IMG/VR virus record: IMGVR_UViG_3300042453_002579
Coordinates: 1-39,185 of that record
DNA from: a virus
Strand: one strand, 5' to 3'
Length of the DNA stretch: 39,185 nucleotides
Position 1 is the first letter of the stretch. Each line of letters begins with the position of its first letter. This document shows, piece after piece, positions 1-39,185 of the stretch. Below the pieces are notes generated by a model. That model searched no databases. It was not told the DNA's origin and saw only the letters and a list, made by a program, of their open reading frames with translations. The position numbers were made by a program, and so were the translations under genes.

Positions 1-127
1 GCGCGCAAGGTGGCCAAGGTCACGGTGGATTCGGTATCAGGACCCGACGACAACGGCGATCAAACCTGGACGTTCACGATCGAGGCAAGCGAATACAAGG
101 CCCCGACGACCGTTTCTACGTCTGGCG
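1..127. repeat. Terminal direct repeat (circular genome overlap), left copy
   Basis: These 127 bases are identical to the last 127 bases of the window. The gene crossing the junction stays in frame when the ends are joined at this repeat. An exact overlap of about 127 bp is what an assembler leaves when it linearises a circular contig, so it most likely marks a circular or circularly permuted molecule. A true short terminal repeat inside a tail gene is much less likely. Confidence 0.9.
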
Positions 128-420
128 GCAAGGGCACCGGCGGCGCGATGACATGCGCGCAGATGCAGCAAACCTATTCGTGGTTCGCGAAAGAGCTGCA
201 GCGTCTAGGTGCGCTCGCGCTGCAATACAGGCAACAAGTACAGGCGGCCGAACTTCTGGCCGTGTTCGACCCTGGGGCATTGGCCGCAGCGCAAGGTCTC
301 GAGCGAGCCAATGCAGCGCAGATTGCTGGAAACTCTGCGGGGCTCGCTAAGGTCTCGACCGAAATGGCGCGCAAGGGATGCCCGTTGCCTCCCAGCTCGG
401 GCGGAGGCGTTGGCCCGTGA
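1..420 (+). CDS. Tail/baseplate protein, C-terminal part (continues from 38738)
   Basis: This is the 3' part of a gene that starts at 38738 and crosses the window join. Position 1 equals 39059 and begins a codon (Ala-Arg-Lys-Val), so the joined gene is 741 nt and encodes 246 residues. It lies between the tape measure gene and the hub/spike gene, where Mu-type phages place tail-hub or DNA-circularisation proteins. The middle reads as a beta-rich domain (DQTWTFTIEASEYKAP). The C-terminal 90 residues are helical and Ala-rich and end in a Pro/Gly tail. I infer a tail or baseplate hub adaptor from position and do not recognise a named family. The stop overlaps the GTG of the next gene. Confidence 0.7.
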   Translation, partial: ARKVAKVTVDSVSGPDDNGDQTWTFTIEASEYKAPTTVSTSGGKGTGGAMTCAQMQQTYSWFAKELQRLGALALQYRQQVQAAELLAVFDPGALAAAQGLERANAAQIAGNSAGLAKVSTEMARKGCPLPPSSGGGVGP

Positions 421-1586
421 CGTTCGCTCGCATCCAATCGATCCCGGTCTCGCGCGGTAGCGTCCGCGTTCCGCTCGTCGGGACGTGGGAGGCGAGCCTA
501 ACCGTGACCGCAGACGACGCGCGCGACCTCACCGGGCGCGTTCGCCTCGACATGGGTGGGCAATCGTGGTCGGGCACAGTGCTGCGGGCCGAGGCGGACC
601 TAGGCGGCCTCGTCACGGTGCGCGTCGTGGGCGGGGCTGGTGGTCTCGCGACGGTGCTAGAGCCCAAGGCCTACAGAAGCGCCACGAGGAGGGTGCTACT
701 CGCCGATGCCCTTGAGGTGGGCGGTGAATCGATTTCGAGCGCGTCCGATGCCTCGTGGCTGGCCGTTTCGGTCGACCGGTGGACAAGGCCACGGCAGACG
801 GTCGGGGAGCTTGTGCGGGCCGTACTGGACGGAACGGGCTACTCGTGGCGGATCGGCTCCGATGGTGCCGTCGTTTTCGTCGCAGAGACGTGGCCCGAGG
901 TCTCTCCGCAGTCGACGATCGAGTCCGAGGACCCGACGCGCGACGAGCTTGTGGTGGCGCTCGAAGGGCTCGACGTCCTGCCCGGTGTCACGTTCGCAGG
1001 TCGACGCATCTCGAGCGCTACCTATGAGTTTGACGCGGCGAAACTACGCGCGCTCCTGTCGTACGACGAAGGCGGGCGCGATGGCGCTGCCTCCGAGATC
1101 GCGAAGTTCATCAAGCGCGAAATGGGGAGCGTGACGCTGCTCCGGCCGTTGACCGGTCGCGTGCTGTCTCAGGCCGCAGACGGGACGCTCGACGTGCGCG
1201 TGTTTGATGCGGATATGCCCGACTTGCAGCGCGTGCCAGTGCGATTCGGCGTGGCTGGCGTGGCCGTGAATCGCGTTAGCGCTGGCACTGAGTGCTACGT
1301 GGTCCACGAAAACGGAGACGCGCGCAAGCCATACGTGGTGGGCTTTGCGCCTGGTTCGGCTGTGTCGATCGAGGTCGACGCGGGCGAAGCAAGGATCTGC
1401 GGCTCCGATTCGCTGGCTCTAGCGGCTCCGCTCGAGGCATGGGCTGCACAAGTGCAAGCGATGTCGGCCGGGCTGGCGGCATGGGCTGCGATCGTCGTCG
1501 CTCAAAATCCGACGATCCCGGCGTTGGCCGGCGCTCCGATTAGCCCGCTGGTCGGTGTCGCGACAACCAAGATCAAGGGGGCATGA
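417..1586 (+). CDS. Baseplate hub/spike protein (gpD/gpV-like)
   Basis: The 389-residue product starts at a GTG that overlaps the upstream TGA. The N-terminal two thirds resemble a tail-hub domain (Mu gp44 / late-control D type). Around residue 255 it passes into a short OB-like beta segment (LTGRVLSQAADGTLDVRV, VNRVSAGTECYVVHENGD) typical of baseplate assembly protein V and spike proteins. A hub plus OB fusion caps the tail tube and carries the puncturing tip. The C terminus is Ala-rich and helical and lacks an obvious metal-binding tip motif, so a separate tip protein may exist. The following genes are a gp25-like protein and baseplate J, the usual baseplate order. Hub identity is inferred from domain pattern and context. 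Confidence 0.7.
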   Translation: MTFARIQSIPVSRGSVRVPLVGTWEASLTVTADDARDLTGRVRLDMGGQSWSGTVLRAEADLGGLVTVRVVGGAGGLATVLEPKAYRSATRRVLLADALEVGGESISSASDASWLAVSVDRWTRPRQTVGELVRAVLDGTGYSWRIGSDGAVVFVAETWPEVSPQSTIESEDPTRDELVVALEGLDVLPGVTFAGRRISSATYEFDAAKLRALLSYDEGGRDGAASEIAKFIKREMGSVTLLRPLTGRVLSQAADGTLDVRVFDADMPDLQRVPVRFGVAGVAVNRVSAGTECYVVHENGDARKPYVVGFAPGSAVSIEVDAGEARICGSDSLALAAPLEAWAAQVQAMSAGLAAWAAIVVAQNPTIPALAGAPISPLVGVATTKIKGA

Positions 1587-1993
1587 TGGCCGGCGAATAC
1601 GGTATCGACTGCAGTACGTTCGTCGGCGGTAAAGCGGACCTGGACCCGCGTTTCGCGACGATCGATACCACGATCCTCGTGGCCGAAGCGTGCGCGCGTC
1701 GGCTGATTACGCCGCGCGGATCGCTCATCGGCGATCCTGAGTATGGGTTCGATCTGCGCGAGTTCTTGGGTGCTCGAATCACGAACGTGACCCGCGCGCG
1801 GATTATCGCCGGTGTCGAGGCCGAATGCCGCAAGGACGAGCGCGTCGACTCGGCTCGAGTCGTCCAGGCGCAACTCCCAACGCCGGCCGATTCGCGGCTG
1901 ACTTTGCGCGTCGCGATCGTGGTCTCTGCAGAGACGCTTCAATTTGTGCTATCTGTTGACCGGTTGACTGCGGAGGTCCTCATCAATGGTTGA
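1583..1993 (+). CDS. Baseplate wedge protein, gp25/gpW-like (Mu gp46-like)
   Basis: The 136-residue protein begins at an ATGATG that overlaps the previous stop. Its centre (RGSLIGDPEYGFDLREFLG, with a run of Arg/Ala helices after it) matches the pattern of the gp25/Mu gp46 family: the protein contacts the first sheath ring and nucleates sheath assembly at the baseplate. It sits between the hub/spike gene and baseplate J, exactly where gp46 lies in Mu-like phages. The stop overlaps the next start by 8 nt, so translation is probably coupled. Confidence 0.8.
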   Translation: MMAGEYGIDCSTFVGGKADLDPRFATIDTTILVAEACARRLITPRGSLIGDPEYGFDLREFLGARITNVTRARIIAGVEAECRKDERVDSARVVQAQLPTPADSRLTLRVAIVVSAETLQFVLSVDRLTAEVLING

Positions 1994-3071
1994 CTTTGCC
2001 GATTTGATCGAACCGGTCACCGAGGATGAGATCCTGCAGGAAGAGCTGAATGTTCTCGAGCTGCAGGGATTCCCGGTCTCAGCGTGGCAAGCAGGCAGCG
2101 TTCCGCGCACGCTGCTCCAAGCGTTCGCCAACGTCATGCAAGACGCATGGAGCACCATCCAATCGGTCGCCAAGGGCTCGACGCTGTCGACGGCCGAAGG
2201 CGGATGGCTCGACCTGCTAGCGGCCTCGCAATACGACGAGACGAGGCAGCCCGGCGTGTTTGCCACGGGCACGGTGCGGCTCACCGATGCCGGTGGTGGG
2301 CCTCACACGATCGCGGTGGGTCAGCTATACGTCGCGACGTCGAGCGGCCTCCGCTATCGCAACACGACCGGCGGAACGCTGCCGCTCAATGGCGTGCTTG
2401 ATCTAACGTTTCGCGCGGAGTCGGTAGGCTCGGACTACAACGTCGCGAACGGCGCGATCACGGAGCTGGTTACGAGCCTGTCGGGCGTCTCGGTAAGCAA
2501 TCCGGCCGTAGGTGTCACGGGGACGTGGCTCTCGGTATCGGGCGCGCCCGAAGAGACAGACACCGCGCTCCGCGAACGATGCCGGGCCAAGTGGGCGACG
2601 TTGTCGACCGGTTCGCCGGTCTCGGCCTATGTGTATTGGGCCCTATTGCAAACCAACGTGACGCGCGCGGCCGTGGACGACGCGAATCCGCTCGGGCCGG
2701 GCTCGGCTCGTGTCTACGTCGACAACGCCGGCGCAGTGGCCGCGACGCAGGCCTATATCGACGCGCGAAAGCCGCTGGGAACGCTAATCAACGTAGCGGC
2801 TGCAACGACGGTATCTGTGCCAGTAGCCGGGACGGTCTATTTGCAAGCCGAACAGCTCGCGACTGCCCAAGCTAAGATCACGAGCAATCTGGCCGCGCTG
2901 TCGCTCGAAACGCCGATCGGCGGACGCATCTACGCGGCCGAGATCATCGAACAGGTCATGTCGGCTTCGGGCGTGTTCAACTTCGTCCCGCTTGGCCTCG
3001 CAGACACGATCCTAGGCGTTGGCCAGATCCCGCAGATCGACGCGTCTGCCCTCGCGTTCGTGACGGTTTGA
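1986..3071 (+). CDS. Baseplate J-like protein (Mu gp47-like)
   Basis: The 361-residue protein has the baseplate J architecture: an N-terminal helical segment with SVPRTLLQAFANV, then WLDLLAASQYDETRQPG, a beta domain with regular hydrophobic strands (TGTVRLTDAGGGPHTIAVG), and the conserved APEETDTALRERCRAKW motif near residues 190-205. Baseplate J proteins form the wedge that opens when the tail contracts. It is flanked by a gp46-like and a gp48-like gene, completing the gp46-47-48 trio of Mu-like baseplates. Length is usual for the family. Confidence 0.9.
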   Translation: MVDFADLIEPVTEDEILQEELNVLELQGFPVSAWQAGSVPRTLLQAFANVMQDAWSTIQSVAKGSTLSTAEGGWLDLLAASQYDETRQPGVFATGTVRLTDAGGGPHTIAVGQLYVATSSGLRYRNTTGGTLPLNGVLDLTFRAESVGSDYNVANGAITELVTSLSGVSVSNPAVGVTGTWLSVSGAPEETDTALRERCRAKWATLSTGSPVSAYVYWALLQTNVTRAAVDDANPLGPGSARVYVDNAGAVAATQAYIDARKPLGTLINVAAATTVSVPVAGTVYLQAEQLATAQAKITSNLAALSLETPIGGRIYAAEIIEQVMSASGVFNFVPLGLADTILGVGQIPQIDASALAFVTV

Positions 3072-3073
3072 CA

Positions 3074-3835
3074 ATGGCCGACTACGAATCATGGCTCGGT
3101 GAAAATCTGCCGCCTTGGCTCCTCGGTGAGTGGGGCGAACGCTACCGCGTAGCGGTTGGCGGAATCCTCGACGCTGCCGCGCTCGGGACCACGGGCGGCA
3201 TCGGTGAGGCGAGCAAAGCGCATTTCGTTGGACTTGCTCCGCAAGATGCGCTGCCGCTCTATCAGACGGACCGATGGGTCCCGAGCATCGCGGGCGAAAC
3301 CCTCGAGGCGTTGCGGCTGCGGCTGCAAGAGGCCTGGGACGCGTTTTCAGGGCTCGGACCCACGGCGGGGCTAAAAGCCTTCATCGATGCCGCCATGGGC
3401 ACGCCTTGCACGATCTACGACGTGGCGAACGACGGGTGGTTGTCGGGCTATCAGCCGAGCAACCTCGAGGACGCTAACGCCGATAACTGGTCGCGCTTCT
3501 GGGTCATCTTCCCCGAGCCCCATCCGTGGGCACCGGTGTATTTCGGGCCGTCGCTCACGTTCGGGCCTGATACGACGTTCGGGCTCGACATCACGCAGAG
3601 CGAGTTAGCGCTACTCAGACACACGATCCAGCAATACCGACCCGCGCACATGCTGCCGGTCGAGGCTTGGATCGTCACGGACGCTACTACGCCGGCAGCG
3701 CTCAAAGCCAATCACACGGTCACGGCGAACGTCTACCGGTTCCCGCTATTGGTGCGAACGTGGTACTCTGCGTCGCTGCCGCAGTTCAATGGTGGGCGCA
3801 CGTTCGGCGAACGTTTCGTAGAGAGGTCGACATGA
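3074..3835 (+). CDS. Tail/baseplate wedge protein, gp48-like (tail protein I type)
   Basis: The 253-residue product follows baseplate J and precedes the fibre genes, the place of Mu gp48 or P2 gpI. The protein is rich in Trp and aromatic residues (SWLGENLPPWLLGEWGERY, DNWSRFWVIFPEPHPW), and its C-terminal ALLRHTIQQYRPAHMLPVE is typical of tail-fibre-connecting baseplate proteins. A TTG at 3068 overlaps the preceding stop and is in frame, but the ATG at 3074 three nucleotides after the upstream TGA is the more likely start. It probably joins the wedge to the receptor-binding proteins. Confidence 0.7.
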   Translation: MADYESWLGENLPPWLLGEWGERYRVAVGGILDAAALGTTGGIGEASKAHFVGLAPQDALPLYQTDRWVPSIAGETLEALRLRLQEAWDAFSGLGPTAGLKAFIDAAMGTPCTIYDVANDGWLSGYQPSNLEDANADNWSRFWVIFPEPHPWAPVYFGPSLTFGPDTTFGLDITQSELALLRHTIQQYRPAHMLPVEAWIVTDATTPAALKANHTVTANVYRFPLLVRTWYSASLPQFNGGRTFGERFVERST

Positions 3836-4521
3836 CGAAACTCCTGACAATCGACACGGCTGCACCTTGGGCCGGCACAGTCACCACGATCACGAACGGC
3901 GACCCGGCCAGCGAGGCGACGGTCGACACCGTCATGGATTCGATCGCTGACCGTCTTGGCTACCTCAAAACAAGGGCCGAAGATTCGCTTCGGCTCGTGT
4001 CTGGTAGCGTGCAAACGCTCACCGGCGCAGGCTCGATCGACTTCTCTCGGCCGCTGAATCTCAATGCCTTGGTTGCGCTGAATAGCGCGCTGGGCATGGT
4101 CGTAAACGGCGGTTCGGGCCTGTCCGTCGCTTCGGGCGCGTTCTTGGCTGTCGACGGGCTGCTCAACGTCACCGGGGCTATTGCATCCGAGTATCAGGTT
4201 CTACCCGATGCAAACGCATCGATCGCGATGGGATTCTTTGAGCATCGCGTCCCGGCTCTCACCGCTGCCCGAATCTATACGCTCCCGAACGTGGCTTCGC
4301 TGCCGTTCGGAGCTGGGCCGCGATACCGACTGCGCGTTAGCAAGCTGGACATCTCGACAAATCATCAGGCCAACATCATCGACCCAACCGGCGCGAACAT
4401 GATCACGCTCGGCTCAGGCGTTGACCGGCGCGGGTGGGCCGAGTTCGTCACGAGCGCGACCGGTGAGTGGAGGGTGTCCTCCTGGGGTGGGGACACGTCG
4501 TCGTTTAGCTCGCGAGTATGA
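3832..4521 (+). CDS. Receptor-binding/tail fibre-like protein, paralogue A
   Basis: The 229-residue protein starts at an ATG overlapping the upstream stop, with a GAGG element just before it. Its first 50 residues (MTKLLTIDTAAPWAGTVTT, then DRLGYLKTRAE) are nearly repeated in the next gene, and both end in a related block with EWRVSSWGG. The middle is Ser/Ala/Gly-rich and beta-like. Position directly after the baseplate and before the tailspike suggests a fibre, adaptor or receptor-binding protein. I do not recognise a characterised family. Confidence 0.6.
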   Translation: MTKLLTIDTAAPWAGTVTTITNGDPASEATVDTVMDSIADRLGYLKTRAEDSLRLVSGSVQTLTGAGSIDFSRPLNLNALVALNSALGMVVNGGSGLSVASGAFLAVDGLLNVTGAIASEYQVLPDANASIAMGFFEHRVPALTAARIYTLPNVASLPFGAGPRYRLRVSKLDISTNHQANIIDPTGANMITLGSGVDRRGWAEFVTSATGEWRVSSWGGDTSSFSSRV

Positions 4522-4528
4522 GGACCAC

Positions 4529-5224
4529 ATGACGAAGCCGCTGACCATCGACACCGCAGCAACCTGGACGGGTTCGCTGACTACGATCCAGGACGGAGAT
4601 CCAGCGAGCGAGGCGACCATGGACGTGGTCGTCGATTCGATCGGCGATCATCTTGGCTACCTGAAAACGCGCGCGGAAAACTCGATCCCGGCTTCGCTGC
4701 CTGTTGCTGTCCCCTATACGCTATCGGGCGTGTCCGGCTCTCGCGTAGACGTGACGGTGCCGTTCCGGTTTTACGCTGGCCTCGACGTCTATTCGGCCGC
4801 GCTGACCGTGCAGAGCGGCGCGCAAGTCTTGTTCTCGGGTAGCTCGTCGCTCATTACAAGCACAGGATCAAAGACGACGATTCACGGCGCATTCGGCGCA
4901 GACTTTGAGATTCTTTCCGACGCGAACGGGACGCTCGGGTGGGCATTCGAGTCGCGCGTGCCGACGTTGACGGCTGCGCGGACCTACACGTTGCCCGATC
5001 CTGCTTCGATTTCGTTCGCTGCAGGGTACGCACGCAAGCGCGTCGTCAAGGTCAATAGCAGCGCCTTCGGGGTCAACATCAACGATCCGGTTGCTGGTCT
5101 CATCGGCACGATTGACCTTGGAGACCACAAGGGTTGGATCGACTTCGTGTTCGGGCCATCGAACAACACGTGGAGGGTTTCCGCTTGGGGCGGAAACGTC
5201 TCGTTCTTCTCGACCATGCTGTGA
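4529..5224 (+). CDS. Receptor-binding/tail fibre-like protein, paralogue B
   Basis: The 231-residue protein is a tandem paralogue of the gene before it. The N terminus (MTKPLTIDTAATWTGSLTT, HLGYLKTRAEN) and the C terminus (NTWRVSAWGGNVS) are strongly similar, as is the phrase VPTLTAARTYTLP. The central region (about residues 60-125) has diverged. That pattern of conserved ends and variable middle suggests a duplicated adsorption protein with different tip specificity, or two subunits of a hetero-oligomer. The start ATG lies 8 nt after the upstream stop. Confidence 0.6.
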   Translation: MTKPLTIDTAATWTGSLTTIQDGDPASEATMDVVVDSIGDHLGYLKTRAENSIPASLPVAVPYTLSGVSGSRVDVTVPFRFYAGLDVYSAALTVQSGAQVLFSGSSSLITSTGSKTTIHGAFGADFEILSDANGTLGWAFESRVPTLTAARTYTLPDPASISFAAGYARKRVVKVNSSAFGVNINDPVAGLIGTIDLGDHKGWIDFVFGPSNNTWRVSAWGGNVSFFSTML

Positions 5225-5232
5225 GGTCCTAA

Positions 5233-7518
5233 GTGGGTACAGCGCTCTCCGAACTACTCGCACAAGCGGCCTACGGCAAAAGCGCTTGGAAGCTGGCTTG
5301 CCGCACGATAGCGACGGCAAACGTCACGCTCTCAGGCCTACAGACGATCGGCGGCGTATCGCTAGCGGTAGGCGATCGCGTGCTCGTCACCGGGCAAACC
5401 AACGCGGCGCAAAACGGGCCATACACGGTATCGGCCGGCGCGTGGTCGCGAGGCATCGACTTCGATTCGGCGAGCGATGTCCAATACGGTTCGCGGTTCG
5501 CGATCACGGATGGGACGGCGGCCGGCCAAGTCTGGATGATGACGAGCCCGACGAGCGGGCCGATTGCGCTCGGTGCGACGCTGCTAACGTTTGGCCTCGA
5601 GTCGGACGGCAGCGTCACGATCTACCCGAGCGGAGACACGACCGGCATTGCCGATAGAACGGCTATCCAGACCAAGATCGACGCCTCCGAGGACGTTGTT
5701 CTGATTGCCGGCGAGACGTACACGATCGACCAAGCCCTCGTCGTCACGAGCGGCACGAGGATTCGCACTACGGCCAACGGAGAGCGCGCGCGCATCGTCC
5801 GCGCGAGCACGTGGGTCCCTGTCCTCGGGAATGCCGACGTCTCGAGCAACCACGCGATCAGAATCAACGGAACGACGATCGCTACCGGGCTGATGCAGGT
5901 CGCTCAGACGATGTTCGTCGGCGCTATATCCGCAACGTGGAGCGGCGCGAACGTAAACAACATCGTCGTCGGCGATTGGGTACAGGTTCGCGGCACGAAC
6001 GCAGCCGATCCAATGTACGGACAATCGGACTCGGTCGAATACCAATCGATCGTCAAGATTGCGACCAAGACATTCGGCGACGGCTACGTGTTCACGTTCG
6101 ACGAGCGAACAGGGCAGCACCACGCGAGCGGTGCCGCGCTGTCTCGCATCGCGCCAGTCGACGACGTCGAGATTCGGGACATCGAACTCGACTTTTCTGG
6201 CACGACCGGGACTCCGGTAGCGGTGGGCATCTACGGCTATCTGTGCCGGCGCATCAGAATCAAGAACGTCGCCGCGCATGGCTTCTCGCGCGCTGCGTTC
6301 GAATGGCACGATAGCGAGCGCATTCTCGAGGATGGGTGCTCGAGTCGAGGTCAATGCAACAGCATGAGCCTCCGGCGCACGTCCTACGACGTAGAGAGCA
6401 AAAATGCCGTATGGCTCGGTGAGATTGAGCGGCAGCACCCGCAGGGCGTTCCGCGCGGAGTGTTCTGCGACCTCTACGGCAACTCGGGCAACGCAGTTCG
6501 GAACGCCACGATCCAGATCGCTTGCATCGCATACAGCGCGATCGGCGGCCTCGCTTGCGGCGTCGACGGGTTGCGCGTGGTCGACATCGACGCGACTGCA
6601 GCGGCCTCGCGGAATCCCGACTGGGGCGCAGCCTCGATTCGAGGCAAGGGAGCCGTTGTCGACATGGGCGCGCAAGTGCTGTCGAGTTCCAAGGGGATTG
6701 GCTGCTATGCGCTGAACGTGTCGGCTGAGAGCGCGTGGAACAACTCCACGGACGGGCACGCGTTCACGTTTCGCGACCAGACTGACCTACAGGCTGCCAA
6801 CCTACAGCTGGCCAACGCTGGCCCGTCTCCGTTCGCGCCTCCGACCGGATACAACACTTGGGGCCTGTTTCTCTGCAATAGCAGCGGAACGATCGGGCTG
6901 ACCTCGATCAAAGGCTGCAACGTCGGGATCCGATTCGCTGGCGCTCTGGCTCGCGTAATCGTCTCGTCGGTCGGATTCACAGGTCAAGGTGGAGGCGGAA
7001 CGAACGGATCGATCCCGCTCTCGCTCAACCACTCAGGCGGCAACGGCACCGGGCCGCGAATCATCAACATAGGCATTGACAACGCGAACAATCCGCTTTG
7101 CTCGTTCGGCGGGAACTTCACGGGCAATCCCGATCGCAAGTTCTTGATCCTGCGTGTCGACCAAGAGTCGAACGTCTATACCGACGTCGTTGCGGCCAAG
7201 GGGACGGCTGCGTCGCAGGGACAATGCCTCGAGTGGACCGGTGGCGCGGACGACTTCGCGGCGACCACGGCCGCTTCGACTAAGGCGATCGTCGCGCTCG
7301 GTCAATCGTCTAGCGGTTGGGCCCTCGTGGCGATGGGCAGCGCGGCGGTCCGATACGATGGCGTCCCGGCGCTCGTGCGCGGAGACCTGCTCGAGAGCGG
7401 CACGGGTGGAGGCGCGTATGTCAACAACGCGCCGGCAAACCCGCTTACGGCTGCGTGGCGGGTGATGACGACGGCAGCGACCGGGCAGCTTGCCCAATGC
7501 GTGAGGGCTATCGGATGA
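5233..7518 (+). CDS. Tailspike protein, right-handed beta-helix type
   Basis: The 761-residue protein starts at a GTG 8 nt after the previous stop. Residues 20-120 form a tail-attachment module recognisable from its pattern TIATANVTLSGLQTIGG, GDRVLVTGQTNAAQNGPY. Residues 130-200 contain the start of a parallel beta-helix (DRTAIQTKIDASEDVVLIAG, TYTIDQALVVTSGTRI), as in pectate-lyase-like tailspikes. The long Asn/Gly/Ser-rich middle is consistent with beta-helix rungs. Such spikes bind and often depolymerise capsular or O-antigen polysaccharide. Catalytic residues cannot be assigned by eye. It is the largest protein of the window and the best candidate host-range determinant. Confidence 0.8.
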   Translation: MGTALSELLAQAAYGKSAWKLACRTIATANVTLSGLQTIGGVSLAVGDRVLVTGQTNAAQNGPYTVSAGAWSRGIDFDSASDVQYGSRFAITDGTAAGQVWMMTSPTSGPIALGATLLTFGLESDGSVTIYPSGDTTGIADRTAIQTKIDASEDVVLIAGETYTIDQALVVTSGTRIRTTANGERARIVRASTWVPVLGNADVSSNHAIRINGTTIATGLMQVAQTMFVGAISATWSGANVNNIVVGDWVQVRGTNAADPMYGQSDSVEYQSIVKIATKTFGDGYVFTFDERTGQHHASGAALSRIAPVDDVEIRDIELDFSGTTGTPVAVGIYGYLCRRIRIKNVAAHGFSRAAFEWHDSERILEDGCSSRGQCNSMSLRRTSYDVESKNAVWLGEIERQHPQGVPRGVFCDLYGNSGNAVRNATIQIACIAYSAIGGLACGVDGLRVVDIDATAAASRNPDWGAASIRGKGAVVDMGAQVLSSSKGIGCYALNVSAESAWNNSTDGHAFTFRDQTDLQAANLQLANAGPSPFAPPTGYNTWGLFLCNSSGTIGLTSIKGCNVGIRFAGALARVIVSSVGFTGQGGGGTNGSIPLSLNHSGGNGTGPRIINIGIDNANNPLCSFGGNFTGNPDRKFLILRVDQESNVYTDVVAAKGTAASQGQCLEWTGGADDFAATTAASTKAIVALGQSSSGWALVAMGSAAVRYDGVPALVRGDLLESGTGGGAYVNNAPANPLTAAWRVMTTAATGQLAQCVRAIG

Positions 7519-7790
7519 GCGTCGAAAAGGTCCTAGGTGCGTTAGCTGGATTCGAGGCCGCACGAGCCAACGTATTCGAGCGCGGCTGTCCGACTGCTAC
7601 AGGAGCGCGCGAGGTCTACCAATGGCGACCGGTCGACGATTCGGCGGCCTCGTGGCTGCTATTCGTCGAGCGATACCCGAGCGGGCCGATTCACGAGTTT
7701 GGCCGCGAGATCCTATCGATCGGCGCTACGCTCGCGCTCGATCCGCAATGCTCCGAGCGCATTCCAGGCGCAGATGCGTCCGAGGGCTGA
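7515..7790 (+). CDS. Small hypothetical protein after tailspike
   Basis: The 91-residue acidic protein starts at an ATG overlapping the tailspike stop. It contains a compact aromatic core (REVYQWRPVDDSAASWLLFVERYPSG) and no membrane segment. I do not recognise the family. Its translational coupling to the tailspike raises the possibility of a spike assembly chaperone or accessory subunit, but that is inference from position only. Confidence 0.55.
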   Translation: MSVEKVLGALAGFEAARANVFERGCPTATGAREVYQWRPVDDSAASWLLFVERYPSGPIHEFGREILSIGATLALDPQCSERIPGADASEG

Positions 7791-7794
7791 TAGG

Positions 7795-8076
7795 ATGCAA
7801 CACATGCCCATTCTGCCGGTCATGCCCGCGCCTAATGGCTCGGCCGAACACCTCGCCGAATCGCATCACGAGGACGATCGCGAGCTGCTCTTGCGCGCTG
7901 TCGAGGGAGCCAAGCTAGCAGCCGAAGAGGCCAGCAAAGCCGCGCAACGTGTCGACGCGCTGCGCGTGCGATTCGAGGCGGACATTGCGATTGCCGCGAA
8001 GCAGCGGCGCACGATCGGCATGGCTACGATCCTCGCTGGTGTTCTGCCGGACCTAATCCACGCGTTGGGAGGCTGA
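7795..8076 (+). CDS. Small membrane-associated protein, holin-like candidate
   Basis: The 93-residue protein has an N-terminal Pro-rich segment, a charged helical middle (residues about 20-70, with heptad-like spacing), and one hydrophobic C-terminal segment (TIGMATILAGVLPDLIHAL). The start may be the ATG at 7795 or the ATG at 7804. A soluble coiled coil followed by one C-terminal membrane anchor recalls XhlA-type lysis accessory proteins. The next gene is also a small hydrophobic protein, so the two may form a holin/accessory pair. The endolysin lies 5.4 kb downstream, so the assignment is tentative. Confidence 0.45.
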   Translation: MQHMPILPVMPAPNGSAEHLAESHHEDDRELLLRAVEGAKLAAEEASKAAQRVDALRVRFEADIAIAAKQRRTIGMATILAGVLPDLIHALGG

Positions 8077-8077
8077 A

Positions 8078-8344
8078 ATGGGCCGCTGGATTCTCGACCA
8101 TCCCGAGCTTGCTCTCGTCGCCATCGCGCTCGCCGGTAACGCAGTCGCGGAACTGCTCGAGAAGCTGGGAGCGAAACGGGCCGCTGGCGTCGTCGCCGCG
8201 CTCGTGCCGCATGTCCGCAGCCTCGTGGCGGTGTTCGTCGCGGCCAAGACTCACTCGGCGATTGCAGCCGACAGCGAATCTCGACCCCTCGCGCTGGACT
8301 CGCAATCGCCGGGTGAGGCTAACTCTGAGGAGCCCAAGCCGTGA
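8078..8344 (+). CDS. Small membrane protein, holin-like candidate
   Basis: The 88-residue protein starts one base after the preceding stop. It has a hydrophobic segment at about residues 10-28 (ELALVAIALAGNAVAELL) and a second at about 37-58 (AGVVAALVPHVRSLVAVFV), followed by a hydrophilic acidic tail. Two short membrane-capable helices and a charged C terminus fit a class II holin. There is no sequence signature to prove it, and a virion-associated membrane protein is an alternative. Confidence 0.45.
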   Translation: MGRWILDHPELALVAIALAGNAVAELLEKLGAKRAAGVVAALVPHVRSLVAVFVAAKTHSAIAADSESRPLALDSQSPGEANSEEPKP

Positions 8345-8670
8345 CCCTGTATGCGGGCGACAAGGGGCCGGCAAAGACGATTGCGATCACAATCGCGACC
8401 GGTGCCGTCCCTGGTACGTCGATCGCATCGGTTCGGCTGCGCGTGCGCTATCCCGACGGGACCGAGGCCGAATGGCTGCCGAGTGTCACGGCGACCACCG
8501 CGACGTCGGTTACTTGCGCCTACGCGCTACAGGGTGACGGCTCGTCTGTCCCGCTCGAGGGCTCCTATTACGTCCGCGCGTGGGGCTATACCGCGCTAGG
8601 CGCACAGATTCTCGATACCGACGAGGCATTGCTACGGGTCGCGCCTTCGCGGCATACTTGGCCCATCTGA
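8341..8670 (+). CDS. Small beta-rich virion protein
   Basis: The 109-residue protein starts at a GTG overlapping the upstream stop. It reads as an all-beta domain (IASVRLRVRYPDGTEAEW, GSYYVRAWGYTALG), similar in texture to Ig-like or carbohydrate-binding modules found on tail fibres and capsids. It has no Cys and no signal peptide. Function is not recognised. Context, in a run of surface-type proteins, suggests a virion decoration or fibre accessory role. Confidence 0.5.
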   Translation: MTLYAGDKGPAKTIAITIATGAVPGTSIASVRLRVRYPDGTEAEWLPSVTATTATSVTCAYALQGDGSSVPLEGSYYVRAWGYTALGAQILDTDEALLRVAPSRHTWPI

Positions 8671-8682
8671 GGAGATTCGATC

Positions 8683-9114
8683 ATGGCAAACAAGATTTAC
8701 CCGAAGGCTCTCGAGCGCTCTCTTTCCGCCGGTCTCGACCTCGGCGCTCACACGATCAAAGCGGTTTTTATCGACACCGCGACCTACACGTACAGCGACG
8801 CGCACGAGTTCATGAGTTCGGTCGCTGTCGGCTCGAGGATCGCGACGAGTGCAGCGCTCACGGGCAAGACGATCTCGACAGTGAACACCGACGACGTGCG
8901 CTTCGATGTCGCCGATTTCTCGGTGACTTTCGCTGCTGCGCAGCCGACGTGCGAGGCCTTGATCTATTACGCCGAGATCGGTACCGACGCGCAGAACTAC
9001 TTGATCAAATACATGGACACCTCGGCATCGCTCCCGCTTACGCCTCCTCCCGGCGGAGGGACCGTCAACGTCACCGTCTCCGCCAACGGCGTTTTCGAGC
9101 TGCGCAACGTCTGA
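8683..9114 (+). CDS. Putative phage structural protein
   Basis: The 143-residue protein has a good ribosome-binding site (GAGGAG, 10 nt before ATG). The N terminus MANKIYPKALERSLSAG followed by a beta-rich body (HTIKAVFIDTATYTYSDAHEF) is a pattern I associate with small phage structural proteins. Residues 100-125 form a Pro/Gly hinge (LPLTPPPGGG) before a final beta strand. Likely a fibre- or capsid-associated component; exact role unknown. Confidence 0.55.
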   Translation: MANKIYPKALERSLSAGLDLGAHTIKAVFIDTATYTYSDAHEFMSSVAVGSRIATSAALTGKTISTVNTDDVRFDVADFSVTFAAAQPTCEALIYYAEIGTDAQNYLIKYMDTSASLPLTPPPGGGTVNVTVSANGVFELRNV

Positions 9115-9123
9115 GGCTAGCCA

Positions 9124-9459
9124 ATGGCGGCATCCGTAAATACCAGCGGATCGCAAACGGCGGTCATTTCGACGCAGCACGTGCTTGCGACCATCACGGC
9201 CGCAGGCACGTATCAGCTCGTCGTCGATATGTCTGCCATGGCTGGCGGTACGACTCCCGACGAGCTTCGCGTGTTCGTTTTCGGCAAAGCCCGAACGGGG
9301 GACGCAGAGGTGACCGAAGAGGTCTACCATTTCATAGGCGCACAATCGAAACCGCTATGGCGCTCGCCTCCGGTGTGGTCGCCGCACTACTACAAGGTGG
9401 CTATCACGCAAACGGCCGGAACCGGCCGCGCTTTCCCGTGGGCTGTGTACCAGCCGTAA
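9124..9459 (+). CDS. Putative virion protein
   Basis: The 111-residue protein is beta-rich, with strands such as VLATITAAGTYQLVVDMSAM and ELRVFVFGKA, and a Trp/Pro motif (KPLWRSPPVWSPHYYKV). It sits in a series of small structural-looking genes between the tailspike and the lysis region. It resembles proteins that form a small oligomeric beta-sandwich on virions. No named family is recognised. Confidence 0.5.
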   Translation: MAASVNTSGSQTAVISTQHVLATITAAGTYQLVVDMSAMAGGTTPDELRVFVFGKARTGDAEVTEEVYHFIGAQSKPLWRSPPVWSPHYYKVAITQTAGTGRAFPWAVYQP

Positions 9460-9468
9460 GGTGACCCA

Positions 9469-10305
9469 ATGCCCTACGCAGCGGCGAGTTTCGGCGATTG
9501 CAGGACGCAGACGCTAGGCGCGGTCACGGGCACGTCAACGGGCACGCTCGTAACCGCAAACGCGACAGCGAACACGAAAGGGGCGTGGGTCTCGCTTGGT
9601 CAAGCTGCGCGCGCCTATGAGCTATTCCACGTCGGCATCGGTGCATCATCGGCCGCTGCCGATTACGTGTTCGACGTTGGCCTTAGTGGCGACGGAACGA
9701 ACTTCTACGCGATCGCGACCAATCTGCGCCTTGGAGCGCTGAAAGGCGCGGCTGATTTGTTTCTCGGCTACACGATTCCCGTGCGCATTCCCAACGGGTT
9801 TTTCGTGGGGATGCGCTGCGCTGCGAGCACGGGCGGATCGACGCTCCGAGGCATCGTCACGGCCGCAACGTCGACGCCGCTATCGGCCGGCGGATTCTCG
9901 GAGCTGAACGCCTATTACACGCCGACGGCTTCGCGCGGCATTACGGTCGACGCGGGCGCAACCGCGAACACCAAGCCGGCCTGGACCAGCATCGGGACAT
10001 TGAGCGCGGGCGAAACGGTGGACGCGATCATGCTCGGAATCGGACCCAATGCAGACGTCACGCGCACGGCTGCTACAACGGGTTTGCTCGACATCGGCGT
10101 TGGTTCCGCTGGCAATCAATACGCCGTGATCGAGAACATTCTGTGGGGATTCACGACGACGAGCGACACGCCCTACCCGAGCGTGATCGGCCCGCTGCCT
10201 GTATCGATCCCACCGAGCACGACGATATGGGCGCGCATGCAATCGACGAACAACGCGGCCGGCGATAGGACGATCGATCTGGCCGTCTGGGGCCTCATCG
10301 CGTGA
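9469..10305 (+). CDS. Putative virion surface protein with internal duplication
   Basis: The 278-residue protein appears to consist of two related beta domains. The block GTLVTANATANTKGAWVSLGQAA near residues 25-47 recurs as DAGATANTKPAWTSIGTLSA near residues 161-180, and each is followed by a similar FHVGIGASSAA / IMLGIGPNADV strand and a YVFDVGLSGDG / GLLDIGVGSAG strand. This implies an internal duplication of about 135 residues. Likely a tail or capsid surface protein; no enzymatic motif is visible. Confidence 0.55.
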   Translation: MPYAAASFGDCRTQTLGAVTGTSTGTLVTANATANTKGAWVSLGQAARAYELFHVGIGASSAAADYVFDVGLSGDGTNFYAIATNLRLGALKGAADLFLGYTIPVRIPNGFFVGMRCAASTGGSTLRGIVTAATSTPLSAGGFSELNAYYTPTASRGITVDAGATANTKPAWTSIGTLSAGETVDAIMLGIGPNADVTRTAATTGLLDIGVGSAGNQYAVIENILWGFTTTSDTPYPSVIGPLPVSIPPSTTIWARMQSTNNAAGDRTIDLAVWGLIA

Positions 10306-11684
10306 TCACGCAGCGGCTCCTACCGGTCCTCTATTTCGACGCGACGATCACAGTCGCCGATAGCGTTGCATCGGTCGACGCGGTCGTTGGAGCAGAGACC
10401 GTTTCGTTCGTTGCGGTTGACGTCGCCGCCACTGTCAACGCTTTCGCTGGTGCTGAGACATTCGCGGCCGTTGTCCAGTTCAACGACGCGGCCGCGATCG
10501 TCGAGGCGTTCGAGGGCGCCGAAACGGTCGCGCACGTTGCGGTCGATGCGTTTGCGAACGTTTCGGCTGTACCTGGCACGGACACCGCAGCGCACGTCGC
10601 GCTCGACGCAGCCGCAACTGTCAACGCTGTCGCAGGCACCGAGACGGCCGCCCTAGTCGCGCTCGACGCGGTTGCAGCGGTCAATGTCTCGACCGGCGCG
10701 GAAACGCTCACCAGCGTGGCGCTAGACGTCGCCGCAACGCCGAACGCTGTCGCTGGGGTCGAGCTCGTCGCGCTCGTCGCGCTCGATGGGCTGGCCGTGG
10801 TCGAGGCTGTCGCAGGCAGCGAGACGGCCGAGCTGCCCGTGCTCGACGAAGCGACGCTCGCGCAGACCTCCGTCGGAGCCGAGGCCGTCGACGCGCCGAT
10901 CGCAGACGTCGCCGCTGTGGCCGAGGCCACGATCGTCCCCGAGGTAATCGCAATCCCGACGGCGGGATTCGACGATGCGCCCACCGAGGCCCTAGCGGTC
11001 GCCGGCACGGAGACGATCGACCACGTCGCGCTCGACGGGACGACCTACGGGGACGCGTTCGCCGGAGCCGAGGTGGTCGACCATGTCGCGCTCGACGCTG
11101 CGGCCATCGTCCAGGCCGTGGCCGGCGCAGAGCTGGCTACGCTCTCGGTGCTCGACGCATCGGCCTCGGTCGACCTCGAGGTCGGCGCAGAGTCGACCGG
11201 CGACGTATTCGCCGACGGGCTCACCTACGCCGACGCGTTCGTTGGCTCCGAGGTGGTCGACCTCGTCGCTCTCGACGTAGCGGCTACGGTCGACGCCACG
11301 GCCGGCGCTGAATCGTTCGCGGTCGTATTCCTCGACTCCGAAGCCTACGCCGAAGCAAGTTCGCAAGCCGAAACGTTCGGCTATTCGTTCGGCGACGTCG
11401 CGAGCGTCGTCGACGCCATCGCAACGGCGGAATCGGCCCAGGTCCCGACGGTTGCAGATTCGGCAGCGGTCGCCGAGATTTCTATCGGAGCCGAGATCGT
11501 CGGGACGACGTTCTTCGATTCCGAGTCAATAGCTACTGCAATCGCTGGAGCCGAATCATTCACGCGAGCCGTGATCGAAAACACGATTGCAATGCAGCGA
11601 TCTGCGAATGCGGTGCAGCTCGAACGCTCAATCGTGCCGACGTTGGCAATGCGGCGTGCAACGGCTACGATTGCCCTCAAATGA
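10302..11684 (+). CDS. Repetitive acidic protein with about twenty 20-residue repeats
   Basis: The 460-residue protein starts at a GTG overlapping the upstream stop. From about residue 19 to 415 it is built of tandem 20-residue units of approximate form LDxAAxVxAxAGAETxxxVA, with Asp at position 2 and Gly-Ala-Glu near position 12. The register holds almost throughout, with one 23-residue unit and a few of 21. The repeats are acidic and almost free of Lys and Arg. The last about 36 residues are basic (MQRSANAVQLERS, ALAMRRAT-like). A regular solenoid or extended beta-fibre on the virion is the natural reading. I do not recognise a named family. Confidence 0.65.
   Translation: MITQRLLPVLYFDATITVADSVASVDAVVGAETVSFVAVDVAATVNAFAGAETFAAVVQFNDAAAIVEAFEGAETVAHVAVDAFANVSAVPGTDTAAHVALDAAATVNAVAGTETAALVALDAVAAVNVSTGAETLTSVALDVAATPNAVAGVELVALVALDGLAVVEAVAGSETAELPVLDEATLAQTSVGAEAVDAPIADVAAVAEATIVPEVIAIPTAGFDDAPTEALAVAGTETIDHVALDGTTYGDAFAGAEVVDHVALDAAAIVQAVAGAELATLSVLDASASVDLEVGAESTGDVFADGLTYADAFVGSEVVDLVALDVAATVDATAGAESFAVVFLDSEAYAEASSQAETFGYSFGDVASVVDAIATAESAQVPTVADSAAVAEISIGAEIVGTTFFDSESIATAIAGAESFTRAVIENTIAMQRSANAVQLERSIVPTLAMRRATATIALK
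10356..11570 (+). repeat. 60-bp tandem coding repeats
   Basis: The DNA encodes about twenty in-phase 60-bp units. At the nucleotide level the units share short blocks such as GTCGCGCTCGACG and GCCGGCGCNGAG but have diverged elsewhere. The period is conserved at the protein level more than at the DNA level, so the array is old and under selection for its periodicity, yet still capable of recombinational length change. Confidence 0.75.
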
Positions 11685-12052
11685 GGCGCAGGCTCGAATG
11701 GTTCCGATTCCGCCTGCCTCGTGAGGTGTGGCGCGTCGTCATCGTTCCGCGCTTGTTTTCTGAGACCGGCGCGGAGCTTTACGGCATGTGCGACTACGAG
11801 CGCCGAACCATCAAACTCAGCGCAGCGCAGCCAGTCGACGAGCTTTGCAATACGCTGATTCACGAAGTGCTCCATTGCGCTGGAGCTGGGAACGCATCAA
11901 ACATGTTCGACGCCGACCATGAAGAGCGTTTCATTCGAGCGTGCGAGCCGCGCCTGTGGGCCATCGTCTCGCAGCTAGGGTTTCGGCCTCCGCTGCTCCC
12001 GGTCGGATGGGAGCGGATGCACACGCTCGCTATGGAGGCTCGCTACGGATGA
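11681..12052 (+). CDS. Small HExxH metallopeptidase-like protein
   Basis: The 123-residue protein carries HEVLH at residues 61-65, the zinc-binding HExxH motif of gluzincin/SprT-like proteases. The preceding helix NTLIHEVLH has the hydrophobic pattern usual for the active-site helix. A possible third ligand is in DADHEERFIRACEP (residues 78-90). At this length it is a minimal catalytic domain with no signal peptide. Phage proteins of this type are usually unassigned; cleavage of a virion or host protein is possible. The gene overlaps its neighbours by 4 nt on both sides. Confidence 0.6.
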   Translation: MRRRLEWFRFRLPREVWRVVIVPRLFSETGAELYGMCDYERRTIKLSAAQPVDELCNTLIHEVLHCAGAGNASNMFDADHEERFIRACEPRLWAIVSQLGFRPPLLPVGWERMHTLAMEARYG

Positions 12053-13008
12053 AGCGCTGGCTGTGCGAAGATCTGCCGCCCATCTTGGCGGTGCTACGCA
12101 AGTGTCGCGACTATCCCGAAGCGCGTGCGGCGTTGCCAGGCGTCAACCTCGACTCGATTCGCTCGGTATTTCAGCGGCATCGCCAATGCTGCGGCACTAA
12201 GCCGCCTGGCTATTACTTCGGGACGGCTCAACTAATGACGCCGAAGCCGCTGGCCAAGTGCAAGACAAGCGATTCGATCCTTCTCGTTCCCGACGTGCAC
12301 GTGCCCTACCACGACCGAGGCGCATGGGCGCTATTGCTCGCGGTTGCGCGGCATCTACAGCCCGCGCATGTCGTCGTGCTTGGTGACTTCGCCGATTGCT
12401 ATTCGGTGTCGTTCCACGACAAGTCTCCGCGTCGAATCTCCAAGCTCGCAGACGAGCTCGAGGCCGTCTCCGAATGCCTGCGTGAGCTAGAGGCGGCGAC
12501 ACCTTGCGCCGCGCGCATCTACGTAGAGGGCAACCACGAGGCGCGGATGTCGCGATACATCTCGAGGCAAGCCGGGGCGCTCCACGGAATCGTCGGCACG
12601 ACCTATCCCGAGATCGTGGAGCTGCCCGCGCATGGCTGGCATTGGGTGCCCTATCACCAAGCGTGGGCCATCGGAGACCTGCACGTCACGCACGACGTTG
12701 GCCGCGCTGGCGTGTACGCGGCTCGTCAATCGCGCATGGCGTTCGGATCGAGCATCGCAATCGGGCACGTCCATCGCATGGCGATCGAACACGAGCGGAC
12801 CGTCGACGGTCGGCATCACCTAGGCGCTTCGTTCGGCTGGCTCGGCGACGCGGAGGCGGTCGACTATCGCCATCGGAGCCTTGCGCGCCGCGAATGGGTC
12901 CACGGCTGCGGAATCGCGACGCTCGACGACCAGGGGCACGTTCACGTCCAGGCTGTGCCGTTCGTTGGTGGGCGCGCCTGGGTTGCAGGATCGATCGTCG
13001 CGGCGTAG
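12049..13008 (+). CDS. Calcineurin-like metallophosphoesterase
   Basis: The 319-residue protein has the full metallophosphoesterase motif set: DVHVPYHD (82-89), GDFAD (112-116), GNHE (161-164), a His pair in LHVTHD (211-216) and GHVHR (239-243). An N-terminal segment (residues 1-70) looks like a helix-turn-helix-type add-on (ARAALPGVNLDSIRSVFQRHR) followed by a Cys pair. The fold hydrolyses phosphomono- or diesters with two metal ions; the substrate could be nucleic acid, a nucleotide second messenger or a phosphoprotein. Its start overlaps the stop of the HExxH gene. Confidence 0.85.
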   Translation: MKRWLCEDLPPILAVLRKCRDYPEARAALPGVNLDSIRSVFQRHRQCCGTKPPGYYFGTAQLMTPKPLAKCKTSDSILLVPDVHVPYHDRGAWALLLAVARHLQPAHVVVLGDFADCYSVSFHDKSPRRISKLADELEAVSECLRELEAATPCAARIYVEGNHEARMSRYISRQAGALHGIVGTTYPEIVELPAHGWHWVPYHQAWAIGDLHVTHDVGRAGVYAARQSRMAFGSSIAIGHVHRMAIEHERTVDGRHHLGASFGWLGDAEAVDYRHRSLARREWVHGCGIATLDDQGHVHVQAVPFVGGRAWVAGSIVAA

Positions 13009-13033
13009 TTTGCTCGGCTCGGAGGGTCACACG

Positions 13034-13342
13034 ATGAGCGAAGCGAGCGAGACGATTTGCACGAGCCTAGCGACGGAGTTCCCTGCACTTTGCGCGCGAT
13101 TCGAGGCGCGCGAGGCGGTCGGGTTGCAGCGGTACGGAGTGCCGCTCGACCCGTTCGACGGCCGCAACTGGATTTCCGAGGCGCGCGAGGAACTAGCCGA
13201 CGCGCTCGTCTATTTGACCGCAGCGGCGCGCGTATTGTCGGCGAAGAAAACGACCGACGCTGTCGACCTGCAACGGTGGGCTCGAATCAAGCAGATTCGC
13301 CGCGCAATCGCGTACGCGCTCGAAGATATGGAGCGCGTTTAG
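13034..13342 (+). CDS. MazG-like helical protein
   Basis: The 102-residue all-alpha protein contains LQRYGVPLDPFDGRNWISEAREELADALVYLTAA, quoted here in two halves at residues 32-48 and 49-65. The EExxD-like acidic spacing in AREELADALVYL is typical of short phage MazG/dUTPase-like nucleotide pyrophosphohydrolase proteins. It would remove unwanted nucleoside triphosphates such as modified or regulatory nucleotides. Its stop overlaps the GTG of the next small gene by one base. Confidence 0.55.
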   Translation: MSEASETICTSLATEFPALCARFEAREAVGLQRYGVPLDPFDGRNWISEAREELADALVYLTAAARVLSAKKTTDAVDLQRWARIKQIRRAIAYALEDMERV

Positions 13343-13527
13343 TGCATCCTCGGTGCTGCCACTGCGGCTCACTACGGATCACCGCTTGGCGTGAGCACGA
13401 CCGGCTAGGGTGTGTCTTTTTCTGTCCTATCCACGCCGAATCTCCCAGTCGTCGATTTGCCGGCGGACTCGTCTCCGTCGACGCATCTGGGAGGCTCGCC
13501 CTAATCGGACCACAGGAGCCGCAATGA
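13342..13527 (+). CDS. Small Cys-containing protein, possible zinc ribbon
   Basis: The 61-residue open frame begins at a GTG that shares its G with the previous TAG stop, and it ends in TGA overlapping the endolysin ATG. The N terminus has CCHCGS (residues 5-10), with a second potential ligand pair C...CPIH around residues 24-31, suggesting a small zinc-binding module. The tight one-base junctions on both sides argue that it is a real gene. Function unknown. Confidence 0.5.
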   Translation: MHPRCCHCGSLRITAWREHDRLGCVFFCPIHAESPSRRFAGGLVSVDASGRLALIGPQEPQ

Positions 13528-14768
13528 CCGTCAAGCTACGCCTCGTCCAACGTGCTGCCGACCCTGCCGCGCCGCTGCTCGTGGCCTATCTCGTGGGCTC
13601 GCAATGCGATGCGGATATGCGCGCAGCGTTGCCTGGCTGTGGCATCGTCGCCAGCTCTGAGAGCGGCGTAGCCACGACGGGCGCGACGCTAGCGCAAGCG
13701 CGCATCCTGGCTGGCTGTGGCGACTCTGCGCCGCTTGTATTGGTCGGTTATTCGGCGGGCTGCCAAGGCGTTCGGCGGCATCTGCTCGACGGGGTCGAGG
13801 CTGCGGCCGTCGTCGCCATCGACGGCACGCACGCATCTTGGCCGCCTGCACCGTGGCAAATCGAGGTCTGGCGCAAGGCCGCGGATCGAGCGCGCATGGG
13901 CTCGGCGCTCTTCGTCGCCACGTGCACCCAACAGCTCTACACGGAGCGATTGGGGGCGGGCAAAGCGTTTGCCTCTACGCGCACCGTGCTCGAGCGCGCA
14001 ACGGGAGCCACCCTCGCGGGAGGGCACGAGGTGCACGAGGGAGGCATGCACGTCATCGGCTACGCATCGGCGGACATCGACGCGGCGGCCCATATCCGAC
14101 AGCAACGCGAGGTCATGCCCGCGATGCTGCGTGCGTACGTCGCTCCGTGGTTCGCTCGCGTGCCTGCTCTTGCTCCGTTGCTCGCGCGAATCGGCAGCTA
14201 TTGGGCAGGCATCATCGGCGACGTCGTCGGACGCGTGATCGAGCCCACTCCCGAGCCCCCGAGCCTTGGCCTAGCGGCGCTCGAGGTGGCACGTACGCAG
14301 CTAGGCGTGCGCGAAGCCACGGGCCGCAACGATGGGGCGGCAATCGCTGCCTATTTCGATGGGTGCAGCCGGCGCAGCCAAGCGGGCCTCGAGGTGCGCA
14401 CGGGATGGGCCACGGGCTGGGACTGGTGCGCTGCGTTTGCCTCGTGGTGTGGCTATCGCGCGCTCGGTGCGGGGCAGACCGCACCGCACGGTCGACGAAT
14501 CGCCGTTTGGGAGCTCGTGCGCGACGCTCTCGAGGCAGGCCGATTCGACGACGTCGCCTCATGGGGCTCGGGCCCTCATCCGGGTGACCTTGTGATCTGG
14601 CAACGCGCTGGAGACCCTCGCAAACCGGGGCAAACCGGCCACGTTTCGCGGTGCGAGTCGTTCGCCAGTGGGCGGCTCGTCACCATCGGGGGCAACGAGG
14701 AAAACCGCGTCCGGCGAGCCGACGTGACTGCCGACCTGCCTCGCGCGGTTGGTGTGATCCGCTACTAG
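13524..14768 (+). CDS. Endolysin: esterase-like domain fused to CHAP domain
   Basis: The 414-residue protein has a CAGGAG ribosome-binding site. Residues 1-190 look like a cutinase/LysB-type serine hydrolase: a nucleophile elbow GYSAG (Ser77), a candidate acid in AIDGTH (Asp100) and a candidate His in GGMHVIGY (His176). Residues 250-414 match a CHAP amidohydrolase: GWDWCAAFASWC (Cys302), TGHVSRCE (His373) and TIGGNEEN (Asn391 region). A short hydrophobic Pro-rich linker lies at about 205-250. CHAP domains cut peptidoglycan amide bonds; the esterase half would act on an ester-linked envelope lipid or polysaccharide. This pairing in one chain is unusual. No signal peptide, so a holin would be needed. 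Confidence 0.75.
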   Translation: MTVKLRLVQRAADPAAPLLVAYLVGSQCDADMRAALPGCGIVASSESGVATTGATLAQARILAGCGDSAPLVLVGYSAGCQGVRRHLLDGVEAAAVVAIDGTHASWPPAPWQIEVWRKAADRARMGSALFVATCTQQLYTERLGAGKAFASTRTVLERATGATLAGGHEVHEGGMHVIGYASADIDAAAHIRQQREVMPAMLRAYVAPWFARVPALAPLLARIGSYWAGIIGDVVGRVIEPTPEPPSLGLAALEVARTQLGVREATGRNDGAAIAAYFDGCSRRSQAGLEVRTGWATGWDWCAAFASWCGYRALGAGQTAPHGRRIAVWELVRDALEAGRFDDVASWGSGPHPGDLVIWQRAGDPRKPGQTGHVSRCESFASGRLVTIGGNEENRVRRADVTADLPRAVGVIRY

Positions 14769-14774
14769 TACGAA

Positions 14775-15257
14775 TCAGAACGGATAGTCGTCGGCGGGCT
14801 TGCGCTGCGCTCCCGAAGGCGCGCCCCCGTTGGCCCGTGCGATCATGCCGCGCATGCGTGCGGCGAGTGCTTTCTTCGATCGCTCGTCGAGAGCATCGCG
14901 GAACGTGAGCCGGCCCGAGCCGGGGCGGTTTACCCATTTGATCCTGAGTCGACGCTCGCCCTGGTATTCGTCCCACGCGATGTCGAGTTCGACGTCGCAA
15001 TCGTTGATTCCGGAGAGGTCGAGGAGGTCATCCCCGGACCAACCGCAAGCGCGAAGGGCCTTGATTGTGATCTCGCTCGCCTGGTTGCTGCCGAAGCCGC
15101 CGACCCATTCGATCGTCGACGAGCCGGGCTTGCCGTGCTCGAGGAACGCGAACGAAAGCGCGATTTGCTCGGCTCCGCTCTTCGCTCGACCCCATCGGAT
15201 CTGCGACGGGTTGTCGATGCAGCGTGCCAGGTATTTGCCGGGTTCCGTGATGCTCAT
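14775..15257 (-). CDS. Single-stranded DNA-binding-like protein (DUF669 type)
   Basis: The 160-residue protein is the last gene of the reverse recombination operon; its ATG overlaps the stop of the ATPase gene. It shows a beta-rich core (GEQIALSFAFLEHGKPGS-like strand pattern, CDVELDIAWDEYQGERRLRIKWVN, quoted by pattern) and ends in ADDYPF. An acidic tail finishing in Pro-Phe is the protein-interaction tip of SSB proteins. Proteins of the DUF669 family occupy the same place beside Sak4-like ATPases in many phages. It likely coats single-stranded DNA for annealing and recruits partners through the tip. It ends 6 nt from the stop of the convergent endolysin gene. Confidence 0.7.
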   Translation of the reverse strand: MSITEPGKYLARCIDNPSQIRWGRAKSGAEQIALSFAFLEHGKPGSSTIEWVGGFGSNQASEITIKALRACGWSGDDLLDLSGINDCDVELDIAWDEYQGERRLRIKWVNRPGSGRLTFRDALDERSKKALAARMRGMIARANGGAPSGAQRKPADDYPF

Positions 15258-16171
15258 TTCTTGGTCTCCTCTTGGATTCGATCGCGCATTGCGACCATTT
15301 CATGCATTGGTCTCGGGCTTGCGGCCCATTGTTCGAACTTCGCGAGCTTCTCTGCGTCGCTCGCCAGTAGCGCGCGAATCTCGACGGCGGCCTTGCGGTT
15401 TCGGTCGACGGACTTCGCGAACGCGCTCCACGATAGGTCGAGCGATTCGGGAAGCGCGAACCGATTCTTTGCCTCATAGGCGGCCGTTTTGGTCGTGTAG
15501 ACGAGCCTTCGGCCAGTGCTGACTCCCTTGGTGCGTCCGTCTACCTGCGTCGCGTATTGCTCCCACGACGCGAACAGGACGGTGTCCGCCCATTCGCGCA
15601 CGGCTCCGCCGAACTTCTCATTGACCTTCATCGTCCAGCGATCCCAATCCTCACCGGCCGGGTTGGCGTACTTTTTCAAATGGGCGTGCGCAATCAACAC
15701 GACGTGCATCCCGCGCTTGCTTTGGAGCAGCTCCAATGCACCGAGGAATCGCCGTGCCGCCTGCAATGCCTCGACGTATCCGCGACCGTACCCGAACGCC
15801 TCGATCGAGGCCTGCTGATGCTCGCCGCAGACGTGCGCCCATAGCAGCGGCTCGGCCCAGTCGAGCGAATCGACGACCACGGTCTGATAGTCGTGCTCCG
15901 CATCGGTCAGCTCGCGAACCCCCTCGAGGATGTCAGACCACGACTCAGGACGCGGGAATCGCGCGACGTCGAGAGCGCCGCTGCCGTCCTCGGTGCCAAT
16001 GAAAATCGGCGATGGTGCGGAGGCAGCAAACGTCGTTTTTCCCACGCCTTCCGCGCCGTACAGGACGACACGATGCGGAGACGCGATCGGGCCGCGTTTG
16101 ACGTTGGCCAAGCCCATGCGGCCTGCGGTTGCTTTCGACCCTTGCGCTTCTGGTTTCTTGGTGGCATTCAT
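15254..16171 (-). CDS. RecA-like AAA ATPase, Sak4-type recombinase
   Basis: The 305-residue ATPase has Walker A GAEGVGKTT (residues 39-47) and Walker B YQTVVVDSLDW (95-105), with the next strand GMHVVLIAHAHLKK matching sensor-type spacing. These features and its neighbours (an SSB-like protein and a Cas4-like nuclease) fit the Sak4/phage nucleotide-binding family of single-strand annealing or strand-exchange proteins. I placed the start at the ATG of MNATKKPEA, which has a purine-rich GAGGGA upstream; the frame is open for 57 more codons upstream but without family-like sequence. Confidence 0.8.
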   Translation of the reverse strand: MNATKKPEAQGSKATAGRMGLANVKRGPIASPHRVVLYGAEGVGKTTFAASAPSPIFIGTEDGSGALDVARFPRPESWSDILEGVRELTDAEHDYQTVVVDSLDWAEPLLWAHVCGEHQQASIEAFGYGRGYVEALQAARRFLGALELLQSKRGMHVVLIAHAHLKKYANPAGEDWDRWTMKVNEKFGGAVREWADTVLFASWEQYATQVDGRTKGVSTGRRLVYTTKTAAYEAKNRFALPESLDLSWSAFAKSVDRNRKAAVEIRALLASDAEKLAKFEQWAASPRPMHEMVAMRDRIQEETKK

Positions 16172-16196
16172 GTTCCCTCGCTTCGCTGTGACACTC

Positions 16197-16237
16197 ACGA
16201 GCGTCTGAGATGGTCTCAGGCGCTCGTTTCTTTTTTG
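16197..16237 (+). terminator. Strong hairpin plus T-tract, + strand, inside the reverse operon
   Basis: On + the sequence ACGAGCG-T-CTGAGA-TGG-TCTCAG-G-CGCTCGT folds into a 7+6 bp stem with one internal T/G pair and a 3-nt loop. TTTCTTTTTTG follows at once. It reads as a textbook intrinsic terminator for + transcription, although the flanking genes are on -. It would stop read-through from the late lysis operon before it opposes the recombination operon promoter. On - it is a hairpin without a T-tract between the nuclease and ATPase genes, possibly an mRNA processing or stability element. Confidence 0.75.
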
Positions 16238-17181
16238 AGTTCCGAGTGAGCCCCAACGTGCTCGAATCGCTCGGAATCCTCGATTGACGCTGCACCGGCG
16301 CAGACGTCCAAATAGTCGCAGCGTGCCCCGAATCGGTAGCAAGCTGCGGTGCTCCTGGGCCAGTGACCGCGCTTACGATCGGCGCGCATCGCCTGGATCG
16401 TGGCGACGTCGTCGGCCTGGCATTCGCTTAGCTCTTTCTCGAGGCGGTAGATCTCGGCTCGCGCGTAGAAGGTTTCGGGGCGCTCCGCGATAGCGACGCG
16501 GACGCGCTCCGCGTACTCGTCGAGCGATTCGTCGACGTCTCGCTGCGTGGCGTAGAGGCGGCCCTCTTTGGTATAGCGACGCTCGGCCTCAGGCGTTGCG
16601 AGACGTCGGGAGATCTTGGGCTTTCCGAGCACGTCGTAGATGACCCCGGCGACGTCGTAGCCGAGCGCTTTCGCGCCGAGCACGTAATAGCTGATTTGAG
16701 TGTCCACTTGGAGCCGGTCCCAATAGGGCGACCCCGGCCCAACGTCCGACGACGTCGTCTTGTGCTCGAGCACCCAGTGCGCGCCGTGACGGTCGACCAC
16801 GATCGCGTCGACCTTGCCAGCTCGCTCGATTCCGCGAATCCGCTTGCCCGTGCGCGGGTCGTAGATCGGGCACCGAAACGAGGCCTCGACCGCTACCGCA
16901 CGCAGGCCGTGCTCGGTACGGTCCGACTCCCATCGGAGCGCGTAACCGTCGAGCATGGCGCGAGCGCGGACGAGGTCTTCGCCGCTCAGCTGCTCGAAAA
17001 GGATGAGCTCGATCTGCTCGGGCTTGCCCAACCAATACGCCTCGAGGGCGGCATGGATCGCCGTGCCGAACGCAAGGGCTTCGGCTTTGTCTCCGCGCTT
17101 GCGAATCCCTTGTTCGTATCGGTGCAGATATGCACGAGGGCACGACCTGTAGAGCGAGATCGAACTAGTCGTTAGGAGCAT
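16216..17181 (-). CDS. PD-(D/E)XK nuclease, Cas4/RecB-like with Fe-S cysteines
   Basis: The 321-residue protein begins the reverse recombination operon. It has the RecB-type nuclease core: GTAIHAALEAYW (39-50, His43), Asp125 in GKVDAIVVD, and EHKTT (Glu139, Lys141), then QISYYVLGA (162-170). A Cys at 14 (SCPRAYLH) and three C-terminal cysteines (C281, C288, C294 in CYRFGARCDYLDVC) match the 4Fe-4S cluster layout of Cas4/AddB enzymes. In phages this nuclease usually pairs with a Sak4 ATPase to resect ends for recombination. Although Cas4 homologues serve CRISPR adaptation, its operon indicates a recombination role. Confidence 0.85.
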   Translation of the reverse strand: MLLTTSSISLYRSCPRAYLHRYEQGIRKRGDKAEALAFGTAIHAALEAYWLGKPEQIELILFEQLSGEDLVRARAMLDGYALRWESDRTEHGLRAVAVEASFRCPIYDPRTGKRIRGIERAGKVDAIVVDRHGAHWVLEHKTTSSDVGPGSPYWDRLQVDTQISYYVLGAKALGYDVAGVIYDVLGKPKISRRLATPEAERRYTKEGRLYATQRDVDESLDEYAERVRVAIAERPETFYARAEIYRLEKELSECQADDVATIQAMRADRKRGHWPRSTAACYRFGARCDYLDVCAGAASIEDSERFEHVGAHSELKKETSA

Positions 17182-17269
17182 CCCAACGGGCCTAGCTCGA
17201 AACGGTTACGGTTTGCAAGCGGAACTTTTTTCTTGACCATGACGATCGAGACCTGCCACTGTCCGCACC
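17182..17269. promoter_or_regulatory. Divergent control region with operator-like site
   Basis: This 88-bp gap separates the reverse recombination operon from the forward early operon that begins with a Cro-like repressor, so it should hold divergent promoters. It contains AAACGGTTACGGTTT at 17200-17214. The core GTTACGG (17205-17211) recurs as an inverted pair at 24896-24916. The site is a good candidate operator for the regulator encoded next to it. On + an A/T-rich stretch with TTGACC is at 17234; no convincing -10 is visible. Confidence 0.5.
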
Positions 17270-17479
17270 ATGCGAACGGCTGCCAGCCAACAGCTCGAGC
17301 GCCTCGTGCGGCCCGGTCCCCGGATCGCTGAGGTGGCTCGGGCGTGCGGGGTCTCTCCGACTGCGGTCCGCTACTGGATCGACGGTCGCAGTGTGCCGAG
17401 CGAACGGCACCGAGCGACCCTGGCTGCGACGTTCGCGATTCCCGTGGAGGATTGGATCAATGGTCAAAAACACGCGTAA
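17270..17479 (+). CDS. Cro/CI-type helix-turn-helix regulator
   Basis: The 69-residue protein is a single HTH domain: IAEVARACGVSPTAVRYWIDGRS (quoted here as the helix-turn-helix at residues 19-41) followed by SERHRATLAATFAIPVEDW, the usual ending of HTH_3/Cro-like domains. It is too short to carry a dimerisation or cleavage domain, so it resembles Cro or a small repressor. It lies at a divergent promoter region with a candidate operator. It probably controls both the recombination operon on - and the early genes on +. Confidence 0.75.
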   Translation: MRTAASQQLERLVRPGPRIAEVARACGVSPTAVRYWIDGRSVPSERHRATLAATFAIPVEDWINGQKHA

Positions 17480-17609
17480 ACCGACACGAATCAACCGCCG
17501 CAACCTGCGGATCGAGCCTGCTCCGACGTTCGATCTTGAGGGATTCCTCGTCGAGGCGCTTGGTGGAGCCGTCGTAATCGCCTGCCTTGCCGCGTTGGTG
17601 TTCGCATGA
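17460..17609 (+). CDS. Small single-pass membrane protein
   Basis: The 49-residue protein overlaps the end of the HTH gene by 20 nt. It has a strongly basic N-terminal half (VKNTRKPTRINRRNLR) and a hydrophobic C-terminal segment (GGAVVIACLAALVFA). This is a topology with the basic end inside. Function unknown; small early membrane proteins of phages are often superinfection-exclusion or host-modulating factors, but nothing here proves that. Confidence 0.5.
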   Translation: MVKNTRKPTRINRRNLRIEPAPTFDLEGFLVEALGGAVVIACLAALVFA

Positions 17610-17785
17610 CGCTCCCGGCACTCGAGGAGGTACGGGACGAGGCATCGCAGCGCTGGGCTGCGGGCTCGTCGTACGTCGACGCGCTGTCGTGGTCTGCTGG
17701 CGCTGGCATGGCCGTCTGGGTCGACCCGGACGGATGCGAGATCCTAGGGCTCGAGCCGTGGCCGCCGGCTGAGGAGGCGTCATGA
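17606..17785 (+). CDS. Small acidic protein
   Basis: The 59-residue frame starts at an ATG overlapping the upstream stop and ends overlapping the next ATG, both as ATGA. It is Trp- and Glu-rich (LPALEEVRDEASQRWAAG, VWVDPDGCEILGLEPW), soluble, and unlike any family I know. The perfect ATGA couplings on both ends support it as a gene. Confidence 0.55.
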   Translation: MTLPALEEVRDEASQRWAAGSSYVDALSWSAGAGMAVWVDPDGCEILGLEPWPPAEEAS

Positions 17786-18228
17786 CGGCCGAACAACTCG
17801 ACCTTTGGCTGACACTAGCAGACCGATTCGGAGCGGCGGAAATGCGCGTATACAAGAGCGAGGCAGGCAAACACACGACGGTCCATCCCATGGGCCCGGT
17901 GCACGGTAGGGACCCACTGAGGGCCGAGCGTAGGGCGCAACAGAAAGCGGATGCTGAGGCCGAAGCGCGACGGAACAAGCGGATCGCGGCAATCGCCGAA
18001 GCGGTCGACGGGCCGGCGATGCAGCGCACGCAGTTTCACACTGGCGAGCGCAACACGGATTGCGTCCGATATAGCGGCTGCCTGGACGCGTTCGTCGCGC
18101 GGCATTGCCAGCGCGCAGACGCGCACGCAGCGTGCCCGACGGGCTGCGCCTACTACCAGCGCGAGCGCCTGGTGCCTATCTCGAGGCGGGATAGCTCGCT
18201 CTCGGCCGGCGGAGAGGTGATCGGATGA
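17782..18228 (+). CDS. Hypothetical protein with C-terminal Cys cluster
   Basis: The 148-residue protein has a charged coiled-coil-like middle (ERRAQQKADAEAEARRNKR) and a Cys-rich C-terminal third: NTDCVRYSGCLDAF, then HCQRADAHAACPTGCAYY. Five cysteines plus His in that region suggest a zinc-binding module. It is coupled to its neighbours by 4-nt overlaps. A DNA- or RNA-binding role is possible but unproven. Confidence 0.5.
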   Translation: MTAEQLDLWLTLADRFGAAEMRVYKSEAGKHTTVHPMGPVHGRDPLRAERRAQQKADAEAEARRNKRIAAIAEAVDGPAMQRTQFHTGERNTDCVRYSGCLDAFVARHCQRADAHAACPTGCAYYQRERLVPISRRDSSLSAGGEVIG

Positions 18229-18788
18229 GCCTCGCGCAAGCCATTATGATCGCCGCTCTGGAGTTCGCGCCGATCGAAACGCGGCCGGAGTTTCCTGGCT
18301 ATGAGGAAACGCGCGCCGAGACCCTCGATCGCTATTGGTCGATCGCGCAAGACATCGCTGCAGCGGCGCAGGAAACCCAGGCCAAGCCCGGCGGAATCAG
18401 CGATGAGGACGAGGCCGCGCTACTGCTCGCGCTTGCGATCGGTGAGTCGGGGCTATCGCTCGACGTCGATCGAGGGCCTTGCTATCGCAAAGGCAAGTGG
18501 GCCGCGCGTTGCGACGGGGGCACAAGCCACACGATCTGGCAGCTCAAAACGGTGCGATTCGATGGATCTGTGCGCAGCGGCAAAGAGCTGCAAGCGAATC
18601 GTGCGCTAGCGGCTCGAGTAGCGCTTTGGCTTGCGCGCGGTTCGCTCGGGCAATGCCGCAAGATGGAGCCGCGCGATCGATTGTCGGCGTACGGCGCTGG
18701 CTATTGCAAGGAGGGCCTGCCCGACGTGCGCGCTCGACACGCGCTGTGGATCAAGATCCGCGACTTCCTGCGGAGGCCGAGGCCGTGA
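18225..18788 (+). CDS. Lysozyme-like / lytic transglycosylase-type protein
   Basis: The 187-residue protein has the SLT/lysozyme-superfamily pattern: LLALAIGESGLS with candidate catalytic Glu74, followed by GGTSHTIWQLKT (residues 98-109), which parallels the S-x-G-x-x-Q-x motif region of transglycosylases, and later RLSAYGAGYCKEG (residues about 152-164). Such enzymes cleave the glycan backbone of peptidoglycan. It lies in the early/middle operon, far from the endolysin, and has no signal peptide. It may be a second lysin or be virion-associated. Confidence 0.65.
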   Translation: MSLAQAIMIAALEFAPIETRPEFPGYEETRAETLDRYWSIAQDIAAAAQETQAKPGGISDEDEAALLLALAIGESGLSLDVDRGPCYRKGKWAARCDGGTSHTIWQLKTVRFDGSVRSGKELQANRALAARVALWLARGSLGQCRKMEPRDRLSAYGAGYCKEGLPDVRARHALWIKIRDFLRRPRP

Positions 18789-19366
18789 GCAAGCTCGAAC
18801 GCATCGAGGGCGACTACTACGCAACGCCAGCGTGGGCGACCGAGCTAATCCTCGACGAGCTGTGGCTACCGACGAACGCACGCATCCTCGACCCGTCGGC
18901 AGGCGAGGGCGCGATCCTCGACGTTGCTGCGGCACGAGGATTCACGACATGCGGCTACGAAATAGACGGGATACGCGCCGGCAACTGCCGAAACAGGCAT
19001 TCCACAATCCAATGCGACGCGCTAGGCCCAGCCCCTTGGTGTCACGCATCGGCCATCGTGGGCAATCCGCCATTCAGCAAGGCCCTCGAGTTCGCCGAAA
19101 AGGCGGCGCAATGGGCCGAGGCTCACGGGACCGTGGCCGCGTTGCTCCTGCGTCTCGCGTTCGCTGAGAGCAAGTCGCGGGTCGAGTTTCATCGATCGTA
19201 TCCGAGCGCGCTGCGGGTGCTGTCGGAGCGGCCTCGGTTTCGTGTCGACACTAGGGGCACGGATTCGAGCGCGTACGCGTGGTTTGTTTGGGATCGGCGG
19301 TATCAACCCATGGTCGAGGGCTGGCGCGTTTTGGCGCGCAAGGAAGGTGCACAGTGCAAGGGCTGA
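18785..19366 (+). CDS. DNA N6-adenine methyltransferase
   Basis: The 193-residue protein starts at a GTG overlapping the previous stop. It has the SAM-binding motif DPSAGEGAIL (36-45) and the catalytic motif GNPPFS (93-98), a variant of the (D/N)PP(Y/F) signature of amino-methyltransferases. YYATPAWATELILDEL upstream is the typical N-terminal substrate-side helix of phage adenine methylases. It probably methylates phage DNA to avoid host restriction or to mark replication. No specificity domain is present. Confidence 0.8.
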   Translation: MSKLERIEGDYYATPAWATELILDELWLPTNARILDPSAGEGAILDVAAARGFTTCGYEIDGIRAGNCRNRHSTIQCDALGPAPWCHASAIVGNPPFSKALEFAEKAAQWAEAHGTVAALLLRLAFAESKSRVEFHRSYPSALRVLSERPRFRVDTRGTDSSAYAWFVWDRRYQPMVEGWRVLARKEGAQCKG

Positions 19367-19518
19367 GATTGATTTGGGACGCAATCGCCTCAGTGGTCGC
19401 TGAGGCCATCATTGACGAATGGGAGCGCAAGCGTCGCGAGATCGACGACGCGGAACTCGAGGTGTTGGAGCGTCGGCTGAGTGAGCTTCGCAAGACGCGA
19501 AACGCGAGGGCGAACTAA
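19354..19518 (+). CDS. Small helical hypothetical protein
   Basis: The 54-residue protein starts at a GTG with an AAGGAAGG ribosome-binding site 7 nt upstream and overlaps the end of the methyltransferase gene by 13 nt. It is a charged helix with a heptad pattern (EWERKRREIDDAELEVLERR). It may be a short coiled-coil dimer. Function unknown. Confidence 0.5.
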   Translation: MQGLRLIWDAIASVVAEAIIDEWERKRREIDDAELEVLERRLSELRKTRNARAN

Positions 19519-19519
19519 A

Positions 19520-19900
19520 GTGCAGCAAGAGGTCTCGTTTTTCGTGCGCGGGCTAGCCATTGGCAAGCCGCGACCTCGCGTAACCGCTCGTGGCGCGTTC
19601 ATGCCGGCCCGATACCGCGATTATCAGCGCGAGGTGAAGGCGTGCGCGATCGAGGCCTTCGGGGTGCACCTCGAGGCGGGAGGGCGTTGGGATGTCGAGG
19701 CTCCGATGGTGCTCGATTGCACGTTCGTCTTTACGGACCATCGACGGCGAGACCTCGACAACCTGCTCGGCGGGGTCATGGATTCGTTGCTCTCGGTCGC
19801 CTATCGCGACGATTCGCAGGTCGTCGAAATCGCCGCGCGCAAGTTCGTGCTGGGTACCGAGCCGAGCGTTAGTGTGCGGCTTCGGCTGCTCGGTGAATGA
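19520..19900 (+). CDS. rusA: RusA-like Holliday junction resolvase
   Basis: The 126-residue protein starts at a GTG just after the upstream stop. It shows the RusA signature: an N-terminal GKPRPRVTARGAFMP substrate loop, HRRRDLDNLLGGVMDSL with the Asp pair 78/80, and YRDDSQV with Asp 97/98. RusA is a dimeric endonuclease that resolves four-way junctions, used by phages to debranch DNA before packaging. Length is right for the family. It sits among nucleotide and DNA metabolism genes. Confidence 0.85.
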   Translation: MQQEVSFFVRGLAIGKPRPRVTARGAFMPARYRDYQREVKACAIEAFGVHLEAGGRWDVEAPMVLDCTFVFTDHRRRDLDNLLGGVMDSLLSVAYRDDSQVVEIAARKFVLGTEPSVSVRLRLLGE

Positions 19901-19941
19901 TGCTGAATAGGCCGGCCGGTCGGCTGGCGAGAGGGGCGAGA

Positions 19942-20379
19942 ATGAAGCTATCTGAACAGGTTCGCGAGTTTCACCGCGCAATGGGTCAGCCTGTGCTCGA
20001 GCGGCCGAAGGTCCCCGACGATGAACGCGTGCGGCTGCGGCTGCGGCTCATCGCTGAGGAGTTCATGGAGCTTGTCGATGCGACGTTGATCCTCCCCTAT
20101 GCGCAGTTCGCGCGGCAGCTACGGGGCATCATCGACACCGCTCCGATCGCCGTCGACCTCGTCGATATGACCGATGCGCTGGCCGATCTGGACTACGTCA
20201 TCGAGGGGACGCGCGCAGAGTTCGGCATCGACGGGGAGCCCATTGCCGCGCTCGTGCACGATTCGAACATGGCCAAGCTCGGCGGCAAGCCCGACGCATT
20301 GGGCAAGATCCAGAAGCCCGCAGGCTGGCAACCTCCCGACATCGAGGGAGAGCTAACGCGGCAGGGCTGGCTCGAGTGA
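19942..20379 (+). CDS. MazG/HisE-like phage nucleotide pyrophosphohydrolase
   Basis: The 145-residue protein begins MKLSEQVREFHRAMGQPV, the usual start of this phage family, and has a GAGGGGCGAG ribosome-binding site. An in-frame ATG at 19897 overlapping the RusA stop would add 15 residues of atypical sequence. Residues 28-50 hold RLIAEEFMELVDA (acidic metal-binding helix) and 75-95 hold DLVDMTDALADLDYVIEGT, with the second acidic helix. The C-terminal SNMAKLGGKPDALGKIQKP is characteristic. It hydrolyses NTPs or dNTPs to monophosphates and PPi, and may remove alarmones or modified nucleotides. Confidence 0.85.
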   Translation: MKLSEQVREFHRAMGQPVLERPKVPDDERVRLRLRLIAEEFMELVDATLILPYAQFARQLRGIIDTAPIAVDLVDMTDALADLDYVIEGTRAEFGIDGEPIAALVHDSNMAKLGGKPDALGKIQKPAGWQPPDIEGELTRQGWLE

Positions 20380-20690
20380 GCCTCAGTGCGGCCGAGCTGG
20401 TTGCGCTCATGCGCAAGCGGCAAGCGGGCGTTGGGCTGAGCGATTACCAGCGGCGGGTACTGGCGCACATTCGCGAGCAAGCGTGCGTCGATGAGATCTG
20501 CCCGCGATGCGAGCGGGCCGCGATCATCGAGGTCGACGCAAAGGTCGAGCGGGCAACGGCTGAGGAGCTAGCAGCCGGTGAAGCCGAGCGTTGGTGGGGT
20601 CCGTGGAAGCGTTTTCACGAGGCTTACGTAAAAAGCGGCGTGCATCATGGCGATGCGCTTCGGATGCTCGAAAGGAACAAGGACAAATGA
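20376..20690 (+). CDS. Hypothetical protein directly upstream of cas12m
   Basis: The 104-residue protein starts at a GTG overlapping the upstream stop, and its own TGA overlaps the Cas12m ATG. It contains one CPRC pair (EICPRCERAA), helical charged segments and a Trp-rich patch (AERWWGPWKRF). No second Cys pair is visible, so a full zinc ribbon is not supported. Translational coupling to the CRISPR effector makes it worth testing as an accessory, but position alone may reflect packed phage gene order. Confidence 0.55.
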   Translation: MSLSAAELVALMRKRQAGVGLSDYQRRVLAHIREQACVDEICPRCERAAIIEVDAKVERATAEELAAGEAERWWGPWKRFHEAYVKSGVHHGDALRMLERNKDK

Positions 20691-22411
20691 CGACAAGGGT
20701 CTACCGATACGGGTTGCTAGCTCCGACTGAGAACGGCGAGCTAGTCAGGCAGCAAATGCGGCTCGGTCATCGCTATCAGAACGACCTCATTGCGATCGAA
20801 CGAGGCCGAAGGTTGGCGTTTGCCGCTGTCATGTCGAGCGACACGCGCATTTCAGAGGCCGAGGCCAAGATCACTGAGATCGACGCGAAGATCTCGCAAG
20901 CGGTAGAGCGAGCTCGACAAGCTCGAGTGGCGCGCCGAACCAAGGCAGACACCGACGAGACCAAGTCCGAGATCCGGTCACTGAAAGCATCCAAGGCCGC
21001 TGCCGTGCTCGAGCTGCGATCCGTCAAGCCGCTCGTGCAATCCGAGCTGCGGCCTAGGATCGCAGAAGTCGACGCAAGGGCTCACGAGCTGCAGATCTCC
21101 GCTCGCGCACACTGCGGGGTCTATTGGGGGACCTACCTGCTCGCGGAAGCGGCCGCCGAACAGGCGGCGAAAACGACGAAGGGCGAGTTGAGATTTCAGC
21201 GCTGGGACGGCTCTGGACAGGTCTCGGTGCAGATCCAAGGCGGTGCAGACGTCGATGACGTCGTCGGCGATGCGGACACTCGGCTGCGTTGGCCGCAATA
21301 CGTAGAGGGGACGCGCAAAGCCAAGCGCACCGAACTCGCCATGCGCGTAAGCAGCGAAAAAGGCGCTCCGGTCTGGGCACGGTGGCCGATGGTCTATCAC
21401 CGGCCGTTGCCCACCAATGCCAGGATCAAGCGAGTGATCGTATCGCTACGCATGCGCGGTCCGCGTGAGGAGTGGTCGGTCGAGGTCACGATCGACGCGT
21501 CGACGTGCAGACTCCGCGACCGGCCCGACGGTGGCAAGGTGGCGGTGCATCTTGGCTGGCGCAAAGAGCCTAGCGGGAACGTGCGAGTGGCTACCTGGCT
21601 CGGCGACGATGGGGACGCGGGGAGCATTGAGTGCCCCGAGCGCGTCCTTACCGGATTTTCCAAGTGCGAATCGTTGCGCTCGATTCGCGATCGAAACCTC
21701 GACGAACTACGGGCGCGCCTTCTGTCGGCTCGCGATGGATGGCCGGAATGGCTGCGCGATGCCACGTCGAGCCTGCACCAATGGCGCTCTCCCGGCCGGT
21801 TCGTGGCGCTCGGGCAACGATGGAAAGCGGCTGGCGTGGATCCAGCGCACGCAAGCGACTACGGGGCGATCGAGGCTTGGCGGTATAACGACCATCACCT
21901 TTGGCGCTGGGAGCATGACCAGCGGCTAAACTCGACTCGCTACAGGCGCGAGGTCTACAGGATCGCGGTGGCTGAGCTGTCGAGGCGATACCGTCGCGCC
22001 ATCCTGATGGCGGCCGATTGGGCCGAAATGGCGAAGCTCCCCGGCATCGGCGAAGGCGCGCCGGACCTGCCCGACGAAGCGCGCGCGCAGCGCGTGGAGA
22101 CTGCTCCCTACGTGCTGACCGAGGCGTTGCACTCTGCGATGGCCGAGGTGGTTTGGGTCGATCCTAGCTATCTGAGTCAAGCGTGTCGGCATTGCGACCA
22201 CAAAGACACCGGCGACACGTGGGTCCGAGAGTGCACCTCGTGCGGCAAATCGAGAGACATCGACGAGGCTGCAGTGCGCACGATGTTGGATCTCGAGGAG
22301 GCCGGCGCGTGGTCGTGGAAAAAGGGAGGAGCCAAGGACGACAGCGGCAAGGTCCGCGAGATCCGCGCGCCGAAGTGGGCCAAGAAACACGCGACCGAGG
22401 CCGCAGAGTGA
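20687..22411 (+). CDS. cas12m: Cas12m-like CRISPR effector (type V-M, formerly V-U1)
   Basis: The 574-residue protein is close in length to known Cas12m (about 600). Seen in order: N-terminal MTTRVYRYGLLAPTE followed by a helical arm with LRQQ-type REC segment (residues 18-140); YWGTYLLAEAAA (146-157); FQRWDGSGQVSVQIQ (170-184); RuvC-I strand VAVHLGWR (285-292); HQWRSPGRFVALGQRW (364-379); a helix LWRWEHDQRL; RuvC-II strand AILMAADWAEM (438-448); zinc ribbon C500-x2-C503 and C516-x2-C519; RuvC-III RDIDEAAVRTML (523-534). The GSG-V-VQ, HLGWR and W(R/K)SP(G/Q)RF blocks match, as I recall it, the Mycolicibacterium Cas12m. His288 replaces the first RuvC Asp, as in that family; Ala442-Ala443 replace the acidic pair expected at RuvC-II. 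Known Cas12m binds crRNA-matched DNA and blocks transcription. A CRISPR array lies 55 nt downstream on the same strand. TnpB is the alternative, disfavoured by the array and by these blocks. Confidence 0.88.
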   Translation: MTTRVYRYGLLAPTENGELVRQQMRLGHRYQNDLIAIERGRRLAFAAVMSSDTRISEAEAKITEIDAKISQAVERARQARVARRTKADTDETKSEIRSLKASKAAAVLELRSVKPLVQSELRPRIAEVDARAHELQISARAHCGVYWGTYLLAEAAAEQAAKTTKGELRFQRWDGSGQVSVQIQGGADVDDVVGDADTRLRWPQYVEGTRKAKRTELAMRVSSEKGAPVWARWPMVYHRPLPTNARIKRVIVSLRMRGPREEWSVEVTIDASTCRLRDRPDGGKVAVHLGWRKEPSGNVRVATWLGDDGDAGSIECPERVLTGFSKCESLRSIRDRNLDELRARLLSARDGWPEWLRDATSSLHQWRSPGRFVALGQRWKAAGVDPAHASDYGAIEAWRYNDHHLWRWEHDQRLNSTRYRREVYRIAVAELSRRYRRAILMAADWAEMAKLPGIGEGAPDLPDEARAQRVETAPYVLTEALHSAMAEVVWVDPSYLSQACRHCDHKDTGDTWVRECTSCGKSRDIDEAAVRTMLDLEEAGAWSWKKGGAKDDSGKVREIRAPKWAKKHATEAAE

Positions 22412-22466
22412 ACCGCTCGCAGGGTGCTTGCCATGTGCGCGGTATTGCTGGCATCCTGCGGGACTC
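22412..22466 (+). promoter_or_regulatory. Leader segment between cas12m and the CRISPR array
   Basis: These 55 bases separate the cas12m stop from the first repeat. They are GC-rich, with no clear -35/-10 pair. The array may therefore be transcribed with cas12m. A short stretch at 22417-22433 loosely resembles the start of the repeat but is out of phase with the array. Confidence 0.35.
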
Positions 22467-22649
22467 ATCGCAAGGGCTGCTCAGGGCCATCGAATCTGAG
22501 ACGGCGCGGTGGTACGCCGAGCGCGGATGAATCGCCAGAATCGCAAGGGCTGCTCAGGGCCATTCAATCTGAGACCTCGGCGCGCAGGACGGACGGCGTA
22601 TGTCCTTGCCCCAATCGCAAGGGCTGCTCAGGGCCATCGAATCTGAGAC
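22467..22649 (+). CRISPR. Mini CRISPR array: three 36-nt repeats, two spacers
   Basis: Repeats lie at 22467-22502, 22540-22575 and 22614-22649, spaced 73 and 74 nt apart. The first and third are identical over 36 nt (start ATCGCAAGGGCTGCTCAG, end AATCTGAGAC); the second differs at two adjacent bases (CG to TC). Spacers are 37 nt (22503-22539) and 38 nt (22576-22613) and unrelated to each other. Each repeat holds an inverted pair CTCAG/CTGAG whose second arm ends two bases before the spacer, the position expected for the 3' hairpin of a type V crRNA handle. The two variant bases lie in the loop, so the stem is kept. Orientation therefore matches cas12m: repeat first, spacer 3'. Confidence 0.9.
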
Positions 22650-22684
22650 CAGCGGCAGTCGGTGGCGTTTGATAAACTAACGAC

Positions 22685-22728
22685 AAGCGCGCCGAGAACG
22701 CTCGAAACCCGAGCGACTTCGCGCGCTT
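22685..22728 (+). terminator. Nested hairpin between CRISPR array and replication gene
   Basis: Outer arms AAGCGCGC (22685-22692) and GCGCGCTT (22721-22728) are perfect inverted repeats of 8 bp. Inside them CGCTCG (22699-22704) and CGAGCG (22710-22715) form a second perfect 6-bp stem around AAACC. A weak T-containing stretch (CGGTCTTTG) follows. It could end the crRNA transcript, protect its 3' end, or act as an origin-proximal or translational control element for the replication gene that starts 35 nt later. The lack of a clean T-run makes terminator function uncertain. Confidence 0.5.
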
Positions 22729-22762
22729 CGGTCTTTGATGGCTGTTTGATAGGAGGTGCACA

Positions 22763-23674
22763 GTGTGGGCGAAACTTGATTGCGGGTGGTATGAGGCGCG
22801 CTGGATCGACGGCGCGCGAGCTAGACGGGCCGATCTGCTGGCGGCGTGGGCGGTGGCGCTCGCGTGGACGGTGCAGCACCGGACCGACGGCCTGCTCCCG
22901 AGCGGCCGTGTAAAGGCGCTGCTCGCGTACGCCCTCGAGGTGGACCGGGTCGATGCGGGCCGGCTCGTTGAGGCGCTGGTCGAGGTCGGGGCATGGATCG
23001 AGGTGGCCACCGGCTACCAGATTGCCGATTGGGACCAGCCGACTCGAGACGATCAGGACCGAGCGCGTGACCTGGCAAGTCGACGGCAAGCGAAGCGACG
23101 GGAGGTCTCGTCGTCGCCGGACATGTCACGCCGTGACAGTCACGCAGTGTCACGCCGTGACAGTCACGCAGTGTCACGGCGTGACGCATCGGAGGTGTCA
23201 CGCGAGTCGCGTCACGCAGTGTCACGCTCCCAGATAAGAGAAGATCAGAAAAGAACAGAACAGAACAGAAGTGCTGTCGCGCCCGCGCCCACACCCGCGC
23301 CCGTGCCCGCACCCGCGCGCGAGACCGTCGAGCCGCAGACGCCTACGGCGGGACAGCAACAAGGGGTGGGGATTAGTGACGACCAGCGGACGATCCTCGA
23401 AGCCCTGGGACGTCACCGCAAGCTCGAGGCGGTCGCCACGGCAGACCTAGCCGCGACCATCGACGGTCGGCGCGCCGCTCGAGGTCACTCGGTCGCAGAG
23501 GTCGTGCGCGCCATCGACGACGCGGCGGCACACTCGGTCGAGGGGCTGCAGGCGGAGGCCCTGCGGCGGAGGGTCGTCCAGTACACCGATCGAGCTCGAC
23601 CGCCGGTGCGCGTGGTTGCGCCAGCGCAGTCGGACGTCCCCGTCGAGCGCGCCTGGAAGGTCGGGGCGCTGTGA
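22763..23674 (+). CDS. Replication initiator protein (lambda O-like role) containing iterons
   Basis: The 303-residue protein starts at a GTG with a strong AGGAGGTG site 4 nt upstream. Residues 1-100 resemble the winged-helix N-terminal domain common in phage replication proteins (KLDCGWYEARWIDG, RADLLAAWAVALAWTVQHRTDG, quoted as pattern; YQIADWDQPTRDD). Residues 122-156 are an octapeptide repeat SRRDSHAV encoded by 24-bp DNA repeats; then follow a Gln/Asn-rich piece, a Pro-Ala linker (APTPAPVPAPA) and a C-terminal helical domain (about 205-303) likely for partner binding. The next gene is a DnaC-like helicase loader overlapping by 4 nt, the O-P arrangement of lambdoid phages. The protein should bind its own internal repeats. 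Confidence 0.75.
   Translation: MWAKLDCGWYEARWIDGARARRADLLAAWAVALAWTVQHRTDGLLPSGRVKALLAYALEVDRVDAGRLVEALVEVGAWIEVATGYQIADWDQPTRDDQDRARDLASRRQAKRREVSSSPDMSRRDSHAVSRRDSHAVSRRDASEVSRESRHAVSRSQIREDQKRTEQNRSAVAPAPTPAPVPAPARETVEPQTPTAGQQQGVGISDDQRTILEALGRHRKLEAVATADLAATIDGRRAARGHSVAEVVRAIDDAAAHSVEGLQAEALRRRVVQYTDRARPPVRVVAPAQSDVPVERAWKVGAL
23125..23230 (+). repeat. 24-bp iterons inside the replication gene
   Basis: Repeat units start at 23125, 23149, 23173, 23197 and (partial) 23221, in exact 24-bp register. Units one and two are identical; three and four are diverged. The core GTCACGCCGTGAC is a 13-bp palindrome, and GTCACGCAGT ends most units. The DNA repeats keep the codon frame, giving the SRRDSHAV repeat in the protein. 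This is the arrangement of lambda ori within gene O. Confidence 0.85.
23125..23272. other. Predicted replication origin (iterons plus AT-rich segment)
   Basis: The 24-bp iterons (23125-23230) are followed at once by a purine/A-rich segment at about 23231-23272 (CAGATAAGAGAAGATCAG then AAAAGAACAGAAC repeats). It is the most AT-rich stretch nearby in an otherwise GC-rich genome. Iterons followed by an easily melted segment, inside the initiator gene and just upstream of a helicase loader gene, is the lambda-type origin layout. Confidence 0.7.
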
Positions 23675-24282
23675 GCAGTCTCGGCGATGAGCTGACCGTC
23701 ATGTTGACAGCTATCGGTCAACGGCTCCGACTCGAGGAGCGGACCGAGGAGCCTACCCGTCGACCTCGCGACCTGACCGGCGCTCCTGGCTCGTACGGGT
23801 GGCTACACGAGCCCGGCGCGCTGTCTCGGCTGGTAGGGTGGCCTACAGCGGATAAGCTGCGTCTAATCGCCAGCCAGCGGCCAAGGATGGCCTGCCTTTG
23901 GGGCAAGCGCTCCGGGGTCGGCAAGACGGCCTCAGCGGTCGCCCTCGCGCGGGTACTCTCGCCCGATGGGATCGGGCTGTTCGTCCGCTCGACGGAGCTG
24001 GTTGCGTCGATCCAAGAGGCCGGCTGGGGCTCGGTGCCTGAACTGGTCCATCGGGCCAGGACCACGGGCCTCCTCGTGCTCGACGACCTCGGGATCGAAC
24101 AAGCGTCCGAACCGGCTCGGGCGGCGCTGTGCGATCTGGTGTGGCGACGGGCAGACCGACCTCGAGGGACGACGATCGTCACCACGTCGCTCGGACCGGA
24201 CGAGCTCACGAGGCGCTACGGGGACGGCATGACGCGTCGGCTCCACGAGGCGGCCAGCGTCGAGATCGGCGGTGCGACGTGA
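23671..24282 (+). CDS. DnaC/IstB-like helicase loader ATPase
   Basis: The 203-residue AAA+ protein starts at a GTG overlapping the upstream stop. Walker A is GKRSGVGKT (78-86), Walker B is LLVLDDLG (134-141), and TTIVTTSL (about 167-174) is the sensor-1 region of DnaC/DnaI-type loaders. Residues 1-70 would contact the helicase or the initiator. It presumably delivers the host replicative helicase to the origin in the preceding gene, the role of lambda P or DnaC. No phage helicase or polymerase gene was found, so replication depends on host enzymes. Confidence 0.85.
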   Translation: MSSLGDELTVMLTAIGQRLRLEERTEEPTRRPRDLTGAPGSYGWLHEPGALSRLVGWPTADKLRLIASQRPRMACLWGKRSGVGKTASAVALARVLSPDGIGLFVRSTELVASIQEAGWGSVPELVHRARTTGLLVLDDLGIEQASEPARAALCDLVWRRADRPRGTTIVTTSLGPDELTRRYGDGMTRRLHEAASVEIGGAT

Positions 24283-24870
24283 TCGCCGCGCTCTATGTGC
24301 AACGGGGGGGGGGTCTATTACGGCCTAGATGGCGTCGACCCGTGGGACGAGTCGCGCAACGCCCTCGGCTACGACGGGCCCCATCCAGTCGTCGCGCATC
24401 CTCCGTGCTCGCGCTGGTGCCGATTGGCTGCCTTGGTCGAGGCTAGATGGGGCCACAAACGCGGAGACGACGGGGGCACGTTCGCGCACGCGCTGCGGTG
24501 CGTGCGCGAATTCGGAGGAGTGCTGGAGCACCCTGCCTACAGCGACGCGTGGGCGGCGTTCGATCTGCCGCGACCGACTCGGAGCGGGTGGACACGCGGG
24601 ATCTGCGGAGGGTGGTCGGCACACGTTGAGCAGGTTCGATACGGACACCCGGCCAAGAAGGGGACGTGGCTGTACGCGTACGGAGTGGACCTGCCAGAGC
24701 TGCGCTGGGGGAGCGAGCACGACCGGGACTCCACGGCGCTCGTGAGCTGGTGTCGCAATCGGATCCGATCGGGGGAGGTCCGCCCAAGGGTCGGCAAGCG
24801 CTCGGCCTCGCGGACGCCGATCGAGTTCCGCGACGTGCTACTCGAGATGGCTCGAACGGCTCGACCGTAA
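24279..24870 (+). CDS. Frameshifted gene: phage PPC-motif protein, interrupted at a G10 tract
   Basis: A GTG overlapping the loader stop opens a frame MIAALYVQRGG that runs into ten consecutive G residues (24304-24313). The rest of the protein continues in another frame (GVYYGLDGVDPWDESRNALGY, quoted in part) to 24870. With nine Gs the two halves would join exactly into one protein of about 196 residues. The body has HPVVAHPPCSRWCRLA (PPC motif as in cytosine-C5 methyltransferases and related phage proteins) and GGVLEHPAYSDAWAAF. I know this arrangement from many phages without an assigned function. The downstream part could also start at the ATG at 24295. A homopolymer error, phase variation or ribosomal slippage can each explain it. 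Confidence 0.65.
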
Positions 24871-25005
24871 CGCCAGCGTCACAGTGAGCGTCACACCGTA
24901 ACCGCTTGTGTTACGGTTTCGGTCACGAACTGGGCTAGGCGACGTCGAGATCTGCGGAGATTCCGAGGGCTCGACGTTGGCACGGACTGTGTACTAGAGG
25001 ACGGC
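24865..25005. promoter_or_regulatory. Operator-like inverted repeats and promoter region
   Basis: CCGTAAC occurs at 24865-24871 and 24896-24902, and GTTACGG at 24910-24916; the last two form a perfect 7-bp inverted repeat with a 7-bp spacer. GTTACGGTTT also occurs in the divergent control region at 17205-17214. Two GCGTCAC copies (24876, 24888) and GGTCACG (24921) resemble the GTCAC half-sites of the iterons. The 135-bp gap precedes four small genes, so a repressor-controlled promoter is the simplest reading. No convincing -35/-10 pair can be picked by eye. Confidence 0.55.
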
Positions 25006-25239
25006 ATGAACACGAGCAACGCACGCAAACCACTCCCGAACGATCTCCGCGCTGCCTACGCGTGGACGGCGGCAGCCGGCGAACTGGGCCAACTGTCCGA
25101 ACTGCGCGGAGACGACCTCGAGGCGTACGTACTCGACAGCGCCGAGAACGCTCGCGAGCATGGGGACGACGAGGTGCTGTCCAGCGATCTGCGCGAGCTC
25201 GCAGACTGGCTGCGATCCGGCCGCGAGGTGTCGCGATGA
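25006..25239 (+). CDS. Small acidic hypothetical protein
   Basis: The 77-residue protein is the first of four overlapping small genes controlled by the operator region. It has AGAGGACGG before its ATG as a likely ribosome-binding site. It is helical and acidic (LSELRGDDLEAYVLDSAEN, DLRELADWLRSG). Small acidic proteins in such a position include anti-defence and host-takeover factors, but no family is recognised. Confidence 0.5.
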   Translation: MNTSNARKPLPNDLRAAYAWTAAAGELGQLSELRGDDLEAYVLDSAENAREHGDDEVLSSDLRELADWLRSGREVSR

Positions 25240-25469
25240 TCACCGTCACGATCTACAGCGCGCACGGTCGAGTCATGTCGACCTGCACTGTGGGCTCCGA
25301 ACAGGAGGCAAAGAAGGTTGCGGCGCACAGGCTGGGCAAGAACAGCCTCCGAGGCTGCCGCGCCTGGGACCGCTACCAAGGGGGCCGGGTCTATCAGTTC
25401 GGCGCGGGTGATCGGATGCACGCGGTCATACAGCGCGATGGCGACGACGGATTCGGGGTGTCGCGATGA
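25236..25469 (+). CDS. Small basic alpha/beta hypothetical protein
   Basis: The 77-residue protein overlaps the previous stop as ATGA. It has a beta-alpha-beta texture (MITVTIYSAHGRVMSTCTV, EAKKVAAHRLGK, GRVYQFGAGDRMHAVIQRD) similar to small nucleic-acid-binding or enzyme-inhibitor folds. Function unknown. Confidence 0.5.
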   Translation: MITVTIYSAHGRVMSTCTVGSEQEAKKVAAHRLGKNSLRGCRAWDRYQGGRVYQFGAGDRMHAVIQRDGDDGFGVSR

Positions 25470-25681
25470 CGGCTCGACGCCTGCCCGACGGATCGATCAC
25501 GTACGACGTCGAGGCCTATAGCGCCGCGTGGCAAGCGGTCGCTGCGCCGCTGTGCCAAGCAACCGGATGGGCCGTGCTCGGCTACGATCCGGGGTACCTC
25601 ATCGACACGGGAGCTCGTGCGGTGTCGCTGACAACCGACGAGGTGCGCACCCTCAGCCGCATCGCGGGAGGTGCCAAGTGA
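25466..25681 (+). CDS. Small hypothetical protein
   Basis: The 71-residue protein overlaps its neighbours by 4 nt. It has ITYDVEAYSAAWQAVAAPL and WAVLGYDPGYLIDTGARAV, a compact alpha/beta protein without Cys clusters. No family is recognised. Confidence 0.5.
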   Translation: MTARRLPDGSITYDVEAYSAAWQAVAAPLCQATGWAVLGYDPGYLIDTGARAVSLTTDEVRTLSRIAGGAK

Positions 25682-25953
25682 GCGCCATGTCCTACCTCGC
25701 CACGCAGCACGTCGAGCGTGCCGATCGGTATCTCCGAGGCACGTACCTGAACACACTGCGCTATGCCTACCGCGACAGCGTCACGGGCCGTCGATGGGTC
25801 GTCGACGCCGACGCGCTCATCGACCTAGGCGCAGCACTGCACGAGGCCTCAGGGGTAGCGGCTCGAGAGCGAGCGTTTGTGCAGTGGCGTTTGGTCACTA
25901 CGCACCAAGACTGGTGCGACCGGGGCGATCCGAGCGGGCTCGTCTGGCACTAG
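25678..25953 (+). CDS. Small hypothetical protein, last of early block
   Basis: The 91-residue protein starts at a GTG overlapping the upstream stop; an ATG at 25687 is an alternative. It is aromatic and charged (ERADRYLRGTYLNTLRYAY, FVQWRLVTTHQDWCDRG). It ends 25 nt before a strong terminator, so it is the last gene of its transcription unit. Function unknown. Confidence 0.5.
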   Translation: MSAMSYLATQHVERADRYLRGTYLNTLRYAYRDSVTGRRWVVDADALIDLGAALHEASGVAARERAFVQWRLVTTHQDWCDRGDPSGLVWH

Positions 25954-25978
25954 CGCCACACGTCCATATCGCACACCG

Positions 25979-26032
25979 AGCCAGGCAACCGAGAGCGGTT
26001 GACCTGGCTGATGTGTTTTGTGCACTTTTTTT
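25979..26032 (+). terminator. Strong intrinsic terminator before the terminase genes
   Basis: AGCCAGGCAACCG (25979-25991) pairs with CGGTTG-A-CCTGGCT (25996-26009) around a 4-nt loop AGAG, giving a 13-bp stem with one bulged A. It is followed by TTTTG and a run of seven T (26026-26032). It closes the early/replication transcription unit. Confidence 0.85.
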
Positions 26033-26196
26033 CAGAAGCCCCCCCCTATCGTATTGAGGGGTTAGCGAGGGCCGCGGGGCCCTCAACGGCTAGGATAACG
26101 ATCCTGGGACGAATAATGTCCGACCGCCATCGGGGGCTATTGCACACGACGTGACCTAGCTGCTACCGTCGACGAGCGGCGCAGTAGTCGCGCGTG
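26033..26196. other. Gap upstream of terminase: C8 tract and GC hairpin
   Basis: No gene is visible here. The gap holds C8 (26039-26046) and a hairpin GAGGGCC-GCGG-GGCCCTC (26067-26084), which overlaps an alternative TTGAGGG/CCCTCAA pair (26054-26060 with 26080-26086). A late promoter must lie here or near it. Regions just before terS often hold the cos or pac recognition site, which is a possibility but not shown by the sequence. Confidence 0.4.
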
Positions 26197-26784
26197 ATGG
26201 CACAGCCCCCGAAACTCGACGAATCCCAGCGGCGCGAAATCGTGCGCCGGCACACGGCAGGCGAGAGCCTGCGCACGATCGCGGGTGCGTACGGCGTTTC
26301 GCACATCGCGATCAAGAGGTGCGTCGACAAGGCCAAGGCCGCGCAAGGCACAGCGCCGGCTCCTGGCACTCGAGACTACCGGCCGACCGTCCCAGGAGGT
26401 CCTCCGCGCGTCCTCGTCGACCTCGCCCACCAGGTCACGGCAGCAGCACCACCTCGAGGTGCGCCACCGGCCGACCTCGTCGAGGAGCTCGACGACTACG
26501 ACCGGAGACGTTGGCAGCTCGTCGCGCGGCTCGACGACGCGATGCTCGACTGCCGGCCATCGGACTTGGCCAACCTGGCAAAAACTCAGAACACGATTCT
26601 GATGGCGCTGCAAAATGCGAGCGTCATGAGAAAGTCCACCGGCGACACCACAGACGGCCTCAGCGACATCGCGGCTGGCGTACGTGCTCGTCTGCGCAGG
26701 CTAGCGGAGGCCGGCGCACCGGCTGTCGAGGCTGCTCCGGTGGCCAGTGCTGAACCTACGGCTACGGGGACCGATGGGCAGTAG
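26197..26784 (+). CDS. terS: Terminase small subunit
   Basis: The 195-residue protein begins with an HTH domain (RREIVRRHTAGESLRTIAGA, YGVSHIAIKRCVDKA) as in DNA-recognising small terminases, followed by a Pro/Ala linker, a helical oligomerisation region (WQLVARLDDAMLDC, LAKTQNTILMALQN) and an Ala-rich acidic tail. It overlaps the large subunit gene. The start may be the GTG at 26194 or the ATG at 26197. It recognises the packaging site and regulates the large subunit. Confidence 0.8.
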   Translation: MAQPPKLDESQRREIVRRHTAGESLRTIAGAYGVSHIAIKRCVDKAKAAQGTAPAPGTRDYRPTVPGGPPRVLVDLAHQVTAAAPPRGAPPADLVEELDDYDRRRWQLVARLDDAMLDCRPSDLANLAKTQNTILMALQNASVMRKSTGDTTDGLSDIAAGVRARLRRLAEAGAPAVEAAPVASAEPTATGTDGQ

Positions 26785-28090
26785 TCTCGCGATGCAGTTC
26801 GCGGCGCAGATGGCGCACGCCAGCGATCGCGAGCTGGCCGCCATCGCGCACGACTGGCAGTTTTGGGGCAGGCCTGAACAGATGATGCCGCCGGGGGCGT
26901 GGTCGCGCTGGCTGATCCTCGCGGGTAGAGGCTGGGGCAAAACGCGCACTGGCGCGGAGGCCGTGAGGCAGGCTGTCTACGATGGGGCCATGCGGGTCGC
27001 GCTCGTCGGCCCAACCGCTGGTGACGTGCGCGACGTCATGCTGTTCGGAGAATCGGGCTTGCTCAATATTTTCCCCGAGCACGAGCGACCCAAATATGAG
27101 CCGAGCAAGCGCCGAATCCTATTCCATACAGGCGCGATCGGAACGCTCTATTCAGCCGAAAAGCCCGACCGTTTGCGTGGTCCTCAGCACGAGTTCGCAT
27201 GGCTCGACGAGTTAGCGGCGTGGAGCAATCTCGGCGACACGCTCTACAATCTGCAGTTTGGCCTGCGACTCGGGAAAAACCCTAGAATGGTGATTACCAC
27301 GACGCCTCGCCCGCTCGAGATCATCAAGGAATGGGTTGCGCAATCCGAGACCGGTAGCGACGTCGTCGTCACTCGAGGTAGCACGTACGACAACGCGGCA
27401 AACCTCGCGAAAAAGTTTCTCGATGAGGTTCGACGAGCCTACGAAGGGACGCGCCTTGGTGCACAGGAGCTCTACGGAGAGATCCTGGCGCCGGTCAACG
27501 GCCTATTCAAACGCGAGTGGTTTCGTTATCTCCCGTTCACCGATGCGCCCAAATTCCAGCGCGTCGTGGTCTCGGTCGATCCTGCTATCGGCATCGAGAA
27601 CGACGAGACCGGGATCGTGGTCGTTGCTCGCGCGCACGATGCCGCATACGTGCTCGACGACCTCTCCGGCCGCTGGTCACCGGACGAATGGGCACGACGC
27701 GCTGTAGAGGCGGCCAAGCGCTACAGGGCGCAGACCATCGTCGCTGAGGTCAATCGAGGTGGCGACTTGGTCAAGACGACGATCCGCCAGTTTGACAAAT
27801 CAATCCCGATCAAAGAGGTACGCGCGAACAAGGGCAAGGACACAAGGGCCGAGCCCGTCGCCGCGCTTTATGAGCAGGGGCGCGTCTATCACCTCGAGAG
27901 ATTGCAAAAGCTCGAACAGCAAATGTGCGAATGGGACCCAACGAGCCAAGACGAGCTACGCTCGCGCAAGCGCGCGACGAGCCCGGATCGTCTCGATGCC
28001 CTGGTTTGGGGCATCAATGAACTAGGATTCCACCTTGGCGTTGCGCGATTGGCCCCGGTGAATGTAGACTTCCCGACGACGGCATTCTGA
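26774..28090 (+). CDS. terL: Terminase large subunit
   Basis: The 438-residue motor has Walker A AGRGWGKT (50-57), Walker B FAWLDELAAW (141-150, Asp145-Glu146), the coupling motif ITTTPRPLEI (174-183) and a C-terminal RNase H-like nuclease domain with SVDPAIGIENDETG (267-280, Asp269 candidate metal ligand). Start ATG 26774 gives the usual N terminus; an upstream in-frame GTG at 26747 adds nine residues. It pumps DNA into the prohead and cuts it. Confidence 0.93.
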   Translation: MGSSLAMQFAAQMAHASDRELAAIAHDWQFWGRPEQMMPPGAWSRWLILAGRGWGKTRTGAEAVRQAVYDGAMRVALVGPTAGDVRDVMLFGESGLLNIFPEHERPKYEPSKRRILFHTGAIGTLYSAEKPDRLRGPQHEFAWLDELAAWSNLGDTLYNLQFGLRLGKNPRMVITTTPRPLEIIKEWVAQSETGSDVVVTRGSTYDNAANLAKKFLDEVRRAYEGTRLGAQELYGEILAPVNGLFKREWFRYLPFTDAPKFQRVVVSVDPAIGIENDETGIVVVARAHDAAYVLDDLSGRWSPDEWARRAVEAAKRYRAQTIVAEVNRGGDLVKTTIRQFDKSIPIKEVRANKGKDTRAEPVAALYEQGRVYHLERLQKLEQQMCEWDPTSQDELRSRKRATSPDRLDALVWGINELGFHLGVARLAPVNVDFPTTAF

Positions 28091-28091
28091 C

Positions 28092-29693
28092 ATGGCGAAC
28101 CCGCGAAACGTCGTAATCGAGCCGACGAGCATTTCCCCGATCACGACGTGGACGGTGGCTAGCGTGCGTTCGGCGCTCGTGCGCCACGACGACGGGGATT
28201 TCTACGATACGTCGCTGCTTTGCGAGCAGATCCGTCGAGATCCGGCAATCTTCGGCGACTTGTCGACGCGCGTCCGTGCATTGGCCGCGCGTTCGGGTCT
28301 GCCGTTCGATGTCCTCGCGTCGTACGGAGTCGACGATCGACGCGCCGACGCAATCGCCGAACGTGTCGAGGCTCTTTGGTTCGACCTGGCTCCCGAGCAC
28401 GTAATCGAGTCGATCATGGTCGACGCGATTCTGTTGGGAGTCGCGGTAGGTCGAATCGAATGGAAAACCACGGGCCGCGAATGGGTCCCTTTTCTGCGTC
28501 ATTTGCCCGCGCACGGCCTTCGATGGGTCGACCGCGACAAGGCGTTCCACTACCTCACCGGCGACGGTCAAGACCTCGTCGTGACTCCTGGCGACGGTAC
28601 GTGGTTCCTCCACGCGCCGCACGGAGACCGATCGTGGCTATGGGGCGCGGTTCGCGCGCTCGGTATCCCGTGGCTGATGCGCACTTTCAGCTATCGCGAC
28701 TGGGCTCGATACAGCGAGAAACACGGCATGCCCGTGCTTGCGATTCACGAGCCATTTTTTGCGCACGACGATGTCGAGGGTGCAGGCGGAACGGGCTCGG
28801 GTAGCGGTGCGACGGCCATCTATTCGCAGTTCCGTAAGCTGGGTTCCGAGGCCGTTCTGCGATTGCCGCAAGGCGCGACCAAGGATGACGGCGGCTGGAA
28901 AGCCGAATGGCTCGAGCCCAAGTCGGCGACCTACGACGGTTTCCGCATGTTCCTCGCGGAGCTTCGATCGTCGATCCGGCTCGTCATTCTCGGTCACGAT
29001 TCCGAGGCAGGGGCCAAGGGCGGGGACGGCGAACTAGCGGCCCAACGCGTCAAGGTCGAATACCTATCCGCCGATTGCGAGCCGCTTTCTACGTCATTGC
29101 GGCAGCAAGTCTTGAAGCCGTACGTGACGTACAACGTCGACCCGAACCGGCCCGAGCTTGCGCCTTGGCCGCGCTGGGATACGCGACCGATTCCCGACCT
29201 CAAAGGCCGCGCCGAAATGCTCAATGCGCTTGGCGACGCATTGACCAAGCTGGCCGCGAACGGCGTCGATACTGGCGAAATCCTCGAGGAGTTCCAGCTC
29301 GAACCGGCCGGTGAGGACGACGACGAAGAGGAGCCGGAAGAGGCCGATATTCTCTCCGAGCTAACCCTCAGCATTCCGCCTGATTCGGTGCGGTCCGAGG
29401 CGCGAAAAGGCCTTGAATGGCGACGGCGATTCAAGCGCGGCGGAACGTCGATTGGGGTCTATCGCGCGCAATCGCTTGCGCGAGGCGATAAGATTCGCGA
29501 AGATACGATCCAGAGAATGGTTTCGTACTTTGCGCGCCACGAAGTCGATAAGCAAGGCGAAGGCTGGTCGCCTGGTGAGCCTGGATTCCCTAGCGCTGGG
29601 CGCATTGCGTGGGCGCTATGGGGAGGCGATCCTGGTCGCGCTTGGGCTGAGCGAATCGCCGCACAGATTCGAGAAGGGAAAACCCCACAATGA
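28092..29693 (+). CDS. Portal protein, Mu gp29-like (DUF935)
   Basis: The 533-residue protein starts one base after the terminase stop. It carries the DUF935 pattern: SVRSALVRHDDGDFYDTSLL near residue 20, PAIFGDLSTRVRALA, then the central block MRTFSYRDWARYSEKHGMP and FRMFLAELRSSIRLVILG. It forms the dodecameric portal at one capsid vertex. The C-terminal 120 residues (about 415-533) include an acidic linker (DDDEEEPEEADI) and a distinct domain (GVYRAQSLARGDKIRED) that is not part of the core portal and may contact the head or scaffold. Confidence 0.88.
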   Translation: MANPRNVVIEPTSISPITTWTVASVRSALVRHDDGDFYDTSLLCEQIRRDPAIFGDLSTRVRALAARSGLPFDVLASYGVDDRRADAIAERVEALWFDLAPEHVIESIMVDAILLGVAVGRIEWKTTGREWVPFLRHLPAHGLRWVDRDKAFHYLTGDGQDLVVTPGDGTWFLHAPHGDRSWLWGAVRALGIPWLMRTFSYRDWARYSEKHGMPVLAIHEPFFAHDDVEGAGGTGSGSGATAIYSQFRKLGSEAVLRLPQGATKDDGGWKAEWLEPKSATYDGFRMFLAELRSSIRLVILGHDSEAGAKGGDGELAAQRVKVEYLSADCEPLSTSLRQQVLKPYVTYNVDPNRPELAPWPRWDTRPIPDLKGRAEMLNALGDALTKLAANGVDTGEILEEFQLEPAGEDDDEEEPEEADILSELTLSIPPDSVRSEARKGLEWRRRFKRGGTSIGVYRAQSLARGDKIREDTIQRMVSYFARHEVDKQGEGWSPGEPGFPSAGRIAWALWGGDPGRAWAERIAAQIREGKTPQ

Positions 29694-29827
29694 GCAACCG
29701 AGTCAACGTCACTGCTCCGAGCCCCGACGAGCTCGCGCGCCGCAAGCAAATCGAAGCCCTCGAGGAGGCTCAGAAGGCCGCTGCGTCGGCTCCCGAGCCT
29801 GCGCCTGCGCCCAAGGTCAAGCGATGA
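29690..29827 (+). CDS. Small hypothetical head protein
   Basis: The 45-residue frame overlaps the portal stop and the protease ATG, both as ATGA. It is helical and charged in the middle (ARRKQIEALEEAQKAAA) with a Pro/Ala/Lys tail. Such tiny genes between portal and protease are common in Mu-like phages. Function unknown. Confidence 0.5.
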   Translation: MSNRVNVTAPSPDELARRKQIEALEEAQKAAASAPEPAPAPKVKR

Positions 29828-30810
29828 AGCAAAGGCGCACAGAGGAGCGTTTCGCGCTCTACGTCGAGCTCGACGGCGATGCGGCTCCGACTGAGTTTCG
29901 GATTCTCGCCGCTGGCGACAATCCGACGCGCAAAGGCCTCCTCGTGTTCGACGACTCTGCGGCGCAATCCGTCTCGAGCGAATACGAGGCCGGCGGCGTC
30001 GAGCTGCCGCTGGATTACGATCACGCGATGGCCGATCCGATGGCCAGACCGGCCGATCGAATCGCTGCGGGTTGGTTCAAGCCTGAGATTCGCGGCGGTG
30101 AGCTGTGGGCTTCGGACGTCCGATGGACGCCCAAGGGCAAAGCGGCCGTGGAGGCGCGAGAATACCGCTACACGTCGCTATGGGGCGACGTCGAGCCCTT
30201 GGACAAGAAGGGCTCAAAGATGCGTTTGACGCGGCTTAGAAACGTCGCGCTAACCAATACTCCCGCGACCATCGGCACGCTGCCGCTCGTCGCTTCGGAG
30301 GTTCGAGGAGACCAAATGAGCAATCTCGTTCTCTCGTTCCTCGAGGTCTCGGACGAATCCGAGGCGCTCGAGAAGATCCAGGCGACGTCGGCGATCCTCG
30401 CAGACGCGGCCGGCGCGCTTGGCGTGTCGTCCGAGGCGATCGGGGCGGCCGTCCGCGCTCTCGTGCTCCGTGCGGAGGCTGGCGACGCTGCCGTGGCCGA
30501 GCTGTCTGCCGTTCGCGCTCGCGAGGCCGAGGCCAAGCGGGACGCGCTCATCGCGCAGCTCTCCGAGGCTGGCCAGCTCCCGCCGGCGCTGCATTCGTGG
30601 GCTCGCACGCAATCGATCGAGAGTCTCGAGACGTTCGGCGCGCATGCCCCGCGAATCGTCGAGACCAAGGCGGCTCCCGTCGCCGTCGTTCCTCCGAGTG
30701 GGCCGTCCGTCGCGCTCACCGAGGAGGAAAAGTCTGTCGCTAAGGCCCTCGGCCTCAGCATCGAGAAAGTCGCAATCCACAAGGCGGCCCTCGTGGCCGA
30801 GGAGATCTGA
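29824..30810 (+). CDS. Prohead protease, Mu gpI-like, with nested scaffold
   Basis: The 328-residue protein starts as MKQRRTEERFALYVEL and reads as Mu I-type protease through residue about 160 (GGVELPLDYDHAMADP with the candidate catalytic His; YRYTSLWGDVEPLDKKG; LRNVALTNTPA). The second half is a long helical, Ala/Glu-rich scaffold region. Protease-scaffold fusions cleave themselves and the capsid proteins during head maturation. Confidence 0.82.
   Translation: MKQRRTEERFALYVELDGDAAPTEFRILAAGDNPTRKGLLVFDDSAAQSVSSEYEAGGVELPLDYDHAMADPMARPADRIAAGWFKPEIRGGELWASDVRWTPKGKAAVEAREYRYTSLWGDVEPLDKKGSKMRLTRLRNVALTNTPATIGTLPLVASEVRGDQMSNLVLSFLEVSDESEALEKIQATSAILADAAGALGVSSEAIGAAVRALVLRAEAGDAAVAELSAVRAREAEAKRDALIAQLSEAGQLPPALHSWARTQSIESLETFGAHAPRIVETKAAPVAVVPPSGPSVALTEEEKSVAKALGLSIEKVAIHKAALVAEEI
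30316..30810 (+). CDS. Nested scaffold protein (internal start, Mu gpZ-like)
   Basis: An in-frame ATG at 30316 has a strong GAGGAG site seven nt upstream. It would give a 164-residue product equal to the C-terminal scaffold half of the protease (MSNLVLSFLEVSDESEALEK onward). In phage Mu the scaffold gpZ is produced from an internal start in gene I in the same way. The product is inferred, not proven. Confidence 0.6.
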   Translation: MSNLVLSFLEVSDESEALEKIQATSAILADAAGALGVSSEAIGAAVRALVLRAEAGDAAVAELSAVRAREAEAKRDALIAQLSEAGQLPPALHSWARTQSIESLETFGAHAPRIVETKAAPVAVVPPSGPSVALTEEEKSVAKALGLSIEKVAIHKAALVAEEI

Positions 30811-30813
30811 AAA

Positions 30814-31242
30814 ATGGCTGCATTGACTGCCGCACGAAACACCATCGAGAAAGATAACCCCGCTGCGTTCGCTCACGAGCCGGCCGCTGGCGTCGCCGCT
30901 TCGACGACGATCTATCAGGGCTCGATCGTCTCCAAGAACGCGTCGGGCTACCTCGTCCCCGGCTCGACTGCGACCACGCAGGTCGCAATGGGCGTTGCCC
31001 AAGAGACCATCGTCAATAGCGGCTCGGCTGGCGCGGTGAAGGTCAAGCTGCGCTCGTGCGTCGCGAAGTTCGCGAATAGCTCGGCGGGTGACCTCATCGG
31101 AATCGCAGACGTCGGCGCTAACTGCTACATCGTCGATGACCAGACGGTGGCAAAGACCGACGGAACCGGGACGCGCAGCGTCGCCGGCAAGGTCTTCGAA
31201 ATCGCCTCGGATGGCGTTTTCGTCAAAATCGGTCTCTTCTGA
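30814..31242 (+). CDS. Head decoration protein
   Basis: The 142-residue protein starts 4 nt after the protease stop and precedes the major capsid gene. It is Ala/Ser/Val-rich and beta-like (VAASTTIYQGSIVSKNASGYL, GAVKVKLRSCVAKFANSS, quoted by pattern). This position and texture fit the trimeric head-stabilising decoration proteins of Mu-like phages. No motif proves it. Confidence 0.7.
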   Translation: MAALTAARNTIEKDNPAAFAHEPAAGVAASTTIYQGSIVSKNASGYLVPGSTATTQVAMGVAQETIVNSGSAGAVKVKLRSCVAKFANSSAGDLIGIADVGANCYIVDDQTVAKTDGTGTRSVAGKVFEIASDGVFVKIGLF

Positions 31243-31267
31243 CAGCGCATAAGGAGGCGCAAAGATC

Positions 31268-32164
31268 ATGATCATCAATAACGCGTCGCTCGCAGCGCTG
31301 CGCACCAACTTCTCGAACATCTTCCAGTCGGCTTTTTCGTCGGCTCCCGTGTTCGCCGACCAGCTCGCGACCACGGTTGCCAGCTCGACCGGCGTCAATA
31401 CCTACGGATTCATGGATCGCATCCCCAAGATGCGAGAATGGGTCGGCGAGCGCCAGATCCAGAATCTCAAGGAATACGGAGCGACGATCGTCAACAAGCC
31501 GTACGAGCTGACCGTAGGCGTCGACCGCGACGACATCGAGGACGACAATCTCGGCGTCTACGCGCCGCTGATGTCCGAAATGGGCCGCCAGGCCGCGAAG
31601 TGGCCGGATCAACTCCTCGTCGCTGCAATGCAGGCGGGCACGAGCACGGCCGGATTCGACGGCGTCAACTTCTTCTCGAACGCGCACCCGCTGAGTGGGT
31701 CGAACCAATCGAACAACTTCACCACGACGGCCCTCACCGCGCCGAACTACGCATCGACCCGCGCTTCCATGATGGCGCTCGTCGGCGCGGATTCGCAGCC
31801 GCTCGGCGTGATGCCCGACCTGCTCGTCGTCCCTCCGCAACTCGAGGGAGCCGCCAGGACGATCCTCAATGCGGAGATGATCGCCGACACCAATGGCGGC
31901 GGGACAACGAACATCTGGCGCAATAGCGCTCGGCTGCTCGTCGTGCCCGAGCTGGCCAACGAGGGGACGACCTGGTACCTCGTCGACAGCTCCAAGGGCG
32001 TCAAGCCATTCATCTTCCAGAATCGCAAGAGCCCGCTGCTCACGATGAAGGACGGCGAGAGCGACGACAACGTGTTCCACCAGCGCCAATTCATCTACGG
32101 CGCGGAGAGCCGCGGAGCCGTCGGATACGCGCTGTGGTTCCTCGCCGCGCGCTGCATCGCCTGA
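31268..32164 (+). CDS. Major capsid protein, Mu gpT-like
   Basis: The 298-residue protein has a good AAGGAGG site. The N terminus LAALRTNFSNIFQSAFSS, the block DRIPKMREWVGERQIQNL, the conserved ELTVGVDRDDIEDDNLG and LLVAAMQAG segment match Mu-like T capsid proteins (HK97 fold). It assembles into the icosahedral head. Confidence 0.9.
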   Translation: MIINNASLAALRTNFSNIFQSAFSSAPVFADQLATTVASSTGVNTYGFMDRIPKMREWVGERQIQNLKEYGATIVNKPYELTVGVDRDDIEDDNLGVYAPLMSEMGRQAAKWPDQLLVAAMQAGTSTAGFDGVNFFSNAHPLSGSNQSNNFTTTALTAPNYASTRASMMALVGADSQPLGVMPDLLVVPPQLEGAARTILNAEMIADTNGGGTTNIWRNSARLLVVPELANEGTTWYLVDSSKGVKPFIFQNRKSPLLTMKDGESDDNVFHQRQFIYGAESRGAVGYALWFLAARCIA

Positions 32165-32171
32165 GGGAGCA

Positions 32172-32588
32172 ATGCCGCAATACGCCGAACAAGCCGATCT
32201 TGCGCGGTTTGGGTTGCCGATCGCTGCAACGTCTGGGTTGTCGTCCGACGACCTCGATGCGCAGCTAGCGGCAGCCTCGGCGGTTGCGGATTCCTATGTT
32301 GCGAGCCGGGGTTATTCGACCCCGCTCGCGACGTGGGGCGACGACTTGCGCGCCGCAGTATGCAAGCTCGCTGCGTGGTCTGTGCTCACGAATCTTCGTG
32401 GAGTGAATCCCGAAGATCCGGGACACGAGGCAATCCGCCAAGCGCATATCGACGCGACGTATTGGCTCAGAGACGTGGCCAAGGGCGTTGCCAATCTCGC
32501 AGGCCAATACACGCAGACGCGGCAAAAGCCGGCCGTTATGCAGATTTTCAACGACGGTGCAGCCGACACGGAGACTCGTGGCTGGTAG
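32172..32588 (+). CDS. Head-tail connector, Mu gp36-like (DUF1320)
   Basis: The 138-residue helical protein contains YAEQADLARFGLP, DLDAQLAAASAVADSYVASRG and DYLRAAVC-like helices, ending in YWLRDVAKGVANL. This is the gp36/DUF1320 pattern: a neck protein closing the portal to the tail. It lies directly after the capsid gene, as in Mu. Confidence 0.82.
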   Translation: MPQYAEQADLARFGLPIAATSGLSSDDLDAQLAAASAVADSYVASRGYSTPLATWGDDLRAAVCKLAAWSVLTNLRGVNPEDPGHEAIRQAHIDATYWLRDVAKGVANLAGQYTQTRQKPAVMQIFNDGAADTETRGW

Positions 32589-33003
32589 GGTCTCGGTGAC
32601 TGGCGACTTCGATCGCTTGGCTCGGCTCGTCGACAAGATCGACGATCCTAGCGAGGCATTCGACCAAGATGGCGGCAAGATTGCCGCTACCGTTCGCCAG
32701 CAATACCGCGAAGGATTCGATCAAGGACGCAGCCCATACGGTGGCGTATGGGCCCCTCGCAAAGAGGCCAAGGGCGGCAGAACGCTCGTCAAGACCGGCG
32801 CGACTCGCAACGCGTCGGTCGTCTACCTGAAAAGCTCCAACGCGGTCCGAATCAACTCGACACCGTGGGCCCGCTATCACCAGTTCGGCACGAGCAGGAT
32901 GAACAACCGCGCCATGATGCCCTATGAGCAAGCGTCGTCGTGGGACGAGCCGATTAGTCGGACGCTGCTCGACGCGTTCGCGCGATTCTTTGGAGCGGAC
33001 TAG
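32578..33003 (+). CDS. Virion morphogenesis protein, Mu gpG-like
   Basis: The 141-residue protein has WAPRKEAKGGRTLVKTG, then STPWARYHQFGTSRMNN and a final WDEPISRTLLDAF. The aromatic-His-Gln-Phe-Gly (HQFG) motif and preceding basic/Gly stretch are typical of phage virion morphogenesis/tail completion proteins. Starts at GTG 32578, which overlaps the upstream gene, or GTG 32596. Confidence 0.75.
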   Translation: MAGRVSVTGDFDRLARLVDKIDDPSEAFDQDGGKIAATVRQQYREGFDQGRSPYGGVWAPRKEAKGGRTLVKTGATRNASVVYLKSSNAVRINSTPWARYHQFGTSRMNNRAMMPYEQASSWDEPISRTLLDAFARFFGAD

Positions 33004-33572
33004 TGGCTATCGTCGCCGAAGCCTTGAAGTTCCCACTCGAGGAGCTTGCCGCGCAAGCGCAAGCGCTGCTCGTGGCCGCTGGCGACATCACGCCGCATTT
33101 CTTCGGAGAGAAGCATCTCGCGGCCAACTACGCGCCTCCGCGATACGTCTGGGTGCCGTCGGGCACGGTCACGCGTAAAGAGATTGCCACGCGAACGCGG
33201 GACGACTTTCGGCCGCTGGTTTCCTCGATCGAGCGCATCGAGGTGCATTGCTGGGGCGGCAGTTTCCGGCAAGCGTGGAATCTTCGCTGCAACGCACTAG
33301 TCGCGATGAAGCGGCTCGGTCAAGCGGACCTCGTGCTCGAGTCGGGAGATTGGCTGAGGCCAGCGCAAGGGTGGAATCAGGCTGGCGAGGTCTACGTGCT
33401 AATCTGCTCGCTCATCGTTCCGACGATCGACGTTGTCGTAGACCCGTCGAGCCTCACGCCAGAGATTCCCGCAACGCCTGGTGTCGTTCCGACCGGGTAC
33501 GAAAACGGCGTCTACGTGTCGCAGAATCCGGCGATTCTGGGCGAGCAAATCATCGAGGAGATCCCCGAATAA
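33003..33572 (+). CDS. Neck/tail-terminator-like protein (Mu gp37 position)
   Basis: The 189-residue protein starts at a GTG that shares its G with the previous TAG. It has YAPPRYVWVPSGTVTRKEI, HCWGGSFRQAWNLRCNALVA and a Pro-rich tail ending EIPE. Its position between gpG-like protein and the sheath, and the beta-alpha pattern, suggest a tail terminator or neck protein. Family not recognised with certainty. Confidence 0.6.
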   Translation: MAIVAEALKFPLEELAAQAQALLVAAGDITPHFFGEKHLAANYAPPRYVWVPSGTVTRKEIATRTRDDFRPLVSSIERIEVHCWGGSFRQAWNLRCNALVAMKRLGQADLVLESGDWLRPAQGWNQAGEVYVLICSLIVPTIDVVVDPSSLTPEIPATPGVVPTGYENGVYVSQNPAILGEQIIEEIPE

Positions 33573-33826
33573 TGGCAAAGAAAGACGAAGCGGAGGCCGC
33601 GAAGCCGGCCGCAGAAACCAAGTCGTGGGAGCAATGGGGCGAGGCTAAGGGCCACGTCGCCAAGCTCCCGAAGCCCTCGCTGCTCGGGCCTCGACTCGTC
33701 GCCCACACCGGGCCGGACGTGCGCGTGGTTCGCGCGTATTTCGGGTGGGCAATCGGTAAGCAACTCACCGCTGCGGAATACGATGCCGCGGTCGATCTGG
33801 TATACAATCAGCTGACGCTCCGCTGA
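33572..33826 (+). CDS. Small hypothetical protein before sheath
   Basis: The 84-residue protein overlaps the preceding stop by one base. It has a charged N terminus (KKDEAEAAKPAAETKSW) and a compact C-terminal domain (RVVRAYFGWAIGKQL, AVDLVYNQLTLR). In Mu the equivalent slot holds gp38, a small protein of unknown function. I do not recognise a family. Confidence 0.55.
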   Translation: MAKKDEAEAAKPAAETKSWEQWGEAKGHVAKLPKPSLLGPRLVAHTGPDVRVVRAYFGWAIGKQLTAAEYDAAVDLVYNQLTLR

Positions 33827-33845
33827 GCGCAAAGGGAGAGAGATA

Positions 33846-35282
33846 ATGGTTTACCCGATTCCCGCGTCTAGCGGCGCGATCACCGACGGTGGGTTGGGCG
33901 TATTGCCCGAGGACACCACACAGACCTCGTGGAAAATCGGTTCGTGCTCGAGCGGCGTTGCCGGCTCGATCTACACGTTCCGTGGCACCGATACTTCGAG
34001 CGTCGTCGCTACGCTGGGCTATGGCCCGCTGGTCGATGCGACGATCTATCATCTGCTGCATTCGGGCGGCAAAACGGTATACGCCTACAAGGCAACGACC
34101 TCGACTGCTGGCACCAATAGCGTCGTCACGGCCGTTGGCACCTCGCCTGCGCTCACGCTCACGGGAGCGCCCTACAATCAGGCGCAGGGCAAGGTCGTCA
34201 TCGTCGCCGGTGGTGTAATCGGCACGTCGACGTTCCGCTATTCGACGGATGGCGGAGACACGTTCTCCGACGAGATCGCGACCGCTGCGACGTACCTCAT
34301 CACCGAGCTCGGCGTCACGCTGAACTTCGCGGCTGGAACGTACGTCTCGGGCGATAGCTACACCTGGACGTCGACGGCTCCGGGCATGACGACCACGAAC
34401 ATCGGCAATGCGATGGACGCAATCATCGCTTCGCCACTCGAGGCGGGTTTCGTGCACCTCGTGGGCGTGCCTTCCGACGCGGCTGCTACCGTGGCAATCA
34501 CCGCGCTTCTCCAGACCAAGATCGAAGCGGCGCTCGCGGCGAAGAAGTATCTCTTCGCGATTCACGGCAGCGCTGCGGTCGATAAGGCCCTCCTTATCGC
34601 TGCCGCGACGTCCGTCTCGGCCAAATACGTCATGGCATGCGCGGGCTTCTTGGAGCTGGTCAACGACCGCACGGGCAAGATCGAGAAGCGACCGAGCGAC
34701 ATCGTGATCGCTGCGCGTGTCGCACGTAACCCAATCTCGGTCGACCTCGCGCGCGACGTTGCCGACACGGTGCTCGACCCGGTCGCGCGTGTCTCTACGC
34801 TCGTCCCGCCGGGCGCAGTGGCCGCCGACGGCTACCACGACGAAGCCGCCACGCCGGGCCTGAATCAAGCCCGATTCGCCACGTTGATGACCTTTACGGG
34901 TCGCGCTGGCGCATACGTCACGAACGGCGCAATGATGGCCCCTAGCGGCTCGGACTTCGGCCTCGTCCAGTTCGTTCGCATCGCCATGCGATCGGCGCAG
35001 CTCTTCTACTTGTGGTCGCTCGACAATCTGTCGCAGCGCATTCGCAAGGACCCGGCGACGGGGTATATCCTGCCGGCTGTCGCAAACGCTCTCGAGGACG
35101 ACGCGACCACGTTCCTCCGCGCTGGCGTTGGCCAGCACGTCGACGGGATCAGCGTCGTAATCAATCGCTCCGACAACCTCAGCGCCGATCCGACGCTGCG
35201 GTACAAGATCCGGCTCGTCGGGCCGGCATACGCCAAGGAAATCGACTGGGAGCTCGGCCTCGTGGCCAGCCTGCCCGAGTGA
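33846..35282 (+). CDS. Tail sheath protein (Mu gpL-like)
   Basis: The 478-residue protein starts after AAAGGGAGAGAG. It has the sheath order: an N-terminal handshake segment, a variable beta-rich middle (residues about 100-180, with FRYSTDGGDTFSDEIA), and the conserved C-terminal part containing FATLMTFTGRAGAYVTNG, SQLFYLWSLDNLSQRI-like helices (about 385-400) and VVINRSDNLSADPTLRY. It forms the contractile outer tube and proves a myovirus morphology. Confidence 0.9.
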   Translation: MVYPIPASSGAITDGGLGVLPEDTTQTSWKIGSCSSGVAGSIYTFRGTDTSSVVATLGYGPLVDATIYHLLHSGGKTVYAYKATTSTAGTNSVVTAVGTSPALTLTGAPYNQAQGKVVIVAGGVIGTSTFRYSTDGGDTFSDEIATAATYLITELGVTLNFAAGTYVSGDSYTWTSTAPGMTTTNIGNAMDAIIASPLEAGFVHLVGVPSDAAATVAITALLQTKIEAALAAKKYLFAIHGSAAVDKALLIAAATSVSAKYVMACAGFLELVNDRTGKIEKRPSDIVIAARVARNPISVDLARDVADTVLDPVARVSTLVPPGAVAADGYHDEAATPGLNQARFATLMTFTGRAGAYVTNGAMMAPSGSDFGLVQFVRIAMRSAQLFYLWSLDNLSQRIRKDPATGYILPAVANALEDDATTFLRAGVGQHVDGISVVINRSDNLSADPTLRYKIRLVGPAYAKEIDWELGLVASLPE

Positions 35283-35297
35283 TAGGAGGATTCGACG

Positions 35298-35768
35298 ATG
35301 CCGCTCCAATACCCCAATAGGGCCGGATTCATCTACACGCTGCAGAGCTGCACTCTGCAGGAGGGTCCCGAAGTGCTCAAAGGCATTCGCGGGATCTCAT
35401 TCAGCGCCAAGACCGAGGGCCGTAAGGCGGTCATGGCGAACGGTGAAACGGCAGTCGGCTTCACTCGAGGCCAGAAGATGTTCGAAGGAAGCGTAAAGCT
35501 CATCCTCGATTCGCTGCTCGACTACCACGCCACGCACCAAGCGCTGCTCGACGAGCTGCACACGTTCACGGTGAGCCTCGAGGAAGGTTCGCGTCTCGAT
35601 AGCATCAAGATCGAGGACGCCGCCTTCTCCGAGTTCTCGGCGGACATCAGCGGAAACGAAGAGATCGAAGTCGAGGTTCCGTTCCTTGCGCTTCTGATTT
35701 CGATCAACGGAAAGCCGCTCGCGAGCAAGGGTCCGCTGTCGAATCTCGCTGCCGGCGAGACGGCCTGA
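35298..35768 (+). CDS. Tail tube protein (Mu gpM-like)
   Basis: The 156-residue protein follows the sheath with a GGAGGA site. It has GRKAVMANGETAVGFTRGQ, FEGSVKLILDSLLDYHAT and EIEVEVPFLALLISINGKP, the beta-barrel hexamer pattern of Mu-type tube proteins. It stacks to form the DNA channel inside the sheath. Confidence 0.88.
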   Translation: MPLQYPNRAGFIYTLQSCTLQEGPEVLKGIRGISFSAKTEGRKAVMANGETAVGFTRGQKMFEGSVKLILDSLLDYHATHQALLDELHTFTVSLEEGSRLDSIKIEDAAFSEFSADISGNEEIEVEVPFLALLISINGKPLASKGPLSNLAAGETA

Positions 35769-35795
35769 CACGCAAACCGAAACTGAGGGGTCGAA

Positions 35796-36368
35796 ATGGA
35801 ATACTCAATCAACGTAGGAGGGCGACGGCTGCCGTTTCGCATGCCGTCGCTCGACGAGCTAAGCCAACAACGCAAGGCCGTGCGCCAAGAGGCCAAGCGG
35901 CTCAAAGGGCTCAAAAAGCTCGTCCGCGATTGCTGCCTCGACCAGCTCGCGCTTGACGAGGTCCTAGAAGAGCGGAGCGGCGCTTACGTGGCGCTAGGCG
36001 ACGCAATCTTGACCGCGTCGGGCGCGGTTGGCCCGCTCGAGGTGCTCGAGGAGCACGAGGTCTCCGAGGCGCAAGGGAAGGCCCTCGTCGAATGCGCGAG
36101 CCATGGCAAGCTGCTTGCGGTGCGCTATGTGCCCAAGTTCGGCGCGTCGATGGATCTCGTGCTGCGCACGTTCAGCGATCGCGAGCTGGACGAATACACG
36201 CGAGGCTCCGAATCGGTCGCATCGTGCAAGCAAATCGCTAAGCGCGTCGTCAAGCTCGGGGACATCGACACGATCGAAGCCAAGGCCCCAGGGCTCTTCA
36301 TTGCGATCTGTGAGTTCCTAACGGAACAGACCGGCGCGCTAATGGAGATCGAGCTGGGGGAAGCGTAA
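35796..36368 (+). CDS. Tail assembly chaperone (G-type, 0 frame)
   Basis: The 190-residue helical protein lies between the tube and tape measure genes, the place of Mu gp41 and lambda G. It has GRRLPFRMPSLDELSQQRK and the acidic C terminus GALMEIELGEA. The last codons overlap a five-G slip site that could shift ribosomes into the -1 frame to produce a longer GT-type fusion. Confidence 0.72.
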   Translation: MEYSINVGGRRLPFRMPSLDELSQQRKAVRQEAKRLKGLKKLVRDCCLDQLALDEVLEERSGAYVALGDAILTASGAVGPLEVLEEHEVSEAQGKALVECASHGKLLAVRYVPKFGASMDLVLRTFSDRELDEYTRGSESVASCKQIAKRVVKLGDIDTIEAKAPGLFIAICEFLTEQTGALMEIELGEA

Positions 36369-36535
36369 AGCTCCGCGACGCGGCCAAGGGCAACGAGTAT
36401 TTGCACGCTCGGTTGCTCTTGGCAGCGCGAGGGATTGAGCCGACCCCTCGTGCTGTCGCTGGCGCAATGCTCGAGGCCGAGCGCGACCGGCTTATGATAG
36501 GCTTCATCCGAGGAATGGCGAAGGGCAATGGCTAG
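36356..36535 (+). CDS. T-type extension by -1 frameshift of tail chaperone
   Basis: At 36356-36362 the sequence G-GGG-GAA lies in the 0 frame six codons or fewer from the stop. In the -1 frame reading continues SVKLRDAAKGNEYLHARLL through GMAKGNG to a stop at 36535, overlapping the tape measure start. The 57-residue tail has no good start of its own. Almost all long-tailed phages make the tape measure chaperone by such a frameshift. The heptamer is not the canonical one, so the exact slip point is inferred. Confidence 0.55.
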   Translation, partial: GGSVKLRDAAKGNEYLHARLLLAARGIEPTPRAVAGAMLEAERDRLMIGFIRGMAKGNG

Positions 36536-38741
36536 GACCGGTCTGACCTGGACGCTGAAGCTCAATGACGCCATGTCCGGCGCGGCGAAGAAGATCGCGG
36601 CCTCGCTCGACAAGGTCCAGGGCGAGCTAGAAGCGCTCGATAAGGCCAAGGTCGACGGCCCGGCCGAGAGCGTCAAGAAGCTGCAGGAACGCCTCGAATC
36701 GCAGCAACAGAAGCGCGTAGAACGCGAATCTGACCGAGCCCAGAAGTCGAGCAAGCGAATCGCCGAACAGATCGGATCGGTCGAAGAGAAGGCGGCCGAG
36801 CGTTCCGCTACGGTGCGGGAACGACTCGAGAGCAAGGCCGTCAAGGCTCGTGCGCGAGTGAATAACCAAGCTGCGGGGCAAATCTCTCGTGGAGAGACCA
36901 ATCTCGCAGAAATGCGCGCGCGCTATGACTCAATGGTCAAAAAGGACGGCAAGCGCGGCGTCAAGCTGAAAGAGAAGATTGCCGCACAGGAGCAAATCGT
37001 CGGCGAACTACGGCAGAAAACGAAAGAGCGAGCCGAGTCGGAATATCGCCGTTTTACGGACGAGGCTTCGAAGTACGAAGAGAAGCAAAGCAAGGCGGCC
37101 GCGCGAACTAGAGCAAGGCTCGAAAAGCAAGAGGCGCAGCGCGCGGAGCGATTCGCGGAGCGTTCGGCGAAGCAGGCGCAGAAGTCGCAAGATCGAATCG
37201 CCAAGCTCACGACGGCCGAGGCCGAGCGCTCCGAAAAGCAGATTGCGCGCAAGCGAGAACAGCTCACCAAGCGACGCGAAAAGCTAGAGCAACGATTGCA
37301 AAGAGCCCAAGCGCGCAAGACTACAAAACGGGCAGGCGCAGGCGATGGGATGTTAGGCGCTGGCATGCTCGGGGCGGTGACGACAGGCGCAATGCTTGCG
37401 GCCGACGCGATTGCCGCTCTTGCCAATGCTGTCGTTGCGCTCGGTCAACGCGTGATCGAGCTGCAGTCGTTCAAGCAGGCAACACAGTTTGCGTTTCGGC
37501 AAATACTTGGATCTTCGGCTGCGGCCGATGATGCGTGGGGACGAGCGCAAAAGATCGCTGAATCAACGGGCATCTCGATCCAAGAGATTGCAGGCAGCAT
37601 GAACGCGTTGCTTGCTCAGGGTATGGGAATCGGAGAGGTCGAGGAGCTGACCAAGCGATTCGCAGACCTCAAAGCGCTAAACCCTGCGACAAACATCGAC
37701 GGCATTGCTCGCGCGCTTATGCAGATCAAGGCCACGGGCAAGCTGCAGGGCGACGAGCTTATGCAGCTAAACGAAGCCGGTCTCGCAAGCGACAAGGTTT
37801 ACGCACAGCTCGAGAAGCGCTTGGGCAAGACTCGCGATGAAATCTTGAAGATGCAGGCGGCAGGCAAGATCTCATCGCAGGACGCGATCGAGGCCATCAA
37901 GGCGGCCTTGCGTGAGACGACCGGCAAAGAGGCCGGAGCAGTAGCAGCCGAAATGGCTGAAAAAACGCTAGGCGGCGCTATCGGTCGGCTCAAAGTCCAG
38001 TTCGAGAAGCTGTTGATGATGGATAGCCCGGCCTTCGAAAAGGTCGCGAAGCTCGTAAACAAGATCTCCGATGGTCTCGCGAGCGGGAAGGCGCAGCCGA
38101 TCCTCGACGCAATCTTTGAATCGATCAACAAGATTACGGATGCCTTGCTCGCCATTCCGGCCGATAGCATGGCCCAAAAGATCCAGGCCGTTGCGTTCGC
38201 CATCGGTGCAGTAGGCTCCGCGATTGCCTTCACGATTACAGCGCTAGACAAGATCCAGGCAGTAGCGATTACGGTATGGACTGGGATCTCCGCTGCAGTC
38301 CAAACGACGGTTGACGCAATCAACAACGTTAGCGCTAGCGTCGGAGCCGTGATCGATAAGGTCCTAAACCTTGGGAGCACATTCGAGGAAGGCGGCCGCA
38401 AGATGGGCACAAGCCTCGTGCAAGGCATCATCGCCGCAATCGCCGGCGGTGGCGGTGCCATCGCGAGCGCTGTCTCGGCTGTCGTTACGGAAGCGGTCAA
38501 GGCTGCGGTGGAAAACATCGGAGACGTCGATCTAAGCCTTGGCGGTAGCTTTGGCGCTTCGCCGGCTGGTGATGCGATGATGATGGGAGCTATGGCCGGT
38601 CGCGAGGTACGCAGCACAACGACGAACAAGCAATTTGCTCCGACTGTCAACGTCAACATCTCCGGTGGAGCCTCGAACACCGGTGGCATCGTCGGAGCAA
38701 TCTCCGACACCCTCAAATCCCTTAACAATAGCTTCGCATGA
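36528..38741 (+). CDS. Tail tape measure protein
   Basis: The 737-residue protein has a long coiled-coil N-terminal half (residues 20-265, Lys/Glu/Arg/Gln-rich), a hydrophobic segment (MLGAGMLGAVTTGAMLAA, near 280-300), then the tape measure domain with FRQILGSSAAADDAWGRAQ, TGISIQEIAGSMNALLAQG, ALMQIKATGKLQGDELMQLN (residues about 330-415), further membrane-like helices (about 550-580) and a Gly-rich end. It sets tail length and may enter the host membrane during DNA ejection. At this size the predicted tail is about 110 nm by the usual residues-per-length rule (inference). Confidence 0.9.
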   Translation: MARTGLTWTLKLNDAMSGAAKKIAASLDKVQGELEALDKAKVDGPAESVKKLQERLESQQQKRVERESDRAQKSSKRIAEQIGSVEEKAAERSATVRERLESKAVKARARVNNQAAGQISRGETNLAEMRARYDSMVKKDGKRGVKLKEKIAAQEQIVGELRQKTKERAESEYRRFTDEASKYEEKQSKAAARTRARLEKQEAQRAERFAERSAKQAQKSQDRIAKLTTAEAERSEKQIARKREQLTKRREKLEQRLQRAQARKTTKRAGAGDGMLGAGMLGAVTTGAMLAADAIAALANAVVALGQRVIELQSFKQATQFAFRQILGSSAAADDAWGRAQKIAESTGISIQEIAGSMNALLAQGMGIGEVEELTKRFADLKALNPATNIDGIARALMQIKATGKLQGDELMQLNEAGLASDKVYAQLEKRLGKTRDEILKMQAAGKISSQDAIEAIKAALRETTGKEAGAVAAEMAEKTLGGAIGRLKVQFEKLLMMDSPAFEKVAKLVNKISDGLASGKAQPILDAIFESINKITDALLAIPADSMAQKIQAVAFAIGAVGSAIAFTITALDKIQAVAITVWTGISAAVQTTVDAINNVSASVGAVIDKVLNLGSTFEEGGRKMGTSLVQGIIAAIAGGGGAIASAVSAVVTEAVKAAVENIGDVDLSLGGSFGASPAGDAMMMGAMAGREVRSTTTNKQFAPTVNVNISGGASNTGGIVGAISDTLKSLNNSFA

Positions 38742-39185
38742 CCGAGATCCTACCTGGACCGTGGGCCGAGTTCTCCGACGTTTGGGATACGCTGTATCTC
38801 GGCGGCAAGGAATGGCCGGGCATTGCCAAGGTCACGGTCACTCGCGCTAACAAGTGGGACGAAAAAAAGGCCAAGGGCTCGAACAACGCCGATCGAACGT
38901 ACACCGGCACCGATCCCGCTAAGGTAAAGATCGAGCTGCGTTTCTGGAACGCTGCGGATCAATACGACGTGCTTGTATCTGAGTGCCTTCCGATCGTCGA
39001 GCCTGAGGACGAGAAGAAACGCAAAGACCCGCTCGACATTTCGCACGCTGTCACGCAAGCGCGCAAGGTGGCCAAGGTCACGGTGGATTCGGTATCAGGA
39101 CCCGACGACAACGGCGATCAAACCTGGACGTTCACGATCGAGGCAAGCGAATACAAGGCCCCGACGACCGTTTCTACGTCTGGCG
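38738..39185 (+). CDS. Tail/baseplate protein, N-terminal part (continues at 1-420)
   Basis: The ATG overlaps the tape measure stop as ATGA. The frame is open to the window end and joins in frame to position 1-420 via the 127-bp overlap; total 246 residues. The N terminus MTEILPGPWAEFSDVWDTL and a strand LYLGGKEWPGIAKVTV are followed by a Lys-rich segment (KKAKGSNNADRTYTG), then a beta domain. In Mu the gene after the tape measure is the DNA circularisation/tail protein gpN or gp43. Role here inferred from position. Confidence 0.7.
   Translation, partial: MTEILPGPWAEFSDVWDTLYLGGKEWPGIAKVTVTRANKWDEKKAKGSNNADRTYTGTDPAKVKIELRFWNAADQYDVLVSECLPIVEPEDEKKRKDPLDISHAVTQARKVAKVTVDSVSGPDDNGDQTWTFTIEASEYKAPTTVSTSG
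39059..39185. repeat. Terminal direct repeat (circular genome overlap), right copy
   Basis: Identical to 1-127. See the left copy. Together they show that the window is a closed genome counted once plus 127 bases. Confidence 0.9.

Follow-up and report, generated by a model that had tools for sequence, protein, structure and literature searches.

A small phage genome carries a minimal type V-M CRISPR unit with a probably non-cutting Cas12m effector

The 39,185-nucleotide stretch of viral DNA analyzed here (IMGVR_UViG_3300042453_002579, hereafter the window) represents an entire phage genome, about 39 kb long and circular: its two ends share 127 bp (1-127 = 39059-39185), so that the map closes at 39,058 bp. 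It carries a Cas12m-type effector gene followed by a two-spacer CRISPR array, a unit that is real and probably functional. We consider it likely, with a probability of roughly 0.7, that this minimal phage-borne V-M unit imposes a non-cutting, crRNA-guided block on DNA, most likely against competing mobile elements. A whole genome of such a small phage, equipped with its own compact and probably non-cutting CRISPR effector of the H-M-D RuvC triad, together with its related 37-kb sister phage, makes it possible to test spacer renewal without Cas1/Cas2 and the sufficiency of RNA-guided binding alone in phage-phage or phage-plasmid competition.

Table 1 Features of the phage genome and its Cas12m unit (positions in the window).
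Feature	Position	Strand	Remarks
Phage genome	1..39185	.	Terminase, portal, protease, major head, sheath, tape measure, and baseplate genes
Upstream ORF	20376..20690	+	No PHROG or Pfam match; 4-nt overlap (ATGA) with the cas12m start
Cas12m-type (V-M, formerly V-U1) effector gene	20687..22411	+	ATG start, open frame, 574 aa
55-nt leader, cas12m to first repeat	22412..22466	+	53/55 aligned columns match the sister phage
CRISPR repeat 1, 36 nt	22467..22502	+	
Spacer 1, 37 nt	22503..22539	+	
CRISPR repeat 2, 36 nt	22540..22575	+	Two loop changes
Spacer 2, 38 nt	22576..22613	+	
CRISPR repeat 3, 36 nt	22614..22649	+	
25-nt trailer after last repeat	22650..22674	+	Identical in the sister phage

The gene content, with its Mu-like head module, agrees with the small Mu-like-virion phage described in the initial annotation. 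The lack of Cas1 and Cas2, also claimed there, is borne out by Pfam profile searches that detect neither protein in the window or the sister phage (0 of 2 genomes each), with mostly positive controls (10 of 14 control genomes matched by each profile, 9 above the curated cut-off for Cas1 and 7 for Cas2). No tyrosine integrase is detected in either phage, and the search with a Mu transposase profile is uninformative, as it matched 0 of 14 control genomes.

The identity of the effector as a Cas12m is confirmed by profile searches. The protein, whose frame is also listed from an earlier TTG at 20591, matches the PADLOC Cas12u1 profile over its full length (residues 1-535, E=7.4e-90). A search of the PDB with the family profile at E<=0.001 returns five sequences, all of them Cas12m (E=6e-90 to 3.7e-29); four are named as such (23vw, two Cas12m2, and UnCas12m4a), and the fifth, 8pm4_A, is deposited as 'Transposase' under a title that says Cas12m. 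A structural comparison, which had been proposed as a check, points the same way as supporting evidence only: the best four Foldseek matches are Cas12m/Cas12m2 structures, from a low-confidence query model (mean pLDDT 54, four sequences). The competing explanation, in which the protein is a TnpB transposon nuclease and the neighbouring repeats have nothing to do with it, was named at the outset as the reading that could overturn Cas12m; it is already contradicted and scarcely credible. Its basis would be the zinc-ribbon domain common with TnpB, which matches Pfam PF07282 at 26.7 bits against a cut-off of 26.3 and is all that NCBIfam NF040570 sees; the whole-protein NF040570 match fails (21.6 bits, cut-off 100), the Cas12u1/Cas12m match is full length, the array is of CRISPR type with a V-M scaffold, and arrays also adjoin the Cas12m homologues in Rctr197k, L013, and pMESIL02.

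The motif blocks listed in the initial annotation are present, namely VSVQIQ (Q182/Q184), HLGWR (H288), QWRSPGRF, the zinc ribbon formed by C500/C503/C516/C519 (CxxC...CxxC), and RDIDEAA. The RuvC assignment holds in part: RuvC-III has its DxD, but RuvC-II lacks its acid, leaving a triad of H288-M441-D526 that is the same in the window phage and the sister phage. Since the second RuvC acid is lost and position 288 is histidine, the effector is predicted to be unlikely to cut DNA. Characterized Cas12m proteins with D-E-D, H-D-D, and N-D-D triads bind DNA without cutting, and Cas12m is able to defend E. coli against plasmids and phage (PMC11013384); H-M-D is not among the triads given for Cas12m in the relevant passages of PMC10442227 and PMC11013384. 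The non-cutting repressor first proposed for this protein finds its support in homology. In the alignment with MmCas12m2, the PAM residues Q195/Q197 are retained as Q182/Q184 and the crRNA-contacting H269/R270 as H238/R239. The PAM-contacting N156 aligns with L151, so the PAM of the window effector may differ. In the RuvC tree, the window phages group with MmCas12m2 and GoCas12m with a support of 89/84, which is below the mark for a firm branch of the tool.

The array lies where it was first described, with three 36-nt repeats and 37/38-nt spacers 55 nt past the gene on the same strand. The window contains the 29-nt repeat core (<=3 mismatches) 3 times, in every case on the + strand, a count reached in 0 of 100 dinucleotide shuffles. 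Neither strand holds a further copy at up to 3 mismatches, a setting that a partial anti-repeat could escape. A consensus scan of the leader found no sigma-70-like promoter for the array, and an Rfam search of 20300-23300 gave weak matches only, all below the family cut-offs.

The crRNA character assigned to the repeats is supported by covariation into a V-M scaffold. When the scaffold model of the MmCas12m2 crRNA (PMC10442227) is applied to 65 repeat units (six loci, 48 distinct rows), 96.5% of cells pair; shuffles reach 79.7% and slid patterns 9.8-51%. Of the 9 scaffold pairs, 8 are changed on both sides among these units. The repeats are thus predicted, with support from this covariation, to form the stem and pseudoknot scaffold of the MmCas12m2 crRNA. 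Two pattern matches inside the L013 gene lie outside the 65 units, as do decayed partials missed by the patterns (L013 at ~7220; Rctr197k at ~7690 and ~8310). We rely on the 65-unit count, as an earlier 23-unit count was partly selected after compensatory changes had been noticed, and the alignment A3 was not used owing to some L013 rows being off register. By a nested-only method, the fold of one repeat taken alone does not surpass that of shuffled sequences (z 0.25). Viral mini-arrays and solitary repeats that serve a host CRISPR system or act as RNA anti-CRISPRs are known (PMC11656645), and the same use could be imagined here with Cas12m being incidental. We regard this as very improbable, given that both phages have a homologous effector immediately before the array and that the repeat scaffold is shared with Rctr197k and with the repeats adjoining MsCas12m.

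The sister phage keeps the effector gene (96% aa identity) under strong purifying selection, with a dN/dS of 0.06 over 574 codons and a frame open in both phages. Its array has 8 repeats and seven spacers, two of which are only 17-18 nt (s7, 17 nt; s4, 18 nt). None of the seven is found among the two spacers of the window, and the leader and trailer are conserved. Among other relatives, an 83.6-kb virus record holds an N-terminal Cas12m remnant only. A search of 27 of the 36 non-sister viral loci with related head genes, many of them fragments, together with the L012 record matched Cas12m in 0 of 28 and had no positive control; a search of 392 Planctomycetota genomes found Cas12m in one, the starting genome itself. 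The unit could also be seen as a decaying relic, its array shrunk to two spacers and its active site lost; the small array, the missing RuvC-II acid, and the remnant in the 83.6-kb record would fit. The low dN/dS, the intact frames, and the 8 repeats of the sister array make such decay quite improbable, and functional Cas12m proteins often have a degenerate RuvC triad (PMC10442227; PMC11013384).

The spacers of the window gave no convincing protospacer in 50,697 phage records or 72,556 plasmid records, in the two phages or the fetched loci, in segments of 11-15 kb from two further records, or in an IMG/VR search requiring an exact match to the first 20 nt of each spacer. Several candidates were rejected. 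The sole IMG/VR seed match (L012) agrees at 20/20 and then fails over the remainder (15 mismatches in 37). The best phage match of spacer 2, in Caulobacter phages, reaches 84% over 36 nt (E=0.1) and is treated as chance; the best plasmid match of spacer 1 (89% over 28 nt, E=0.4) is unconvincing. The 17-nt seed that opens spacer 2 has one match in the window itself, at position 577 on the minus strand with 3 mismatches; it is not counted, as shuffled seeds average 0.6 such matches. At the protein level, the +0 frame of spacer 2 gives a z of 3.8 (20 shuffles, L055 match) among 37 frames tested, which is discounted as it comes without DNA identity. For the sister spacers, s2 and s3 had no target in the phage collection search, and their codon-degenerate patterns in IMG/VR each matched their own array only; in the fetched loci no target was found for s1, s5, and s6, or, by DNA comparison alone, for the short s4 and s7 (18 and 17 nt). 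The best resemblance of the sister s3 is to one codon position of the major head gene, shared by L026 (12 mismatches of 38) and the sister itself (13 of 38). This lead was rejected, as the sense-frame peptide score is 32 against a shuffled mean of 30.6 and no gene of this kind was retrieved with the degenerate pattern; an antisense frame gives a z of 2.3 at that position.

These searches bear on an explanation that we consider unlikely, though the most serious of the rivals, in which Cas12m and the array form a takeover or timing device whose spacers silence host genes, such as those of defence, or host-resident elements. The empty phage and plasmid searches would suit it; ICP1 offers a precedent of a phage-borne CRISPR directed against host defence (PMC13232261), and the targeting of host defence in general is documented (PMC11656645). 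The two and seven spacers of these related phages are, however, wholly different, and a changing target set fits this better than fixed host genes.

As no spacer target was found, the mechanism we favor for the non-cutting block is drawn from characterized Cas12m, in which binding blocks transcription or replication. The effector gene and the array would be transcribed within a phage operon, as the 4-nt overlap with the upstream ORF and the close packing suggest, and the repeats would fold into the V-M crRNA scaffold indicated by covariation. By analogy with MsCas12m and MmCas12m2, the precursor may be cut within the repeats by Cas12m, or by Cas12m together with host RNases. The guide complex would then find a PAM-flanked match of ~17 bp and remain bound, blocking transcription or replication, and with methionine at RuvC position 441 and histidine at 288 the bound target would presumably stay uncut. 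The most likely use would be against competing mobile elements that share the host cell, such as superinfecting phages or plasmids. New spacers would probably come from host adaptation genes acting in trans or from recombination, as the phage searches gave no Cas1 or Cas2. A bolder version, which we put forward tentatively as possible but doubtful, is that Cas12m without the RuvC-II acid serves as a re-programmable repressor, with spacers swapped wholesale between related phages in which no Cas1 or Cas2 gene was detected, and with some guides trimmed to 17-18 nt (the heteroduplex length of Cas12m2), making the array a changing inter-phage weapon loaded in trans by host adaptation machinery or by recombination.

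The closest comparisons come from a plasmid, from Mycolicibacterium and Gordonia, and from other viruses. The plasmid pMESIL02 (NC_014214) of Allomeiothermus (Meiothermus) silvanus DSM 9946 encodes a protein with 30% identity over 557 columns, which we infer to be the published MsCas12m from the species and the residue numbering, its residue 274 being the RuvC-I Asp that matches the D274A mutant of PMC11013384. Its downstream array (8 units) has the same repeat scaffold as the window, whereas the system is plasmid-borne and has a D-E-D triad in place of H-M-D. MmCas12m2 (PDB 8HHL/8HIO) and GoCas12m (8PM4) have H at RuvC-I like the window effector, and the MmCas12m2 crRNA pseudoknot scaffold, PAM glutamines, and crRNA-contacting His-Arg recur in the window unit; in contrast, both proteins have an H-D-D triad and originate from Mycolicibacterium and Gordonia rather than from a phage. 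The virus Rctr197k (KX853510, a 197 kb phage) has a Cas12m-like gene annotated as 'similar to transposase' (35% aa identity) and an array of the same scaffold directly downstream (CRISPR annotated in the record, 22 repeats extracted), and differs by its larger record, longer array, and D-E-D triad. A Cas12m-like unit with 39% aa identity (alignment A5) lies on the 46.4 kb viral contig IMGVR_UViG_3300033233_000059, which has a D-E-D triad as against H-M-D and stops just after its first repeat, a single unit of the same scaffold at the contig end. The statement in the initial annotation that type V effectors of viruses are known mainly from huge phages was overstated. CRISPR systems are described as rare in phages below 200 kb and numerous in jumbo phages, but the same source gives V-M as enriched in plasmids and also present in some prophages (PMC11656645), and a 2025 landfill study groups 24 virus-encoded effectors near viral arrays with Cas12m, at a mean length of array-encoding viruses of ~48 kb (PMC12607003). 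For the phages behind the effectors highlighted in that study, no acquisition genes were predicted, and in this respect they resemble the window phage. Phage-borne V-M is thus not new, with Rctr197k and the effectors of PMC12607003 as precedents.

The effector ORF matched the PADLOC model Cas12u1 over residues 1-535 (E=7.4e-90), which is the V-U1 model of that collection, V-U1 being the old name of V-M. The model PDLC01692 (labelled Cas12f) gave a near-equal second match, and both models match six of six family members scanned. Pfam and NCBIfam recognized only a zinc ribbon, and the PDB sequence ranking placed 23vw_A (Cas12m) first, followed by 8pm4, 8hio/8hhl (Cas12m2), and UnCas12m4a. We assign the unit to V-M with a probability of about 0.95. 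Cas1 and Cas2 profiles found no match in the phage genome.

Positions of the effector gene, its array, and other features in the window
Feature	Position	Strand	Remark
Cas12m-type effector ORF, 574 aa	20687-22411		4-nt overlap with upstream ORF
Array			three 36-nt repeats around spacers of 37 and 38 nt
Replication initiation ORF, 303 aa	22763-23674		
PD-(D/E)XK exonuclease	16216-17181	-	best match to a phage exonuclease family, E=1.6e-35

The residue numbers of the Cas12m2 paper (PAM, crRNA, DNA, and RuvC contacts) were placed on the printed chain with 18 of 18 in agreement, others including His12 and Arg447 being left out. Q195/Q197 and H269/R270 of Cas12m2 align with Q182/Q184 and H238/R239 of the effector, respectively, and N156 aligns with a different residue, L151. 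In the RuvC domain, H317, D485, and D579 correspond to H288, M441, and D526. Among 15 aligned Cas12m-type sequences, including those of the window and its sister phage, the RuvC-I residue is H in four, D in eight, and N in three, and methionine occupies the RuvC-II position solely in the window and the sister, the others carrying E, D, N, T, or K. The resulting H-M-D triad is absent among the triads given in the accessible portions of PMC10442227 (HEK, HQK, HDD, DED, NED, and DND) and PMC11013384 (D-E-D, H-D-D, and N-D-D). According to the latter paper, characterized Cas12m proteins, D-E-D ones included, bind dsDNA and leave it uncut; this effector, too, very probably binds without cutting. 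Pre-crRNA processing by MsCas12m and MmCas12m2 is independent of the RuvC residue mutated in each, and therefore loss of the acid need not block guide maturation.

Cryo-EM of Cas12m2 revealed a crRNA scaffold composed of a stem and a pseudoknot adjoining the guide, with a heteroduplex of 17 bp (PMC10442227 section 7). We wrote the equivalent pairs for the window repeat and scored them on 65 units, 48 of them distinct (3 from the window, 8 from the sister, 22 from phage Rctr197k, 23 from the Planctomycetota contig L013, 1 from locus L016, and 8 from the MsCas12m locus). Standard pairs fill 96.5% of cells, versus 79.7% in shuffles and 9.8-51% in slid versions, and both-sided changes occur in eight of nine scaffold pairs. 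None of 500 shuffles reaches any of the five measures, a count that is not a probability because the rows are kin; the slid controls preserve this relatedness. Pairing is weakest at the final pseudoknot pair, which is unpaired in 10 of the 48 distinct rows and gapped in 3. Compensatory pseudoknot changes are found even among units of one array in L013, with CUCAAC/GUUGAG at 6425 and CUCGUC/GACGAG at 7249. Nested-only folding of a single repeat is no better than shuffles, as expected if the pseudoknot requires the protein, and gives the scaffold no support. The loop immediately 5' of the 3' strand varies within single arrays of the family.

The first 127 bases of the window recur at its end (1-127 = 39059-39185), and the sister record, IMGVR_UViG_3300010354_000234, reads uninterrupted across this junction; the window thus represents a whole phage genome, whose circular map measures 39,058 bp, rather than a piece of host chromosome. 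PHROG profiles identified virion and packaging genes (terminase, portal, head maturation protease, major head, head-tail adaptor, tail sheath, tape measure, and baseplate), DNA-metabolism genes (exonuclease, Sak4-like annealing protein, DNA methyltransferase, and RusA-like resolvase), and genes for nucleotide pyrophosphohydrolase, helicase loader, and replication initiation. The exonuclease also matches, weakly (E=2.8e-6), a PHROG that bears the label CRISPR/Cas system associated. The major head protein has Rhodobacter phage RC1 (47.9%), Pseudomonas phage DMS3 (42.8%), and Myxococcus phage Mx4 (40.7%) among its best phage matches; RC1 and DMS3 are Mu-like. Neither phage yielded a tyrosine integrase (positive control 14/14), and no tRNA was found in the window. 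Within the replication initiation ORF, TGTCACGCCGTGACAGTCACGCAG-type tandem and palindromic repeats at 23124-23233 may possibly represent origin iterons.

The sister genome (37,368 bp) was the sole match in a repeat-pattern scan of IMG/VR. Two of its long stretches, which carry virion genes, are 95-97% identical to the window and another two are 87-89% identical, with far lower similarity downstream of the array. The Cas12m genes are 96% identical in amino acids and 91.7% in nucleotides, and purifying selection on the gene is evident (dS 0.35, dN 0.021, ratio 0.06). The leaders agree at 53 of 55 positions, and the trailers show no difference over their first 25 nt. The sister array holds eight repeats and seven spacers, and neither of the window's two spacers is among them. 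Five of these sister spacers measure 36-38 nt, and the other two 18 and 17 nt, the Cas12m2 heteroduplex length. A dS of 0.35 marks the phages as related, not near-identical, so spacer turnover may have taken long. The two genomes diverge right at the replication initiation ORF, and the frame after the sister array (L002:12361-12504) ends at 47 codons, judged by eye, versus 303 aa in the window.

The IMG/VR scans for relatives were built on short conserved peptides, and their counts are a lower bound. A 46.4-kb contig carries a full-length D-E-D homologue with a single repeat at the contig end, and the 83.6-kb record IMGVR_UViG_3300021178_000012 retains an N-terminal Cas12m remnant only (157-aa ORF, L011:2872-3345); no CRISPR-like repeat family is listed in L003:8000-14712. 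Among 50,697 annotated phage records, one has a match: the 197-kb phage Rctr197k (KX853510.1 107507-119171, L008), whose Cas12m-like gene, annotated 'similar to transposase', adjoins an annotated CRISPR. Its repeats turn irregular toward the distal end. Matches at E<=1e-5 were found in 14 of 72,556 plasmid records. One scan of a genome collection gave a single relative, a Planctomycetota MAG (JANQEJ010000327.1, L013:4679-7391), where 23 irregular repeat units, 6 upstream and 17 downstream with start spacings of 33-115 nt per side, surround a 488-aa Cas12m-like gene.

With the gene and the purifying selection on it, the array, the covarying scaffold, the lost RuvC acid, the negative Cas1 and Cas2 profile searches, and the differing spacers established here, the unit may work as follows. 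The array and cas12m would be transcribed with the operon, the crRNA would mature, and PAM-dependent DNA binding would lead to silencing. The unit may be used against competitors, which we regard as somewhat favored as its main targets, and spacers could be renewed in trans. Searches of open-licence papers turned up none naming this lineage. A virus-borne Cas12m unit is a known kind: 24 virus-encoded effectors near arrays are grouped with Cas12m (PMC12607003), and V-M is listed as one of the type V subtypes that are inactivated and act by binding to silence (PMC12669027). As far as the open-licence literature goes, the features that appear to be new are an H-M-D triad, a genome of 39 kb that is complete, and a pair of related phages with no spacers in common.

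Follow-up and report, generated by a model that had tools for sequence, protein, structure and literature searches.

A two-spacer type V-M CRISPR array adjoining cas12m in a contractile-tailed phage and the turnover of spacers in its sister phage

Gene neighbourhood and layout of the array

The DNA analyzed here, referred to as the window, comprises positions 1 to 39,185 of the IMG/VR virus record IMGVR_UViG_3300042453_002579. It encodes a terminase, a Mu-type portal, a Mu-like protease and a gpT head protein, as well as a DUF2586 tail sheath, a baseplate J protein and a tape measure, and the phage hosting the array is contractile-tailed, its head being Mu-like. As shown in Table 1, a short CRISPR array lies between cas12m and the genes for a replication initiator and an ATPase. 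The ATG of cas12m overlaps the stop codon of the preceding ORF (ATGA overlap).

Table 1. Features of the cas12m-array region (window coordinates).
Feature	Position	Strand	Remarks
MazG-like gene (Pfam PRA-PH)	19897-20379	+	in the gene run with cas12m
Short ORF	20376-20690	+	directly 5′ of cas12m
cas12m (type V-M / V-U1 effector)	20687-22411	+	574 aa; array 55 nt 3′
Leader	22412-22466	+	55 nt, cas12m stop to repeat 1; strong hairpin, 13-bp outer stem
CRISPR repeat 1	22467-22502	+	direct repeat copy
Spacer 1	22503-22539	+	37 nt, GGCGCGGTGGTACGCCGAGCGCGGATGAATCGCCAGA
CRISPR repeat 2	22540-22575	+	two loop differences, TC for CG
Spacer 2	22576-22613	+	38 nt, CTCGGCGCGCAGGACGGACGGCGTATGTCCTTGCCCCA
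CRISPR repeat 3	22614-22649	+	direct repeat copy
Hairpin 3′ of array	22685-22728	+	strong, then CGGTCTTT; candidate transcription end of array
Replication initiator	22763-23674	+	after array
IstB/DnaC-like ATPase	23671-24282	+	after replication initiator

The array consists of three direct copies of a 36-nt repeat unit (ATCGCAAGGGCTGCTCAGGGCCATCGAATCTGAGAC) with start-to-start distances of 73 and 74 nt; the first and third copies are identical and the second differs from them at 2 positions. Three near-identical 36-mers, regularly spaced and located beside cas12m, are not a product of chance. The repeat copies delimit both spacers exactly at the coordinates given in the initial annotation, which had also described the two spacers as wholly different; on comparison they are indeed unrelated. 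When the window repeat was searched in IMG/VR, the only other carrier was a sister phage, 3300010354_000234. Degeneration of the repeats is already evident in the window and sister arrays alike, so that of the window may represent a remnant, frozen or in decay.

Strong folds flank the array on both sides. The leader hairpin (-27.5 kcal/mol, z -2.7) is common to the sister phage (-28.1 kcal/mol, z -3.5), in which one stem position reads A-U instead of the G-U of the window; it is a candidate leader hairpin or, alternatively, the end of the cas12m message. The downstream fold spans 22683-22745 (-30.9 kcal/mol, z -3.3), and a terminator scan did not call its hairpin as a terminator on the + strand. 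A sigma-70-like promoter was looked for near the array and none was found.

Searches for Cas1 and Cas2 families across the whole 39,185-nt record gave no match, while positive controls were detected in control genomes, in agreement with the earlier description of a phage devoid of adaptation genes. Elsewhere in the window, a PD-(D/E)XK exonuclease gene adjoins one for a Sak4-like annealing protein (15254-17181, - strand), a phage recombination pair that could aid array exchange between phages. Within the replication-initiator ORF, two exact 24-nt direct repeats (TGTCACGCCGTGACAGTCACGCAG) with nested palindromes are present at 23124-23171; these are iteron-like and mark a possible origin.

Cas12m effector and repeat handle

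Judged by homology over its full length, the window effector is a Cas12m. The PADLOC Cas12u1 profile covers residues 33-567 of the 606-aa ORF (E 8.8e-90), Pfam assigns a Cas12f-like TNB domain to the product, and solved Cas12m structures are matched with E values of 2.3e-50 (23vw), 2.9e-27 (8pm4) and 2.4e-21 (8hio). RuvC residues were placed by alignment with the effectors of virus Rctr197k (D-E-D) and of a 194-kb phage contig, L013 (N-E-D). In the window protein, H288 takes the place of the first Asp and M441 that of the Glu, so that these two residues are lost; D526 aligns with the last Asp, and all four zinc-finger cysteines are kept. The resulting H-M-D triad adds to the published Cas12m triads, namely HEK, HQK, HDD, DED, NED and DND (PMC10442227).

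Type V-M systems silence without cutting and protect from phages and plasmids (PMC11013384, PMC10442227), and Cas12m guards E. coli against both (PMC11013384). None of the members with D-E-D, H-D-D or N-D-D triads cleaved dsDNA, so that even those retaining D-E-D do not cut (PMC11013384). Because such members failed to cleave, the window Cas12m would be expected to bind dsDNA without cutting it. The initial annotation had raised silencing in place of cutting as a condition, and the H-M-D RuvC makes it very probable.

Base pairing within the repeat was analyzed using 18 distinct copies, taken from the window, the sister phage and Rctr197k. Two helices result, 9-11/20-22 and 14-18/30-34, built throughout of standard pairs (100% paired cells). 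The 14-18/30-34 helix is the invariant CTCAG/CTGAG stem, interleaved with helix 9-11/20-22, two pairs of which covary between the two phage lineages (G-C to A-U, C-G to A-U). Positions 25-28, between the stems, vary inside all three arrays. In the GoCas12m crRNA, interleaved helices form a pseudoknot (PMC11013384). The repeat handle of the window lineage would fit a pseudoknotted V-M crRNA, and the covariation is supportive, not strong, evidence since only two lineages were compared. Ordinary folding of single repeats, which is blind to pseudoknots, performed no better than shuffles.

Spacer turnover and target searches

The comparison rests on one sister phage, the only one found (L002, 37,368 nt), which shares with the window long blocks of about 87-97% nucleotide identity. 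One region of the window (5592-7786) has no close DNA match in this otherwise near-identical phage; it spans most of the structural ORF 5233-7518, with head-decoration and tail-fibre family matches. The cas12m genes of the pair are 91.6% identical in nucleotides and 96% in amino acids, with dN 0.021, dS 0.35 and dN/dS 0.06, and cas12m is under strong purifying selection. The leader is likewise conserved, as are the first ~27 nt past the last repeat. Yet the sister array contains 8 repeats and 7 spacers (in order 38, 37, 38, 18, 36, 38 and 17 nt), and none of the seven resembles either window spacer. The initial annotation had treated the inter-repeat sequences as guides, to be abandoned for a structural RNA if they were conserved base for base in related phages lacking cas12m. 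Since no such conservation is seen in the sister phage, where the spacers are completely turned over beside the same cas12m, leader and flank, the guide assignment stands. In L019, a more distant relative (terminase 68%), the replication module occurs without cas12m, repeats or spacers.

The heteroduplex or R-loop of Cas12m measures 17 bp in Mm (PMC10442227) and 18 bp in Go (PMC11013384). Because their lengths equal these values, the 17- and 18-nt sister spacers could still work as guides. Alternatively, they could be deletion products, since Rctr197k has eight identical repeats closest to cas12m and degenerate distal ones, among which 13- and 26-nt spacers occur. The repeats of the sister array are degenerate throughout; it looks like an old array without recent additions at the leader end, and the same probably applies to the window array. 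The initiator gene that follows the sister array ends prematurely after ~50 codons, and the start of another, different initiator comes next (L002:12338-13000), which suggests recombination immediately next to the array.

Inside the window, the best other matches reached 23/37 for spacer 1 and 23/38 for spacer 2 (14/18 over the first 18 nt). As shuffled spacers match equally well over all fetched loci, no self-target is indicated in the window, consistent with the earlier observation that an extended match is lacking there. The wider search proposed in the initial annotation gave no credible protospacer: none was convincing in the window, the sister or related phages, INPHARED phages, PLSDB plasmids or IMG/VR (20-nt seeds), and GTDB species genomes, searched only with a 34-nt exact combined pattern, gave no match. 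Several partial matches were set aside. Spacer 1 agrees exactly over 20 nt with an exonuclease-like gene of L011 (3300005281_000263), with GCA upstream; the agreement ends at base 20 (22/37 overall) and was attributed to chance or to a coding motif in common. For spacer 2, phages of the phiCbK group gave a gapped match of 83.8% over 36 nt (E 0.1, 24 ungapped matches) and L040 matched at 17/18 over the seed and only 23/38 overall; since the agreement is mainly in the first 16-20 nt, both were judged coincidental matches between GC-rich coding sequences. The plasmid matches listed all had E values of at least 0.1. For environmental spacers the target is often not found, and such failure is no proof of absence. 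A TTN PAM, as foreseen initially, cannot be assumed for the window system, because T-rich as well as C-rich PAMs occur among Cas12m effectors (PMC11013384) and no protospacer was found that could reveal one.

Spacers of the relatives were searched as well. Those of the sister, Rctr197k and L013 gave nothing significant in INPHARED, and a combined pattern of sister spacers R2/R3 hit three other IMG/VR contigs with only 19-29 of 37-38 positions matching. The 18-nt sister spacer R4 (ACCATTACCGGGCGCGGC, L002:12038-12055), which reads TITGRG, gave five exact matches in IMG/VR other than that to its own array. Two of the five lie within one conserved motif shared by the divergent terminase large subunits of L055 and L102 (GTITGRGG..IIIDDPL / ILIVDDPL), and with a slightly degenerate R4 pattern 13 of 56 matches, read by eye, show this motif. 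The match is suggestive of a target, not proof of one, given the shortness of the 18-nt guide and the great abundance of terminases in the collection. A 16/18 match of R4 to the tail sheath gene of L018/L019, with synonymous mismatches, lost weight because the TITGRG peptide is common in terminases.

Comparison with known systems and proposed role

V-M systems are enriched in plasmids and present in some prophages (PMC11656645); phage- and prophage-borne examples have been reported, and the kind of system is therefore known. Phages below 200 kb are reported to carry CRISPR systems only rarely (PMC11656645). With the type V-M systems of Mm, Go and Ms Cas12m, the window system shares a single effector of ~570-620 aa with a non-canonical RuvC, an adjacent array and a 36-nt repeat with a pseudoknot handle; it differs in its H-M-D RuvC, outside the published triads (PMC10442227), in its location on a ~39-kb phage contig and in having only two spacers. 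The Cas12m-like proteins of landfill viruses (PMC12607003) are likewise virus-borne, with an array adjoining the effector and no acquisition machinery; they were identified by profile and tree placement, whereas here spacer turnover and selection on the effector were measured. Virus Rctr197k (KX853510) has a 33-35% identical effector, a related repeat with the CTCAG/CTGAG stem and the same order, and differs in its size (197 kb), its 22 recognisable repeats, its D-E-D RuvC and its identical leader-proximal repeats. In this locus (L004:3953-7418), the Cas12m gene is annotated only as 'similar to transposase', beside CRISPR. The L013 contig (IMG/VR 3300031949_000004, 5001-9478) carries the N-E-D Cas12m with a ~30-repeat array of a different repeat family, and an 83-kb viral contig (L003:10004-10477) encodes the N-terminal part of a Cas12m (157 aa), likely a remnant, downstream of which no array was detected. 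No Cas12m relatives were found in GTDB genomes with the peptide patterns used. The mini-CRISPR arrays of SPV1 and SPV2 are likewise virus-borne and short (one or two spacers), and inter-virus conflict was proposed for them (PMC6858448, PMC11656645); they borrow a host effector, in contrast to the window array, which has its own effector gene, and for its spacers no credible match was found in related phages, IMG/VR seeds, INPHARED or plasmids. We found no report in the literature of the natural targets of virus-borne V-M systems. Beyond prior reports, the present data add the replacement of spacers under a conserved effector in a sister pair, the H-M-D site and the half-length spacers.

We favor, with a probability of about 0.6, a phage-carried V-M array with replaceable guides, in which Cas12m silences rival phages or other mobile elements. 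The cas12m gene and the array would probably be transcribed as one RNA, each repeat folding into a pseudoknot handle on the 5′ side of the guide, to which Cas12m would bind. Guided by the first 17-18 nt of the spacer, the complex would then bind matching DNA and block transcription or replication of the target; DNA would be bound and not cut, since an H-M-D RuvC would be incapable of two-metal catalysis. Spacers would be swapped fast, with the effector retained under strong purifying selection. They would probably be exchanged or gained by repeat recombination or host adaptation proteins, because the phage encodes no adaptation proteins of its own. The simplest role would be the silencing of competing phages or other mobile elements sharing the cell. 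Rival elements are proposed as targets of the window guides by analogy, since no protospacer was found for either spacer. A bolder version, which we consider speculative and rather unlikely, is that guides are reshuffled between co-infecting phages by repeat recombination without Cas1-Cas2, that the 17-18-nt spacers work, and that the H-M-D effector blocks conserved genes of rivals, such as terminase.

The guides might instead repress host defence or regulatory genes, a resident prophage or a plasmid, thereby aiding infection. Silencing effectors suit gene regulation, ICP1 offers a precedent with its I-F system directed against the PLE island (PMC11656645), and host targets could have escaped a bacterial search that took 34-nt exact matches only. 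Nevertheless, that search gave no match in GTDB species genomes, and the sole attractive spacer match in the array family is to phage terminase genes, which leaves host repression an unlikely reading. It is quite improbable that the locus is a relic, whose effector or array no longer guides and whose spacers are leftovers. Although there are only two spacers, the repeats of both phages are degenerate, the short spacers resemble deletion products (compare the degenerate distal Rctr197k array) and no targets were found, a cas12m dN/dS of 0.06 over a dS of 0.35 argues against a relic, as do repeat stems that are invariant or covarying next to variable loop positions, and spacers that are completely replaced while the flanks persist. 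A structural or regulatory RNA in place of a guide array, for which the strong conserved leader hairpin and the second strong hairpin downstream could speak, is extremely improbable, given that the inter-repeat sequences all differ between close phages, in number as well (2 vs. 7), with the repeats kept, and that the L019 replication module lacks cas12m, repeats and spacers altogether.

The H-M-D effector has lost two RuvC catalytic residues naturally and could serve as a clean DNA-binding scaffold. The two near relatives share the same purifying-selected effector, and their guides are wholly replaced; such a sister pair therefore allows one to study how a silencing CRISPR system is updated in a phage without adaptation genes, and whom the phage silences.
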